A DNA stretch of 64,000 nucleotides from Rhodopseudomonas palustris (GTDB lineage Bacteria > Pseudomonadota > Alphaproteobacteria > Rhizobiales > Xanthobacteraceae), in assembly GCF_003591005.1 (NCBI RefSeq), contig NZ_QYYD01000018.1, positions 1 through 64,000 of the forward strand, read 5' to 3'. Position 1 is the stretch's first letter; each line of letters begins with the position of its first letter. Below, piece by piece: positions 1-64,000 of this stretch. The translations under genes were made by a program, and so were the position numbers. The notes beneath the pieces are model-generated. The model made no database searches and was not told where the DNA came from. It saw nothing but the letters and a program-made list of their open reading frames with translations.

Positions 1-85
1 GGGACGCCCCCCCCTATCGCTGCAACGCTAGGCCGCCCGACACCCTCGGGGCCCCCCGGGGCCGCGCCCGGCGCGCCACGACGGG

Positions 86-154
86 CCTCGAAGGATGGGC
101 CCCATGCGCCGCCGCATCCTTCGAGGCGCGCTGCGCGCGCACCTCAGGATGACG
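86..154. repeat. Intergenic palindromic repeat, clade-specific type
   Basis: A perfect 12-base inverted repeat (86-97 and 115-126, CCTCGAAGGATG / CATCCTTCGAGG) is followed by a GC-rich palindrome and the tail CACCTCAGGATGACG. From memory this resembles an interspersed element common in Bradyrhizobium and Rhodopseudomonas genomes. It sits upstream of the epimerase gene. No gene is visible in bases 1-290. Confidence 0.6.
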
Positions 155-290
155 ATTCAGCATTTGAGGGACCCCCGCCAGTTACGCGACAAAATAAGGG
201 CTGGAGTTTCGCGGCGGGTTCGATCAGAACCGATGCCGGCGAATGCGACAAGAAACCCCAACGACAAGAAACAACGACGGAGACGGTGGC

Positions 291-695
291 ATGCTCGGGC
301 GGCTCAACCACGTGGCGATCGCGGTGAAGGATGCGGTGTCGGCCGCGAAAATCTACGGCAGCGCCTTCCAGGCCGAAATTTCCGACGCGGTCGAGCTGCC
401 GGAGCACGGCGTCATCACCGTGTTCGTGACGCTGCCGAACACCAAGATCGAGTTCATCCAGCCGCTCGGCGAGGCCTCGCCGATCGCCAAGTTTCTTGAT
501 CGCAACGCCGACGGCGGCATCCATCATGTCTGCTACGAAGTGCCGGATATCATCGCGGCGCGCGACACGCTGATCAAGGAAGGCGCCCGCGTGCTCGGCG
601 ACGGCACTCCCAAGATCGGCGCGCACGGCAAGCCGGTGCTGTTCCTGCACCCGAAGGACTTCTCCGGCGCGCTGGTCGAGATCGAGCAGTCCTAA
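291..695 (+). CDS. mce: Methylmalonyl-CoA epimerase
   Basis: The 134-residue product matches the usual length of methylmalonyl-CoA/ethylmalonyl-CoA epimerase. This cytosolic VOC-fold enzyme interconverts (2S)- and (2R)-methylmalonyl-CoA on the propionyl-CoA to succinyl-CoA route. It has two beta-alpha-beta-beta-beta modules. Expected metal ligands are His7 (LNHVAIAV), a His in GGIHHVCYEV near residue 78, and the Glu in LVEIEQS at the C terminus. The start was set at the ATG opening MLGRLNHVAIAV; an in-frame ATG at 243 would add 16 residues with no family match. A DUF1467 gene follows after 3 bases, an operon arrangement common in alphaproteobacteria. Confidence 0.93.
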   Translation: MLGRLNHVAIAVKDAVSAAKIYGSAFQAEISDAVELPEHGVITVFVTLPNTKIEFIQPLGEASPIAKFLDRNADGGIHHVCYEVPDIIAARDTLIKEGARVLGDGTPKIGAHGKPVLFLHPKDFSGALVEIEQS

Positions 696-698
696 GCC

Positions 699-980
699 AT
701 GATCAGCCAGATCGGCGGCCTGCTGGCGATCTACTTCGTGCTGTGGTGGATCGTCCTGTTCATGGCGCTGCCGTTTGGCGTCCGCAATCGCGCTGAAGCC
801 GGGCAGGCCGACGAGCTCGACGGCACCGATCCCGGCGCGCCGGTCGCGGCGCTGATGGTGCGCAAGGCGCTGTGGACCACGCTGATCTCGGCGGTCATCT
901 TCGCATTTGCATTGTATGCCTATCGGGCCGGCTGGCTCGGGCTCGATCGCTTCGTCAAGCTGATGGGCATTCCACTGTAG
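699..980 (+). CDS. DUF1467 family small inner-membrane protein
   Basis: This 93-residue protein has two strongly hydrophobic segments (about residues 5-27 and 58-80) separated by an acidic hydrophilic stretch, so it should be a two-pass inner-membrane protein. Position and sequence match the DUF1467 family, which often lies directly downstream of methylmalonyl-CoA epimerase in alphaproteobacteria. Its biochemical role is not known. Only 3 bases separate it from the epimerase stop, so the two are probably co-transcribed. Confidence 0.8.
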   Translation: MISQIGGLLAIYFVLWWIVLFMALPFGVRNRAEAGQADELDGTDPGAPVAALMVRKALWTTLISAVIFAFALYAYRAGWLGLDRFVKLMGIPL

Positions 981-1148
981 AGCGGCGCGACGTTCTCAGA
1001 CCAACGGCCCAAATCTCCGACTCGCTGACGGGTTCTCAAATCTGGTAGATTCGGGATCGACAGTGCATCTCGACACGGGAGCGGATCGATCGGGGTGGCT
1101 CGATCTGCGCGATGCGGCAGCGCCAGCCCCGACCACCAAGGCTTCCTA

Positions 1149-2465
1149 ATGAGCTTCACCGACATCGCCACCAGGGTCCATAATCACAACTACCGGATGG
1201 ACCCGGTGGTTCGCACGCTGCTCGATACCGACTTCTATAAGCTGCTCATGCTGCAGCTGATCTGGATGAAGCACCGCGACACGCCGGTCACCTTTGGGGT
1301 GATCAATCGCTCCAAGGCGGTTCGGATCGCCGACGAGATCGACATCGGCGAATTGCGGGCGCAACTCGACCACGCGCGGACGCTGCGGCTGTCGAAGCGC
1401 GAAATGATCTGGCTGGCCGGCAACACGTTCTACGGCAAGAAGCAGATCTTCCGCCCCGAGTTCTTGTCATGGCTCGAGACCTTCGCGCTGCCGGAATACG
1501 AGGTCGAGGTCCGCGACGGTCAGTACGAACTGCGCTTCGCCGGGCCATGGTCGCTCACCACGATGTGGGAAATCCCGGCGCTCTCGATCATCAACGAGCT
1601 GCGCGCGCGAAAAGCGATGCGCAACATGGGACGGTTCGAGCTCGACGTGCTGTATGCGCGCGCCAAGGCCAAGCTGTGGGGCAAGGTCGAGCGCCTGCAG
1701 CGGCTGAAGGAGAACGGGCGGTTGAAGGTCGGCGATTTCGGCACCCGCCGCCGGCACGGCTATCTGTGGCAGAGATGGTGCTGCGAAGCCCTGCAGGAAG
1801 GCATCGGCGACGCCTTCATCGGCACCAGCAACGTCCACGTCGCGATGGAGATCGGGTCGGAAGCGATTGGTACCAACGCGCACGAATTGTCGATGGTCTA
1901 CGCCGCACTGGCCGGCGCCGACGATCGGCGCGTCGCCGACGCGCGCTACACGGTGCTCGACGACTGGCGCAATCTGTATGACGGCAACCTGCTGGTGATC
2001 CTGCCCGACACCTACGGGACGACCTCGTTCCTGCGCAACGCGCCCGATTGGGTGGCGGACTGGACCGGCGCGCGTCCTGATAGCAAGCTGCCGATCGAAG
2101 GCGGCGACGAGTTCGTCGCCTGGTGGCAGGCGAAAGGCAGGGATCCGAAGGAGAAGCTGCTGGTGCTGTCCGACGGGATGGATATCGATTCGATCGAGCA
2201 ATCCTTCCGGCACTTCAAGGACCGCGTCCGGGTCAGTTTCGGCTGGGGCACCAACCTCACCAACGACTTCCGCGGCTGCGCCCCGAACGGCGGCAATGCG
2301 CTCGATCCGATCTCGCTGGTGTGCAAGGTCGTCGAGGCGGCCGGACTTCCGGCCGTGAAGCTGTCCGACAACCCGACCAAAGCCACCGGACCCGACGCCG
2401 AAGTGCAGCGCTATTTGCGCATCTTCGGCACCGAAGGCATGGCGGATCACTCCGTCACGGTGTGA
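1149..2465 (+). CDS. pncB: Nicotinate phosphoribosyltransferase
   Basis: The 438-residue enzyme converts nicotinate, PRPP and ATP to nicotinate mononucleotide in the cytosolic NAD salvage (Preiss-Handler) pathway. Visible family features are the N-terminal [13 protein letters not shown] block, the central [12 protein letters not shown] block, and the C-terminal phosphate-binding region [15 protein letters not shown]. Length is normal for the PncB type. The ATG at 1149 was chosen because an upstream ATG at 1095 adds 18 residues without family similarity. The gene is monocistronic here, with a repeat element and a long gap downstream. Confidence 0.95.
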
Positions 2466-2521
2466 TCAGTCGCTGGTCCGGGCAAGTGATCGGCCGACCT
2501 GATCGGCTACGAACTTCTCCG

Positions 2522-2611
2522 CGTCATGCCCGGACTTGTTCAGGGCATTTACGCCTTGCTGAGCATCAACGCGGAAAGGCGTGGATGGCCGGGACAAGCC
2601 CGGCCATGACG
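2522..2611. repeat. Interspersed 90-bp inverted-repeat element, copy 1
   Basis: Outer arms CGTCATGCCCGG / CCGGCCATGACG flank an inner inverted ACGCC/GGCGT pair with an AGCATCAACGCGG spacer, giving a long imperfect hairpin. Three related copies occur at 9804-9892, 32704-32793 and 51544-51633. It is REP-like, non-coding and directly downstream of pncB. It may act as a transcript-end stabiliser, but that is inference. Confidence 0.85.
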
Positions 2612-2646
2612 AAATTACTTAGCCAGGAGAAACTTAAAACACCCGG

Positions 2647-2674
2647 AAAAGAAAAAGCAGGGCTCGCGCCCTGC
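2647..2674 (-). terminator. Factor-independent terminator, minus strand
   Basis: GCAGGGC-(4-base loop)-GCCCTGC at 2657-2674 is a perfect 7-bp stem. On the minus strand it is followed by TTTTTCTTTT (2656 down to 2647). On the plus strand no T tract follows, so it terminates minus-strand transcription, presumably of the small RNA candidate. Confidence 0.65.
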
Positions 2675-2697
2675 TGAAAACCTTGTCGACCCTAATA

Positions 2698-2748
2698 TTA
2701 ACCCGAATGATTTGGATTTATTGTTGTGTTGTACGGGCGACGCGACAT
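2698..2748 (-). CDS. Possible 16-residue peptide inside the RNA candidate
   Basis: ATG at 2748 opens a short frame (MSRRPYNTTINPNHSG) ending in TAA at 2700-2698. A GGAGGAA sequence lies upstream at 2770-2764, but the 17-base spacing is too long for a standard ribosome site, and the AUG lies in the loop of the 2739-2759 hairpin. It could be a regulated leader peptide or a chance frame. I do not recognise the peptide. Confidence 0.15.
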   Translation of the reverse strand: MSRRPYNTTINPNHSG

Positions 2749-3025
2749 TGTTGCGCGTCAGGGTTCCTCCCGAGACTTGGACCACCCAGACTTTCGCTTA
2801 ACGCGAAGCCTGTTGGCATATTGGTAGCCGAAGTTTTTTGACTTGTCACCATTTACGGCAACGAATGTTCAAATTTCGGGCACGCTGTGAAATGAACGGA
2901 AACTCAACACTTGCAGTTGATTTGCAGGGACTTTCGTCGGTTCGTCTGCCCGGGCGCGGGCTGGCCGGTGCGATCGACAGCGGTAGATCTGCATGTTAAT
3001 TCGCCAGCATGGAGGACAGGCCGTG

Positions 3026-3391
3026 ATGCGCCGATCCCTGAAGCGGCTGATTCCGGTGTTCGCGCTGGCGCTGCTGGTGCAGCTGCTGTCGCCGATCGGC
3101 GCCATCCGATTCGTCGCCGCGACGGCTCTCGACCCGCTCGCCGGGGGGCAGCTGTGTTCGGCCATGGCGGCCGAGCAGGACGATTCGACGTCCGGTTTGC
3201 CGCATGGCGGCTGCTGCGCGATTTGCGCGGTGGGACTGGGCGGCGCCGCGCCGCCGGCCGCGTCGGCGCCTCTCCAAGCCGCGGTCGCGCGCAGCTATCA
3301 GTCACTGTCCTGGCCACACCGTGAGCCCGCGCCATCGCTGCGGCGGCTCAGCGCACATGCCCAGCCGCGCGCGCCGCCGAGCGCCGGCTGA
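3026..3391 (+). CDS. DUF2946 family exported protein
   Basis: The 121-residue protein has a basic N terminus and a hydrophobic segment (about residues 6-25), so it is probably exported or membrane-anchored. A compact Cys/His motif, GLPHGGCCAIC, is followed by an Ala/Pro-rich low-complexity tail. This layout fits the DUF2946 family, which is often found beside copper-chaperone genes. ATG at 3026 was chosen because a GGAGG lies at 3011-3015; GTG at 3023 is an alternative. It heads a copper-related cluster (PCuAC, YcnI-like and CopC-CopD follow). The function is unproven. Confidence 0.65.
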   Translation: MRRSLKRLIPVFALALLVQLLSPIGAIRFVAATALDPLAGGQLCSAMAAEQDDSTSGLPHGGCCAICAVGLGGAAPPAASAPLQAAVARSYQSLSWPHREPAPSLRRLSAHAQPRAPPSAG

Positions 3392-3516
3392 CCGTCCCGC
3401 GCCTGTAGCCACTGCTGCATCTTTCGACAACCAACTCATGGGATCGAGCCCCGGGTGCCCGCGCGATCGCGACTCGGATCGATCCTCTTCACGCTATCTC
3501 ATCGAGGATTCCTGAC

Positions 3517-4056
3517 ATGACCAAGCTCATCCGCACACTTGCGTCCGCCGCCGTGATCGGCCTGTTCTCCGCTGCCACCGCTCAGGCCGCAGAGGTCAAG
3601 GCCGGCGATCTGGTAATCGATCAGGCCTGGAGCCGCGCCACGCCGGGCGGCGCCAAGGTCGCCGGCGGCTATCTAACCATCACCAACAAGGGCGCGGCCG
3701 CCGACCGGCTGGTCTCCGCCACCGCCGACGTCTCGCCCAGAGTCGAGATCCACGAGATGTCGATGGACGGCGGCGTGATGAAGATGCGGATGCTCGACAA
3801 GGGGCTGGCGATCGGGCCCGGCAAGACCGTGAAGCTGGCGCCCGGGGGCTACCACATCATGTTTCAGGAGCTGAAGGCGCCGCTGAAGGAAGGTGAGAAA
3901 GTGCCGGTGACCCTACAGTTCGAGAAGGCCGGCAGCGTGCAGGTGACGTTCGACGTCCAGGGAGTCGGCGCCAAGGCGCCGGGCGACACCGGCGGCAGCA
4001 TGAAAAGGATGGACCACGGCACGATGGATCACAGCGGTCACGGGATGAAGAAGTGA
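3517..4056 (+). CDS. Periplasmic copper chaperone PCu(A)C
   Basis: The 179-residue protein starts with a Sec signal peptide (cleavage near residue 25, TAQAA) followed by the PCu(A)C domain (DUF461). Family members bind Cu(I) and deliver it to the CuA site of cytochrome oxidase or related targets. The expected ligand set is present: His79, Met90 and the HxM pair His113/Met115. The C-terminal 18 residues are rich in Met and His (KRMDHGTMDHSGHGMKK), a probable extra copper-binding tail. It overlaps or abuts the YcnI-like gene, pointing to one operon. Confidence 0.9.
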   Translation: MTKLIRTLASAAVIGLFSAATAQAAEVKAGDLVIDQAWSRATPGGAKVAGGYLTITNKGAAADRLVSATADVSPRVEIHEMSMDGGVMKMRMLDKGLAIGPGKTVKLAPGGYHIMFQELKAPLKEGEKVPVTLQFEKAGSVQVTFDVQGVGAKAPGDTGGSMKRMDHGTMDHSGHGMKK

Positions 4057-4583
4057 TGCGGCGGTCATTCCTGCTCGGAGCAATGGCCTGGGCGGCCGCG
4101 GTGGTCAGTGCCGCGCCGGCGCGGGCTCATGTTTCGCTTCAACCAAGCGAGGCGGTCGCGGGAAACTACTTCCAGACGTCGCTCAGCGTGCCGCACGGCT
4201 GCGACGGCACCGCCACGGTTGCGGTCCGGATCAAGATCCCGGACGGCGTGCTGTCGGTGAAGCCGCAATTCAAGCCGGGCTGGACCGTCGAGTTCAAGAC
4301 CCGCAAGATCGAGGGCGAGCAGCCGAAGCTGCACGGCAAGACCATCACCGAGACGGTCGACGAAGTATCGTGGCGCGGCGGGTCATTGCCCGACAATCTC
4401 TACGACACCTTCGGCCTGGTGATGAAGCTGCCCGATGCCGCCGGCAAGACGTTGTACTTCCCGGTGGTGCAGGAATGCGAAAAAGGCGTGCATCGCTGGA
4501 TCGAACTGCCGGCGGCCGGGCGGGCCGCCGATGCGTTGAAGGAGCCGGCGCCGGGACTGCGGCTCAAGCCCAAAGCGCCGTGA
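4056..4583 (+). CDS. YcnI/DUF1775 family copper-binding protein
   Basis: The 175-residue protein has a signal peptide ending in APARA, so the mature protein would begin with His (HVSLQPSEA). In the B. subtilis homologue YcnI the N-terminal His is part of a monohistidine copper site, and the same arrangement is preserved here. The DUF1775 beta-sandwich fills most of the mature chain. The ATG at 4056 overlaps the preceding TGA as TGATG; GTG at 4053 is in the same frame. The next gene, a CopC-CopD fusion, overlaps its stop. Confidence 0.85.
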   Translation: MRRSFLLGAMAWAAAVVSAAPARAHVSLQPSEAVAGNYFQTSLSVPHGCDGTATVAVRIKIPDGVLSVKPQFKPGWTVEFKTRKIEGEQPKLHGKTITETVDEVSWRGGSLPDNLYDTFGLVMKLPDAAGKTLYFPVVQECEKGVHRWIELPAAGRAADALKEPAPGLRLKPKAP

Positions 4584-6226
4584 CCGTCGGCATCGCTGAC
4601 CATGCAAACGTGATCGGGCGCGTAGCCCGATCACTTCAATACGTGTGTAGGCGAAGCTGGTTGATCGCCGTTGCCGCCGTGCTGCTGCTGCCGGCGCTCG
4701 CACACGCCCATGCAGGTCTCGTTTCCAGCGATCCGGCGGCCGAGGCAGTGCTGGCAACCGCGCCGGCGACGCTGTCGCTGACCTTCAACGAGCCGGTCGA
4801 GCCGCTGGCGTTGAGTCTGATCGACGCGCAAGGCAACTCGCATCCGATCACCGAGATTGCGCGCGATGGCGCCAGCCTGCGCTTTGCGCCGCCTTCGGCG
4901 CTGAGCACCGGCGGCCACGTGCTGAGCTGGCGGGTGGTTTCGGGCGATGGCCATCCGATCGGCGGTTCGCTGACGTTCTGGATCGGCGCTCCCGGATCGG
5001 CCCTGCCGGCGATCATCGTGCGGGACGATCCGGCTCGGCGGACGGCGATCTGGCTGACGGGAGTTTTCGTCGAGCTGACGCTGTTCACCGCGGTCGGCGG
5101 CGCAGTGTTTGCCGCCTGGATCGCCGCGGCACCGCTCGCGGGCGTCGGACTCGTTAGTGCAGGCCTCGCGCTGCTGGGCCTCGCAGCACTGATCGGCTCG
5201 GTCGGGCTGCAGGGGCTGGACGCGCTCGACCTGCCGCTTCGGCACATCCGCGACGTTGCCGTGTGGCGCGCCGGCGGCACGGGATCGTTCGGCGACGCCG
5301 CGACGCTGACGGGGCTCGCCTTCGTGCTGGCGCTGGCGGCGCTGCGCTGGCGCGGCTGGAACGCGCGATGGCCGTCGCTTGGTGCGGTCGTAAGCTTGGG
5401 GACGGCATTCGCGGTCAGCGGCCACGCGGCGACGGCTGAACCGCGCATGGTTGCCAGCGCCGCCATCTGGGTGCACGGCGCCAGTCTGGCGCTGTGGATC
5501 GGCGCGCTGCTGCCGCTGGCAATGGGCGTGAGCAGGCAGGCCGGGCCGCAAGCGCTGCGCCGGTTCTCGCGCGCGATTCCGGTGGCGATCGCGGCGCTGC
5601 TGATCAGCGGTATCGTGCTGAGCGTGCTGCAACTCGGCCGGGTCGAGGCGCTGTGGAGCTCCGGCTACGGGCGTATCCTGATCGCCAAGCTCGCGCTGGT
5701 CACGCTGCTGCTGCTGATCGCGTTGTGGAATCGCGCTCGCCTGACACCGCGGCTCGAGGCCGGCACGGCGGGGGCCGTGCAGATGCTGCGCCGGACCATC
5801 GCGGCGGAGCTGGTGCTGGTCGTAGCCATCCTGGGAGTGGTCGGCCTGTGGCGCTTTACGCCGCCGCCGCACAACGCCGCCTCAGGCGTCGGCGCCAGCG
5901 CCAGCGCCAGCGCATTTGTGCACCTTCACGGCGAAAAGGCGATGGCCGGCGTGACCTTGATGCCCGATCGCGCCGGGCCGATCGAGTTCAGCGTCGTGCT
6001 GCAGACGCCCGACGAGGCACCGCTCGCCGCGCAGGCGCTGACTGTAACACTGGCCAATCCAGCCGCCGGGATCGAGCCGGCCAGTGCTGAAGCGCAGCGT
6101 CAGCCGGATGGCGCGTGGCGGGCGCGGATGCCGGCACCGCTGCCGGGCAGCTGGACGCTGACGCTCGGGATCCTGATCTCGGATTTCGAGAAGGTCAGCA
6201 TCGAAGGGCCGGTGGTGATCCGGTAG
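4580..6226 (+). CDS. CopC-CopD fusion, copper uptake/resistance membrane protein
   Basis: The 548-residue protein joins a periplasmic CopC-like beta-sandwich (after the signal segment, mature start near HAHAGLVSSDP) to a multi-pass CopD domain with about eight hydrophobic segments, plus a C-terminal soluble domain. The layout resembles B. subtilis YcnJ, a copper importer, and the gene follows a YcnI-like gene as in ycnI-ycnJ. GTG at 4580 overlaps the upstream stop (GTGA). GTG at 4643, just ahead of the signal sequence CRRSWLIAVAAVLLL, is an equally credible start giving 527 residues. The substrate is inferred from family and context. Confidence 0.85.
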   Translation: MTVGIADHANVIGRVARSLQYVCRRSWLIAVAAVLLLPALAHAHAGLVSSDPAAEAVLATAPATLSLTFNEPVEPLALSLIDAQGNSHPITEIARDGASLRFAPPSALSTGGHVLSWRVVSGDGHPIGGSLTFWIGAPGSALPAIIVRDDPARRTAIWLTGVFVELTLFTAVGGAVFAAWIAAAPLAGVGLVSAGLALLGLAALIGSVGLQGLDALDLPLRHIRDVAVWRAGGTGSFGDAATLTGLAFVLALAALRWRGWNARWPSLGAVVSLGTAFAVSGHAATAEPRMVASAAIWVHGASLALWIGALLPLAMGVSRQAGPQALRRFSRAIPVAIAALLISGIVLSVLQLGRVEALWSSGYGRILIAKLALVTLLLLIALWNRARLTPRLEAGTAGAVQMLRRTIAAELVLVVAILGVVGLWRFTPPPHNAASGVGASASASAFVHLHGEKAMAGVTLMPDRAGPIEFSVVLQTPDEAPLAAQALTVTLANPAAGIEPASAEAQRQPDGAWRARMPAPLPGSWTLTLGILISDFEKVSIEGPVVIR

Positions 6227-6377
6227 CGGGACGCCGCGATGAGAGCGGACGGCCGCGCCGACTGCAATGAAACCGGCGGTTTTTAGAAAGTTGCATACAG
6301 CCGCCCTTGTGTTTTGCGGCCCGATCCGGTTTCACTGGCGCCACATCCAGCGCCCCCTGATTCTCTGAGCAAATCCC

Positions 6378-7697
6378 ATGCGTTTGTCGCGTTACTTCCT
6401 GCCGATCCTGAAGGAAAACCCGAAGGAGGCCGAGATCGTCTCGCATCGGCTGATGCTGCGCGCCGGCATGCTGCGGCAGGAGGCCGCCGGCATCTACGCC
6501 TGGCTGCCGCTCGGCCATCGGGTGCTGAAGAAGATCGAGCAGATCGTCCGCGAAGAGCAGAACCGCGCCGGCGCGATCGAGCTGTTGATGCCGACGCTGC
6601 AGCTCGCCGACCTGTGGCGCGAAAGCGGCCGCTACGACGCCTATGGTCCGGAGATGCTGCGCATCGCCGATCGGCATAAACGGGAATTGCTGTACGGCCC
6701 GACCAACGAGGAAATGATCACCGAGATCTTCCGGGCCTATGTGAAGTCCTACAAGAGCCTGCCGCTGAATCTCTATCATATTCAATGGAAATTCCGCGAC
6801 GAGCAGCGTCCGCGGTTCGGCGTGATGCGGGGCCGCGAATTCCTGATGAAGGACGCGTATTCGTTCGACGTCGACGAGGCGGCGGCGCGCAAATCCTACA
6901 ACAAGATGTTCGTTGCTTACTTGCGGACCTTCGCACGGATGGGCCTGAAGGCGATCCCGATGCGCGCCGAAACCGGCCCGATCGGCGGCGATCTTTCTCA
7001 CGAATTCATCGTGCTGGCCGAGACCGGCGAGTCCGGCGTGTATTGCGACAAGGACGTCCTCAACCTGCCGGTGCCGGACGAAAACGTCGATTACGACGGC
7101 GACCTGACGCCGATCATCAAGCAGTGGACCTCGGTCTACGCGGCGACCGAGGACGTCCACGAGGCGGCGCGCTATGAGAGCGAAGTGCCGGAGGCCAACC
7201 GGCTGCAGACCCGCGGCATCGAGGTCGGCCAGATCTTCTACTTCGGCACCAAATATTCCGACTCGATGAAGGCCAGTGTGGCCGGCCCGGACGGCACGGA
7301 CACGCCGATCCACGGCGGCTCCTACGGCGTCGGCGTGTCGCGGCTGGTCGGCGCGATCATCGAGGCCTGCCACGACGACAACGGAATCATCTGGCCGGAG
7401 GAGGTGGCGCCGTTCCGCGTCACCATCCTGAACCTGAAGCAGGGCGATGCGGCGACCGATGCGGCCTGCGAGCAGCTCTACAAGGAATTGACCGCCAAGG
7501 GCGTCGATGTGCTGTACGACGACACCGATCAGCGCGCCGGCGCGAAGTTCGCGACGGCGGACCTGATCGGCATTCCGTGGCAGGTGCATGTCGGTCCGCG
7601 CGGGCTAGCCGAAGGCAAGATCGAACTGAAGCGGCGCAGTGACGGATCGAAAGAGTCGGTCGCACTGGCGCAGGCGGCGGCGCGGCTCGCGCCGTAA
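6378..7697 (+). CDS. proS: Prolyl-tRNA synthetase, short alphaproteobacterial type
   Basis: The 439-residue class II synthetase attaches proline to tRNA-Pro in the cytosol. Visible elements are [13 protein letters not shown] (proline-binding TNEE region), motif 2 around [19 protein letters not shown], motif 3 [13 protein letters not shown] and a C-terminal anticodon-binding domain. Enzymes of the E. coli type are about 570 residues; the roughly 180-residue INS editing domain between motifs 2 and 3 is absent, as is normal in this clade. Mischarged Ala-tRNA-Pro must then be cleared by a separate protein, not seen in this window. Confidence 0.96.
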
Positions 7698-7751
7698 GAT
7701 ATCCACGGGCGGCTCGGCTGAAATTAGCCCGAATCGTGTGAAATTCGGAGC

Positions 7752-9032
7752 ATGGATCACAGCATGACTGAGCCAGTTCGAACTCCCCCCTTCGCGCCAT
7801 TCGAATGGCTCCTCTCCGGGCGCTACCTGCGTGCGCGCCGCCGTGAGGGATTCATCTCGGTGATCGCCGGCTTCTCGTTCCTCGGCATCATGCTCGGCGT
7901 CGCGACGCTGATCATCGTGATGGCGGTGATGAACGGCTTCCGCAAGGAACTGCTCGACAAGATTCTCGGCCTCAACGGCCATCTCCTTGTGCAGCCGCTG
8001 GAAAGCCCGCTGACCGACTGGAAGGATGTGGCCGACCGCATCAGCGGCGTGTCGGGCATCAAGCTCGCGGCGCCGGTGGTCGATGGTCAGGCGCTGGCGT
8101 CATCGCCGTTCAACGCTTCGGGCGTATTCGTGCGCGGTATTCGCGCCGATGACCTCAACAATCTGTCGTCGATCGCCAACCACATCAAGCAGGGCTCGCT
8201 CGAGGGCTTCGACGAGGGCCAGGGCGTCGCGATCGGCCGCCGGCTCGCCGACCAGCTGTCACTGCACGCCGGCGACAGCGTCACCCTGGTGGCGCCGCGC
8301 GGCGCCGTGACGCCGATGGGCACCACGCCGCGGATCAAGCCCTACAAGGTCGCGGCGGTGTTCGAGATCGGCATGTCGGAATACGACTCGACCTTCGTGT
8401 TCATGCCGCTGAAGGAAGCGCAGGCCTACTTCAACCGCAACAACGACGTCACCGCGATCGAGGTCTACACCACCAATCCGGACCGCATCGACGTCTTCCG
8501 CAAGGCGGTGACCGAGGCGGCCGGGCGGCCGGTGTTCCTGGTCGACTGGCGGCAACGCAATTCGACGTTCTTCAACGCGCTGCAGGTCGAGCGCAACGTG
8601 ATGTTCTTGATCCTGACCCTGATCGTGCTGGTGGCGGCGCTCAACATCGTCTCCGGCCTAATCATGCTGGTGAAGGACAAGGGCAGCGACATCGCCATCC
8701 TGCGCACCATGGGTGCGACCCAAGGCTCGATCATGCGGATCTTCCTGATCACCGGCGCGGCGATCGGCGTGGTCGGCACGCTGACCGGCTTCGCAGTGGG
8801 CCTGCTGATCTGCATGAACATCGAGTCGATCCGGCAATTCCTGTCGTGGGTCACCAATACCGAGCTGTTCTCGCCGGAGCTGTACTTCCTGTCCAAGCTG
8901 CCGGCCGAGGTCGACTTCGCCGAGACCAGCGCGGTGGTGATCATGGCGCTAACGCTGTCCTTCCTGGCGACGCTGTATCCGTCGTGGCGCGCGGCTCGGC
9001 TCGATCCTGTCGATGCGCTCCGCTATGAGTGA
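7752..9032 (+). CDS. lolC: Lipoprotein-releasing ABC transporter permease LolC/LolE
   Basis: The 426-residue inner-membrane protein has one N-terminal transmembrane helix (about 35-60), a large periplasmic MacB_PCD domain, and three C-terminal helices in an FtsX domain. With LolD it extracts outer-membrane lipoproteins from the inner membrane and hands them to LolA. Alphaproteobacteria usually carry one LolC/LolE-type gene acting as a homodimer, so the symbol is nominal. ATG at 7752 has GGAG just upstream; ATG at 7764 is an alternative. It overlaps lolD. Confidence 0.93.
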
Positions 9033-9741
9033 GGCGCCGGAGATGGAGCAGGGGGCTGAAGACATTCCGGTCGTGTATCTGCACGACATCAAGCGGCAGT
9101 ACGTCCAGGGCGAAGCGCAGCTGACGATCCTCAACGGCGCCAAGCTGGCGCTGTGGGCCGGGCAATCGGTAGCGCTGGTGGCGCCGTCCGGCTCCGGCAA
9201 ATCGACGCTGCTGCACATCGCCGGGCTGCTCGAGCATCCCGACGAAGGCGAGGTCTATGTCGGCGGCACCGCGACCTCGGCACTGACCGACGCCGAGCGC
9301 ACCCAGATCCGCCGCACCGACATCGGCTTCGTCTATCAGTCGCACCGGCTGCTTCCCGAATTCACCGCGCTGGAAAACGTGATGATGCCGCAGATGATCC
9401 GCGGCCTGAAGCGCAGCGAAACCGTCAGCCGCGCCAAGGAAATCCTGGCCTATCTCGGCCTCGGCGACCGCATCACCCATCGCCCGGCCGAGCTGTCCGG
9501 CGGCGAGCAGCAGCGCGTCGCCATCGCCCGGGCGGTCGCCAATGCACCCCGGGTGCTGTTCGCCGACGAGCCGACCGGCAACCTCGACCCGCACACCGCC
9601 GACCACGTCTTCCAGGCGCTGATGCAACTGGTGCGCGCCACGCAAGTGTCGATGCTGATCGCCACCCACAACATGGAACTCGCCGGCCGCATGGACCGCC
9701 GCGTCTCGATCGAAGACGGCGTGGTGGTGGAGCTGGAGTAG
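9025..9741 (+). CDS. lolD: Lipoprotein-releasing ABC transporter ATPase LolD
   Basis: This is the ATP-binding subunit paired with the preceding permease. Walker A reads [10 protein letters not shown], the ABC signature LSGGEQQR, and Walker [10 protein letters not shown], with a switch His in IATHNMEL. At 238 residues it is normal for LolD. ATG at 9025 overlaps the permease stop by 8 bases; ATG at 9013, in the same frame, would add four residues. Overlapping frames imply translational coupling and balanced subunit supply. Confidence 0.93.
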
Positions 9742-9803
9742 GCCGTGAGGCCTGCCACCGGCTCGGCAGTCTAGCTTCTAAGTCGTATGCTTCGTTACGA
9801 TCC

Positions 9804-9892
9804 GTCGTGGCCGGGCTTGTCCCGGCCATCCACGCCTTTCTCGCAGCATCTGCCGCAAGGCGTGGATGTTCGGGACAAGCCCGGGCATGACG
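9804..9892. repeat. Interspersed 90-bp inverted-repeat element, copy 2
   Basis: This shares the outer arm core GGCCGGGCTTGTCCCGGCCA and the closing arm GGGACAAGCCCGGGCATGACG with the copies at 2522, 32704 and 51544. It is located in the 325-base gap after lolD. It is non-coding and strongly palindromic. Confidence 0.85.
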
Positions 9893-9916
9893 TGGGGAGA
9901 GGACAACGACGAAAGC

Positions 9917-10023
9917 CCCGTCGTCATCACCTGCGAATGCAGGTGATCCAATGTCGCTGAACGCAGTTACCTGAACCGCAACGCTCTGGGACACTAGGTC
10001 GCCGGTCAAGCCGGGCGATGACG
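9917..10023. repeat. Second palindromic repeat type, degenerate copy
   Basis: A perfect 9-bp hairpin (9926-9934/9939-9947, arms ATCACCTGC/GCAGGTGAT) is followed by a CTCTGGGACACTAGGTCGCC stretch and a closing GCCGGTCAAGCCGGGCGATGAC. From memory this resembles another dispersed element of Bradyrhizobiaceae genomes. Together with copy 2 of the 90-bp element it fills the 9742-10066 gap; no gene is visible there. Confidence 0.55.
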
Positions 10024-10066
10024 TGGGTGGGTGGGCGCAGCCCCGCGCGCGACTTCACGCCGCCGT

Positions 10067-10330
10067 TCAGCCCCGCTGCCGCTGCGGCCGCCGCGGCTTC
10101 TTGCGCGGCTCGGGGCCCTTGTACCACGGGTTGGTCATGCAGTCGGCGGCGCGGCCGGAGGCGGACATCCGGCACTGTGCCATGGTGTCGTAGCTGCACT
10201 CGTCGTACCAGTCGTGATAGTTCAGATAGACCCGCAGGCAGACCGGATAGTCCCGCGCCTGCGCGGCCGGCGTGCCGACCAGTGTGATGGCGAGGGCGGC
10301 GAGCAGCCCGCTCAGCATCGTGGTACGCAT
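10067..10330 (-). CDS. DUF3551 family small secreted protein (second of tandem pair)
   Basis: The 87-residue protein has a signal peptide (cleavage near AAQA) and then the DUF3551 pattern: YPVCLRVY, YDEC, QCRMSASG and a late Cys followed by NPWY, giving four conserved cysteines likely to form disulfides in the periplasm. The C terminus is basic and Pro/Lys/Arg-rich. ATG at 10330 follows GGGAG with good spacing. A paralogue lies 29 bases upstream, suggesting a local duplication and co-transcription. The function of the family is unknown. Confidence 0.8.
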   Translation of the reverse strand: MRTTMLSGLLAALAITLVGTPAAQARDYPVCLRVYLNYHDWYDECSYDTMAQCRMSASGRAADCMTNPWYKGPEPRKKPRRPQRQRG

Positions 10331-10359
10331 CTTGAAGTCTCCCAAGAACCTGGCGCCGC

Positions 10360-10611
10360 TCAGCGCCCGCGATGGCGCCGCGCCGGTGCGCTCGGCGGCT
10401 GATACCATGGATTTGTGACGCACTGGCCGGCGATGCCGCTGGCTGATGGTCGGCACTGCTCGATCGAGACGTAGCGGCACTCGTCATAGCGCACCGGGCC
10501 ATAGACGCGCAGGCAGACCGGGTAGTTGTCGGTGGGCTGTGCCATGGCCGCAGAAGGCAGGGCGAGCGGCAGTACCAAGCCCGCCAGCAGATATATCGAA
10601 TGAACGCGCAT
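10360..10611 (-). CDS. DUF3551 family small secreted protein (first of tandem pair)
   Basis: The 83-residue protein has a signal peptide (LAGLVLPLALPSAAMA) and the same core as its neighbour: YPVCLRVY, YDECRY, QCRPSASG, C and NPWY. Four cysteines are conserved in position between the two copies while the tails differ. The start at 10611 has GGAGA upstream. It is the promoter-proximal member of the pair; the 240-base gap behind it also carries the divergent LexA-box promoter, which is too far away to be its own. The function is unknown. Confidence 0.78.
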   Translation of the reverse strand: MRVHSIYLLAGLVLPLALPSAAMAQPTDNYPVCLRVYGPVRYDECRYVSIEQCRPSASGIAGQCVTNPWYQPPSAPARRHRGR

Positions 10612-10788
10612 GTTCGTCTCCAGCTCGAGGCGGTGAGGCGAACGCGCTGACGACTCCCGCGTCGACTCTCCTTGGCCCGACCGCCAACCCGTGCGCCGTG
10701 TCGCCGTTCCCGTCAACGGTGGGAAGCGGGGACAACATCGGGGCGTTTACGTCTTGTTAGGCCTTCCGAACGCAGCGCGCCGATCCGC

Positions 10789-10830
10789 TTGACTCTAGAA
10801 CAAAAGAAGAACTATGTTCTGCATATGTTC
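10789..10830 (+). promoter_or_regulatory. SOS promoter with two LexA boxes
   Basis: Two alphaproteobacterial LexA sites are present: GAAC-N7-GAAC at 10798-10812 and GTTC-N7-GTTC at 10816-10830, arranged as a palindromic pair. They overlap a likely promoter (-35 TTGACT at 10789-10794, -10 TATGTT at 10813-10818, 18-base spacer). LexA binding here would block RNA polymerase directly. The first frame downstream is the 32-residue membrane peptide; dnaE begins 324 bases further on. Confidence 0.8.
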
Positions 10831-10853
10831 ACGAGGTCAGAGGGAGGCGGATG

Positions 10854-10952
10854 ATGTTGAAGGTTTTCATTCAGGAAGCAGCGGCGCTGACGTCCATCGT
10901 ACTGTTCATCGGCATGGTTGCGGTCTGGGCTCAGGTGTTGCCGCAGCTCTGA
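10854..10952 (+). CDS. SOS-controlled small membrane peptide (32 residues)
   Basis: ATG at 10854 (or 10851) follows GGGAGG at 10842-10847; the 6-base spacing favours 10854. The product begins MLKVFIQEAAALTSIVLFIG and continues as a single hydrophobic helix (about residues 8-27) with a short polar end, as expected for a one-pass inner-membrane peptide. It is the first gene after a promoter covered by two LexA boxes. SOS-induced peptides of this size include Caulobacter SidA, which inhibits division, and E. coli TisB, which depolarises the membrane. Sequence identity to either is not claimed. It is far shorter than usual annotation cut-offs. Confidence 0.7.
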   Translation: MLKVFIQEAAALTSIVLFIGMVAVWAQVLPQL

Positions 10953-11154
10953 GCTGGCGGCAGATCCCGCTCGCATGCCGGCGCTGTGGCAATAGCGGGG
11001 ACAAGGGCAGCGGCCGGCTTGCGCGGCCGCGTCCGGGGTATCACCATCGAGGGCGAGTCGGCTGTGCAGCGCACGCTGGCTGAGCACCTCCACCCCACAC
11101 ACTGCGAGACGGCCGTCACGGACCGCCGTCCCTCCGATCGAGAGCCGCCGCGCG

Positions 11155-14631
<3,477 letters not shown>

Positions 14632-14796
14632 GCAGCTACCCGAGGTTGGCGCCGCGGACCACGTGTACGCGGTGCAGCATTCCCCGTCGCGGTCGCGGCG
14701 CGTTTTATTCAAGTGACATTCAGCCTCCGGCGCGCTGAACTATGCGCGGTTAGCGATCCGCAGGCGTGGATTGCACCCGTGCATCAGGTCACGATC

Positions 14797-17349
14797 ATGC
14801 GTGGTTCTCGGCTCCTTTCGTTTTTGTCCGCCTGTGTCGTCCTGCTGATTGCCGTGCCGCACGGCGCCTTCGCCCAGCAGCAGGAAAGGCGCATCGCGCT
14901 GGTGATCGGCAACGCCGCCTACGCCAAGGCGCCGCTGTCGACCGCCGCCAATGACGGCGGTCTGGTCGCCCAGACGCTGCAGGCCGCCGGCTTCGACGTC
15001 AGCGGCGCTCGCGACCTCGACGGCGACACGCTGCGCGGCGCCTTCCGGGACTTCATGAAGAAAGCGGAAGACGCCGGCCCCGATACGGTAGCGGCGATCT
15101 ATCTGGCCGGCTACGGCGTGCAATACGCTGGCGAGAACTACTTCATTCCGGTCGACTCCCGGGTTACCCGCGACACCGACATTCCGATCGAAGGGCTGCG
15201 GATCGGCGACTACCTGCGCCAGCTCGGCTCGCTGCCGCTGAAGGCGGGCGTTGTGGTGCTGGATCTGGCGCGCGAGCAGCCGTTCGTGCCGGCCGGTTCG
15301 ATCGCCTCCGGGCTGGCACTGGTCGAGCCGAATTCGAAGATGCTGATCGCCTTCAACGCAGCGCCCGGCACGGTGGCGCCGGACGAACGCGGCGCTTATG
15401 GAGTCTACGCGCAGGCGCTGGCCGAGATGATCCGCACCGGCGGCCTGACGCTGCCGCAGCTGTTCGATCGGGTCCGGCTGCGCGTCAACGAATCGACCCA
15501 GGGCGCTCAGCTGCCGTGGGATACGCGGACGATCGAGACGGACTTTATGTTTTTCGATCGCGCGCCCGATGCGCCGCCGCTCGCCGCGGTCGATCAGACG
15601 TTGCGCGCGAAGCCGATCCGCGACTTCGGCGTGCAGGAGGCCTATGCGGCCGCGCTCGATCGCGACACGCTGCAGGCCTATGAGGAATTTCTCGCCGCTT
15701 TTCCGGACGATCCATTAGCCAAGCGGGTGAGGGCGATCGTGGCGGCGCGGCGCGAGGCGATCACCTGGCGGCGCACCTACCGGGTCGATACGCCGGACGC
15801 GTATTGGTCGTATCTGCGGCGCTATCCGCGCGGCCCGCATGCCGCCGACGCCCGGCGCCGGCTGGCGATCCTGGCCGCCGCGCTGGAGCCGCCGCCGAAC
15901 TTCACGGTGATCGAATACGACGTGCCGCCGCCGCCACCCGACGAAATCGTCTACATCGACCGGCCGGTGCTGATGTTCAGCGATCCGGTGTTCGACTTCG
16001 CGCCGCCGCCGCCGGTGTACTTGCTGCCGCCGCCGCCGCCGGATTTCGTGGTGCTGCCGCCACCGCCGCCGCCGATCGGGCTGTTCTATCTGCCGCGTCC
16101 GCTGTTCGTGCCGATCCCCGTCTACGTACGGCCGCCGGTCTATGTCCGGCCGCCGCCGGACAACATCATCTTCGCCAACATCCACAACACCACGGTGATC
16201 AACCAGGTCATCAACCAGCCGCCGCCGATTGCCAATCCGGCCGTGCCGCTAATCGCTCCGCCGCCCGCACCGGGGCTTGCGGCTCCCGGCAGCGTGCCGC
16301 CGAGCCGGGCCGGCGTCGCCTCGGCCGCGATCGCTGGCGGCGTGATCGGTGCGGCGCTGCCGGCCGCGGTCATGCAGCGGGCCGCGCTGATCAAGGAAGG
16401 CAAGGCCGCGGTACCGCCGAGCGCCACCGTCAACACCGCGCCGCAAGGCGGCTTCGCGCCGCGCCCGGGCGTGCAACTGCAGGGACCGCGGCTGGCCCAG
16501 CAGCCGGCGCCGTCCGCGCCGACAGCAGCACCCGGCGCGCCGCCGGCGGCTCCGATCTCGCCGGCGCCCGGCGCGGTGACGGGGCGTCCTCCCGGGTCGG
16601 GTCCTGCGCCGATCGGCAATCGGGCGCGGCCGGGGCAGGGCGCGCCTGCCGTGGCGACACCTGGCGCGCAGGCTCTGCCGGTGCCCGGCGCCAAAGGCGG
16701 ACCGCCGGCGGCTGCAGCGGCGCCCGCCGTGGCACCTCACCAGGCGCCAGGCGCGCCGCTGGCGCCAAACGTCGCCCGTCCGGGACCGGTCGGCGCGCCG
16801 GCTGGGCCTGCCGGCCGACCGGCGCTGCCGCAATCGGCGATCACCGCGGCTCCGCCAGGTCAGAAGCCATCGCCGTCTGCCAGCGCCGCGGCTCCGATCA
16901 AGCCCGAGCCCGCCAATCCGGCGGCCGCGGCTGCGCTGCGCCGGACCCCGGCGGTGGTAACGCCGGCGCGGCCGCCCGGACCGCCGGCTGGCGGGGCAAT
17001 CCGGCCTGCGCCTGCGCAGGTCACACGTCCGGTCCCGCCGGCCGTTGCCCGGCCGGTGCCGCCGCCGATGCACGTGGCTCCGCGTGTCGCGCCACCGCCG
17101 CGCGCCGAGCCTCGGATCGCGGCCCCGCCGCCGGCCCGGATGGTTCCGCCGCCGCCACGAATGGCGCCGCCGCCTCCGCCGCGGGTGGCCGCGCCACCTC
17201 CGACCCGAATGGCCGCGCCCCCGCCGCCGCGGATGGTCGCGCCGCCGGCGCCGCCGCGCGCCGCTCCGCCGCCGGCCGCGCCGCGGGTCGCTGCGCCGCG
17301 TCCGGCAGGACCACCGAAGAGGTGCCCTCCGGGCGCCAAGCAATGTTGA
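14797..17349 (+). CDS. Secreted proline-rich protein with inactive caspase-fold (peptidase C14) domain
   Basis: The 850-residue protein has a signal peptide (to about residue 26, GAFAQ), a caspase-like p20 domain (32-270), and a very long Pro/Ala-rich tail (about 400-850) with PPPPP clusters, ending in RCPPGAKQC. The domain keeps landmarks such as RIALVIGNAAY and GENYFIPVD. The catalytic His, normally in YAGHG, is Tyr106 (YLAGYGVQY), and the catalytic Cys, normally in LDACR, is Ala158 (VLDLAREQPF). It should therefore be a non-proteolytic pseudo-caspase, perhaps a periplasmic scaffold. ATG at 14797 was chosen because it starts the signal peptide. Confidence 0.85.
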   Translation: MRGSRLLSFLSACVVLLIAVPHGAFAQQQERRIALVIGNAAYAKAPLSTAANDGGLVAQTLQAAGFDVSGARDLDGDTLRGAFRDFMKKAEDAGPDTVAAIYLAGYGVQYAGENYFIPVDSRVTRDTDIPIEGLRIGDYLRQLGSLPLKAGVVVLDLAREQPFVPAGSIASGLALVEPNSKMLIAFNAAPGTVAPDERGAYGVYAQALAEMIRTGGLTLPQLFDRVRLRVNESTQGAQLPWDTRTIETDFMFFDRAPDAPPLAAVDQTLRAKPIRDFGVQEAYAAALDRDTLQAYEEFLAAFPDDPLAKRVRAIVAARREAITWRRTYRVDTPDAYWSYLRRYPRGPHAADARRRLAILAAALEPPPNFTVIEYDVPPPPPDEIVYIDRPVLMFSDPVFDFAPPPPVYLLPPPPPDFVVLPPPPPPIGLFYLPRPLFVPIPVYVRPPVYVRPPPDNIIFANIHNTTVINQVINQPPPIANPAVPLIAPPPAPGLAAPGSVPPSRAGVASAAIAGGVIGAALPAAVMQRAALIKEGKAAVPPSATVNTAPQGGFAPRPGVQLQGPRLAQQPAPSAPTAAPGAPPAAPISPAPGAVTGRPPGSGPAPIGNRARPGQGAPAVATPGAQALPVPGAKGGPPAAAAAPAVAPHQAPGAPLAPNVARPGPVGAPAGPAGRPALPQSAITAAPPGQKPSPSASAAAPIKPEPANPAAAAALRRTPAVVTPARPPGPPAGGAIRPAPAQVTRPVPPAVARPVPPPMHVAPRVAPPPRAEPRIAAPPPARMVPPPPRMAPPPPPRVAAPPPTRMAAPPPPRMVAPPAPPRAAPPPAAPRVAAPRPAGPPKRCPPGAKQC

Positions 17350-17491
17350 GCGGCCCGCAGGATTGGTTGCGGGGAGACGATTTGAACCTATCTTAGGGCC
17401 CTACCGGCCCGGATCCCGCAGCGGCCTGCCTCTGCGGAGTTTGCGGCGCGGTTCTTGGACGCCGTGGTCGCCCCGACGCGGCCGGTTCACC

Positions 17492-17519
17492 TTGCGTTAT
17501 CGGGGAATCCCGCTATAAC
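17492..17519 (+). promoter_or_regulatory. Housekeeping-type promoter for rpsB
   Basis: -35 TTGCGT (17492-17497) and -10 TATAAC (17514-17519) are separated by 16 bases, one of the best sigma-70-type matches in the window. Transcription would start near 17526, leaving a leader of about 120 nt before rpsB. In many bacteria such leaders are the target of S2 autoregulation; no specific fold was verified here. Nothing else is seen between 17350 and 17645. Confidence 0.65.
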
Positions 17520-17645
17520 GCGCGCTATCTCACACGGAAGCATGGCTTAATCGCCGTCCGGTGGCACCGGGCCGGAAGGCAGGATTGTCCTGTCCCATCG
17601 CTCGTTGCTCACGCGCTTCCGGAGGACCAACCGGAGAATACACCT

Positions 17646-18641
17646 ATGGCACTTCCTGAATTTTCCATGCGTCAGCTGCTCGAAGCTGGCGTCCATTTCG
17701 GCCACCAGTCGCACCGCTGGAATCCGAAGATGGCCGAGTACATTTTCGGCGCCCGCAACAACATCCACATCATCGACCTCGCGCAGACCGTGCCGCTGAT
17801 GCATCGCGCGCTGCAGGCGATCAGCGACACCGTCGCCAAGGGCGGCCGCGTGCTGTTCGTCGGCACCAAGCGCCAGGCGCAGGACGCCGTGGCCGATGCG
17901 GCCAAGCGCTCGGCGCAGTACTTCGTCAACTCGCGCTGGCTCGGCGGCACGCTGACCAACTGGAAGACGATCTCGGGCTCGATCAAGCGGCTGCGTCATC
18001 TCGACGACGTGCTGAGCTCGGCCGACGCCAATGCCTACACCAAGAAGGAGCGGCTCGAGCTGCAGCGCGAGCGTGACAAGCTCGACCGTTCGCTCGGCGG
18101 CATCAAGGACATGGGCGGCCTGCCGGATCTGATCTTCGTGATCGATACCAACAAGGAAGACATCGCGATCCAGGAAGCCCAGCGTCTCGGCATCCCGGTG
18201 GCGGCGATCGTCGATACCAACTGCGATCCGAAGGGCATCACATATCTGGTGCCGGGCAACGACGACGCCGGCCGTGCCATCGCGTTGTATTGCGACCTGA
18301 TCGCCCGCGCGGTGATCGATGGCATCGGGCGCGCCCAGGGCGACTCGGGCTTCGACATCGGTGCGGCGTCGCAGCCGCTGCGTGAAGATCTGCCGGCGGC
18401 GCAGACCAGCGGCTTCCAGGGCCTGTCCGGCCCGCGCGGCACCCCGGACGACCTTAAGAAGCTCGCCGGCGTGTCCGGCGCGATCGAGAAGAAGTTGAAC
18501 GATCTCGGCATCTTCCACTTCTGGCAGCTGGCCGAGCTCGATCAGGCCACCGCGCATCAGATCGGCGAAGAAGTCGGTCTGCCGGGCCGTGCCGACGGCT
18601 GGGTCGCCCAGGCCAAGGGCATGACCGCCGAGGCGGAATAA
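17646..18641 (+). CDS. rpsB: 30S ribosomal protein S2 with C-terminal extension
   Basis: Residues 1-240 are standard S2 ([14 protein letters not shown] opening, [27 protein letters not shown]), a small-subunit protein assembled late near S1. The chain is 331 residues against about 241 in E. coli. The extra 85 residues ([19 protein letters not shown] onward, with [10 protein letters not shown]) look like a compact helix-hairpin-helix-type domain also found attached to other proteins in alphaproteobacteria. A strong promoter and a 120-nt leader precede it, and the tsf gene follows after a long hairpin. Confidence 0.96.
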
Positions 18642-18648
18642 GGCGCGA

Positions 18649-18676
18649 CGCTGCGGCCGGCCACCCGGCCGCAGCG
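18649..18676 (+). terminator. Strong hairpin between rpsB and tsf
   Basis: A perfect 12-bp stem (18649-18660 and 18665-18676) with a 4-base loop starts 8 bases after the rpsB stop. No T tract follows, so it is more likely an attenuator, RNA-processing site or 3' stabiliser setting the S2:EF-Ts ratio than a full terminator. Confidence 0.55.
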
Positions 18677-18827
18677 CTGATCCATTCGACCGGGTATTTT
18701 CCATCGGGAACGCCGTTTTCGCGCTGCCCGGAAATGCTGCGGTCGTCGAAATCTGTGATGACTTCCTGATCGTGCGCCGCCGGCCTTCGCCGCGCGGTGC
18801 GCCCTGACAGGCAAAGGACCTACGAGC

Positions 18828-19754
18828 ATGGCAACGATTACTGCAGCGATGGTCAAGGAGCTGCGCGAGACCACCGGCGTCGGCATGATGGACTGCAAGC
18901 AGGCGCTGAACGAGAACGACGGCAACCTCGAAGCCGCGATCGACTGGCTGCGCAAGAAGGGCCTGTCGAAGGCCGCCAAGAAGGCCGGCCGCGTCGCCGC
19001 CGAGGGTCTGATTGGCGCGGTGACCGACGGCACCAAGGGCGTCGTCATCGAGGTCAATTCCGAGACCGACTTCGTCGCGCGCAACGAGCAGTTCCAGGGC
19101 TTGGTCAAGATGATCGCCCAGGTCGCGCTGAAGGTCGGCGCCGACGTCGACGCGATCAACGCGGCCCCGGTCGGCTCCTCGACCGTCGCCGGCGCGATCT
19201 CGGACGCGATCGCTACGATCGGCGAGAACATGACGCTGCGCCGCGCCGCTTCGCTGGAAGTGACGCAGGGCGTGGTCGCGAGCTACGTCCACGGCGCGGT
19301 GATCGAAGGCGCCGGCAAGATGGGCGTGATCGTCGCGCTGGAGTCGACCGGCAAGACCGACGAACTCGCCGCGCTCGGCCGCCAGCTCGCGATGCATGTC
19401 GCCGCCGCCAACCCGCAGGCGCTCGACCCGGCCGGTCTCGACCCGGCCGTGGTGCAGCGCGAGCGCGAGGTGATGGCCGACAAGTATCGTCAGCAGGGCA
19501 AGCCGGAAAACATGATCGAGAAGATCGTCGAGAACGGCCTGAAGACCTACTACAAGGAAGTGTGCCTGCTCGAGCAGGCCTACATCCACGACGAAAAGGG
19601 CAAGGCGGTCGCGCAGGCGGTCAAGGAAGCCGAAGGCAAGGTCGGCGCGCCGATCAAGATCACCGGCTTCGTGCGCTACGCGCTCGGCGAAGGCATCGAA
19701 AAGCAGACTTCGGATTTCGCCGCCGAAGTCGCCGCCGCGAGCGGCCAGAAGTAA
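18828..19754 (+). CDS. tsf: Elongation factor Ts
   Basis: The 308-residue protein is the nucleotide exchange factor that releases GDP from EF-Tu. The N-terminal UBA-like domain is clear ([19 protein letters not shown]), followed by the conserved SETDFVARN block and the two core subdomains. Length is normal for alphaproteobacteria. GCAAAGGACC precedes the ATG as ribosome site. It is the second gene of the conserved rpsB-tsf-pyrH-frr cluster. Confidence 0.97.
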
Positions 19755-19773
19755 TCGCTTTTCACGAGACGGA

Positions 19774-19795
19774 CTCCCGGCCGCCCGGCCGGGAG
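19774..19795 (+). terminator. Hairpin between tsf and pyrH
   Basis: CTCCCGGCC (19774-19782) and GGCCGGGAG (19787-19795) form a perfect 9-bp stem with a 4-base loop, 20 bases after the tsf stop. No T tract follows. It is probably a partial terminator or RNA stabiliser within the operon. Confidence 0.5.
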
Positions 19796-19822
19796 CTAAC
19801 CCGCCGAGGACGCGACCGCATC

Positions 19823-20539
19823 ATGGGTGAGCCGATCTATCGTCGTGTGGTGGTCAAGCTATCGGGCGAGTATTTCGCCGGCCCCCAGAGCTACGGCATC
19901 GATCAGCCCACCATTGATCGCGTCGCCGGCGACCTGATCGCCGCCCGCAAGCTCGGCGTCGAGATCGCCGTCGTCGTCGGCGGCGGCAACATCTTCCGCG
20001 GCGTCGAAGTCTCCGCCCGCGGCGTGTCGCGCCCGACCGGCGACACCATGGGCATGCTCGCCACGGTGATGAACTGCCTCGCGCTGGGCGAAGCGCTGCG
20101 GCGTCACGGCCAGCCGGCGCGCACTTATTCGGCGCTGCTGATGCCGGAAGTCTGCGATCTCTACACCCGTGCCGCCGCTCTCGAAACGCTCGCCGATGGC
20201 GGCATTGCGCTGCTCGCCGGAGGCACCGGCAATCCGTTTTTCACCACTGATACCACCGCCGTACTGCGCGCCGCGGAGATCGATGCCGGCGCTGTGCTGA
20301 AGGCGACCAATGTGGACGGCGTCTACAGCGCCGATCCGAAGCGCGATCCGAATGCAAAGCGGTTCGATCGTCTGACGCATTCGGAAGCGCTGGCAGGCAA
20401 CTACAAGGTCATGGACGCGACGGCTTTCGCGCTCGCCCGCGAGGCGTCGCTGCCGATCATCGTATTTTCCATCGCCGAAGCAGGTTCGATCGGCACCGTG
20501 CTGGAAGGCGCGGGCAGGGCCACCGTGGTGGCCGGTTAA
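19823..20539 (+). CDS. pyrH: Uridylate kinase
   Basis: The 238-residue UMP kinase phosphorylates UMP to UDP in the cytosol for RNA, DNA and nucleotide-sugar synthesis. It belongs to the amino-acid-kinase fold. Visible motifs are VVVKLSGE (N-terminal phosphate contact; the usual KLSGEAL is KLSGEYF here), [30 protein letters not shown] and KATNVDGVY. The ATG at 19823 gives the normal family length; the same reading frame runs open upstream across tsf but is not coding there. It is the third gene of the rpsB-tsf-pyrH-frr cluster. Confidence 0.96.
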
Positions 20540-20593
20540 GCGCGCGCGCCGCGCTGGCGTCGCGAGATCAGATTTCTGGAAGGAGAGACTGGC

Positions 20594-21157
20594 ATGCAGT
20601 CCGACAAGTTCGACATCAATGAATTGAAGCGCCGGATGCAGGGCGCATCGCAGTCGCTGCAGCACGAGCTCGGCGGTCTGCGCACCGGCCGCGCCTCGGC
20701 CTCGATGCTGGAGCCGGTGCAGGTCGACGCCTACGGCACGCACATGCCGCTCAACCAGCTCGCGACCGTGTCGGTCCCCGAGCCGCGGCTGCTGTCGGTG
20801 CAGGTCTGGGACAAGTCGATGGTCAAGGCGGTGGAAAAGGCGATCGTCGATTCCAACCTCGGCCTCAGCCCGGCCACCGAAGGCACCGTGCTGCGGCTGC
20901 GCATTCCCGAGCTCAACGCCGATCGGCGCAAGGAGCTGGTGAAGGTCGCGCACAAATACGCCGAGGCGGCCCGCGTCGCCGTTCGCCACGTCCGCCGCGA
21001 CGGCATGGACACCATCAAGAAGCTCGAGAAGGCCCACGAGATTTCCGAGGACGATCAGAAGCGTCTCGATCAGGAAGTGCAGAAGGCCACCGACGCGGCG
21101 ATCGGCGAGATCGATCAGTTGCTCGCGAACAAGGAAAAAGAAATCATGACCGTTTAG
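20594..21157 (+). CDS. frr: Ribosome recycling factor
   Basis: The 187-residue tRNA-mimicking protein, with EF-G, splits post-termination ribosomes. It contains the typical three-helix-bundle sequences ([53 protein letters not shown]). Length equals E. coli RRF (185). GGAAGGAGAG lies just upstream of the ATG. It is the last gene before a 264-base gap with a strong hairpin. Confidence 0.97.
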
Positions 21158-21190
21158 CGTTCCGTGCCGCGGGGCGCGGCATCGAACGAA

Positions 21191-21216
21191 CGGCGGCCGG
21201 TGACCTCCGGCCGCCG
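21191..21216 (+). terminator. Hairpin after frr
   Basis: CGGCGGCCGG (21191-21200) and CCGGCCGCCG (21207-21216) make a perfect 10-bp stem with a 6-base loop, 34 bases after the frr stop. There is no T run. It plausibly marks the end of the rpsB-frr unit; a weak promoter-like pair (TTGTGG/TATTGA at about 21330-21358) could restart transcription for uppS. Confidence 0.5.
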
Positions 21217-21421
21217 ACGAGGATACTGAGCCGCGGCTTGCGCCGCGGAGTTTGCAATTCGCTACGGAACGAGAATCAGGCGTAGTGCAGCAGGGCGGGC
21301 TGCCATTGACCTGCGCGGCATCGGAGCCTTGTGGTCCCCGCTGCCATAACTTATTGATCCGAATTAGTTCTGGCGGGTGAACGGGTACTTCTTCGCGGGA
21401 TGACGCTTCGGGAATGGACCA

Positions 21422-22180
21422 ATGTCGAAAGCTGCCGCTACCGCGACCGACCGATCGGACCCTCTCACCACGCCGACCCATGTCGCCATCATCATGGACG
21501 GCAACGGCCGCTGGGCTGCGGCGCGGGGACTGCCGCGGGCCGAGGGGCATCGCCGCGGCGTCGAGGCGCTGCGCAGGGTGGTGCGGGCCGCCAACGAGAT
21601 CGGCATCCAGTATCTGACCATCTTCTCGTTCAGTTCCGAAAACTGGACCCGTCCCGCCACCGAGATCGGTGACCTGTTCGGGCTGCTGCGCCGCTTCATT
21701 CGCAACGACCTGGCCTCGCTGCATCGCGACGGCGTCCGCGTCCGGGTGATCGGTGAGCGCGACCGGCTCGATCGCGACCTTTGCGCCATGCTCGACGAGG
21801 CGCAGGAACTCACCCGCGACAACACCAAGCTGAACCTCGTCGTCGCCTTCAATTACGGCTCGCGCCAGGAAATCGCCAACGCCGCTCAGCGGCTCGCCCG
21901 CGAAGTCGCCGAAGGCAAGCGCGACCCGGCGACGATCGATATCGAAACGCTGGGGCGCTATCTCGACGCGCCCGACATTCCGGATCCCGACCTGATCATC
22001 CGCACCAGCGGTGAGCAACGATTGTCGAATTTCCTGATGTGGCAGGCGGCGTACAGTGAGCTGGTGTTCGTGCCCATTCACTGGCCGGACTTCGACAAGG
22101 CCGCGCTGGAAGGCGCGATCGCCGAATATGCCCGGCGCGAGCGCCGGTTCGGCGGCTTGGCCGCGAAAACAGGATCGTGA
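21422..22180 (+). CDS. uppS: Undecaprenyl diphosphate synthase (isoprenyl transferase)
   Basis: The 252-residue cis-prenyltransferase condenses isopentenyl diphosphate units onto farnesyl diphosphate, giving the C55 lipid carrier for peptidoglycan and O-antigen. Family motifs include [13 protein letters not shown] (catalytic Asp), [33 protein letters not shown] and FVPIHWPDF. It starts a run of overlapping or closely spaced envelope genes ending at lpxB; cdsA begins 4 bases after its stop. Confidence 0.96.
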
Positions 22181-22184
22181 CACG

Positions 22185-23033
22185 TTGAGCCAGGATCAGG
22201 CGGCGCCAACGCCGGCGGCCGAGCAAGGCTCCCGGAACTTGTGGCTGCGCGTCGCGGCGGCTGTCGTGCTGGCGCCAATGGCGATCGGCATCGCCTATGT
22301 GGGCGGCTGGTTGTGGGCAATGCTGGCGACCGCGGTCGCGATCGGGCTGTTGCTGGAATGGCTGACGATCGTTGGTGCGGTGCGCGATTTCCGTGTCCTG
22401 GTGATCGGCTGCCTGACGCTGGCGGTGTGCGGGATCGGGCTGATGTTCGACAAACCGGGACCGGCTCTGCTGGCCGCGGTGCTCGGCGTCGGCGGTCTGG
22501 TCGTGCTGCATGATCAGCCGCGGCGATGGACCGCGACCGGGCTCGGCTACGCGGCGGTGGCGCTGCTCGCCTCGGTGCTGATCCGGCGCGACCCCGAATA
22601 CGGCTTTGTGGCGCTGGTCCTGATTTTCCTGATCGTCTGGGGCACCGATATCGGCGGCTACTTCGCCGGTCGCGGCATCGGCGGGCCGAAGCTGTGGCCG
22701 CGCGTCAGCCCGAAGAAAACCTGGGCCGGGGCCATCGGCGGGCTGCTCCTCAGCCTTGCAGTGGCGCTCGGCTTCGTGCTCGCCGGATATGGAAAACTCC
22801 TTCCGTTGCTGGTTCTTGCAACGGTCCTTTCAACCGTTTCCCAACTCGGCGACCTGTTCGAATCCGCCGTCAAGCGCCGGTTCGGCGTAAAGGATTCCAG
22901 CCATATCATTCCCGGCCATGGTGGGCTGCTCGACCGGCTTGACGGCTATGTCGCAGCGGTCGCGCTGGCGGTGCTGATCGGGATGGCGCGGGATTCGGTG
23001 GATGGTATTGGCCGCGGTCTTATGGTGTGGTGA
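22185..23033 (+). CDS. cdsA: Phosphatidate cytidylyltransferase
   Basis: The 282-residue multi-pass inner-membrane enzyme makes CDP-diacylglycerol from phosphatidate and CTP, the branch point for all phospholipids. About eight hydrophobic segments are present. The C-terminal signature is clear: [19 protein letters not shown] followed by [13 protein letters not shown]. The best start is TTG at 22185, since no ATG or GTG fits the frame between the uppS stop and the first membrane helix. It is tightly packed between uppS and dxr. Confidence 0.93.
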
Positions 23034-23037
23034 TCCG

Positions 23038-24261
23038 ATGAGTGCAGTCCCTTTGAAGAATGATCGCCCCGCCCATGACGGGTTGCGCAGCGTCAGCGTC
23101 CTCGGCGCCACCGGCTCGATCGGCGACAGCACGCTCGACCTGATCCGGGCCGCGCCGGACAAGTATCGGGTCGAGGCGCTGACCGGCAACGCCAACATCG
23201 CCGGTCTCGCCAAGCTGGCGAAGGAATTCAACGCCCGCTTCGTCGCGGTGGCCGATCCGGCCCGGCTCGGCGAACTGCGCGCGGCGCTGGCCGGCACCGA
23301 CATCGGCTGCGGGGCAGGCGAGAGCGCCCTGATCGAGGCCGCGGCGCGCCCAGCCGATTGGGTGATGGCGGCAATCTCGGGCGCCGCAGGGCTGAAGCCG
23401 GCGCTGGCGGCGGTTGATCGCGGCGCTACCGTGGCGCTCGCCAACAAGGAATGCCTGGTCTGCGCCGGGGATTTCTTCATGAGCCGGGCGGTGGCGGCGA
23501 ACGCCCGCATTCTGCCGGCCGATTCCGAGCACAACGCGCTGTACCAGGCGCTCGCCTCCGGAAATCGCCACGAACTCGTCCGCGTCATCATCACCGCCTC
23601 GGGCGGCCCGTTCCGGACCTGGGCCGCCGAGGATATCGAGCAGGCGACGCTGGCGCAGGCGCTCAAGCATCCGAACTGGAGCATGGGCCAGAAGATCACC
23701 ATCGACTCGGCCTCGATGATGAACAAGGGCCTCGAAGTCATCGAGGCCTCCTACCTGTTCGCGCTGTCGCCCGACGAGATCGATGTGCTGGTGCATCCGC
23801 AGTCCATCATCCACGGCATGGTCGAGTTCGCCGATCATTCGGTTGTGGCGCAGCTCGGCGCCCCGGACATGCGGATCCCGATCGCGCACTGCCTCGGCTG
23901 GCCCGACCGCATTCCCGGCCGCGCGGCGCGGCTGGATCTCGCCAAGATCGGTCAATTGACCTTCGAAGAGCCTGATCTGAAGCGCTTCCCGGGGCTGCGG
24001 CTGGCCTATGACGCGCTCCGCACCGGCAACGGCGCCACCACCGTGTACAACGCCGCCAACGAGGTCGCGGTCGCGGCCTTCATGGCCCAGAAGATCCGGT
24101 TCGGCGCGATCGCCCGGCTGGTCGAGGACACCATGAACGGCTGGGTCCGCGCCGGCAATCTGGCGCCGCTCGGCAGCGCCGACGACGCCATCGCCGTTGA
24201 CCATAGCGCGCGAAAATTGGCTGCCACCCTCTTGCCTCAAATTGCCGCAAAGGCATCCTAG
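23038..24261 (+). CDS. dxr: 1-deoxy-D-xylulose 5-phosphate reductoisomerase
   Basis: The 407-residue NADPH-dependent enzyme performs the committed step of the MEP pathway, converting DXP to MEP. It shows the nucleotide-binding [23 protein letters not shown], the metal-binding [15 protein letters not shown], and [17 protein letters not shown] at 23038 lies 4 bases after the cdsA stop; an in-frame ATG at 23002 would lengthen it by 12 residues inside cdsA. It supplies isoprenoid units to UppS two genes upstream. Confidence 0.96.
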
Positions 24262-24305
24262 AGAGTTGGGGAACAGGGCCGTCGGTTCTGCTTGAGAGGA
24301 ATGGG

Positions 24306-25457
24306 ATGGCCGATCTTTTTCTGAACGGGTTCAACACGTTGAGCCACGGGCTGTTGGGCTACGTGGTACCGTTTCTGTTTGTTCTGACGATCGTGGTGTT
24401 CTTCCACGAACTCGGGCATTTTCTGGTCGCGCGCTGGAATGGCGTGAAGGTGCTGACCTTCTCGCTCGGCTTCGGTCCGGAGATCGTCGGCTTCAACGAC
24501 CGCCACGGCACCCGCTGGAAGATCTCGGCAATTCCGCTCGGCGGCTACGTCAAATTCTTCGGCGACGACAGCGAAGCCTCGACTCCCTCCACCGACTCGC
24601 TGTCGCAGATGACCGCGGCGGAGCGCTCGGTCAGCTTCCATCACAAGAAGGTCGGCCCTCGCGCCGCCATCGTGGTGGCCGGTCCGGTCGCCAATTTCAT
24701 CCTGGCAATCGTGCTTTTCACCTTCCTGTTCGCCGTGTTCGGCGTGCCGAGCACCTCGCCGCGGGTCGACAATATTCAGCCGGGCAGCGCCGCCGAAAAG
24801 GCCGGCTTCCAGCCGGGCGACGTCATTCTGGCGATCGACGGAAGCAAGATTCAAACCTTCCTCGACATGCAGCGCACGGTCGGCGCCGAAGCCGGGCGCG
24901 AACTGAACTTCACAGTGAAGCGCGGCGATTCCACCGTCGACCTCAAGGCGACCCCCGAACTGCGCGAGATCAAAGACCGCTTCGGAAACGTCCAGCGCCT
25001 CGGCATCCTCGGCATCAGCCGCTCGACGTCGGCGGGTGAGGTGACCACCGAGCGGGTCAACCCGGCCTCGGCGTTCGTGATGGGGATCAAGGAAACCTGG
25101 TTCGTCGTCGATCGCACCTTTGCCTATATCGGCGGCCTGTTCGCCGGCCGCGAGGCCGCCGACCAGCTCGGCGGACCGTTGCGAATCGCTCAGATCTCGG
25201 GGCAGGTCGCGACCATCGGCTTCACGCCGCTGCTGCATCTTGCGGCAGTGCTGTCGATCTCGATCGGGCTTCTGAACCTGTTTCCGGTGCCGCTGCTCGA
25301 TGGCGGGCACCTGATGTTCTATGCGATAGAGGCGGTGCGGGGCCGCCCCTTGTCGGAGCGCGCGCAGGAGATGGGCTTTCGGATCGGATTGGGGTTGGTG
25401 CTGATGTTAATGGTTTTCGCGACCTATAACGATATCCTGCATCTGGCTTCGTCTTAA
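24306..25457 (+). CDS. rseP: RIP metalloprotease RseP (site-2 protease)
   Basis: The 383-residue inner-membrane zinc protease cleaves anti-sigma factors and leftover signal peptides within the membrane. The HExxH site is His34-Glu35-His38 (FFHELGHF) in the first helix, and the second metal region is NLFPVPLLDGGHL near the C terminus. A PDZ domain (about residues 125-210) lies between. In Caulobacter the homologue is MmpA, which degrades PodJ. It precedes bamA, as in most proteobacteria, tying it to envelope quality control. Confidence 0.95.
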   Translation: MADLFLNGFNTLSHGLLGYVVPFLFVLTIVVFFHELGHFLVARWNGVKVLTFSLGFGPEIVGFNDRHGTRWKISAIPLGGYVKFFGDDSEASTPSTDSLSQMTAAERSVSFHHKKVGPRAAIVVAGPVANFILAIVLFTFLFAVFGVPSTSPRVDNIQPGSAAEKAGFQPGDVILAIDGSKIQTFLDMQRTVGAEAGRELNFTVKRGDSTVDLKATPELREIKDRFGNVQRLGILGISRSTSAGEVTTERVNPASAFVMGIKETWFVVDRTFAYIGGLFAGREAADQLGGPLRIAQISGQVATIGFTPLLHLAAVLSISIGLLNLFPVPLLDGGHLMFYAIEAVRGRPLSERAQEMGFRIGLGLVLMLMVFATYNDILHLASS

Positions 25458-25625
25458 CGTTGTGACGCATCGTGGCCGATGGGCAACGTGTTGGAATGAA
25501 ATTGAAATCGCACTGCGAATGGACGTTTGCCGGTTTGGCAAAATTGTCTACAAGCAAGGCAAGTTGGGGATTCTGTCGGCGCAGGGGCTGCGCGTCGGCA
25601 ACGGAATGACAAGGGCGCGTTGCGC

Positions 25626-28160
25626 ATGAATGCTGGAATGCGAGTGTTGCGGGGGGGTCTAGTTGCTGCCGCCCTGGTGTTTTTCGCCGGACCGATCGCC
25701 ACCACGGCGACCGCTGTTCTCACGGCGTCGCCTGCGGCCGCGCAGTCAGCTTCCTCGATCCAGGTCGAGGGCAACCGCCGGGTCGAAGCCGAGACCATTC
25801 GCTCCTACTTCAAGCCGGGCCCCGGCGGGCGCCTCGATCAGGGCAGCATCGACGACGGCCTCAAGGCGCTGATCGAGACCGGGCTGTTTCAGGACGTCCG
25901 GATCAACCAGGCTGGTGGCCGGCTGGTCGTCAGCGTCATCGAAAACCCGGTGATCGGACGCCTGGCGTTCGAGGGCAACAAGAAGATCAAGGACGAGCAG
26001 CTCCAGGGTGAGATCCAGTCGAAGCCGCGCGGCACGCTGTCCCGTCCCGCGGTGCAGTCGGATGCGCTGCGGATCGCTGAAATCTATCGCCGTTCGGGTC
26101 GCTACGACGTTCGCGTCGATCCGCAGATCATCGAGCAGCCGAACAACCGCGTCGACCTGATCTTCGTGGTCGAAGAGGGCGCCAAGACCGGCGTGAAGTC
26201 GATCGAGTTCATCGGCAACAATGCCTACTCGGCCTATCGTTTGCGCGACGTCATCAAGACCCGCGAGAGCAACCTGCTCAGCTTCCTCGGTTCGGGCGAC
26301 GTCTACGATCCGGACCGGGTCGAGGCCGACCGCGACCTGATCCGCCGCTTCTATCTCAAGAACGGCTACGCCGACGTCCAGGTGGTCGCCGCGCTGACCG
26401 AGTACGACCCGGAGCGCAAGGGCTTCCTGGTCACCTTCAAGATCGAAGAGGGCCAGCAGTACCGCGTCGCCTCCGTGGGCTTTGAATCCACTATCGCCAA
26501 TTTCGATGCCAATTCGATGCGCGGCTATTCCCGCGTCAATGTCGGCTCGCTCTACAACGCCGAGGCGCTGGAGAAGTCGGTCGAAGAGATGCAGATCGAG
26601 ATGTCGCGGCGCGGCTACGCGTTCGCGACGGTGCGGCCGCGCGGCGACCGCAACTTCGAAACCCACACCGTCTCGATCGTGTTCTCGATCGAAGAGGGCC
26701 CGCGGGTCTACATCGAGCGCATCAACGTCGTCGGCAACACCCGGACCCGCGACTACGTCATCCGCCGCGAGTTCGACATCGCCGAGGGCGACGCCTACAA
26801 CCGCGCGCTGGTCGATCGTGCCGAGCGCCGGCTGAAGAACCTCGACTTCTTCAAGTCCGTGAAGATCACCACCGAGCCCGGCTCGTCGAGCGACCGCGTC
26901 ATCCTCGTGGTCAACCTCGAAGAAAAATCGACCGGCGACTTCTCGGTGTCGGGCGGCTATTCGACCAGCGACGGTGCGCTGGGCGAAGTCAGCGTTTCGG
27001 AACGCAACTTCCTCGGCCGGGGCCTGTTCGCCAAGGCGACCGTGCAGTACGGCCAGTATGCCCGCGGCTACTCGCTGTCCTTCGTCGAGCCCTATCTGCT
27101 CGACTACCGGGTCGCGCTTGGTCTCGACATCTATCAGCGCGAGCAGATGCCGAACAGCTACATCTCCTACGGCACCAAGACGCTCGGCTTCAGCCCGCGC
27201 CTCGGCTTCGCGCTGCGTGAAGACCTGACGCTGCAGCTGCGCTACTCGCTGTATCGGCAGGAGATCACGCTGCCGTCTTATCTGAGCAATTGTAACAACA
27301 ACCTCGGCAGCCCGAACTACTTCCCGACGCCGCAGTTCATCAACGCCGGCAACCCGAACAACACTGGCTTCGGCGCTCTGGGTTGCTACGGCGACGGCGA
27401 GGCTTCGCTGCCGGTCCGCATCGGTCTGTCGAACGGCGCCTACTGGACGTCGTCGGTCGGCTACACCCTGACCTACAACACCCTCGACAACACCCGGAAC
27501 CCGACTGACGGTCTGCTCGTCGACTTCCGCCAGGATTTCGCCGGCGTCGGCGGCGACGTGAAGTTCCTCAAGACCGCGTTCGATGCGAAGTACTACACGC
27601 CGCTGGTTTCGGAAGTCGTCGGCATCATCCATCTGCAGGCCGGCAATCTGAGCAGCTATGGCGACAACCAGCTGCGCATGCTCGACCACTTCCAGATGGG
27701 TCCGAACCTGGTCCGCGGCTTCGCGCCGAACGGTATCGGTCCGCGCGACATCGGCCAGTACGCCTTCTACGGCTACGGCGGCGACGCGCTCGGCGGCACC
27801 AACTATTGGGGTGCGTCGGTCGAGTTGCAGATGCCGTTCTGGTTCCTGCCGAAGGAAGTCGGGCTCAAGGGCGCCGTCTATGCCGACGCCGGCTCGCTGT
27901 TCGACTACAAGGGCCCGACGTCGTGGACGGTCACCAACGAAGTCAACACGCCAGGCTGCATTCCGGCGAGCCAGACCTCGATCGGCACCTGCACCGGTCT
28001 GAACTACGACGACACCAATACGGTCCGCACCTCGGTCGGTGTCGGCCTGATCTGGGCCTCGCCGTTCGGTCCGCTGCGCTTCGACTACGCGGTTCCGATC
28101 ACCAAGGGCAAATACGACCGCGTCCAGGAATTCAAATTCGGCGGCGGGACTTCGTTCTAA
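25626..28160 (+). CDS. bamA: Outer-membrane protein assembly factor BamA
   Basis: The 844-residue protein has a signal peptide (to about residue 40, SPAAAQ), five POTRA domains (about 45-440) and a 16-strand beta-barrel. It ends in Phe (FGGGTSF), the usual last residue of outer-membrane barrels. It folds and inserts beta-barrel proteins as the core of the BAM complex. The conserved loop-6 VRGF motif is present ([14 protein letters not shown]). The ATG at 25626 starts the signal peptide; an open frame to 25527 upstream lacks similarity. A 168-base gap ahead of the gene may carry its own promoter. Confidence 0.96.
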
Positions 28161-28188
28161 GTCCCGCGGTCCGGACTGCGACCGCAGG

Positions 28189-29262
28189 ATGACCTCGACC
28201 TTGTTCTTCAAACCGCGGCCGTCGTCGACGCTGGCAGAGATTGCCAGCGCGACGGGGGCGGAGTTGGCCGATCCCACGCGGGCCGACACCATCATCACCG
28301 GCATCGCCTCGCTCGACGAGGCGGGGCCGATGCACCTGACATTCTTCGAAAACCTGCGCTACGCCGGCGATCTCGAGACGACGCGCGCCGGCGCCTGTCT
28401 GGTCAGCGCGCGATTTGAGGGCCGCGTCCCGCCGCACGTCGCGGTGCTGCGCAGCAAACGGCCGTTTCACGCCTTCGTCGCCTACAGCCGGCAGATTTAC
28501 GAGGACGCGTTGCGACCGGAACCGGATTTCGGCGCCGGCGGCATCTCACCGACCGCAGTAATCCATCCTAGCGCGCGGCTCGAGGACGACGTCATCGTCG
28601 AGCCGCTCGCGGTGATCGGCCCGGATGTGGAGATCGGCTCCGGCACAGTGATCGGCGCGGGTGTGGTGCTCGCCACCGGCGTCAAGATCGGTCGCGACTG
28701 CAACATCGGCACCGGGACCAATATCCAGCGCGCGTTGATCGGCAACAACGTGCTGATCCATCCCGGCTGTCATATCGGGCAGGACGGCTTCGGCTTCATC
28801 TTCGCCGGCCGCCATACCAAGGTTCCGCAGATCGGCCGGGTGATCATCCAGAACGACGTCGAACTCGGCGCAGGGACAACGGTCGATCGCGGCAGTCTGC
28901 GTGACACCGTGATCGGCGAGGGCACCAAGATCGACAATCAGGTTCAGGTCGGCCACAACGTAGTAATTGGTCGAAATTGTGTTGTTGCCGCAAAATGCGG
29001 TCTTGCCGGCAGCCTGACGCTGGGCGACAACGTCGCGCTGGGCGCCATGGTCGGCATCAACAATCACGTTACGATTGGCGACGGTGCGCAGATCACCGCG
29101 ATGAGCGGGGTCAAGGACAGCGTGCCGGCCGGCGAACGCTGGGGCGGTTTCTTCGCTAAACCGACCAAGCAGTGGTTCCGCGAGATCCTCGCGGTCGAAC
29201 GACTGGGCCGCAGCATGGCTCCGGGCGCCGCTGCGAAGTCGGGCGACATCGACAAGGATTAG
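28189..29262 (+). CDS. lpxD: UDP-3-O-acylglucosamine N-acyltransferase
   Basis: The 357-residue enzyme adds the second hydroxyacyl chain from ACP to UDP-3-O-acyl-glucosamine, the third step of lipid A synthesis. The N-terminal uridine-binding domain is followed by many hexapeptide repeats of the left-handed beta-helix ([20 protein letters not shown]) and the catalytic region around [13 protein letters not shown]. Length is normal. It starts the lpxD-fabZ-lpxA-lpxI-lpxB run, with 28 bases after bamA. Confidence 0.96.
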
Positions 29263-29267
29263 GGCTG

Positions 29268-29723
29268 ATGGAATCGCCGATACGTTTTGCGGATGTGGAC
29301 ATCAACACCATCCTGAAGACCCTGCCGCACCGCTTCCCGTTTCTGCTGATCGACCGTGTGAAGAACATCCGCGAAGACTACAGCGGCATCGGCGTCAAGA
29401 ACGTCAGCTACAACGAGCCGGCCTTCCTCGGGCATTTCCCCGAGCGGCCGGTGTATCCGGGCGTGCTGATGATCGAAGGTATGGCGCAGACCGCCGGCGT
29501 GATCGGTATTCTGTCGGTGACCGGCACCGAGCAGCCGCGGGCTGTGTACTTCCTGACGATCGACAAGTGCAAGTTCCGCAAGCCGGTGCTGCCGGGCGAC
29601 ACCGTCGAGTATCACCTGACCCGCACCGGTCGCCGCAAGACGATGTGGTGGTTTCACGGCGAGGCCAAGGTCAACGGCCAGATCGTCGCTGAAGCCGATG
29701 TCGGCGCGATGCTGGCCGACTGA
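29268..29723 (+). CDS. fabZ: 3-hydroxyacyl-ACP dehydratase FabZ
   Basis: The 151-residue hot-dog-fold enzyme dehydrates beta-hydroxyacyl-ACP in fatty acid elongation. It competes with LpxA and LpxD for hydroxyacyl-ACP, which explains its place among the lpx genes. The motifs [13 protein letters not shown] (catalytic His) and [18 protein letters not shown] (catalytic Glu) are intact. The ATG at 29268 sits 5 bases after the lpxD stop; the frame remains open further upstream inside lpxD without similarity. Confidence 0.97.
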
Positions 29724-29732
29724 TCGCACCGG

Positions 29733-30575
29733 ATGAGCAGCATCGATCCCACCGCACGCATTGAAGACGGCGCCATCCTTGGCGACGAAGTCAGCATCGG
29801 CCCGTTCTGCACGATCGGCCCCCATGTCCGCATCGGCGCCAGCACCAGACTGATCAGCCACGTCAACGTCACCGGCCACACCACGATCGGCGACGGCTGC
29901 ACCATCCACCCGTTCGTGTCGCTCGGCGGCGCGCCGCAGTCGACCGGCTACAAGGGCGAGCCGACGACGCTGACGATCGGCAGCGCCTGCACGATCCGCG
30001 AAAACGTCACCATGAACACCGGCACGGTCGGCGGCGGCGGCATCACGCGGGTCGGCGACCGCGGCTTCTTCATGGCCGGCAGCCATGTCGGGCACGACTG
30101 CATCGTCGGCAACGACGTGATCTTCGCCAATGCGGCGACGCTCGGCGGCCATTGCGAGATCGGCGACTTCACCTTCATCGGCGGCATGACGGTGCTGCAG
30201 CAATTCACCCGGGTCGGCCCGCAGGTGATGATCGGCGGTATGACCGGGCTGCGCAATCACGTCATTCCCTACGCGCTCGCCAACGGCATCTATGCGAAGC
30301 TGTCCGGATTGAATATCGTCGGCATGCGCCGGCGCAAGTTCACCAAGGAGCGGCTGCGAATTGTGCGCGCGTTCTACGACGAACTGTTTTACAGCGCCGG
30401 CCCGATCGCCGAACGGCTGGAGCGCGTGCGCCCGCGTACGGCGGACGATCCGGCGATCGCCGAGATCGTCGGCTTCATCGACGACATCAAGGGCCGCGGC
30501 GGCCGCGCACAGCGCGTCGCGCTGTGCATGGCGCGCGAGGGCGGCGCGAGCGTCAACGAAGACGACGACGCCTGA
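29733..30575 (+). CDS. lpxA: UDP-N-acetylglucosamine acyltransferase
   Basis: The 280-residue enzyme catalyses the first step of lipid A synthesis, acylating UDP-GlcNAc at O-3. It has a left-handed beta-helix of hexapeptide repeats (GDEVSIGPFCTIGPHVRIG), the catalytic His in GSHVGHDCIVGND, and a C-terminal helical domain (MRRRKFTKERLRIVRAFY). The chain is slightly longer than E. coli LpxA (262) through a C-terminal acidic tail. It lies 9 bases after fabZ. Confidence 0.97.
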   Translation: MSSIDPTARIEDGAILGDEVSIGPFCTIGPHVRIGASTRLISHVNVTGHTTIGDGCTIHPFVSLGGAPQSTGYKGEPTTLTIGSACTIRENVTMNTGTVGGGGITRVGDRGFFMAGSHVGHDCIVGNDVIFANAATLGGHCEIGDFTFIGGMTVLQQFTRVGPQVMIGGMTGLRNHVIPYALANGIYAKLSGLNIVGMRRRKFTKERLRIVRAFYDELFYSAGPIAERLERVRPRTADDPAIAEIVGFIDDIKGRGGRAQRVALCMAREGGASVNEDDDA

Positions 30576-30593
30576 CCGGCCGGCGCTCCGGCC

Positions 30594-31448
30594 ATGACGG
30601 AATCTCTCCCACCGCTCGGCAGCAGGATCGGCATCATTGCCGGCGGCGGCACGCTGCCGTTCGCGGTTGCGGATTCGCTGGCGGCGCGTGGCGTCACGCC
30701 GGTGCTGTTCGCGCTGAAGGGCGCGTGCGACGCCGGGCGGGTCGCGAACTATCGGCACCATTGGCTGGGGCTCGGCGCGTTCGGCAAGCTGCTCGGCCTG
30801 CTGCGTGCCGAACAGTGCCGCGACCTGGTGTTCATCGGCTCGCTGGTGCGGCCGTCGCTGACCGAGCTCCGGCTCGACTGGGGCGCGCTGAAGGTCTTGC
30901 CGACAATCCTCGCCGCCTATCGCGGCGGTGACGATCATCTGCTCACCGGCATCGGCAGCCTATTCGAGCGTCACGGCTTTCGTCTGCTCGGCCTGCAGGA
31001 CGTCGCCCGCGATCTCTTGATGCCGGAAGGCTGCCTGAGCAGGACGGCGCCCGACGCGGCTGTCCAAACGGATATCGCGAAGGGAAGGGCGCTGCTGACG
31101 GCGCTGAGCCCGTTCGACATCGGCCAGGGCTGCGTGGTGATCGAGGGGCACGTCGTCGCGGTTGAAGACACCGGGGGCACCGACGAGCTGCTGCGCCGCA
31201 TTGCGCAGCTCCGAACCAACGGCAGGATCAGCGCCAAGCCGGGTCGCGGCGTCCTGGTGAAGGCGCCGAAGGCCGGCCAGGACTTGCGGTTCGATCTGCC
31301 GGCGCTCGGCCCGCAAACCATCGCGGGATTGGTCGCCGCGCAACTCGGCGGCGTCGCCGTCGTCGCCGGTCACACCGTGGTGGCCGAACCGCAGGCGATG
31401 ATCGAAGCGGCCGACAAGGCCGGTCTGTTCGTGGTCGGGACGCGGTGA
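30594..31448 (+). CDS. lpxI: UDP-2,3-diacylglucosamine diphosphatase LpxI
   Basis: The 284-residue protein is the LpxI (DUF1009) form of the lipid A pyrophosphatase, which alphaproteobacteria use in place of LpxH. It hydrolyses UDP-2,3-diacyl-glucosamine to lipid X and UMP at the inner membrane. Recognisable stretches are GIIAGGGTLPFAVADSL, FIGSLVRPSLTELRLDWGA, and the C-terminal GVAVVAGHTVVAEPQAM with DKAGLFVVG. It overlaps lpxB as TGATG, so the two consecutive lipid A enzymes are translationally coupled. Confidence 0.95.
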   Translation: MTESLPPLGSRIGIIAGGGTLPFAVADSLAARGVTPVLFALKGACDAGRVANYRHHWLGLGAFGKLLGLLRAEQCRDLVFIGSLVRPSLTELRLDWGALKVLPTILAAYRGGDDHLLTGIGSLFERHGFRLLGLQDVARDLLMPEGCLSRTAPDAAVQTDIAKGRALLTALSPFDIGQGCVVIEGHVVAVEDTGGTDELLRRIAQLRTNGRISAKPGRGVLVKAPKAGQDLRFDLPALGPQTIAGLVAAQLGGVAVVAGHTVVAEPQAMIEAADKAGLFVVGTR

Positions 31449-32635
31449 TGATGGCCGCGACGCCGGACGATGTCCGCACGATTTATCTGATCGCTACCGA
31501 AGAGTCCGGCGACCGCCTCGGCGGCGCACTGATGCGCGAATTGCGCGCCCGGTACGGCGACCGCGTCCGCATCGAGGGCATCGGCGGCCACACGATGGCG
31601 GACGAGGGTCTGATCTCGCTGTTTCCGATCGAGGAGCTGTCGATCATTGGCTTCGCCGCCGTGGTGCGGCGGCTGCCGAGCATCTTTAAGCTGATCCGGC
31701 GCGCCGCCGATGCGGCGCTCGCCGCCAAGCCCGACGTGCTGGTGATCATCGACAGTCCCGACTTCACCCACCGCGTCGCGCGGCGGGTGCGGCGGCGCGA
31801 TCCGTCGATCCCGATCGTCGACTACGTGTCGCCGACGGTGTGGGCGTGGCGGCCGGGCCGGGCACGGGCGATGCTCGGCTATGTCGATCACGTTCTGGCG
31901 CTGCTGCCGTTCGAGCCCGACGAGTATCGCCGGCTGAACGGCCCGCCGTGTACTTATGTCGGCCATCCGCTGACCGCGCAGATCGCGTCGCTGCGGCCCG
32001 ACGTCGAGGAGCAGGCGCGGCGTGATGCCGAGCCGCCGGTGCTGCTGGTGCTGCCCGGCAGCCGGCGCAGCGAGGTTCGCCATCACGCCGCCGCGTTCGG
32101 CGCGACGCTGGCGCAGCTGCGGCGCGATGGCGTGGCGTTCGAGCCGGTGCTGCCGACCACGCCGCATCTGGCGCCGTTGGTCCGCGAGGCGGTCGCCGAT
32201 TGGGAGGTGCAGCCACGCATCGTCGTCGGCGAGCAGGACAAGCGCGCCGCGTTCCGCTCTGCGCGCGCCGCGCTGGCGAAGTCCGGCACGGTGACGCTAG
32301 AGCTGGCGATCGCCGGCGTGCCGATGGTGACGGCGTATCGGGCCGGCAGCGTCGAGATCTGGATCGCGCGCCGCGTCGTCCGCCCGGGCACCGTCATCCT
32401 CGCCAATCTGGTGATCGGCCAGCACGTGGTGCCGGAATTCATCCAGCAAGACTGCGTCCCGGACAAACTCGCGCCGGCGCTGCGCGAACTACTTGCCGAC
32501 ACGCCTGCACGACAGCGCCAGCTCGATGCGTTTGCCACCATCGACGGCATCCTGTCCACCGGCGTCCAGACGCCCAGCGCGAGGGCGGCCGATATCGTGC
32601 TCGAGGTGATGAGCAAGCGGCGCGTGGTTAGCTAA
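31448..32635 (+). CDS. lpxB: Lipid A disaccharide synthase
   Basis: The 395-residue GT-B/GT19 enzyme joins lipid X to UDP-2,3-diacylglucosamine, forming the beta-1,6 disaccharide of lipid A. Characteristic stretches are ATEESGDRLGGALM, IDSPDFTHRVARRVR, YVSPTVWAWRPGRA and KSGTVTLELAIAGVPMV. GTG 31445 and ATG 31448 and 31451 are all in frame; ATG 31448 overlaps the lpxI stop. It is the last gene of the lipid A run, closed by a bidirectional terminator shared with gltA. Confidence 0.96.
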   Translation: MMAATPDDVRTIYLIATEESGDRLGGALMRELRARYGDRVRIEGIGGHTMADEGLISLFPIEELSIIGFAAVVRRLPSIFKLIRRAADAALAAKPDVLVIIDSPDFTHRVARRVRRRDPSIPIVDYVSPTVWAWRPGRARAMLGYVDHVLALLPFEPDEYRRLNGPPCTYVGHPLTAQIASLRPDVEEQARRDAEPPVLLVLPGSRRSEVRHHAAAFGATLAQLRRDGVAFEPVLPTTPHLAPLVREAVADWEVQPRIVVGEQDKRAAFRSARAALAKSGTVTLELAIAGVPMVTAYRAGSVEIWIARRVVRPGTVILANLVIGQHVVPEFIQQDCVPDKLAPALRELLADTPARQRQLDAFATIDGILSTGVQTPSARAADIVLEVMSKRRVVS

Positions 32636-32703
32636 CTCCGTCTGAGAGCCGGCGCCCGGTGTTGGCGTCGATCATGAGAGTCGGTTAGTTCGCTCACAGA
32701 TTC

Positions 32704-32793
32704 CGTCATGCCCGGCCTTGTGCCGGGCATCCACGCCTTGCTGAGACAGCCGCAGCAAAGGCGTGGATGGCCGGGACAAGCCCGGCCATGACG
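32704..32793. repeat. Interspersed 90-bp inverted-repeat element, copy 3
   Basis: This shares CGTCATGCCCGG opening and GGGACAAGCCCGGCCATGACGG closing arms and the ATCCACGCC/GGCGTGGAT inner pair with the copies at 2522, 9804 and 51544. It lies in the convergent gap between lpxB and gltA. The gap holds nothing else apart from the terminator at 32856-32884. Confidence 0.87.
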
Positions 32794-32855
32794 GCGTTGT
32801 GCAGAGGCTGGTCACCGTGTGCGTAGTCGCTAATTCTGCGGCAACAACACAAACG

Positions 32856-32884
32856 AAAAGGACCGGCGCCAGGCCGGTCCTTTT
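32856..32884. terminator. Bidirectional factor-independent terminator
   Basis: AAAAGGACCGGC (32856-32867), a 5-base loop and GCCGGTCCTTTT (32873-32884) form a perfect 12-bp stem with A and T runs on both sides. It lies between the convergent genes lpxB (+) and gltA (-), so it can end both transcripts. Confidence 0.9.
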
Positions 32885-32905
32885 GCTGTTTTGCGGTGCT
32901 GAAGA

Positions 32906-34210
<1,305 letters not shown>

Positions 34211-34358
34211 CGTGTGGTCCCCGATGTCGTTGTCGAAACCAGCGGCGACGCACCGAAAATGCGAGCGAGACTGGTTGGCCTAAAAGCACACGCGGAATGC
34301 GTAGCTCATTGCTGTGTGCACCGCAAGGCGGCCCGATTGCGGGCCTCTCCTGCAGCCG

Positions 34359-35780
34359 CTAAGCGGCCTGATCCGCCAGTCGCGACAGGCATTCGTCGCG
34401 CCCCAGCACGGCCAAAACGTCGAAAATCCCGGGCGACGTGGTCCGCCCCGTCAGTGCCACCCGCAGCGGCTGCGCCACGGCGCCGAGCTTCAATCCGGCC
34501 TCCTCGGCGAAGGCGCGCATCGCGGCCTCGGCGGTCGCCGCCGTCCAGGGCGAAACGTTCTCGAGCGCCGCCCGTAAACGCCCGATCAGCGCCCGGGTTT
34601 CTGGAGTGAGCACCGCCTGGGCCTTGGCGTCGATCGCAAGCGGCCGCTCGGCCAGGATGAAGCCGGCATTGTCGAGCAGTTCCAGCAGGGTTTTGGCGCG
34701 CTCCTTCAATCCCGGCATCGCCTGCAGCAACTGGGCCCGGGTGGTATCCGTCAGCCGGGCCGCAATCGCCGGCCCCTGCGGGATGTAGTGCAGCAGGTCT
34801 TCCAGCTGGGTCACGAGGGATTGATCGTCGCTGTGCCGGATGTAGTGGCCGTTGAGGCTCTCCAGCTTGGCGAAATCGAACCGCGCCGCCGAACGGCCAA
34901 TCGACTGCAGGTCGAAGGCGTCGATCATTTCCTGCGTGGTAAAGATTTCCTGATCGCCATGGCTCCAGCCGAGCCGCACCAGATAGTTGCGCAGCGCTGC
35001 CGGCAAGTAGCCCATCGCACGGTACGCGTCGACGCCGAGCGCGCCGTGGCGCTTCGACAGCTTCGAGCCGTCCGGGCCGTGGATCAGCGGGATGTGCGCC
35101 ATCACCGGCAGCTCCCAGCCCATCGCGTCGTAGATCTGCTTCTGCCGCGCGGCGTTGATCAGATGGTCGTCACCGCGGATGACATGGGTGACCTCCATGT
35201 CGTGGTCGTCGACCACGACGGCGAGCATGTAGGTCGGCGTGCCGTCGCCGCGCAGCAGCACCAGGTCGTCGAGGTTCTCGTTCTGCCACGCAACGCGGCC
35301 CTGCACCTGATCCTCGATCACGGTCTCGCCGGTCAGCGGCGCCTTGAGCCGGATGGTCGGCTTGACGCCCTCGGGAGCCTCGGCCGGATCGCGGTCGCGC
35401 CAGCTGCCGTCGTACAGTTTGGAGCGGCCCTCGGCGCGCGCCTTGTCGCGCATCGCGGCGAGCTCCTCGGCGGTCGCGTAGCAGTAATAGGCCTTGCCCG
35501 CGGCCAGCAGCTGCTCGGCGACCTCGCGGTGCCGGGCGGCGCGGGCGAACTGGTAGACGGTGTCGCCATCCCATTCGATGCCGAGCCATTTCAAGCCGTC
35601 CAGGATGGCCTCGATCGCCGGCTGGGTCGAGCGCTGGCGGTCCGTGTCCTCGATTCGCAGCAGCATCTTGCCGCCGTGCTTGCGCGCGTACAGCCAGTTG
35701 AACAGCGCGGTGCGGCCACCGCCGATATGGAGGAAGCCGGTGGGCGAGGGCGCGAAGCGGGTGACGACAGGACGGGTCAT
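34359..35780 (-). CDS. gltX: Glutamyl-tRNA synthetase
   Basis: The 473-residue class I synthetase charges tRNA-Glu. It has the HIGH-type motif in [20 protein letters not shown] and the KMSKS-type motif in [10 protein letters not shown]. The anticodon-binding domain is of the discriminating bacterial form. Window context is notable because glnS lies divergently next to it, so this genome need not rely only on misacylation plus amidation for Gln-tRNA. Start ATG at 35780 matches family length. Confidence 0.97.
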
Positions 35781-35935
35781 GCGATGCTGGGATTGGAGCG
35801 CGCCGGAGCGGCGCGCAGGGTGTATAGCAGGATCGGCGCATAACTAAAGTGGCCCGCGACCCCCGCGGGGGTTGGCGCGGGCCCCCGGATTTGGCAGATA
35901 CCGGCCCGGGTTCCGATAGGAAGAAAGATCGATTG

Positions 35936-37618
<1,683 letters not shown>

Positions 37619-37686
37619 TAGTTCGCGCCGGCAATGATTGCCGGCGCTCGCGAGCTGCTCCAGTCTGCATGCGCGCCTGATGGGGG

Positions 37687-39993
37687 TTGCGTGCGGTGGA
37701 ACGGGGGCGAGCCAAAGCGAGGACGTGGCCAACGCGGGCTGCGCGTGCAGCCGCGCCTCTGCAGTGGTTATCCTCGGTGTGGCCGGCGGTCGTCGAGCGG
37801 CTCCGGGATTGGGCGCGCGCCGAGGCAGGGCCCGGGAGACTGCTGCCTTATGTGCCGGTCGCGTTCGGCGCCGGGATTGCCCTGTACTTCGCCGCAGACC
37901 ACGAGCCGATTGCGTGGGTCGCGGGCGCCGCGGCCGCCGTGCTCGGCTTTGTCGCCGTGCTGTTGCGACGGACGCGGGCTTTTCCGGCAACGCTGCTGAT
38001 CGCCGCATTCGCGGCGGGCTTTGCCACGGTGGCACTGAAGGCGTCACGCATCGCGCATCCGGTACTCGACAAACCGCTGCCGTCGGTCGCACTGAAAGGC
38101 TTCGTCGAGACGCATGAGGAGCGCGAGCGCAGCGATCGCTTCGTGCTGCGCATCACCGAAATGGATGCAGCCGGCCGCGCGCCGACATTGCGCCGCGTCC
38201 GGGTCTCGGTGCGCAAGGGCGCGGCGCCGGCGGTCGGCAGCTTCGTGGCGTTGAAGGCACGCCTTGGGCCGCCGCTGGCTCCGGTGCGGCCCGGCGCCTA
38301 TGATTTCGGCCGCGATCTGTATTTCCAGGACATCGCCGCGTCCGGCTTCGTGCTCGGCGCCATCACCAGGCTCGAACCGCCGGAGGAGGGCGGCCGGCGG
38401 CTGCGCTACGCGGCGATCATGCAGGGATTGCGCGACTCGATCGACGCGCGGATCCGCGGAACGCTCGCCGGCGATCAGCGCGCCATCGCCACCGCGCTGC
38501 TCACCGGGCGGCGCGACGCGATCACGGCGCCGGTCAACGACGCGATGTTCATCTCAGGGCTCGGCCACGTGCTGTCGATCTCCGGCTATCACATGGCGGT
38601 TGTGGCCGGCGTGGTGTTCTTCGTGGTGCGCGCGCTGCTGGCGCTCGTCCCGACGCTGACGGTGACGTTTCCGATCAAGAAGGTCGCGGCCGCCGCGGCG
38701 CTGGTCGCGGCGGCGTTCTACCTGCTGCTGTCCGGCGCCGAGGTGGCGACCCAGCGCAGCTTCCTAATGACCGCGGTGGTGCTGATCGCCGTGATGGTCG
38801 ACCGCCGCGCCATCACCTTTCGCACGCTGGCGATCGCCGCGCTGATCGTGCTGCTGATCGCGCCGGAAGCGCTGGTGCATCCGAGCTTCCAGATGTCGTT
38901 CGCCGCGACGCTCGGGCTGGTGGCGCTGGTGCAGATCGGGCTGCCGGCGCTGTTCGCGCGCGCTGATAGTTCGGCGACCGCACGCGCGGCGCTGTGGGGT
39001 GGGCGTGAGATCGTGATGCTGACGCTGGCGTCGCTGGTCGCCGGCCTCGCCACCATGTCGTACGCCGCCTATCACTTCCACCGCATCACGCCTTATGGCG
39101 TCGTCGCCAATCTGCTGGCGATGCCCATGGTGACCGCGGTGGTGATGCCGGCGGGACTGCTCGGGCTCGCCGCGATGCCGTTCGGGCTGGACGGCGTGTT
39201 CTGGCGGATCATGGAAATCGGCATCGACTGGATGATCGTGGTGGCGTTGTGGGTGGCGACGCTGCCGGGCGCGGTCGGCCGCATGGCCGCGTTCGGCACC
39301 GGGCCGCTGCTGCTGGCGTCGCTGGGGATCGTGCTGCTCGGGCTGCTGCATACGCCGCTGCGCTACGGCGGCGCGCTCCTGCTTGTTGCGGCAAGCGGCT
39401 GGGCATTGTCGGCACCACAGCCGGATGTTCTGATTGCGAGCGACGGCCGGCAGGTCGCGGTGCGCGGCGCTGACGGGCGGCTGCGGGTGATGCAGAGCGG
39501 TGCCGACGCCTTTCGGACCAAGGAATGGCTTGCGGCCGATGCGGATTCGCGGATGCCGGATGCGCCCTCGCTACGCGACGGCATGTCGTGCGATGCGGAT
39601 GGTTGCGTCGCGGCAGTCGCTGGCGGCGGACTGGTCGCGCTGTCGTTTCGCGCCGATGGGCTGGCGGACGATTGCGCGCGGGCGAGGCTGGTGGTGACTC
39701 TGGCGCAGCCGCCGCCGGACTGCGCGGCGCGGCTGATCGGCGGCGATCAGCTCAAGAGCCAAGGCGCGCTGGCGTTGTGGCAAACCGAGCGGAGGGGACA
39801 AAGCCGCGCCATCGGCTTCGCGATCGAAGCGGTGCGACCGCAGAGCCGCGACAGGCCGTGGTCGCCTGCGCCCGTCGAGGCCGCGGCAGTCGCAGACGCA
39901 CCGGCCACTTCGCCGTCACCCGGCGGATCGCGGCCACGCCCGGCACCAGTCGATGCCACCCCGGCGCCGGCGGATCAGTCGGCCGACGACTGA
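37687..39993 (+). CDS. comEC: ComEC/Rec2 family DNA-uptake channel protein
   Basis: The 768-residue inner-membrane protein has an N-terminal DUF4131-type region, an OB-like soluble segment (about 135-215) and the competence domain with many hydrophobic helices (GHVLSISGYHMAVVAGVVF is the core signature). ComEC transports single-stranded DNA into the cytoplasm during transformation. The C-terminal region lacks the HxHxDH metal site of the metallo-beta-lactamase-like domain present in Bacillus ComEC and ends in a Pro-rich tail. The start is TTG 37687 or GTG 37696. It is convergent with lexA, 3 bases apart. Confidence 0.87.
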   Translation: MRAVERGRAKARTWPTRAARAAAPLQWLSSVWPAVVERLRDWARAEAGPGRLLPYVPVAFGAGIALYFAADHEPIAWVAGAAAAVLGFVAVLLRRTRAFPATLLIAAFAAGFATVALKASRIAHPVLDKPLPSVALKGFVETHEERERSDRFVLRITEMDAAGRAPTLRRVRVSVRKGAAPAVGSFVALKARLGPPLAPVRPGAYDFGRDLYFQDIAASGFVLGAITRLEPPEEGGRRLRYAAIMQGLRDSIDARIRGTLAGDQRAIATALLTGRRDAITAPVNDAMFISGLGHVLSISGYHMAVVAGVVFFVVRALLALVPTLTVTFPIKKVAAAAALVAAAFYLLLSGAEVATQRSFLMTAVVLIAVMVDRRAITFRTLAIAALIVLLIAPEALVHPSFQMSFAATLGLVALVQIGLPALFARADSSATARAALWGGREIVMLTLASLVAGLATMSYAAYHFHRITPYGVVANLLAMPMVTAVVMPAGLLGLAAMPFGLDGVFWRIMEIGIDWMIVVALWVATLPGAVGRMAAFGTGPLLLASLGIVLLGLLHTPLRYGGALLLVAASGWALSAPQPDVLIASDGRQVAVRGADGRLRVMQSGADAFRTKEWLAADADSRMPDAPSLRDGMSCDADGCVAAVAGGGLVALSFRADGLADDCARARLVVTLAQPPPDCAARLIGGDQLKSQGALALWQTERRGQSRAIGFAIEAVRPQSRDRPWSPAPVEAAAVADAPATSPSPGGSRPRPAPVDATPAPADQSADD

Positions 39994-39996
39994 ACC

Positions 39997-40701
39997 TCAG
40001 TACTTGCGATACAGCCCGACCAGCTTGCCCTGGATGCGGACGCGATTGGGCGGCAGGATGCGGACCTCGTAGGCGGCGTTGGCGGGCTCCAGCGCGATCG
40101 AGGCGCCGCGGCGGCGGAAGCGCTTCAGCGTGGCTTCCTCCTCATCGATCAGCGCCACCACGATGTCGCCGGTGTCGGCGCTCTCGTTGCGCTGGATCAG
40201 CGCCATGTCGCCGTCGAGAATGCCGGCCTCGACCATTGAATCGCCGCGCACTTCCAGCGCGTAGTGCTCGCCGGCGCCGAGCATCTCGGGCGGCACGCTG
40301 ATGGTGTGGCTGCGGGTCTGCAGCGCTTCGATCGGCGTACCGGCGGCGATTCGGCCCATCACCGGCACGGCGACGTTGCGGTCGGTCTCGTGTTCGACCG
40401 GCTGCGGGCTGGGCGGGCGGACCTTGCCGAGATTGCCTTCGATCACGCTCGGGGTGAAGCCGCGTCGGCCGCCGGCATTGCCGCCGAGATCCGGCAGCTT
40501 GATCACTTCGATGGCGCGGGCGCGGTTGGGCAGGCGGCGGATGAAGCCGCGCTCTTCCAGAGCGGTGATCAGCCGGTGGATGCCCGATTTGGAGCGCAAA
40601 TCCAGCGCGTCCTTCATCTCGTCGAAGGAGGGCGGAACGCCGGCTTCCTTCAGCCGCTCGTTGATGAACTTCAGGAGCTCAAACTGTTTGCGCGTCAGCA
40701 T
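39997..40701 (-). CDS. lexA: SOS repressor LexA
   Basis: The 234-residue transcriptional repressor is cleaved on RecA activation. The N-terminal winged helix ([40 protein letters not shown]) binds DNA. The C-terminal S24 domain has the Ala-Gly cleavage site in GRIAAGTP, catalytic Ser155 (RGDSMVEAG) and Lys193 (ATLKRF). The linker is longer than in E. coli LexA (202 residues), usual for alphaproteobacteria. A LexA box lies 108 bases upstream, so it is probably autoregulated. moeA is upstream on the same strand, comEC is convergent. Confidence 0.97.
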
Positions 40702-40808
40702 CGACCATTCCCCAATCCGGCGACGATCGCCTGCGGTCGTTCATCACGCGAGGACCGCGAACAACGATGACCACATGAATCGAAACAAATCATGAACGAA
40801 CACTATCT

Positions 40809-40823
40809 GTTCGGCTTGTGTTC
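40809..40823 (-). promoter_or_regulatory. LexA box upstream of lexA
   Basis: GTTC-N7-GTTC (40809-40823), an exact alphaproteobacterial LexA consensus, lies in the 161-base gap between moeA and lexA. On the minus strand it falls between candidate elements TTGCGG (about -35) and TAGTGT (about -10), so LexA would block its own promoter. Confidence 0.82.
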
Positions 40824-40862
40824 CGCAACCTCTTAATTGACCGACTGCAAATGCCGCGATGG

Positions 40863-42074
40863 CTACAGCGGCAGCTTAAGGATGTCGCAGGGCGCGCCGG
40901 CCGAAGCGTTCGGCGCGTGCGGCGGGCGAATGATCAGCGCCTGCGCCGCCGACAGCCGTGCCAGCAGGGACGAGTCCTGGCGATCGACCGGAGTCGCCAC
41001 TAGGCGGCCGTCGTCGCCCGCGTGCAGACGCGCCCGCAGATAGTCCTCACGCTGATCGTTGGCGGCCAGCGCCGCGCCGAGCACCGCCGGTTCGCGGCGA
41101 TGCATCACCTCGGTCATGCCCGACAGCGCGCGTAGCAGCGGCACCATGAACAGGAAGGCGCAGACATAGGACGACACCGGATTGCCGGGCAGGCCGATCA
41201 CCCGCATCGGGCCGAGGCTTCCTTGCATCATCGGTTTGCCGGGGCGCATCGCGATCTTCCAGAACGCGATCTGCGTCCCTTCCGATTCCAGCGACTGCTT
41301 GACGAGGTCATGGTCGCCGGCCGAGGCACCGCCGGTGGTGACCAGCAGGTCGACGCCGAGGTCGCGGGCCTTGCGGATCGCCGCCGTGGTCGCCTCGACG
41401 GTGTCGGCGGCGATGCCGAGATCGATCACCTCGGCGCCTTCGCTGCGCGCCAGCGCGCGCAGCGCGTAGCCGTTGGAGTACACGATCTGACCGGGTTGCA
41501 GGCTGCTGCCGGGCATCACCAGCTCGTCGCCGGTGGCGAGCATCGCCACGCGCGGCCGGCGATAAACCGGCAGCGCCGGATGATTCATGCCGGCGGCGAG
41601 CGCGAGGTCGCGGTCGTTCAGCCGACGTCCGGCACGCAGCAGGATTTCGCCTTCGGTGAAGTCGACGCCGGCCGGCCGAATATGGCGGCCCAGCTTGGCA
41701 GCTTCGGTGATCGTCACGTGATCACCATCGCGCACCGTGTCTTCCTGGATCACCACGCTGTCGGCGCCACCGGGGATCACGCCGCCGGTGAAGATGCGCA
41801 GCGCCTCGCCCGGGCCGACGCTGAGCGTCGCCGGCTTGCCGGCCGCAATCTCGCCGATCACGGTGAGCCGCGCCGGCACGGTCGCGACGTCCACGGCGCG
41901 CACTGCATAGCCATCCATCGCCGACATCGGCTGCGGCGGCTGGGTTCGCAGCGCGGCGAGATCGCGCGCCAGCACGCGGCCATGGCTATCCTCGAGCGGG
42001 ACGGATTCGGGAGCGAGGCCCGCGGCGCCGCTCAGCACCGCGGCGAGCGCATCGGCGACCGGCATCAGCGCCAT
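40863..42074 (-). CDS. moeA: Molybdopterin molybdenumtransferase MoeA
   Basis: The 403-residue enzyme inserts molybdate into adenylylated molybdopterin in the last step of molybdenum cofactor synthesis. The start region MPVADALAAVL, the substrate region MSAMDGYAVRA, GGVIPGGADSVVIQED, TTGGASAGDHDLVK and GLPGNPVSSYV are family signatures. The Met at 42074 gives normal length; an upstream frame to 42206 is not conserved. In many alphaproteobacteria moeA directly follows moaC; here 7.8 kb of unrelated genes separates them. Confidence 0.95.
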   Translation of the reverse strand: MALMPVADALAAVLSGAAGLAPESVPLEDSHGRVLARDLAALRTQPPQPMSAMDGYAVRAVDVATVPARLTVIGEIAAGKPATLSVGPGEALRIFTGGVIPGGADSVVIQEDTVRDGDHVTITEAAKLGRHIRPAGVDFTEGEILLRAGRRLNDRDLALAAGMNHPALPVYRRPRVAMLATGDELVMPGSSLQPGQIVYSNGYALRALARSEGAEVIDLGIAADTVEATTAAIRKARDLGVDLLVTTGGASAGDHDLVKQSLESEGTQIAFWKIAMRPGKPMMQGSLGPMRVIGLPGNPVSSYVCAFLFMVPLLRALSGMTEVMHRREPAVLGAALAANDQREDYLRARLHAGDDGRLVATPVDRQDSSLLARLSAAQALIIRPPHAPNASAGAPCDILKLPL

Positions 42075-42283
42075 AGGGCGACCCCGGAGCGGGTGAAGGA
42101 AAGTTGCGGCGCAGGACGGTGCAGGCGGCTCATGCTTCGGCTTTAGGTGGGCCGCGCCGCTTGCGCAAGCTCCGCTACACCGGGGGGCGACTTCGAGCCC
42201 AACCAAATCCTAATTGTCCAAACAGGATCGGCAGCGCTAGGACGGCGTCTCGACGGATCGAGCAGCAGGCCAAAGGGGTGCAG

Positions 42284-42652
42284 ATGGGTGACGATTTTGC
42301 CAAATGGCTGCTGCGCATCGTCGGCGTGATCGGGCTGATCGCGTTCGGCACTGCCTATGCAGTGCGGCACGACTGGAGCAAAGGCTGGATGCCGTCAGCC
42401 AGCCCGGACTACGCGCCGCCGGCCGCGAGTGCGCCGGAGGCCGTTGCCGCTGCGCCTCCGGCTGCGCAGGTCCAGGCTCCGGCGGTGACAGCCACCGCGC
42501 CGGCGGCCGCGCCTCCGGCTGCCGCACTGTCGACGACCGTGACGGAGGCGCCGGCCGTGGTGCGGGCGAGCAGCCCGTGCCAGCCGATCGGCCGTACCGC
42601 GAAAGGCGAATTGGTGTACTCGATGGACTGTCGGTCGCTGCCGGCGCCATAG
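42284..42652 (+). CDS. Small membrane-anchored Pro/Ala-rich protein, function unknown
   Basis: The 122-residue protein begins with a short cytoplasmic stretch (MGDDFAKWL) and one hydrophobic helix (about residues 10-28). An Ala/Pro/Val-rich linker follows, then a C-terminal motif (CQPIGRTAKGELVYSMDC) with two cysteines that could form a disulfide in the periplasm. ATG at 42284 has AAAGGGG upstream. I do not recognise a named family; similar short anchored proteins occur in Bradyrhizobium relatives. It is divergent from moeA and convergent with arr. Confidence 0.6.
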   Translation: MGDDFAKWLLRIVGVIGLIAFGTAYAVRHDWSKGWMPSASPDYAPPAASAPEAVAAAPPAAQVQAPAVTATAPAAAPPAAALSTTVTEAPAVVRASSPCQPIGRTAKGELVYSMDCRSLPAP

Positions 42653-42725
42653 CAGGCAGCCTCGATCAGCAAGTGACTGTGCCTTCCGTCACGCCGGGCA
42701 TCCGCGCCAAACGCCGCATCGTGTA

Positions 42726-43136
42726 TCAGTCGATGATCTCGGCGCCTTCGGCTTTGAGGCGGGACAGGCCTTTTTTCATGTGCTGGATGCGGTCGGCGGA
42801 GTGGGGCTGCCAGTTCGTGACTTCGGCGACGACGCGCAGCGGGTGCTTGGAGCGGTAGGACAGCGTTGGATTGCCGGGAAATTTCTTGTCGGTCACGTTC
42901 GGATCGTCGTCGAATTCGCCGGTCGGCTCGACCACGTAGATGCGCTGCCGGCCGTCCCCGGTCGCGAGTTCGGCGCCCCAGATCGCGGCGTCGAGCGTGG
43001 CGGTGAAATACACCCAGGATAGCGGTGCAACGTCGGTGAAGTTCGACGGATAGCCCACCGCGATCAAATCGCCGGGCGCAAGGTCTGCGCGGGTCCCGTG
43101 AAAGAACTGGCGGACGAACATGGTGGCGGCGGACAT
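42726..43136 (-). CDS. arr: NAD-dependent rifampin ADP-ribosyltransferase
   Basis: The 136-residue protein matches the Arr family along its whole length: RQFFHGTRADLAPGDLI, YFTATLDAAIWGAELA, IYVVEPTGEFDDDPNVTDKK and FPGNPTLSYRS. Arr enzymes transfer ADP-ribose from NAD to the C23 hydroxyl of rifamycins, giving resistance; environmental chromosomal copies may have other natural substrates. Family length is about 140. The start at 43136 has an AGGAG site upstream, and Met at 43121 is a later alternative. It is downstream of a thioesterase gene with a 23-base gap, so probably in an operon with it. Confidence 0.9.
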   Translation of the reverse strand: MSAATMFVRQFFHGTRADLAPGDLIAVGYPSNFTDVAPLSWVYFTATLDAAIWGAELATGDGRQRIYVVEPTGEFDDDPNVTDKKFPGNPTLSYRSKHPLRVVAEVTNWQPHSADRIQHMKKGLSRLKAEGAEIID

Positions 43137-43159
43137 CGGCGGTGCCTCTCCTGCGGTGC

Positions 43160-43630
43160 TTACGCTGGGTCGTCCTTGGCCTGCACCATCACCGGCAGAT
43201 ACACGTCGGCGAATTCCGGGGGGAGGCGGCGGGGGCGACCGCTGGACATCTCGATGCAGACGAGCTGCCAGCGGCCGCGCATCACGGTGGCGCGGTCGCG
43301 CGGGCGGATCAACTGGAAGCGGCGTTCCATCACCAGCCTGCCGTCGCTGCCGTAGATCCACGTGGCGAGCAGCATCTCATCACCAAGATGGCTTGGCAGC
43401 AGATAGTCATATTCGCCGCGGCGGATCGCCATCGCGCGGTCAATGCGCTGCCAGTCGGCGAGCGCGAGGCCGAGCGCTTCGGAATGTGCCCAACCGACGC
43501 TGTCGCACCAGCGCACGTAGACCGAGTTGTTGGTGTGATTGAGGCCGTCGATATCGGTGGAGCCGGGCACCACGGTCAGCGTGAACGGGTTGGGGTAGTC
43601 CCAATCGAAGTCGGTCGCGGCGTCGGTCAT
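43160..43630 (-). CDS. Acyl-CoA thioesterase, hot-dog fold (4HBT/FadM-like)
   Basis: The 156-residue protein shows the 4HBT-type active-site stretch STDIDGLNHTNNSVYVRWCD. In related enzymes the Asp or Asn in this segment activates water to cleave acyl-CoA thioesters. A single hot-dog domain and this length fit YbgC/FadM-like enzymes acting in the cytosol. Substrate chain length cannot be read from the sequence. It lies between arr (downstream) and a HAD hydrolase (29 bases upstream) on the same strand. Confidence 0.8.
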   Translation of the reverse strand: MTDAATDFDWDYPNPFTLTVVPGSTDIDGLNHTNNSVYVRWCDSVGWAHSEALGLALADWQRIDRAMAIRRGEYDYLLPSHLGDEMLLATWIYGSDGRLVMERRFQLIRPRDRATVMRGRWQLVCIEMSSGRPRRLPPEFADVYLPVMVQAKDDPA

Positions 43631-43659
43631 GGCCACTCGTCGGTCATTCGGATGGGCGA

Positions 43660-44286
43660 TCACAGCCCGAGTTGATCAAGCGCCTGCGCGACGTCGGCGC
43701 TGGAACGGACATGCACAGCATGCAGGCCATGCGCGCGCGCGGCGTCGATGTTTTCGGCCAGATCGTCGAAGAACACAATGCGGTCCGGGGAAATGCCGAT
43801 CGCCTTGACGACGTGGTCGTAGGCCTCGGCATTCGGCTTGCGCATACCGATCCGCGACGACAGGAACAGCTCGCGGAAATGCACCAGCAGATGCGCGTAT
43901 TGCTCGGAGAAATGCGCGATGTGCGCATCGTTGGTGTTGGACAGTGCGTACAGCGGCAGATGCTGCGCAGCGCGTGCGAGCAGCGGGCCGATGCCGGGCA
44001 TCTCGCCGATGAAGATCGCGTTCCAGCCGTCGCGCAGCGCGTCGTCGGACAGCTCGAGTCTCAGCACCTGGCGGACCGCCGCAAAGAATTCCGCGTCCGT
44101 GACATGGCCGGTCTCGTAGCGGTGGAAGGTGTCGTTGGCGGCCAGCCGCGCCATCGTGGCGGCCGGATCGCTGCCGAGCTCCACCGCCCAGGCCTTCAGC
44201 GTGCGCGCGAGATCGAAATCAATCACCACGCGGCCGAGATCGAACAACAGCGCGTCGGCCGCGCCGGGGGACAGGGAGGACGTCAT
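43660..44286 (-). CDS. HAD-superfamily hydrolase (subfamily IA)
   Basis: The 208-residue protein begins with the HAD motif I region LLFDLGRVVIDFDLART; the usual DxD is modified to DLG, as in several IA proteins of this type. It has an alpha-helical cap, motif II (ALSNTNDAHI), a Lys in RIGMRKPNAEAYDHV, and motif IV FFDDLAENIDAAR. It resembles YihX-like sugar-phosphate phosphatases. The real substrate is unknown. It is the first gene of a three-gene minus-strand group with the thioesterase and arr. Confidence 0.82.
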   Translation of the reverse strand: MTSSLSPGAADALLFDLGRVVIDFDLARTLKAWAVELGSDPAATMARLAANDTFHRYETGHVTDAEFFAAVRQVLRLELSDDALRDGWNAIFIGEMPGIGPLLARAAQHLPLYALSNTNDAHIAHFSEQYAHLLVHFRELFLSSRIGMRKPNAEAYDHVVKAIGISPDRIVFFDDLAENIDAARAHGLHAVHVRSSADVAQALDQLGL

Positions 44287-44530
44287 CAGACAGGCCTAGC
44301 AGCATTGCGGGACGGTGGCGAGATGCCGACGGAAGTCTAGTATCGTGCAGAAACATTGAGGTTCCACGACAACCGTTTGTTCATGCGTCACTGCCTAGAA
44401 CAGCACAACTGCGCAGCGACGTGCGTCCTCGAAGCGCGACGCACGCGGTGCCGGATCTCTCAGCGGCGATCGCTATGCGCATGGGAAGTCGACCTCTGTT
44501 CGCTGTCTGCCAGTCGCCGGATGGTTTGCG

Positions 44531-45382
44531 ATGCTGAGCGGAGGCGGCCGCGCGGGTGGCAGGAAGAAGGTCGAGGAGGATCATGCCGGCGGCCACGGCT
44601 GGTTCGTGACTTTCGCCGATCTGATGGGCTTGCTCGTCAGCTTCTTCCTTGTGCTGGTGTCGTTCTCCACCCAGGACCTGCACAAGATGCAGATCGTCGC
44701 CGGCTCGATGCGCGACGCGTTCGGCGTGCAGCAGGAGTCGCGCTATTCGGGCGTGATCGAGACCGATGGCGTGCCGGTGCAGGGCAAGGTCCGCAGCAAG
44801 CTGAACGTGGCGCCTGATCAGTCCAGCGCGACGCCGAGCCAGCTCGATGCCGAGGCCGCGGAGCTCGCCTCCCGGACCAAAGCAGAGCGCGACTTCGCCT
44901 TGGCGTCGGCGTCGCTACGCCAGGCGTTGATGGACTCACCGGAGCTCGCCGAACTATCCAAGAACGTCGTGTTCGAGCAAACTCCAACCGGGCTCAATCT
45001 CGAGCTGACCGATCAGGACGGCCGCCCGATGTTTCCGGACGGCTCGGCGACGCCTTACGAGGCGGCGCGGCTGCTGATCGCGCGGCTGGCGGGACCATTG
45101 CGCGCCACCGCGCTGCGGATCTCGATCGTCGGTCACACCGCCACGGTGCCGGTCTCGGCGGGCGACGACTACGATGCGTTCGATCTGTCGACGAGCCGCG
45201 CCAATGCCGTGCGTCAGATTCTAAAGCGCGAGGGCCTCGCGTCAGACAGGGTGATGTCGGTGGCCGGCAAGGGCGACGGCGATCCGCTGTTTCCGGACGC
45301 CCCGACCATTGCTGCCAATCGTCGAGTCACGATCAGCCTGCTCCGCGAAAACCCGCCGCTGCCGGAGGATCTGCGACGCTGA
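44531..45382 (+). CDS. MotB-like protein with OmpA peptidoglycan-binding domain
   Basis: The 283-residue protein has one N-terminal membrane helix preceded by a plug-type sequence, with the proton-carrying Asp at position 30 (FVTFADLMGLLVSFFLVL). A long linker and a C-terminal OmpA/MotB domain (ISIVGHTATVPVS, LSTSRANAVRQIL) follow. MotB is the peptidoglycan-anchored stator subunit of the flagellar motor. No motA or other flagellar gene is in the window, so it is an orphan and may partner with a distant MotA or have another anchoring role. In OmpA-like domains the motif is often GHTD; here it is GHTA. Confidence 0.75.
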   Translation: MLSGGGRAGGRKKVEEDHAGGHGWFVTFADLMGLLVSFFLVLVSFSTQDLHKMQIVAGSMRDAFGVQQESRYSGVIETDGVPVQGKVRSKLNVAPDQSSATPSQLDAEAAELASRTKAERDFALASASLRQALMDSPELAELSKNVVFEQTPTGLNLELTDQDGRPMFPDGSATPYEAARLLIARLAGPLRATALRISIVGHTATVPVSAGDDYDAFDLSTSRANAVRQILKREGLASDRVMSVAGKGDGDPLFPDAPTIAANRRVTISLLRENPPLPEDLRR

Positions 45383-45526
45383 GGCGCGTCCGGACGACAT
45401 CGCCGCCTGATCAAATCGCGATCGTCTTTGTCATGGCGGGGCGCAGCGTGGAGTCGAGGTTCCAGGGGCTGAAGCGCTTCACTGCTTGACCAAAGCAAGT
45501 CCAGGTTCTGCTTGCTGTCCGCGGCT

Positions 45527-45790
45527 TCAGAACGCCACGCCGACGCGGCGCGCGCGGCGCCACACGGTTCGGCATTTCTTTCTGGTGCCGCCGTGCAGCA
45601 GTTCGAAGCGCTGGGGCAGGGTGACGTCGGCGGTGAGCTCGATGCAGGCACCGCCAGCGGAGTAGTCCACGACGTGGCATGGTACCACCGGCAGCTTGGG
45701 GCCGACGATCAGGCTCGCGGCGCGCGAGACCAGCCCGCTCGGACGCACCCGTGCAAATCGTCGCTCCTGGACCATCATCAACTCTCGCAT
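45527..45790 (-). CDS. Single-domain PilZ protein (c-di-GMP receptor)
   Basis: The 87-residue protein is essentially one PilZ domain. It keeps both c-di-GMP contact motifs: RxxxR in QERRFARVRP and DxSxxG in VVDYSAGGACIEL. Small PilZ proteins relay cyclic di-GMP to motility or polysaccharide systems. The start at 45790 (MRELMMVQERR) has alternatives at later Met codons. It is convergent with the MotB-like gene, a suggestive neighbour because PilZ proteins can act on flagellar stators, but functional linkage is inference. Confidence 0.75.
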   Translation of the reverse strand: MRELMMVQERRFARVRPSGLVSRAASLIVGPKLPVVPCHVVDYSAGGACIELTADVTLPQRFELLHGGTRKKCRTVWRRARRVGVAF

Positions 45791-45950
45791 CGCCGGCTTG
45801 CTGCTCGGCGCATTGCACCTCGAAGTCGTTAAATTCCGTTTGCTTGAAAGCCTGGCGCCCGGGACAATGCGAGATTGTCCCGGGCGCACCAGCGGGATGA
45901 TGAACAGAGCGTTGCGGCGGCGAGCGCCGGCGTAGCTTCGCGTCCGGCGA

Positions 45951-46448
45951 TCACTTGCCGGGCTGGATCGCAATCCGCCTGGCGGCCGTCGTCGACGGCT
46001 CGGCTTTCGGCAGCGTCACCGTCAGCATGCCGTTCTTGAACGAGGCGCTGACTTGGTCGGCGGCGATGGCGGCGTCGAGCGGGATGCGGCGTTCGAACTT
46101 GCCGTAGAAATGCTCGCTGAACTGCTTGTCCTTGTCCTCGGAATCCGAGGTCTTTTCGCCGCGGATGGTCAGCGCGCCGTCATCGAGCAGTACCTCGATA
46201 TCTTTCTCCTCCATGCCCGGGACCTCGGCCGAGACCGTCAGCGCCTTGTCGCTGTCGGCGATCTCGAGTTTCGGCCAGGACGTGCCGAAGGCCGGGAAGC
46301 GGCCCGCCAAACCCGGCGTGTCGAAGCCACGGAAAACGTCATCGAACAGCCGGTTCATTTCGCGCTGCAGCGACAAGAACGGGTCCCCGTTGAAGGGCGA
46401 CACGGACTGACTGCTGCGGCCCCAGGGAATCATCTCTCGCACATTCAT
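45951..46448 (-). CDS. Small heat-shock protein, Hsp20 family
   Basis: The 165-residue chaperone has an N-terminal region (PFLSLQREMNRLFDDVFRGF), an alpha-crystallin domain (about residues 58-150, KLEIADSDKALTVSAEVPGM to the GMLTVTLPK motif) and a short tail. It holds unfolding proteins in a refoldable state. GAGGAGG lies right upstream of the ATG. The divergent gap upstream carries a CTTGAC element resembling a sigma-32 promoter, and the ribosome site can pair with upstream leader bases (see findings). Confidence 0.93.
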   Translation of the reverse strand: MNVREMIPWGRSSQSVSPFNGDPFLSLQREMNRLFDDVFRGFDTPGLAGRFPAFGTSWPKLEIADSDKALTVSAEVPGMEEKDIEVLLDDGALTIRGEKTSDSEDKDKQFSEHFYGKFERRIPLDAAIAADQVSASFKNGMLTVTLPKAEPSTTAARRIAIQPGK

Positions 46449-46524
46449 GGATGCCTCCTCATTCCAGTCTTGATCCACCGATCTCTAAAACCAGAAGCGC
46501 ACCCGCGCCGGGCGGCGCGCGCCC

Positions 46525-46556
46525 ATCGATCTGGGATCGGTCCAAACGGCGTCAAG
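46525..46556 (-). promoter_or_regulatory. Candidate sigma-32 promoter for hsp20
   Basis: On the minus strand CTTGAC (46556-46551) is preceded by CCC and followed after 15 bases by CCCAGATC (46535-46528). This resembles the E. coli sigma-32 pattern (CTTGAAA / CCCCATnT). The deduced transcript has a leader of about 70 nt. Confidence 0.45.
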
Positions 46557-46607
46557 GGGCCGGTTGGTAGTCCGATGGGGCGCGCTCGAAAAATTTCTCG
46601 GCGGGGA

Positions 46608-46637
46608 CTTGAAAGCGTCGTCGGTGTTTCTAATTTT
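46608..46637 (+). promoter_or_regulatory. Candidate heat-shock promoter for the divergent gene at 46679
   Basis: CTTGAAA (46608-46614), an exact sigma-32 -35 core, is followed after 14 bases by TCTAATTTT (46629-46637). It points at the gene starting at 46679, opposite to hsp20. A shared stress-induced divergent region is the simplest reading. Confidence 0.45.
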
Positions 46638-46678
46638 CGATCCGTCCCGTTCGAAAGGAGTAGCTCGGGAGGATTGCG

Positions 46679-47197
46679 ATGCACACGACGACCAAATCGG
46701 ACCTGGAGCTCCGGCCCGCTCCAGGCAGTCTCGAACATTCCGCACTGAACCATGCCGCGCTGAACCATGCCGCATGGGATCACCCCGCAACGGGGTATGA
46801 TCATCCTGACCAGGTGCTGCGCGACGATACGCTCGGCACGGCGGAGAAGCGGGCCATTCTTTCCTCATGGGCGTCCGACGCCAACGCGATCGAGCAGCAG
46901 CCGTGGCTGCGTGCCGTGCCCGGTTCAGACCGGACCGTGCCGCTGGCCGCGATCCTTGCGGCACTGCGCCGGCTCGATGGCGACGAGCCGCCGCCGAAAG
47001 GCGGCGCGGCGATCAGGCTGATCGGCGGCGGCCGCCGCGACGACAGCCCGTCGGACGAGTTCAGCGAGCCAGTGGGGAGGAGGCACTATGGTCTGGCGCA
47101 ACAATCAAACTACGTTCGATCCGGCGCGCTGCCCCGTCTGCGGCGCGACCATGCGGCTCGCGCGCGTCGAGCCGCGGCCGGTCGGTCGCTGTTTTGA
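46679..47197 (+). CDS. Conserved hypothetical protein, Rhizobiales type, beside hsp20
   Basis: The 172-residue protein has a His/Asn-rich N terminus with short tandem repeats (NHAALNHAAWDHP). A core resembling a Rhizobiales family of unknown function follows (RDDTLGTAEKRAILSSWASD, with LAAILAALRRLDGDEPPP). These proteins are often found near small heat-shock or stress genes. GGGAGG sits 8 bases ahead of the ATG. The last 37 residues overlap the next gene by 110 bases in another frame and are basic and low-complexity, so they are probably not under strong selection, or the stop was lost by a frameshift. Confidence 0.6.
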   Translation: MHTTTKSDLELRPAPGSLEHSALNHAALNHAAWDHPATGYDHPDQVLRDDTLGTAEKRAILSSWASDANAIEQQPWLRAVPGSDRTVPLAAILAALRRLDGDEPPPKGGAAIRLIGGGRRDDSPSDEFSEPVGRRHYGLAQQSNYVRSGALPRLRRDHAARARRAAAGRSLF

Positions 47198-47288
47198 GTT
47201 CGAGCGCCACATCTATCGCTGCGAAGACTGCGCCAACACCAGCCGTTTTGTGATCGGCCGGCAAGCGGTCGAGCGGCTGTCCGCGTAA
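47088..47288 (+). CDS. Small zinc-ribbon protein
   Basis: The 66-residue protein has two CxxC pairs, CPVCGATM and RCEDCANTS, spaced like a rubredoxin-type zinc ribbon. Such short ribbons bind zinc and often work as adaptor or regulatory proteins; no partner is identified. GGGGAGGAGG lies right before its ATG at ideal spacing, stronger than typical here, supporting real translation despite the 110-base out-of-frame overlap with the gene before. It is convergent with the P-type ATPase. Confidence 0.7.
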   Translation: MVWRNNQTTFDPARCPVCGATMRLARVEPRPVGRCFEFERHIYRCEDCANTSRFVIGRQAVERLSA

Positions 47289-47308
47289 GAACGAGATCGT
47301 TGCGGCGA

Positions 47309-49873
47309 TCAGGCCCCCGGTCGCCGCGACGGCACGCCGCCAAGCCGACGGCGCCACAACGGCTTGATGACTTCGAGCACGATCAGCACCACCAGCGCGG
47401 CGCCGGCGGTCAGCGCCAGATCGTCGCCATGCAGCGGCCCGAACCGGAACAGCTCGCGCAGCCACGGCCAGGCGAGGCTGAGGCCGAGCACGCCGCCGAC
47501 GATCACCAGCACCGCCGCGAGCATCGGGTTGGGCCGGCGCAGCGCGGCCAGGATCGAGGTCGAGAACGAGCGGTTGACGAAGATCAGGCAGACGAAGCTC
47601 AGCACCAGCGCGAAGAAGGTCAGGGCGCGTAGTTCGGTCTCCGGCATCGCGCGAGATTGTCCGATGACGAACACGCCGGCCACCAGAGTGAACACCAGCA
47701 GTCCTTGCACCAGCCCCCAGCCGATCAGGGCACCGCTGAACAGCGGCCGGTCGGGGTTGCGGGGCGGGCGGCGCATGACGTCGTCCTCGGCGGTCTCCGC
47801 CTCGAACACGATCGAGCACACCGGATCGATGATCATCTCGAGAAACGCGATGTGGATCGGACCCAGCAGGATCGGCAGCCCGAACAGCAGCGGCAGCAAG
47901 GCAAGGCCCGCGATCGGCACGTGCACGGCGAAGATGAAGCCCATCGCCTTGACGAGGTTGTCGTAGATCCGCCGGCCGAGCCGGATCGCCTTGACGATCG
48001 AGGCGAAGTCGTCGTCGAGCAATACTATCGACGACGCCTCGCGCGCCACGTCGGTGCCGCGGCCGCCCATCGCGATGCCGATATGGGCCGCCTTCAGCGA
48101 CGGCGCATCGTTGACGCCGTCGCCGGTCATAGCCACGACTTCACCATCGGCCTTGAGCGCCTCGACGATGCGCAGCTTCTGCTCCGGCATGATCCGGGCG
48201 AACACTGTGGTGCTCTTCAGGCGTTGCGCCAGTGCGGCGTCATCCAGCTGCGCGATCTCATCGCCGGTGATACTCGCTTCGGAGTCGATGCCGGCGCCGC
48301 GGGCGATCGCACGCGCGGTGGCCGGATAATCACCGGTGATCATCACCACGCGGATGCCGGCGGTGCGGCAATCGGCGACCGCCGCCGGAACCGCTTCGCG
48401 TAGCGGATCGGCGAGGCCGACAAGCCCGAGGAAGACAAAGCCGAAGCCGAGCTGCGTCTCCGGCCAGTTATCACTCGGGTGCGCCGCGCGGGCGACGCCG
48501 AGCACGCGCAGACCGTCGGCCGCCATCGCATCGACGGTACTGGATAGTTGTTTCAGATCGGCATCGCCGAGACCGCACATCCGCGCGATCGCCTCCGGCG
48601 CGCCTTTGGCGGCGACGACGTAGTTGCCGAGGTCGTCGGGATCGCGCCACACCTGGGTAATCGCCAGCAGATCGCGGCGCAGCCCGTATGCATGCACCAG
48701 GCTGCGTCCGCCGGCGCCGTCCGGCAGATGCTCATCCGCGAGGCGATGCAGCGCGCGGTCCATCGGGTCGAACGGGTCGGGCGCGGCGGCGAGCAGGGCG
48801 GTCTCGAGCAGATCGCGAAACGCGGCCGGCAAATCGCCCGCGCGGGGGCGGAAGGTCTCGCCGCTCAGCAGCCGCAGCTCGGCGACCGACATCCGGTTTT
48901 CGGTCAGTGTGCCGGTCTTGTCGGTGCACAGCACTGTGGCGGAGCCGAGCGCCTCTATTGCGGCGGCGCGTCGTGTCAGCACACGAGCCTGCGAGATCCG
49001 CCACGCGCCCATCGCCATGAAAACGGTGAGCACCACCGGGAATTCCTCCGGCAGCATCGACATGCCGACGGTAATGCCGGCCAGCACGGCATCGAGCCAG
49101 CCGCCGCGCAAGGTGCCGTATAGCACGACGACGAGGATGCTGAACGCGCCGCCGATCAGCCCGAACACGCGCACCAGCTTGCGCGTCTGGGTCTGCAGCC
49201 GCGGTGGTTCGGTCTGCATCGTGCCGAGCGCCTGACCGATCTTGCCGATCTCGCTGCGCGCGCCGGTGGCGATCACTTCGGCGATGCCGCTGCCGCGGAC
49301 CATCAGCGAGCCGGAATACACGATCGGCTGATCGTCGCCGCCGGGGCGGCGCGGGATCGTATCGCCGGCCTCGTCGCGTGCGATCTTGCGGACCGGCAGC
49401 GACTCGCCGGTCAGCAGCGACTCGTCGACCGCAATGTCGTCGGCCTGCAGCAGCACCGCATCGGCCGCGACGCGATCGCCTTCCGCCAGAACCAGCAGAT
49501 CGCCGCGGACCACTTCGCGTCCGGCGATACGCTTGCGCTCACCGTCGCGGATCACCAGCGCGCGCGGGCTGGTGAGGTCGCGCAGCGCCTCGAGCACGCG
49601 TTCAGTGCGGCTCTCCTGCACCACGGTGATGACAACGGACAGGCTGGCGAACACCAGCAGGATAATGGCTTCCTTGAAGTCGCCGAGCGCCAGATAGATC
49701 ACGCCGCCGCCGAGCAGCAGCGCCAGCATCGGCTCGCGCAGCACTTCGAGCACGATGCCGAACAATGTGCGCCGGTCCGGCCGCGGCAGTTCGTTGAAGC
49801 CTTCGGCTTTCAGCCGGGCGGCGGCTTCCGCGTTGCTGAGGCCGGCAGGTGATGAGGGAGCGGGGGATGTCAT
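47309..49873 (-). CDS. Cation-transporting P-type ATPase (P2-like)
   Basis: The 854-residue inner-membrane pump has an actuator TGES loop (DESLLTGESLPV), the phosphorylated Asp318 in CTDKTGTLTENRM, the hinge GDGVNDAPSLKAAHIG, and ten or so membrane helices. In helix 4 the usual PEGLP of calcium pumps is PEEFP: the first Glu is kept but the next residues differ, so ion specificity (Ca, Mg or other) is uncertain. No N-terminal heavy-metal domain is present. It lies 38 bases after moaC on the same strand and could be co-transcribed with it, though it is functionally unrelated. Confidence 0.88.
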   Translation of the reverse strand: MTSPAPSSPAGLSNAEAAARLKAEGFNELPRPDRRTLFGIVLEVLREPMLALLLGGGVIYLALGDFKEAIILLVFASLSVVITVVQESRTERVLEALRDLTSPRALVIRDGERKRIAGREVVRGDLLVLAEGDRVAADAVLLQADDIAVDESLLTGESLPVRKIARDEAGDTIPRRPGGDDQPIVYSGSLMVRGSGIAEVIATGARSEIGKIGQALGTMQTEPPRLQTQTRKLVRVFGLIGGAFSILVVVLYGTLRGGWLDAVLAGITVGMSMLPEEFPVVLTVFMAMGAWRISQARVLTRRAAAIEALGSATVLCTDKTGTLTENRMSVAELRLLSGETFRPRAGDLPAAFRDLLETALLAAAPDPFDPMDRALHRLADEHLPDGAGGRSLVHAYGLRRDLLAITQVWRDPDDLGNYVVAAKGAPEAIARMCGLGDADLKQLSSTVDAMAADGLRVLGVARAAHPSDNWPETQLGFGFVFLGLVGLADPLREAVPAAVADCRTAGIRVVMITGDYPATARAIARGAGIDSEASITGDEIAQLDDAALAQRLKSTTVFARIMPEQKLRIVEALKADGEVVAMTGDGVNDAPSLKAAHIGIAMGGRGTDVAREASSIVLLDDDFASIVKAIRLGRRIYDNLVKAMGFIFAVHVPIAGLALLPLLFGLPILLGPIHIAFLEMIIDPVCSIVFEAETAEDDVMRRPPRNPDRPLFSGALIGWGLVQGLLVFTLVAGVFVIGQSRAMPETELRALTFFALVLSFVCLIFVNRSFSTSILAALRRPNPMLAAVLVIVGGVLGLSLAWPWLRELFRFGPLHGDDLALTAGAALVVLIVLEVIKPLWRRRLGGVPSRRPGA

Positions 49874-49911
49874 CGGCGCGATCTCGGTTCGGACCGGTGC
49901 CGAGACTAGGC

Positions 49912-50433
49912 CTATTTGGCGCGCGCGTCCGCGACGTAGTCACCCGACTTTCCGCCGGACTTGGCGATCAGCTGGATGCCTTCGATCCGCACACCGCGTT
50001 CAGCGGCCTTGACCATGTCGTAGATCGTCAGGCACGCGACCGACACGGCGGTGAGCGCTTCCATCTCGACGCCGGTCGGGCCGCTCACCTTGGCAGTGGC
50101 GCGCACGATGCAACCGGGCAGCTTCTTGTCCGGGGTGATGTCGATGGTGACCTTCGACAACGCTAACGGATGGCACAGCGGGATCAGTTCGGACGTGCGC
50201 TTGGCCGCCATGATGCCGGCGATCCGCGCGGTGCCGAGCACGTCACCCTTCTTGGCGTCGCCGCTCAGGATCAGCGCCAGCGTCGCCAGCTTCATCACCA
50301 CGCGCCCCTCGGCGACGGCAACGCGCTCGGTGGCTGGCTTGGCCGAGACGTCCACCATATGCGCTTCACCCGTGGCGCCGATGTGGGTGAGGGCGGGCGA
50401 GGACGCGGAGGATTTGCTGGTCTTCTTAGCCAC
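49912..50433 (-). CDS. moaC: Cyclic pyranopterin monophosphate synthase MoaC
   Basis: The 173-residue hexameric enzyme, with MoaA, makes cyclic pyranopterin monophosphate from GTP, the first step of molybdenum cofactor synthesis. Family signatures are [35 protein letters not shown] and [20 protein letters not shown] with the C-terminal KSGGKSG. Length exceeds E. coli MoaC (161) by an N-terminal Ser/Lys-rich stretch. It follows trpC on the same strand after a 246-base gap filled by paired inverted repeats. Confidence 0.96.
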
Positions 50434-50479
50434 GGGCAGATCTCACGCTGAAAAGGTGACAGTGACGCGCGCGGTTCTT

Positions 50480-50651
50480 CACCCTCCCCTGGAGGGGGAG
50501 GGTCGGACGGCGCAGCCGTCCGGGGTGGGGTGAAGCCACAAGGGATGAGCGAGTGGTGGCGCACGTCAGGATCGAACGGCTGTCACCCCACCCCGACATG
50601 GGCCGCGCGTGGCGCGCCCCATGTCGACCCTCCCCCTCCAGGGGAGGGTGA
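50480..50651. repeat. Pair of inverted GC-rich repeat elements between trpC and moaC
   Basis: Left copy 50480-50533 and right copy 50582-50651 are inverted with respect to each other. Each consists of CACCCTCCCCTGGAGGGGGA, an internal variable hairpin (GACGG/CCGTC in the left, ACATGG/CCATGT in the right) and a CGGGGTGGGGTGA end. The whole can fold as a large cruciform or hairpin. From memory related blocks are dispersed in this clade. Nothing else is seen in the 50434-50679 gap. Confidence 0.8.
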
Positions 50652-50679
50652 GGCACCGGGTGCGGCGAAGTCCTTGCCA

Positions 50680-51501
50680 CTAAACAGATCCGCTCTGCTG
50701 CAATGCCGGCTCACGCGCTAGCAGCGTCCGCGTTGCGGCGGTGACGTCGTCCTGGCGCATCAGGCTTTCGCCGACCAGGAAGGTCGACATGCCGACGCGG
50801 GCCAGGCGGGCGAGGTCGGCGGGGGTGAAGATGCCGCTCTCGCCGACCATCAGCCGATCGCTCGGGATCCGCGGCGCGAGCGCTTCGCTGGTCGCCAGCG
50901 TGACTTCGAAGGTGCGCAGGTTGCGGTTGTTGACGCCGATCATCGCCGAGCGCAGCTTCAGCGCGCGGTCGAGTTCGGCGCCGTCGTGGATCTCGACCAG
51001 CACATCCATGCCGAGATCGAACGCGGTGTCCTCGATGTCCTTGGCCTCGGCGTCGTCCAGCGCCGCCATGATGATCAGGATGCAGTCGGCGCCGTAGGCG
51101 CGAGCTTCGACCACCTGATACGTCTCGTACATGAAGTCCTTGCGCAGCGCCGGCAGCGACACCGCCGCGCGCGCCGCGACCAGATAGTCGAGGCTGCCCT
51201 GGAACGACGGCGTGTCGGTGAGTACCGACAGGCACGCCGCGCCGCCTAGCTCATAGGCCTTGGCCAGCGCCGGCGGATCGAAATCGGCGCGGATCAGGCC
51301 CTTCGACGGCGACGCCTTTTTGATCTCGGCGATCAGCGCGTAGTCGCCGGCGGCGTGCTTGGCGCGCAGCGCCTGGACAAAGCCGCGCGGCGGCGGCGCC
51401 TCGCGCGCGATCGCCTCCAGCCTGGCCAGCGGCCGCTCGCGCTTGGCGACCGCGATCTCCTCGCGCTTGTAGGCTTCGATCTTGGTCAGGATATCGGACA
51501 C
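50680..51501 (-). CDS. trpC: Indole-3-glycerol phosphate synthase
   Basis: The 273-residue TIM-barrel enzyme closes the indole ring in tryptophan synthesis. Visible conserved stretches are [18 protein letters not shown] (catalytic Glu and Lys), [39 protein letters not shown] and [11 protein letters not shown]. The start is GTG at 51501 ([10 protein letters not shown]); the open frame extends upstream through a repeat element and is not coding there. It lies between trpD and moaC, a conserved alphaproteobacterial order. Confidence 0.96.
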
Positions 51502-51543
51502 GGCTCTGCTACCTACTAGTGCTTGATCGGGTCGCTTATTTTT

Positions 51544-51633
51544 CGTCATGGCCGGGCTTGTCCCGGCCATCCACGCCTTCACCGTTGCGCCGGCCCAAAG
51601 GCGTGGATGCCCGGGACAAGCCCGGGCATGACG
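51544..51633. repeat. Interspersed 90-bp inverted-repeat element, copy 4
   Basis: This is the most symmetrical copy: arms GCCGGGCTTGTCCCGGCC and CCCGGGACAAGCCCGGGC flank ATCCACGCC/GGCGTGGAT. It is inserted between trpD and trpC, so a transcript across both genes must read through it. The other copies are at 2522, 9804 and 32704. Confidence 0.88.
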
Positions 51634-51645
51634 GCAATTGGTACT

Positions 51646-52662
51646 TCAGGCCGCCGCCGCGATGGCGATCAGCTTCTTCAACCGCGCTTCCGCCGCGCCG
51701 CTGTCGATCGATTTTGTGGCCAGTGCGACGCCTTCTTTCAGGTCCTTGGCCTTGCCGGCGACGATCAGCGTGGCCGCAGCGTTGAGGACCGCGACATCAC
51801 GATACGGTCCGGGCATGCCTTCCAGCACAGCGCGCAGCGCCACTGCATTGGCTTCGGCGTCACCACCCTTCAGCGCTTCGGCGGGGGCGCGCGACAGGCC
51901 GGCATCCTCGGGGCTGATCTCGAAGCTGGTGATTTCGCCGGCCTTGAGCTGCGTGACGGCGGTGGGGCCGGAGAGGGTGATCTCGTCGAGGCCGTCGGAG
52001 CCGTGCACGACCCAGATTGCCTCGGAGCCGAGATTCTTCAGCACCTGCGCCAGCGGCTGGACCCATTGCCGCGAGAACACACCGATCATCTGCCGCTTGA
52101 CGCCAGCCGGGTTCGACAGCGGGCCGAGCAGGTTGAAGATCGTGCGGGTGGCGAGCTCGACCCGGGTCGGGCCAACGTTCTTCATCGCCGGATGATGCGT
52201 CGGCGCGAACATGAAGCCGATGCCGGCTTCGTTGACGCAGCGGCCGACCTGGTCGGGAGTGATGTCGATCTTGACGCCCAGCGCGTTCAGCACGTCGGCG
52301 GCGCCGGATTTCGACGACAGCGCGCGGTTGCCGTGCTTGGCGACCGGCACGCCGCAGCCGGCGACGATGAAGGACGCGCAGGTCGAGACGTTGACCGAGC
52401 CGGAGCCGTCGCCGCCGGTGCCGACGACGTCGACCGCATCGGCCGGCGCGTCGACGGTCAGCATCTTCGACCGCATCGTCGTCACCGCGCCGGTGATCTC
52501 GTCGACGGTCTCGCCGCGGACCCGCAGGCCCATCAGCAAAGCACCCATCTGCGACGGCGTCGCGTCGCCCGACATCATGGCGTCGAACGCGCTCGCCGCC
52601 TCGTCCCGCGTCAGGGTCGCGCCAGTCGCGACCTTGGCGATTACGGTCTTGAAATCGATCAT
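51646..52662 (-). CDS. trpD: Anthranilate phosphoribosyltransferase
   Basis: The 338-residue enzyme joins anthranilate to PRPP in the second step of tryptophan synthesis. The PRPP-binding signature [39 protein letters not shown] and the metal-binding [12 protein letters not shown] are clear. Met at 52662 ([14 protein letters not shown]) is the usual N terminus; Met at 52671 is an alternative. trpG is not adjacent. ppiD lies just upstream on the same strand, 35 bases away. Confidence 0.95.
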
Positions 52663-52697
52663 GGTCCCCATCGGCGCACGATACGGCTTTCGCCGGA

Positions 52698-54596
52698 TCA
52701 GTTGGTCGCCGCCCCCGTGGCCTGCGCCACCGCCTGCTGGTTGATCTTGGTGCCGAGATCCTGCTCGAGCCAAGCGATATATTCGCCGACCTGTTCGTCG
52801 GTGAGGCGCTGCAGCAGGGTGTCCTTCAGCTTGGTGACGTCGGCCGATGCCAGATCAGCCGGCGGCACGGTGACGTCGGTGACGCGGAACACGTACCAGT
52901 CGGTGCCGGTGTCGCCCTGGGCCTGGCCGGTGCCATCCTTGGCGGTCCTGAACACCGCTTTGACGACGTCGGCCGGCACGGCGGTCGTGCCTTCGCGCTT
53001 CAGCCCGGTGGCGGTTTCGACGCTCACGCCGGCCGGCGCGACATCGGCGAGCTTGCCGGCGGAGCCGAGCTTCTGCACCAGCTCGGTCGCCAGCGTGCGC
53101 AGCCGGGTGGTGACCTGATCGGCGCGCCAGCGCGCCTCGACCTTGTCCTTGACCTCGTCGAGGCTACGCTCGTGCGACGGCGTCACGCCGAGCACGTCGA
53201 ACCAGACATAGCCGTTCTGATAGCTGATCGCTTCGGTATCGACGCCAGTATCGGCGTTGAAGGCTTGCGTCGCGAGGTCGAGACCCTGCGGAATGTTCTT
53301 CACCGGCTGGCCGTCGGGGCCGTTGCCGCTGCGGTCGACCGCCTCGATGGTGACGGCATTCAGACCCAGCGTTTTGGCCGCCTCGACGACGTTGGCGCCG
53401 CCGGCGCGGGCGTCTTCCATCTTGTCGTGCAGCGACTGCACCTCGGCGCGGGCGCGCTCGAGCGCGATCTCGCGCTTGATAGTCTGCGCCACGCTCTCGT
53501 AGCTCGGCTGTACGCCCGGCTCGATCTTGGCGACTTTGACCAAGGCGGTGCCGAACGCGCCCTTGATCGGCTGGCTGACGTCGCCTGCCGGCAGTGCGAA
53601 CGCCGCGTTGGCGACCGCCGGGTCGAGCATGTCCGCCTTGCTGACGAGGCCCAGGTCGACGTCCGCCGGCTTCAGCCCGCGCTCGGTGGCGACGTCTTCG
53701 AACGAGGCGCCGTCGGCGATCTTCTTGCGGGCGGCCTCGGCGTCTTCGGCGTTCGGGAACACGATCTGCGACACCTGTCGCCGCTCCGGCGTCGACAGCT
53801 TGTCCTTGCGCTCCTCATAGACCTTGCGGGCATCGTCGTCGGAGATCTCGGACCATTTGGCGATCGAATCCGGCGTCACCGCGAGATACGCGACCTTGCG
53901 ATATTCGGGCGCCCGGAATTGCGCCTTGTGCTGCTCGTAATAAGCCGCGAGCGCTTCGGACGAGGGCGCCTCGATGGTGCCGGCCTGCGCCTCGGTCAGC
54001 TTGAGATAGTCGATCGCGCGCTGCTCGTTCTGAAACTGGCTCGCCACCTGCAGCATCGTGTTCGGAACGGCGAGACCGTCCGTGATGGTGCCCGCAAGCT
54101 GCCGGCGCAGCGAGACCTTGCGCTGCTCGGTGATGTAGCGCTGCTCGGTAAAGCCGAACTGGCGGATCACCTGCTGGAAGCGGGCGGGATCGAACGCGCC
54201 GTTGGTGCCCTTGAAGTTCGGGTCGGCCAGAATGCTCTTCATGGTGTCTTCGTCGGACTGGCCGAGCCCGAGCCGGCGCGCCTGCTCGTCGAGCGCCGCC
54301 TCGGCGATCACCTGCTGCAGCACCTGACGGTCGATGCCGAAGGCGCGCGCCTGGTCCGGCGTCAGCGGCCGGCCGAATTGGCGGCCGATCTGTTGCAGGC
54401 GGTCGTTATAAGTCTGGCGGAATTGCTCGGTCGAAATCTCGGTGCTGCCGATCGTGGCCAGCGTCGACCGGCCGAAGCCGCGGAAGATGTCGGCAATGCC
54501 CCAGACACCGAAGCTGATGATCAGCACGCCCATCACGATGGTCATGATGGTCTTGCCGACCCAGTTGGATGAGGCGTTGCGAATTCCGCGAAGCAT
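52698..54596 (-). CDS. ppiD: Membrane-anchored peptidyl-prolyl isomerase PpiD (SurA N-terminal domain)
   Basis: The 632-residue protein has one N-terminal membrane helix (about residues 15-36, [18 protein letters not shown]), a SurA-type N-terminal chaperone region and a central parvulin-like segment (about 245-360). A long helical C-terminal domain follows. It acts in the periplasm near the Sec translocon, helping newly exported proteins fold. Length matches E. coli PpiD (623). It is divergent from tpiA and upstream of trpD, the common alphaproteobacterial arrangement. Confidence 0.92.
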
Positions 54597-54851
54597 GGAG
54601 CCACTTTTTGTCAGGAGGGAACCGGCCGCGCCATTGCGCGCGGAGGCGCAAATTAGCGTCGCCGGCTTGAAAATCCATCATAAAGTGGCGGCGAAAGCGT
54701 CGCAACCGAGCCGGTCGTCGCAATTCCCGCCGCCGCTACCGCCTTCGCTCACGACTCGCGGACGGCGGCAGCGCTGCGCGATCACGCGGCCTTGAGCATC
54801 GCAAACGGCTCTGCTAGCGACATTGTGCAACCCTAACACGCGAGAGTATCC

Positions 54852-55628
54852 ATGCCGGTCCACGCCGTTCGTCCGCTGATTGCCGGAAACTGGAAGATGA
54901 ACGGCCTGAAGGCATCGATGTCCGAATTCGACGCGATGCTGTCCGGCGCGGCGCAGCTGTCGCCGGGAATCGATCTCCTGGTGTGCCCGCCGGCAACGCT
55001 GATCGCCGCCTTCGCCGATCGGCTGGCGACCGCCAACAGAGACGGCGCGCTCAAGGTCGCGGTCGGTGCTCAGGACTGTCACGTCAATGCCTCCGGTGCC
55101 CATACCGGTGATTTGTCGGCCGAGATGCTGGCCGATGCCGGCGCTCGCGCCATAATCGTCGGCCATTCCGAGCGACGCGCCGATCATGCCGAGACCGACG
55201 CCATTGTGCGCAGCAAGGCGCAGGCGGTGTGGCGGGCAGGGCTGGTGGCGATTGTCTGCGTCGGCGAGACGCAGGGCGAGCGCAACGCCGGCCATACGCT
55301 GGACGTGGTCGCCGGCCAGCTGGCCGGCTCGCTTCCGGACGGCGCGACCGCGGCGAACCTGGTGGTCGCCTATGAGCCGGTCTGGGCGATCGGCACCGGG
55401 ATGACGCCCACCGTGGAGGATGTCGAGGAAGTTCATGGCTTTATCCGCCAGACTCTGACGCAACGCTTCAGCGCCGAGGGCGAGCAGATGCGGCTGCTGT
55501 ATGGCGGCTCGGTCAAGCCGTCGAATGCCCGCGAACTGCTGGCTGTGCCGCACGTCAACGGCGCGCTGATCGGCGGCGCCAGCCTGAAGGCGTCGGACTT
55601 CCTTGCGATCGCCGCCGGCTGCCCCTAA
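54852..55628 (+). CDS. tpiA: Triosephosphate isomerase
   Basis: The 258-residue TIM-barrel enzyme interconverts DHAP and glyceraldehyde 3-phosphate in glycolysis, gluconeogenesis and the Calvin cycle. The active-site residues are present: Lys in AGNWKMNG, His105 in VGHSERR, Glu175 in [11 protein letters not shown], and the phosphate-binding LYGGSVKP. The ATG at 54852 gives the normal start. It is divergent from ppiD, with a 255-base shared promoter gap, and upstream of secG. Confidence 0.97.
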
Positions 55629-55803
55629 CTGAGGACGGGCAAAAGGCTTTATCGGCGCGGGTCTGGGTCCATCCGGGGGTGACAATGCCCCGGGCGATCG
55701 TGTAGACACCGCGCAATCTCGTGAATCCCGCAAGCCTGTCGAGCAGCTCGCGCCGGCGCCATGCCGGCCTTTCGGCGGTCCGGGCTTGTGATGGAAGGGT
55801 GCT

Positions 55804-56193
55804 ATGCAGACTGTCATTATCGTCATCCACCTCATGCTGGTCCTCGGCCTGATCGGCGCTGTGCTGCTGCAGAAGTCCGAAGGCGGCGGCCTTGGCGTGG
55901 GTGGCGGCGGCGGTGGTGGCTTCATGTCGAGCCGCGGCACCGCGAACCTGTTGACCCGCACCACGGCGATCATGGCGGCGGGGTTTTTCGTGACCAGCCT
56001 GCTGCTCGGCTGGCTCGCCACCTACAACCGCAAGCCGACCTCGATCCTGCCGACTTCGGTTCCGGCACAGACGGCGCCGGGCACTCCGGTGCCGCCGACG
56101 TCGCAGGGCGGCGGTATTCTGGACTCGCTGCGGCAGTCCGATCAGCAGCAGAACACGGCCCCGGCCGCTCCGGCGCCGCCGCAGTCGAAATAA
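55804..56193 (+). CDS. secG: Preprotein translocase subunit SecG
   Basis: The 129-residue membrane protein helps SecYEG move polypeptides across the inner membrane. Two hydrophobic segments (about 2-20 and 53-72) flank the glycine-rich cytoplasmic loop KSEGGGLGVGGGGGGGFMSS, a SecG hallmark. The C terminus is Pro/Gln-rich and variable. Position between tpiA and pyrG is conserved in alphaproteobacteria. ATG at 55804 has GGAAGGG upstream. Confidence 0.95.
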   Translation: MQTVIIVIHLMLVLGLIGAVLLQKSEGGGLGVGGGGGGGFMSSRGTANLLTRTTAIMAAGFFVTSLLLGWLATYNRKPTSILPTSVPAQTAPGTPVPPTSQGGGILDSLRQSDQQQNTAPAAPAPPQSK

Positions 56194-56353
56194 GCATTGC
56201 CGGCATGCAGCGGCGGGAGCTCGGACACGTTCTGAGCTGCCGCCCTTAATCGTATGACGACGCTGTGCTTTCGGCGTCACCCACAGGCGTTTGGAAAACT
56301 CCCCGCGGGATGCGAATCGCTTTTGCGAATCGGCCCTGGGGCCTTAAAGGTAA

Positions 56354-57991
<1,638 letters not shown>

Positions 57992-58006
57992 AATCGTACT
58001 GCCCGG

Positions 58007-59311
58007 CTAGTACGCCCGGTAGGTGCCGCTGAATGGCGGTTTCTCCAGCGCTACCGCCCATCCGTCCGGCCAGATTCGCAGCTGATGGGTGCTGTCGCGC
58101 TGCCAAGCCTCGACTTCCGATCGCCAGTCGGCGCCGGTGGTGTAGGGGGCGTTCCACAGCAACAGCGTGGCGGTCTGTGCCGCGATGATCCAGCCGAACA
58201 GTCCCGCCGCCAGATAGCTGCGCAGCCCGGTCTCCGTGGCGCTGAAGCTCAGCAATGCCATCATGATCAGCGCGTGCGGCACGAGCTGATAGCGTCCGCC
58301 GCCGACATATTCCAGCAGGCCCATCTTGTCGCCGAGGGCGGACACGTAGCTGGCGGTCAAAATGCCGGCGCCGAGCAAAAACCACAGCGGCGACGAGGTT
58401 GGCCGGCGCAGTGCCGCCAGCAGGGATACGCCGTACAGGGCGGCGACGATCAGCAGCGGCCATAGCGGACGCTCGCCCACCATGTAACGACTTCGCAGTC
58501 CCTCGATGAGCGAGATCGCCCGCTCTGCGTCGAGCATCGGCAGCAGGATGTGCTTGATCAGCAGAACGCCGCCGAACACCGAGATCGGCATGCCAAAGGT
58601 GCGCTCGCCGGGCTGGAAAAACAACGCCAGCTCGACGGCGATGCCGCCCACAAAAATCAGTGTCTGGATCGTGCGTTGCGGCGATCGCTCCTGCAGAGCT
58701 CGCAGGATCAGCAGCGGCGACAGAAACCAGGCGGCAGGCGCACTCAGCGCCGCCAGCAACAGCACGGCATAGTGAAAGAACCGAACCCGCGTGCGCTCGG
58801 TGTCCAGCGCCAGAATGATGCCGACTGCGATGGCCAGGTGGTGCTGGCTGTTGATCGAGTTGAGCCAGGTTTCTTGCGCCGCTGGCGGCAGCGCCAGCGC
58901 CAGCAGCGCCGCGAAGGCGGTCCAGCGGTGCTGCGTCCACGGCGTTCGACTGGTCAGGATGAGGATCGCCGGGACGAGATGGATCAGCAGCGCGATGGCG
59001 GCCGTCGCCAACGGCGCTTGCGCGAGAGGAAAACACGAGGCCAGCAAGCCGGCCGCGTTAGCGGTCAGGTTGAGATAGCCCGTATGGACGGCGAACAGGG
59101 CCTCGCTCCAGGTGAGGTGCCAGGCATTGGCGAAGAAGATACTACCTTCCTCGGCCCAGAAGCGTCCGTGCAAGATAGCATGCGGGATGCGGACAATGAT
59201 GAGGCCGGCGAAGAGGAGCAGATAACAGAGCTTCTCACTCAGCGAGGGACGCTTGCTCCACCACGAGGCGGAGATTGTCGGTGGACAAGAGATTACTTCA
59301 ACGTGCTGCAA
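58007..59311 (-). CDS. Multi-pass membrane protein, possible GT-C-type glycosyltransferase
   Basis: From TTG at 59311 the product is about 434 residues with ten or more hydrophobic segments. After the first helix comes the stretch GRFWAEEGSIFFANAW; an acidic pair in the first periplasmic loop is the pattern of GT-C lipid-linked glycosyltransferases, so a role in surface glycan modification is possible but unproven. The C-terminal part is a short periplasmic region (LRIWPDGWAVALEKPPF). The start is uncertain: the frame stays open to 59581 with no good ribosome site. It lies convergent to pyrG. Confidence 0.6.
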   Translation of the reverse strand: MQHVEVISCPPTISASWWSKRPSLSEKLCYLLLFAGLIIVRIPHAILHGRFWAEEGSIFFANAWHLTWSEALFAVHTGYLNLTANAAGLLASCFPLAQAPLATAAIALLIHLVPAILILTSRTPWTQHRWTAFAALLALALPPAAQETWLNSINSQHHLAIAVGIILALDTERTRVRFFHYAVLLLAALSAPAAWFLSPLLILRALQERSPQRTIQTLIFVGGIAVELALFFQPGERTFGMPISVFGGVLLIKHILLPMLDAERAISLIEGLRSRYMVGERPLWPLLIVAALYGVSLLAALRRPTSSPLWFLLGAGILTASYVSALGDKMGLLEYVGGGRYQLVPHALIMMALLSFSATETGLRSYLAAGLFGWIIAAQTATLLLWNAPYTTGADWRSEVEAWQRDSTHQLRIWPDGWAVALEKPPFSGTYRAY

Positions 59312-59432
59312 ACAATCCCCGCTTACTATCGATGAGCGGGCGCGACCGTATCCAAACGCCTTAAATGAAGTCAAACCGGAAATTGCGGCAATAGGTAGCA
59401 ATGCCGGCGGTCGCTTGACGAGATGCAGTATT

Positions 59433-59458
59433 GCCCGCCTGGGGCGAAGCAGGCGGGC
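59433..59458 (-). terminator. Hairpin downstream of the PAAR gene
   Basis: GCCCGCCT (59433-59440) and AGGCGGGC (59451-59458) form a perfect 8-bp stem with a 10-base loop, 50 bases beyond the PAAR stop. There is no T tract. Nothing else is seen in the 59312-59507 gap. Confidence 0.4.
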
Positions 59459-59507
59459 GCGGCATGTCGTTAGGTTGACCGATGAAGTTGAGGGAAAGGG
59501 CGCGCGG

Positions 59508-59822
59508 CTACCTGCAGCCGGCGGTGACGTCGCCGGCGCGCGCCATCGGCTTGCCGTTGATGAAGACGTTGCTGCCGTCACCGACGACCACGCCGCCGCA
59601 GGTGGTCCTGCCGCCCGTCACGGCGGCCGGCTTCCCATTGATGAAGACGTTGCTCGATCCCTCGACGATCGAGCCGTCGGAGGTGGTATCGCCGGCGCGC
59701 GCGGCCGGCCTGCCGCCGACCGTGACATTGTCGCTGCCACCGGTGACGACGCCGGGTGTCTGCGCGTGCGATGGCGTGGCCGCGAGAATGAGCAAGGCTA
59801 CGGCAGAAGACATTCGCATCAT
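59508..59822 (-). CDS. Sec-exported PAAR-motif protein
   Basis: The 104-residue protein has a signal peptide (LLILAATPSHA, cleavage near residue 20) and then a compact PAAR domain with the literal motif at residues 39-42 (GGRPAARAGDTT). Two copies of NVFINGKPxA follow, and the end is GDVTAGCR; Cys75 and Cys103 may pair. PAAR proteins normally cap the VgrG spike of the type VI secretion system and are cytoplasmic, so a signal peptide is unusual. No VgrG, Hcp or other T6SS gene is in the window. Confidence 0.78.
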   Translation of the reverse strand: MMRMSSAVALLILAATPSHAQTPGVVTGGSDNVTVGGRPAARAGDTTSDGSIVEGSSNVFINGKPAAVTGGRTTCGGVVVGDGSNVFINGKPMARAGDVTAGCR

Positions 59823-60037
59823 GGGTCGCCCCCCGACAGTGCAGCACGAGCAATTCGATGTTCAAGGTAACGGCTGACCAGCAGTGGTATCGCACCGGCT
59901 TGGGACGGTTCGATTTTTCACGATGTTCGAACGCCCTGATGGTCACTTCCCGGACAGACTTTCGATCGGAAGTAGAGGAAGATCTGTAAATCAACCGACG
60001 CGTGCTTCGCATAGCCAACGGCAATCGAGGTTTCTAG

Positions 60038-60895
60038 ATGGCGCAGCCGGTCACGCTCTTCGCTTGGGCAATCCCGGCCTGGGATTCCGAGTCGCCGGTC
60101 GATCACACGTGGGTCACCAGCTACGACAATCGTATCCACGGCTACCCGACCATCACCGAAGTGGTCGGGGCCCATCAGTTCTTCTGGTATAGCTGGGGAT
60201 CGTTTCACGCGGTCGGTGGCACGCCCAGCAATCCCGACGGCTCGCTGGGCCAGCAGCCCGCCGATCCGGCGGTGGCGCAGTGCCTGGTCCGGCCCAATCT
60301 CGACTCGCGGACCTCGTCGCTCGCCCGCGGTACGATCTATCACTATGGCGTCGATGGTGTTTGCCACCAATTGGCCAATCAGGTGTTGTACGCGAGCGGG
60401 CTCGGCAGCGGCCAACCGATGACGGTGCACAAGGCCCGAGGCTATCTGTTGAGCAGCTTCATTTATGGCACTTACGGGCTGCAGCATACCGCATGGTCTT
60501 CGAAGGTCGCCTCGTGCACATCGCAGCAACTGACGGCGGGACCGGCCCGACCCGAGGGATTGAGGATGGCGCAGGACGAGACGTTGCCGGAGGCGGATGA
60601 ATTCGAGAAGCGGGCGATGGCGCTGCTTGCCGGCCAGCCGGCCAAGCTCAGCCGACTGCTGCAATTGCGCAGCGAAGTCCAGCAATTCGCCGCGCGCGCC
60701 TGGCCCGGCTCGGGCCAACCCGGTGCGGTGGCCCTGAACGCGCGCAATCAGGAACTGATCGACGAGGCCGCGCGGCTGCTGGGGCCGGACGATTTTCGCA
60801 AGCTGTTCGGCGCCGACCCTGGCGCCAGGGTCAATCTGGTCGACCCTCATATCGCCAATTCAGCCGGCGATATCCCGCCGCCGAAGCAGCGATAG
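60038..60895 (+). CDS. Unknown protein with possible papain-like His/Cys site, divergent from PAAR gene
   Basis: The 285-residue protein lacks a signal peptide and membrane helices. Residues 1-150 hold ordered motifs: DHTWVTSYD (His23), HQFFWYSWGSFHAVGG, GVDGVCHQLANQVLYASG (Cys109) and ARGYLLSSFIYGTYG. His before Cys is the order found in circularly permuted papain-like (NlpC/P60-related) hydrolases, so His23/Cys109 may be a catalytic dyad; this is inference. Residues 180-285 are a charged helical tail. Its neighbour across a 215-base gap is the PAAR protein, so an effector-like or secreted-hydrolase role is conceivable. Confidence 0.55.
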   Translation: MAQPVTLFAWAIPAWDSESPVDHTWVTSYDNRIHGYPTITEVVGAHQFFWYSWGSFHAVGGTPSNPDGSLGQQPADPAVAQCLVRPNLDSRTSSLARGTIYHYGVDGVCHQLANQVLYASGLGSGQPMTVHKARGYLLSSFIYGTYGLQHTAWSSKVASCTSQQLTAGPARPEGLRMAQDETLPEADEFEKRAMALLAGQPAKLSRLLQLRSEVQQFAARAWPGSGQPGAVALNARNQELIDEAARLLGPDDFRKLFGADPGARVNLVDPHIANSAGDIPPPKQR

Positions 60896-61054
60896 GGCGT
60901 TCACGCCGAGCGGCTTGGCTCGGCAAGCGCGGGCCATGCGGCGGACGCGGTGCTGTCAGCCGCATGGGCCGCTTTGACGTTCTCCCGGATTGTTGCCACA
61001 ACACGGCACGCGCCGGTGTGGCGACACGCGCGCCGCGCTGAGGGAGGCTTCGTC

Positions 61055-61381
61055 ATGATCTATGAATCCCGGACGTATCGCTGCGTGCCTGGCCGGCTAC
61101 CGGCGCTGCTGAAGCGGTTCGAGACAACGACGTTGCGGCTGTTCGACAAGCATGGCATCCGCGCGATCGGGTTCTTCACCACGCTGGTCGGCGCCTCCAA
61201 TCAGGAACTGACCTATCTGCTCGCGTGGGAAAATCTCGCCGAGCGCGACCAGAAATGGACCGCTTTCGTGACCGACCCGGAATGGGTCGCGGCGAGGGCG
61301 AAGAGCGAAGAGGACGGTCAGATCGTCGAGACCATCGCCAACCAGCTGCTGACGCCGACGGCGTTCTCGGCGATGAAGTAA
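61055..61381 (+). CDS. NIPSNAP family protein
   Basis: The 108-residue protein has a single NIPSNAP domain of the dimeric alpha/beta-barrel fold (MIYESRTYRCVPGRLPALLKRF, GASNQELTYLLAWENLAERDQ). The family is widespread; its bacterial function is not established. GAGGGAGG lies 10 bases before the ATG at 61055; the upstream open frame from 60950 is not conserved. It is followed by a VOC protein after 31 bases, on the way to kdsA. Confidence 0.85.
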   Translation: MIYESRTYRCVPGRLPALLKRFETTTLRLFDKHGIRAIGFFTTLVGASNQELTYLLAWENLAERDQKWTAFVTDPEWVAARAKSEEDGQIVETIANQLLTPTAFSAMK

Positions 61382-61412
61382 TCGCGTCGGCATTCATGAA
61401 AGCTTCGGACTG

Positions 61413-62282
61413 ATGCCCGGCGGTCTCGACCATCTCGTGCATGCGGTGCGCGACCTCGATGCGGCCGCGGATGCGTATCAAGAACTCGGCTTCACCGTCG
61501 GCACCCGCAATCGTCATCCGTGGGGCACGCATAACCGCATCATTCAGCTCGATGGCTTCTTCATCGAGATCCTCACCGTCGCCGAACCCGAGAAGATCGA
61601 GCCGCACCGCGACGGCGGCTACTCGTTCGGCGCTTTCCAGCGCGATTATCTGGCGAAGCGCGAAGGGTTGTCGATGCTGCTGCTCGCCAGCAGCGATGCG
61701 GCGGAAGATGCACGCAGCTACGCCGCAGCCGGGATCGGCGAGGGCGACGTGTTCAGCTTCGCACGGCAGGGACTGCGGGGCGACGGCAGCGCGGCGCAAC
61801 TCGGCTTCTCGCTTGCTTTCGCGCGCGATCCGCTATCACCGGACGCCGGCTTTGGGGTGTGTCAGCATTTGCATCCTGAGAATTTCTGGAGCCCGGCGTT
61901 TCAAGCCCACGCCAATACGGCGCAGGCCGTTGCCGGCGTCGTGATGGTGGCCGACAATCCGACGGATCATCATATCTTTCTCGGCGCCTATACCGGCCAG
62001 CGCGATCTGCATGCGACCTCGAGCGGCGTCACTGCGCGGACGCCGCGAGGTGATATCACCATCGTGGAACCGGTTTCGTTCCGCGATCAATACGGTGTCG
62101 ACCTGGTCGCGGACGACACCGGCGCGCGCTTCACCGGATTGCGCATTGCGGTGAGGGATGTGGGCGTGGTTGAACGCCTGCTGCAGCAAAATGCGGTCGA
62201 GGCGACCTGCCATCTCGGCCGGCTGATCGTGCCGGATCTGTTCGGCGCGACGCTGATCTTCGAACAAGGAATCGTCCGGTGA
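61413..62282 (+). CDS. VOC family (glyoxalase-like domain) protein
   Basis: The 289-residue protein starts [20 protein letters not shown], the first beta-alpha unit of a glyoxalase-like (PF13468-type) VOC domain with a potential metal His. A second VOC half follows, ending [12 protein letters not shown] and beyond. Substrate unknown; related genes next to kdsA in the clade are annotated only as VOC proteins. Its TGA overlaps the GTG start of kdsA, so the two are translationally coupled. Confidence 0.8.
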
Positions 62283-63142
62283 ACAAAAGCACTGCACCCG
62301 CGTCCGTGGTGGCCGCGGGCCACGTCAAGTTCGGCAACGCGCTGCCGCTGTCGATCATTGCAGGGCCATGCCAGCTGGAGAGCCGGGCGCACGCGCTCGA
62401 GGTCGCTTCGGCGCTCAAGGAGATCGCCGAGCGGCTCGGCGTCGGGCTCGTCTACAAGACCTCGTTCGACAAGGCCAACCGCACCAGTGCGGCGAGCGCG
62501 CGCGGCATCGGGATCGATGCGGCGCTGCCGATCTTCGCCGAAATCCGCGACAGCATCGGGCTTCCCGTCCTGACGGATGTGCACGAGAACGAGCAGTGCG
62601 CGCGCGCCGCCGAGGCGGTCGACATCCTGCAGATCCCCGCGTTCCTGTGCCGGCAGACCGACCTGCTGCTCGCCGCGGCGGCGACCGGCAAGGTCGTCAA
62701 CGTCAAGAAAGGCCAGTTTCTGGCGCCGTGGGACATGGGCAACGTCGTCGCCAAGATCACCCATGGCGGCAATCCCAAAGTGCTGGTGACAGAGCGCGGC
62801 GCCTCGTTCGGCTACAACACGCTGGTGTCGGACATGCGCGCGCTGCCGATCATGGCGCGGACCACCGGCGCGCCGGTGATCTTCGACGCGACGCATTCGG
62901 TGCAGCAGCCGGGCGGCAAGGGGACGTCGTCGGGCGGCGAGCGCGAATTCGTGCCGGTGCTGGCGCGTGCGGCGGTCGCGGTCGGCGTTGCCGGCGTGTT
63001 TATCGAGACCCATCCCGATCCCGACCACGCGCCGTCGGATGGTCCCAACATGGTGCCGCTGCGCGATTTCGAAAGCCTGCTGCGGACCCTGATGGAGTTC
63101 GACGCGCTGGCCAAGAAGCGTCCCGGCAACGGGACCGTCTGA
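62279..63142 (+). CDS. kdsA: 3-deoxy-8-phosphooctulonate synthase
   Basis: The 287-residue TIM-barrel enzyme condenses PEP and arabinose 5-phosphate to Kdo-8-phosphate, the precursor of the inner-core sugar Kdo. Conserved stretches are [54 protein letters not shown] and [15 protein letters not shown]. The start is GTG at 62279, overlapping the VOC stop as GTGA. It ties in with lpxA-lpxB for LPS assembly. An MFS gene overlaps its stop as TGATG. Confidence 0.96.
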
Positions 63143-64000
63143 TGGGGCACAGCGACGGCGCGAGCGCACCGGCGGCTTTGCCGCCGGCGCTGAACATCAT
63201 TGCGCTGTCGGGCTTCGCGGCTAGCCTGTCGACACGCGCGCTCGACCCGGTGCTGCCGCGCATCGCCTCGGAGTTCTCCGTGTCGATCACTACGGCGGCC
63301 GGCCTCGCCGCGGTAAGCGCCTTCACCTTCGCTGTGGTGCAGCCGGCGATCGGCGCGCTGGCCGACATGTTCGGCAAGGCGCGGCTGATGATCGTGTGCC
63401 TGGCACTGCTCGGCTTCTCCAGCCTGCTGGGCGCACTGACAACGTCGTTTGAACTGTTGTTTCTGTGCCGCATCCTGGCCGGCATCGGCTCGGGCGGCGT
63501 CTTCCCTGTGGCGCTCGGGCTGACCGGCGATCTGGTTGGCCCGGAGCGGCGCCAGGTCGCGATCGGCCGCGTGCTTGGCGGCTCGATGACCGGCAATCTG
63601 CTCGGGGCATCGGCCGCCGGCGTGATCGGCGACGTGCTCGGCTGGCGGGGCGTTCTCAGCGTGATCGGGATGCTGGTGATCGTCGCCGCGCTGGCGGTGG
63701 CGTTCGGCTTTCGCGGCAAGCCGATCAAGGCCGGCGCGCCGATGGATTTCGCCGGCCTGCGCCGCAGCTATCGCATTATCTTCAGCAATCCGAACGCGGC
63801 GATCTGCTTTACCGCGGTGCTGATCGAAGGCACCTGCGTGATGGGCACGTTCCCTTTCGTCGCGGCCTTCCTGCACGAGCTCGGGCAGGAGTCGCTGGCG
63901 ATCGCCGGGCTGGTGATCGCCGGCTTCGCGGTCGGCGGGCTGCTGTACACGCTCACCGTGGCGCGGCTGCTGCCGCGCCTCGGCGTCAACGGCATGATGA
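63142..64000 (+). CDS. MFS transporter, partial (continues past window)
   Basis: The frame opens with ATG at 63142, overlapping the kdsA stop (TGATG), and runs to the window end, giving at least 286 residues with eight or nine hydrophobic segments. The MFS signature is seen between helices 2 and 3 (GALADMFGKARLMIV), along with LCRILAGIGSGGVFPVALG in helix 4. It most resembles drug:H+ or sugar-efflux type MFS proteins of the DHA1 type. Substrate unknown. Coupling to kdsA suggests co-expression, but the product is not an obvious partner in Kdo synthesis. Confidence 0.85.
   Translation, partial: MGHSDGASAPAALPPALNIIALSGFAASLSTRALDPVLPRIASEFSVSITTAAGLAAVSAFTFAVVQPAIGALADMFGKARLMIVCLALLGFSSLLGALTTSFELLFLCRILAGIGSGGVFPVALGLTGDLVGPERRQVAIGRVLGGSMTGNLLGASAAGVIGDVLGWRGVLSVIGMLVIVAALAVAFGFRGKPIKAGAPMDFAGLRRSYRIIFSNPNAAICFTAVLIEGTCVMGTFPFVAAFLHELGQESLAIAGLVIAGFAVGGLLYTLTVARLLPRLGVNGMM

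Follow-up and report, generated by a model that had tools for sequence, protein, structure and literature searches.

A small membrane-peptide gene ahead of dnaE in Rhodopseudomonas palustris, predicted to be under LexA control, is a probable divergent orthologue of Caulobacter sidA

Judged by its position, control, size, and family-level similarity, a 32-codon open reading frame (ORF) directly upstream of dnaE in Rhodopseudomonas palustris is probably a divergent orthologue of sidA of Caulobacter. SidA (29 aa) is an SOS inhibitor that resides in the inner membrane and acts on FtsW (PMC4211646), and its gene is CCNA_02004 (PMC11034885). The ORF lies in the window analyzed here, a stretch of 64,000 nt (contig NZ_QYYD01000018.1, positions 1 to 64,000), and the evidence supports its being a small gene that precedes dnaE under predicted SOS (LexA) control. 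It is a real gene of a known kind that falls outside the range of NCBI's SidA model. The features on which the analysis draws are as follows.

10789..10818, plus strand: sigma-70-type promoter (-35 TTGACT at 10789-10794, 18-nt spacer, -10 TATGTT at 10813-10818)
10798..10812, plus strand: LexA box 1, GAACAAAAGAAGAAC, inside the spacer between -35 and -10; kept in relatives
10816..10830, minus strand: LexA box 2, GAACATATGCAGAAC on the minus strand, reading GTTCTGCATATGTTC forward; overlaps the -10 and the expected start site
10839..10847, plus strand: ribosome binding site AGAGGGAGG, recognized by sequence, 6 nt ahead of the ATG at 10854
10854..10952, plus strand: putative SidA-like one-helix peptide of 32 aa, MLKVFIQEAAALTSIVLFIGMVAVWAQVLPQL; 32 codons plus a TGA stop
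11155..14631, plus strand: dnaE, replicative DNA polymerase III alpha (PF07733 match); conserved neighbor 3' of the peptide gene
39997..40701, minus strand: lexA, the presumed repressor of the peptide gene (PF01726 and PF00717)
40783..40823, minus strand: LexA box pair upstream of lexA, one exact and one with one mismatch; motif control within the window

Direct reading of positions 10789 to 10830 reveals two exact GAAC-N7-GAAC boxes lying over one promoter with 3 nt between them; this is the known alphaproteobacterial LexA motif (PMC3323433, PMC12700426). The promoter is the sole promoter-like site found by a scan of 10600-11260, and the TTGAC of its -35 element is visible in most of the 30 loci from relatives. 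The first-pass annotation had described two exact, oppositely oriented boxes 3 bases apart over a credible promoter, followed by a first downstream frame with a strong ribosome site that encodes a single-helix peptide of 32 residues; the sequence and the promoter scan confirm the former, and the sequence and its hydropathy bear out the latter. Four exact boxes occur in the whole window, against 1.45 expected from shuffling, and at this chance rate a single exact box carries little weight. The same rate is what would have to be invoked if the peptide were a chance ORF under a chance LexA box, a reading to which we assign a negligible probability, as it is already refuted by the conservation of the peptide, the box, and the dnaE linkage and by the selection acting on the frame. 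Box, promoter, and peptide all recur in relatives, that is, beyond chance; the pair of boxes in opposite orientation is found in 44/58 closer loci, with the same 18-nt offset in 41 of those 44. The fourth exact match in the window (44951-44965) sits within a 283-codon frame and is probably fortuitous. Two DUF3551 genes (PF12071; window 10067-10716) immediately precede the SOS promoter, on the opposite (minus) strand.

The predicted peptide has its best 17-residue hydropathy stretch at 2.25, and a best stretch of at least 1.75 is seen in all 72 distinct peptides of 27-36 aa collected from the order. At 32 residues and, by hydropathy only, one transmembrane helix, it agrees with the roughly 29 residues and single helix of SidA. 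An alternative in-frame ATG, at 10851, leaves a gap of just 3 nt to the ribosome site, and none of the other 29 loci compared has it. Searches of Pfam, NCBIfam, and PADLOC retrieved no family for the window peptide. The substitution pattern of the ORF is nevertheless coding-like: across 45 distinct coding sequences from 47 loci, the nonsynonymous/synonymous ratio is 0.318 in frame versus 1.16 and 3.1 when the frame is shifted, a pattern that points to purifying selection at the amino acid level. Column entropy is 0.67 within the ORF versus 1.83-1.88 on the flanks, the latter being unaligned.

In a search of 61 genomes, the peptide was recovered from 31 of the 37 genomes of the same family, comprising its own genome, 15/15 of the same genus, and 15/21 other members of the family, all at E values of 3.5e-4 or better; the remaining 6 of the 37 gave no convincing match. 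At a loose threshold (E<=10), 39/61 genomes were hit, the extra ones weakly except for one genome of another family at 4.6e-6. An order-wide search of 397 genomes with a 20-peptide profile yielded 104 matches in 102 genomes at E<=0.1. Thirty of these loci were supplied with the search. From the other 74 we retrieved 40, selecting on score and, in most cases, on a short open frame, with the box and dnaE ignored; the 34 unfetched matches are mostly weaker or in long frames. Together with 30 loci from the 61-genome search, these 70 give a set of 100, or 98 distinct places once two duplicates are removed.

Neither the box nor dnaE was used in finding the order peptides, and both recur at their loci. 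In 89/98 distinct places (57/58 closer and 32/40 weak loci), the 130 nt upstream contain an exact LexA box, versus 2/749 control pieces; when one mismatch is allowed, the figures are 58/58 closer and 36/40 weak loci versus 53/749 control pieces. Among the 8 of 40 weak loci without an exact box, four have a box with one mismatch; the other four, which have none, come from a single genus whose peptides are 27 aa long. In these last (L086, L091, L102, and L108), the peptide is shortened and the LexA boxes have decayed (GAACAAAACAAATAC), with dnaE still adjacent. Downstream, on the same strand, dnaE begins within 800 nt in 96/98 places (58/58 closer, 38/40 weak), the exceptions being L080, which has an exact box, and L076, a second copy in one genome, which lacks it. 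L076 (G113:C13:3082-8165) belongs to a genome of the same family and has no exact box within 130 nt and no dnaE in the fetched stretch. On the basis of the box and dnaE counts, we take the weaker order-wide profile matches to be the same gene. A search of relatives for the boxes and the peptide, as the first-pass annotation had proposed, thus found both conserved (31/37 family genomes; exact box in 57/58 closer loci), and the placement that it had noted beside the replicative polymerase gene holds as well, the dnaE linkage being conserved in relatives.

The constancy of dnaE downstream raises the question of whether the ORF is a leader whose translation tunes the SOS expression of dnaE, the peptide itself being incidental. 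Its presence in 96/98 places, the failure of the 10600-11260 scan to find any terminator-like site between the peptide ORF and dnaE in the window, and the listing of C. crescentus dnaE as SOS regulated (PMC3323433) would all fit such a role. We consider it very unlikely, given the signs of purifying selection on the amino acid sequence, the variable start-to-start distance between the peptide gene and dnaE (109-773 nt among the loci), and the fact that the occupant of this slot in Caulobacter is a known effector. A separate feature of the window's dnaE frame is a short stretch at 14452-14496, from residue 1100, ATPSSPAQGRSGGEG, which looks like an in-frame repeat insertion near the C terminus.

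The identity of the Caulobacter occupant emerges from the Caulobacteraceae, the family whose DnaN comes nearest to the presumed C. crescentus protein (76-77%); two other families first taken for it were dropped on comparison of 30 DnaN proteins. A peptide search in this family matched 92/119 genomes at E<=0.1, many of them weakly. In every one of the 20 matches fetched, the peptide is 29 aa long and its start precedes the N-terminal motif of dnaE by 136-197 nt; an exact LexA box occurs in the scanned stretch of 8/20 only. A DNA-pattern scan of named genomes, using a pattern that specifies a large part of codons 1-22, gave 53 loci labeled as Caulobacter, Phenylobacterium, or higher taxa, among them C. 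vibrioides OR37, T5M6, and DSM 9893. The peptide is 29 aa long in 53/53, dnaE comes next in 51/53 (the other two are at a contig edge), and an exact box is present in 32/53, with OR37 and DSM 9893 having one and T5M6 lacking it. Two 29-aa peptides score 70 and 72 bits against the NCBIfam model NF033228, "cell division inhibitor SidA" (cut-off, 35), the 72-bit score belonging to the T5M6 peptide; genome G495 has a peptide of the 29-aa type that scores just 20.5 bits. The adjacency of sidA and dnaE is thus shown by the DNA of the C. vibrioides strains rather than taken from any paper: a literature search, with most subscription journals outside its reach, returned no report of SidA outside Caulobacter and its relatives and no link between sidA and dnaE. 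Because Caulobacter sidA also lies directly upstream of dnaE, the dnaE neighborhood appears to be an inherited feature of the locus.

This bears on published assignments of LexA sites. A 2012 comparative-genomic study counts dnaE among the SOS-regulated genes of C. crescentus and recovers it in its own alphaproteobacterial set (PMC3323433); the term sidA is absent from the main text of that paper. On the evidence gathered here, the operator is first of all that of the small gene. LexA sites that have been assigned to dnaE, in Caulobacter as well as in other alphaproteobacteria, probably serve this gene and would be reassigned to it.

The similarity of the window peptide to SidA is best seen at the family level. 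A profile of 72 order peptides, from which the second copy (L076) and two loci with no clear start were left out, gave 3.5-18.0 bits with 11 SidA-type peptides, 7 of which scored above all 3974 membrane-segment decoys (maximum, 10.6); the other 4/11 were not above the best decoys. In the reverse direction, a profile of 39 SidA-type peptides scored 43/72 order peptides higher than any of 1090 decoys (maximum, 3.7), with 29/72 not above the best of them. The window peptide scores 4.3 bits on this SidA profile, above all 1090 decoys, yet 24/1000 of its own shuffles equal it. Direct profile-profile comparison gave an E value of 0.001 and a probability of 21. Members of a mixed alignment touch NF033228 in 7/40 cases, and two relatives from the same family, scanned singly, reach 13 bits on the SidA model, their only match. 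The window peptide itself has no match to NF033228 even at E<=10; with the 35-bit cut-off failed, it is not to be filed as SidA in the strict NCBI sense. Its having gone unrecognized as a SidA is attributable to its being tiny and divergent, and the case for orthology rests on family-level similarity together with synteny, as the window peptide alone scores weakly.

Set side by side, the window gene and SidA of Caulobacter crescentus/vibrioides (NF033228, CCNA_02004) share LexA boxes upstream, a one-helix peptide of about 30 residues, a basic and then an acidic residue near the N terminus, and a position directly upstream of dnaE on the same strand. They differ in length (32 aa in the window versus 29 in SidA), in the failure of the window peptide to match NCBI's SidA model, and in the core motif, which is FVWMMC in SidA and LFxGMxxxWAQ in the window family, so that the contact surface may differ. 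This divergence between the Hyphomicrobiales and Caulobacter lineages leaves room for a SidA orthologue that in Hyphomicrobiales has been retargeted from FtsW to another envelope target, such as FtsN or an elongation SEDS protein; FtsN is used by DidA, the second inhibitor of Caulobacter (PMC4211646). The similar size, single helix, same predicted LexA control, and same locus, along with the modeling of SidA on TM7 of FtsW (PMC13396833, where the models are said not to be high confidence), make such retargeting unlikely.

The peptide had also been proposed to be an SOS peptide of either the SidA or the TisB kind. The SidA part of this proposal stands, the genomic slot being that of Caulobacter sidA before dnaE, and for the same reason SidA rather than TisB is the right comparison. 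TisB of E. coli is an SOS peptide of the depolarizing type. A TisB-like product would be SOS induced, insert into the membrane, dissipate its potential, and favor dormancy; a small hydrophobic peptide behind LexA boxes is compatible with this, and E. coli DinQ offers a precedent for an SOS-controlled toxic single-helix peptide (PMC3567139). The window peptide, in contrast, has only two charged residues, K3 and E8, and no cationic face, and both the locus and the profiles point to SidA, which renders a depolarizing role quite improbable.

Other DNA-damage inhibitors of division offer more distant parallels. DidA of C. crescentus is likewise a small single-pass inhibitor induced by DNA damage and acting on the late divisome (PMC4211646), but it has 71 aa and is driven by DriD, not LexA. 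YneA of Bacillus, SosA of Staphylococcus, and ChiZ of Mycobacterium are by description DNA-damage-induced membrane inhibitors of late division, with the YneA helix contacting TM7 of FtsW (PMC13396833); they are described as larger, and YneA and ChiZ carry a LysM domain, for which the window peptide has no room. SulA (PF03846) does the same physiological job in E. coli but is an FtsZ inhibitor of another family. A match to it was found in 0/61 genomes of the group, the window's own included, and among 14 control genomes, E. coli alone was positive.

With sidA orthology as the preferred reading, a mechanism can be conceived in which LexA bound at the two promoter-covering boxes would hold the gene off, and RecA-driven cleavage of LexA upon DNA damage would release it, as suggested by conservation of the motif. 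The 32-aa product would then insert in the inner membrane as a single helix, probably with its N terminus inside, given K3 near that end and the uncharged C-terminal end. There it might delay septation by keeping the FtsW/FtsI/FtsN complex inactive, as reported for Caulobacter SidA, to which FtsW mutants are resistant in that organism (PMC13396833). As no terminator-like site intervenes, the SOS transcript may continue into dnaE.

We also examined the distribution of the gene across the class. A first class-wide profile search with the peptide was rejected as a guide, having given only 13 weak matches besides its own genome, mostly inside long frames; the wider distribution would thus have been missed without an approach anchored on dnaE. 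Of 289 genomes searched for dnaE, 221 matched at E<=1e-30, and 80 upstream fragments were taken from the matches listed, three of them from the order to which the window belongs (two of the three positive) and another two picked as Caulobacteraceae (both positive, with peptides of 29 and 31 aa). The rule, set after a first look at the fragments, called for an exact box followed by a one-helix frame of 20-60 aa within 650 nt of the fragment's dnaE end. It was satisfied in 18/80 fragments versus 1/80 on the opposite strand, 0/80 distally, 0/298 dnaN-locus pieces, and 0 in 20 shuffled sets. The exact-box and ORF rule found nothing in the other 62/80, which implies that the module is widespread and not universal, or often beyond the rule. 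A relaxed-box version was no better (16/80 versus 0 opposite, 2 distal, and 1/298). A mixed profile matched 19/289 genomes of the class sample, the window's own included; among the others, 14 have listed dnaE places, and the peptide is beside dnaE in 12/14, seven of these 12 being profile rows or near copies and five not.

A broader and more tentative proposal, which we hold at somewhat less than an even chance, is that sidA-dnaE is an ancestral alphaproteobacterial SOS module. Its single LexA promoter would raise the division inhibitor and the replicative polymerase jointly, and the module would provide the DNA-damage checkpoint on division that has been missing in rhizobia and related bacteria, where it would have gone unseen because the peptide has only about 30 residues. 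The conserved dnaE-linked SidA locus is a candidate for how rhizobia and other Hyphomicrobiales halt division after DNA damage, and the dnaE position furnishes a rule for finding a gene too short and fast evolving for sequence search. It also raises the question of what has kept the genes for the replicative polymerase and a putative division brake side by side. One idea is that SEP6 or SEP16 of S. meliloti (PMC10117765) could be the same peptide.

In the window, 29 kb separate the peptide gene from lexA and its box pair (39997-40823). The corresponding C. crescentus genes are CC1902 (lexA) and CC1926 (dnaE) (PMC1839093), and their proximity suggests that a rough lexA-dnaE neighborhood may be old. 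The window further contains an inverted-repeat-like stretch at 9811-9884, the 26-base left arm of which is repeated exactly at 51552-51577. This stretch resembles the dispersed repeats of this bacterial family.
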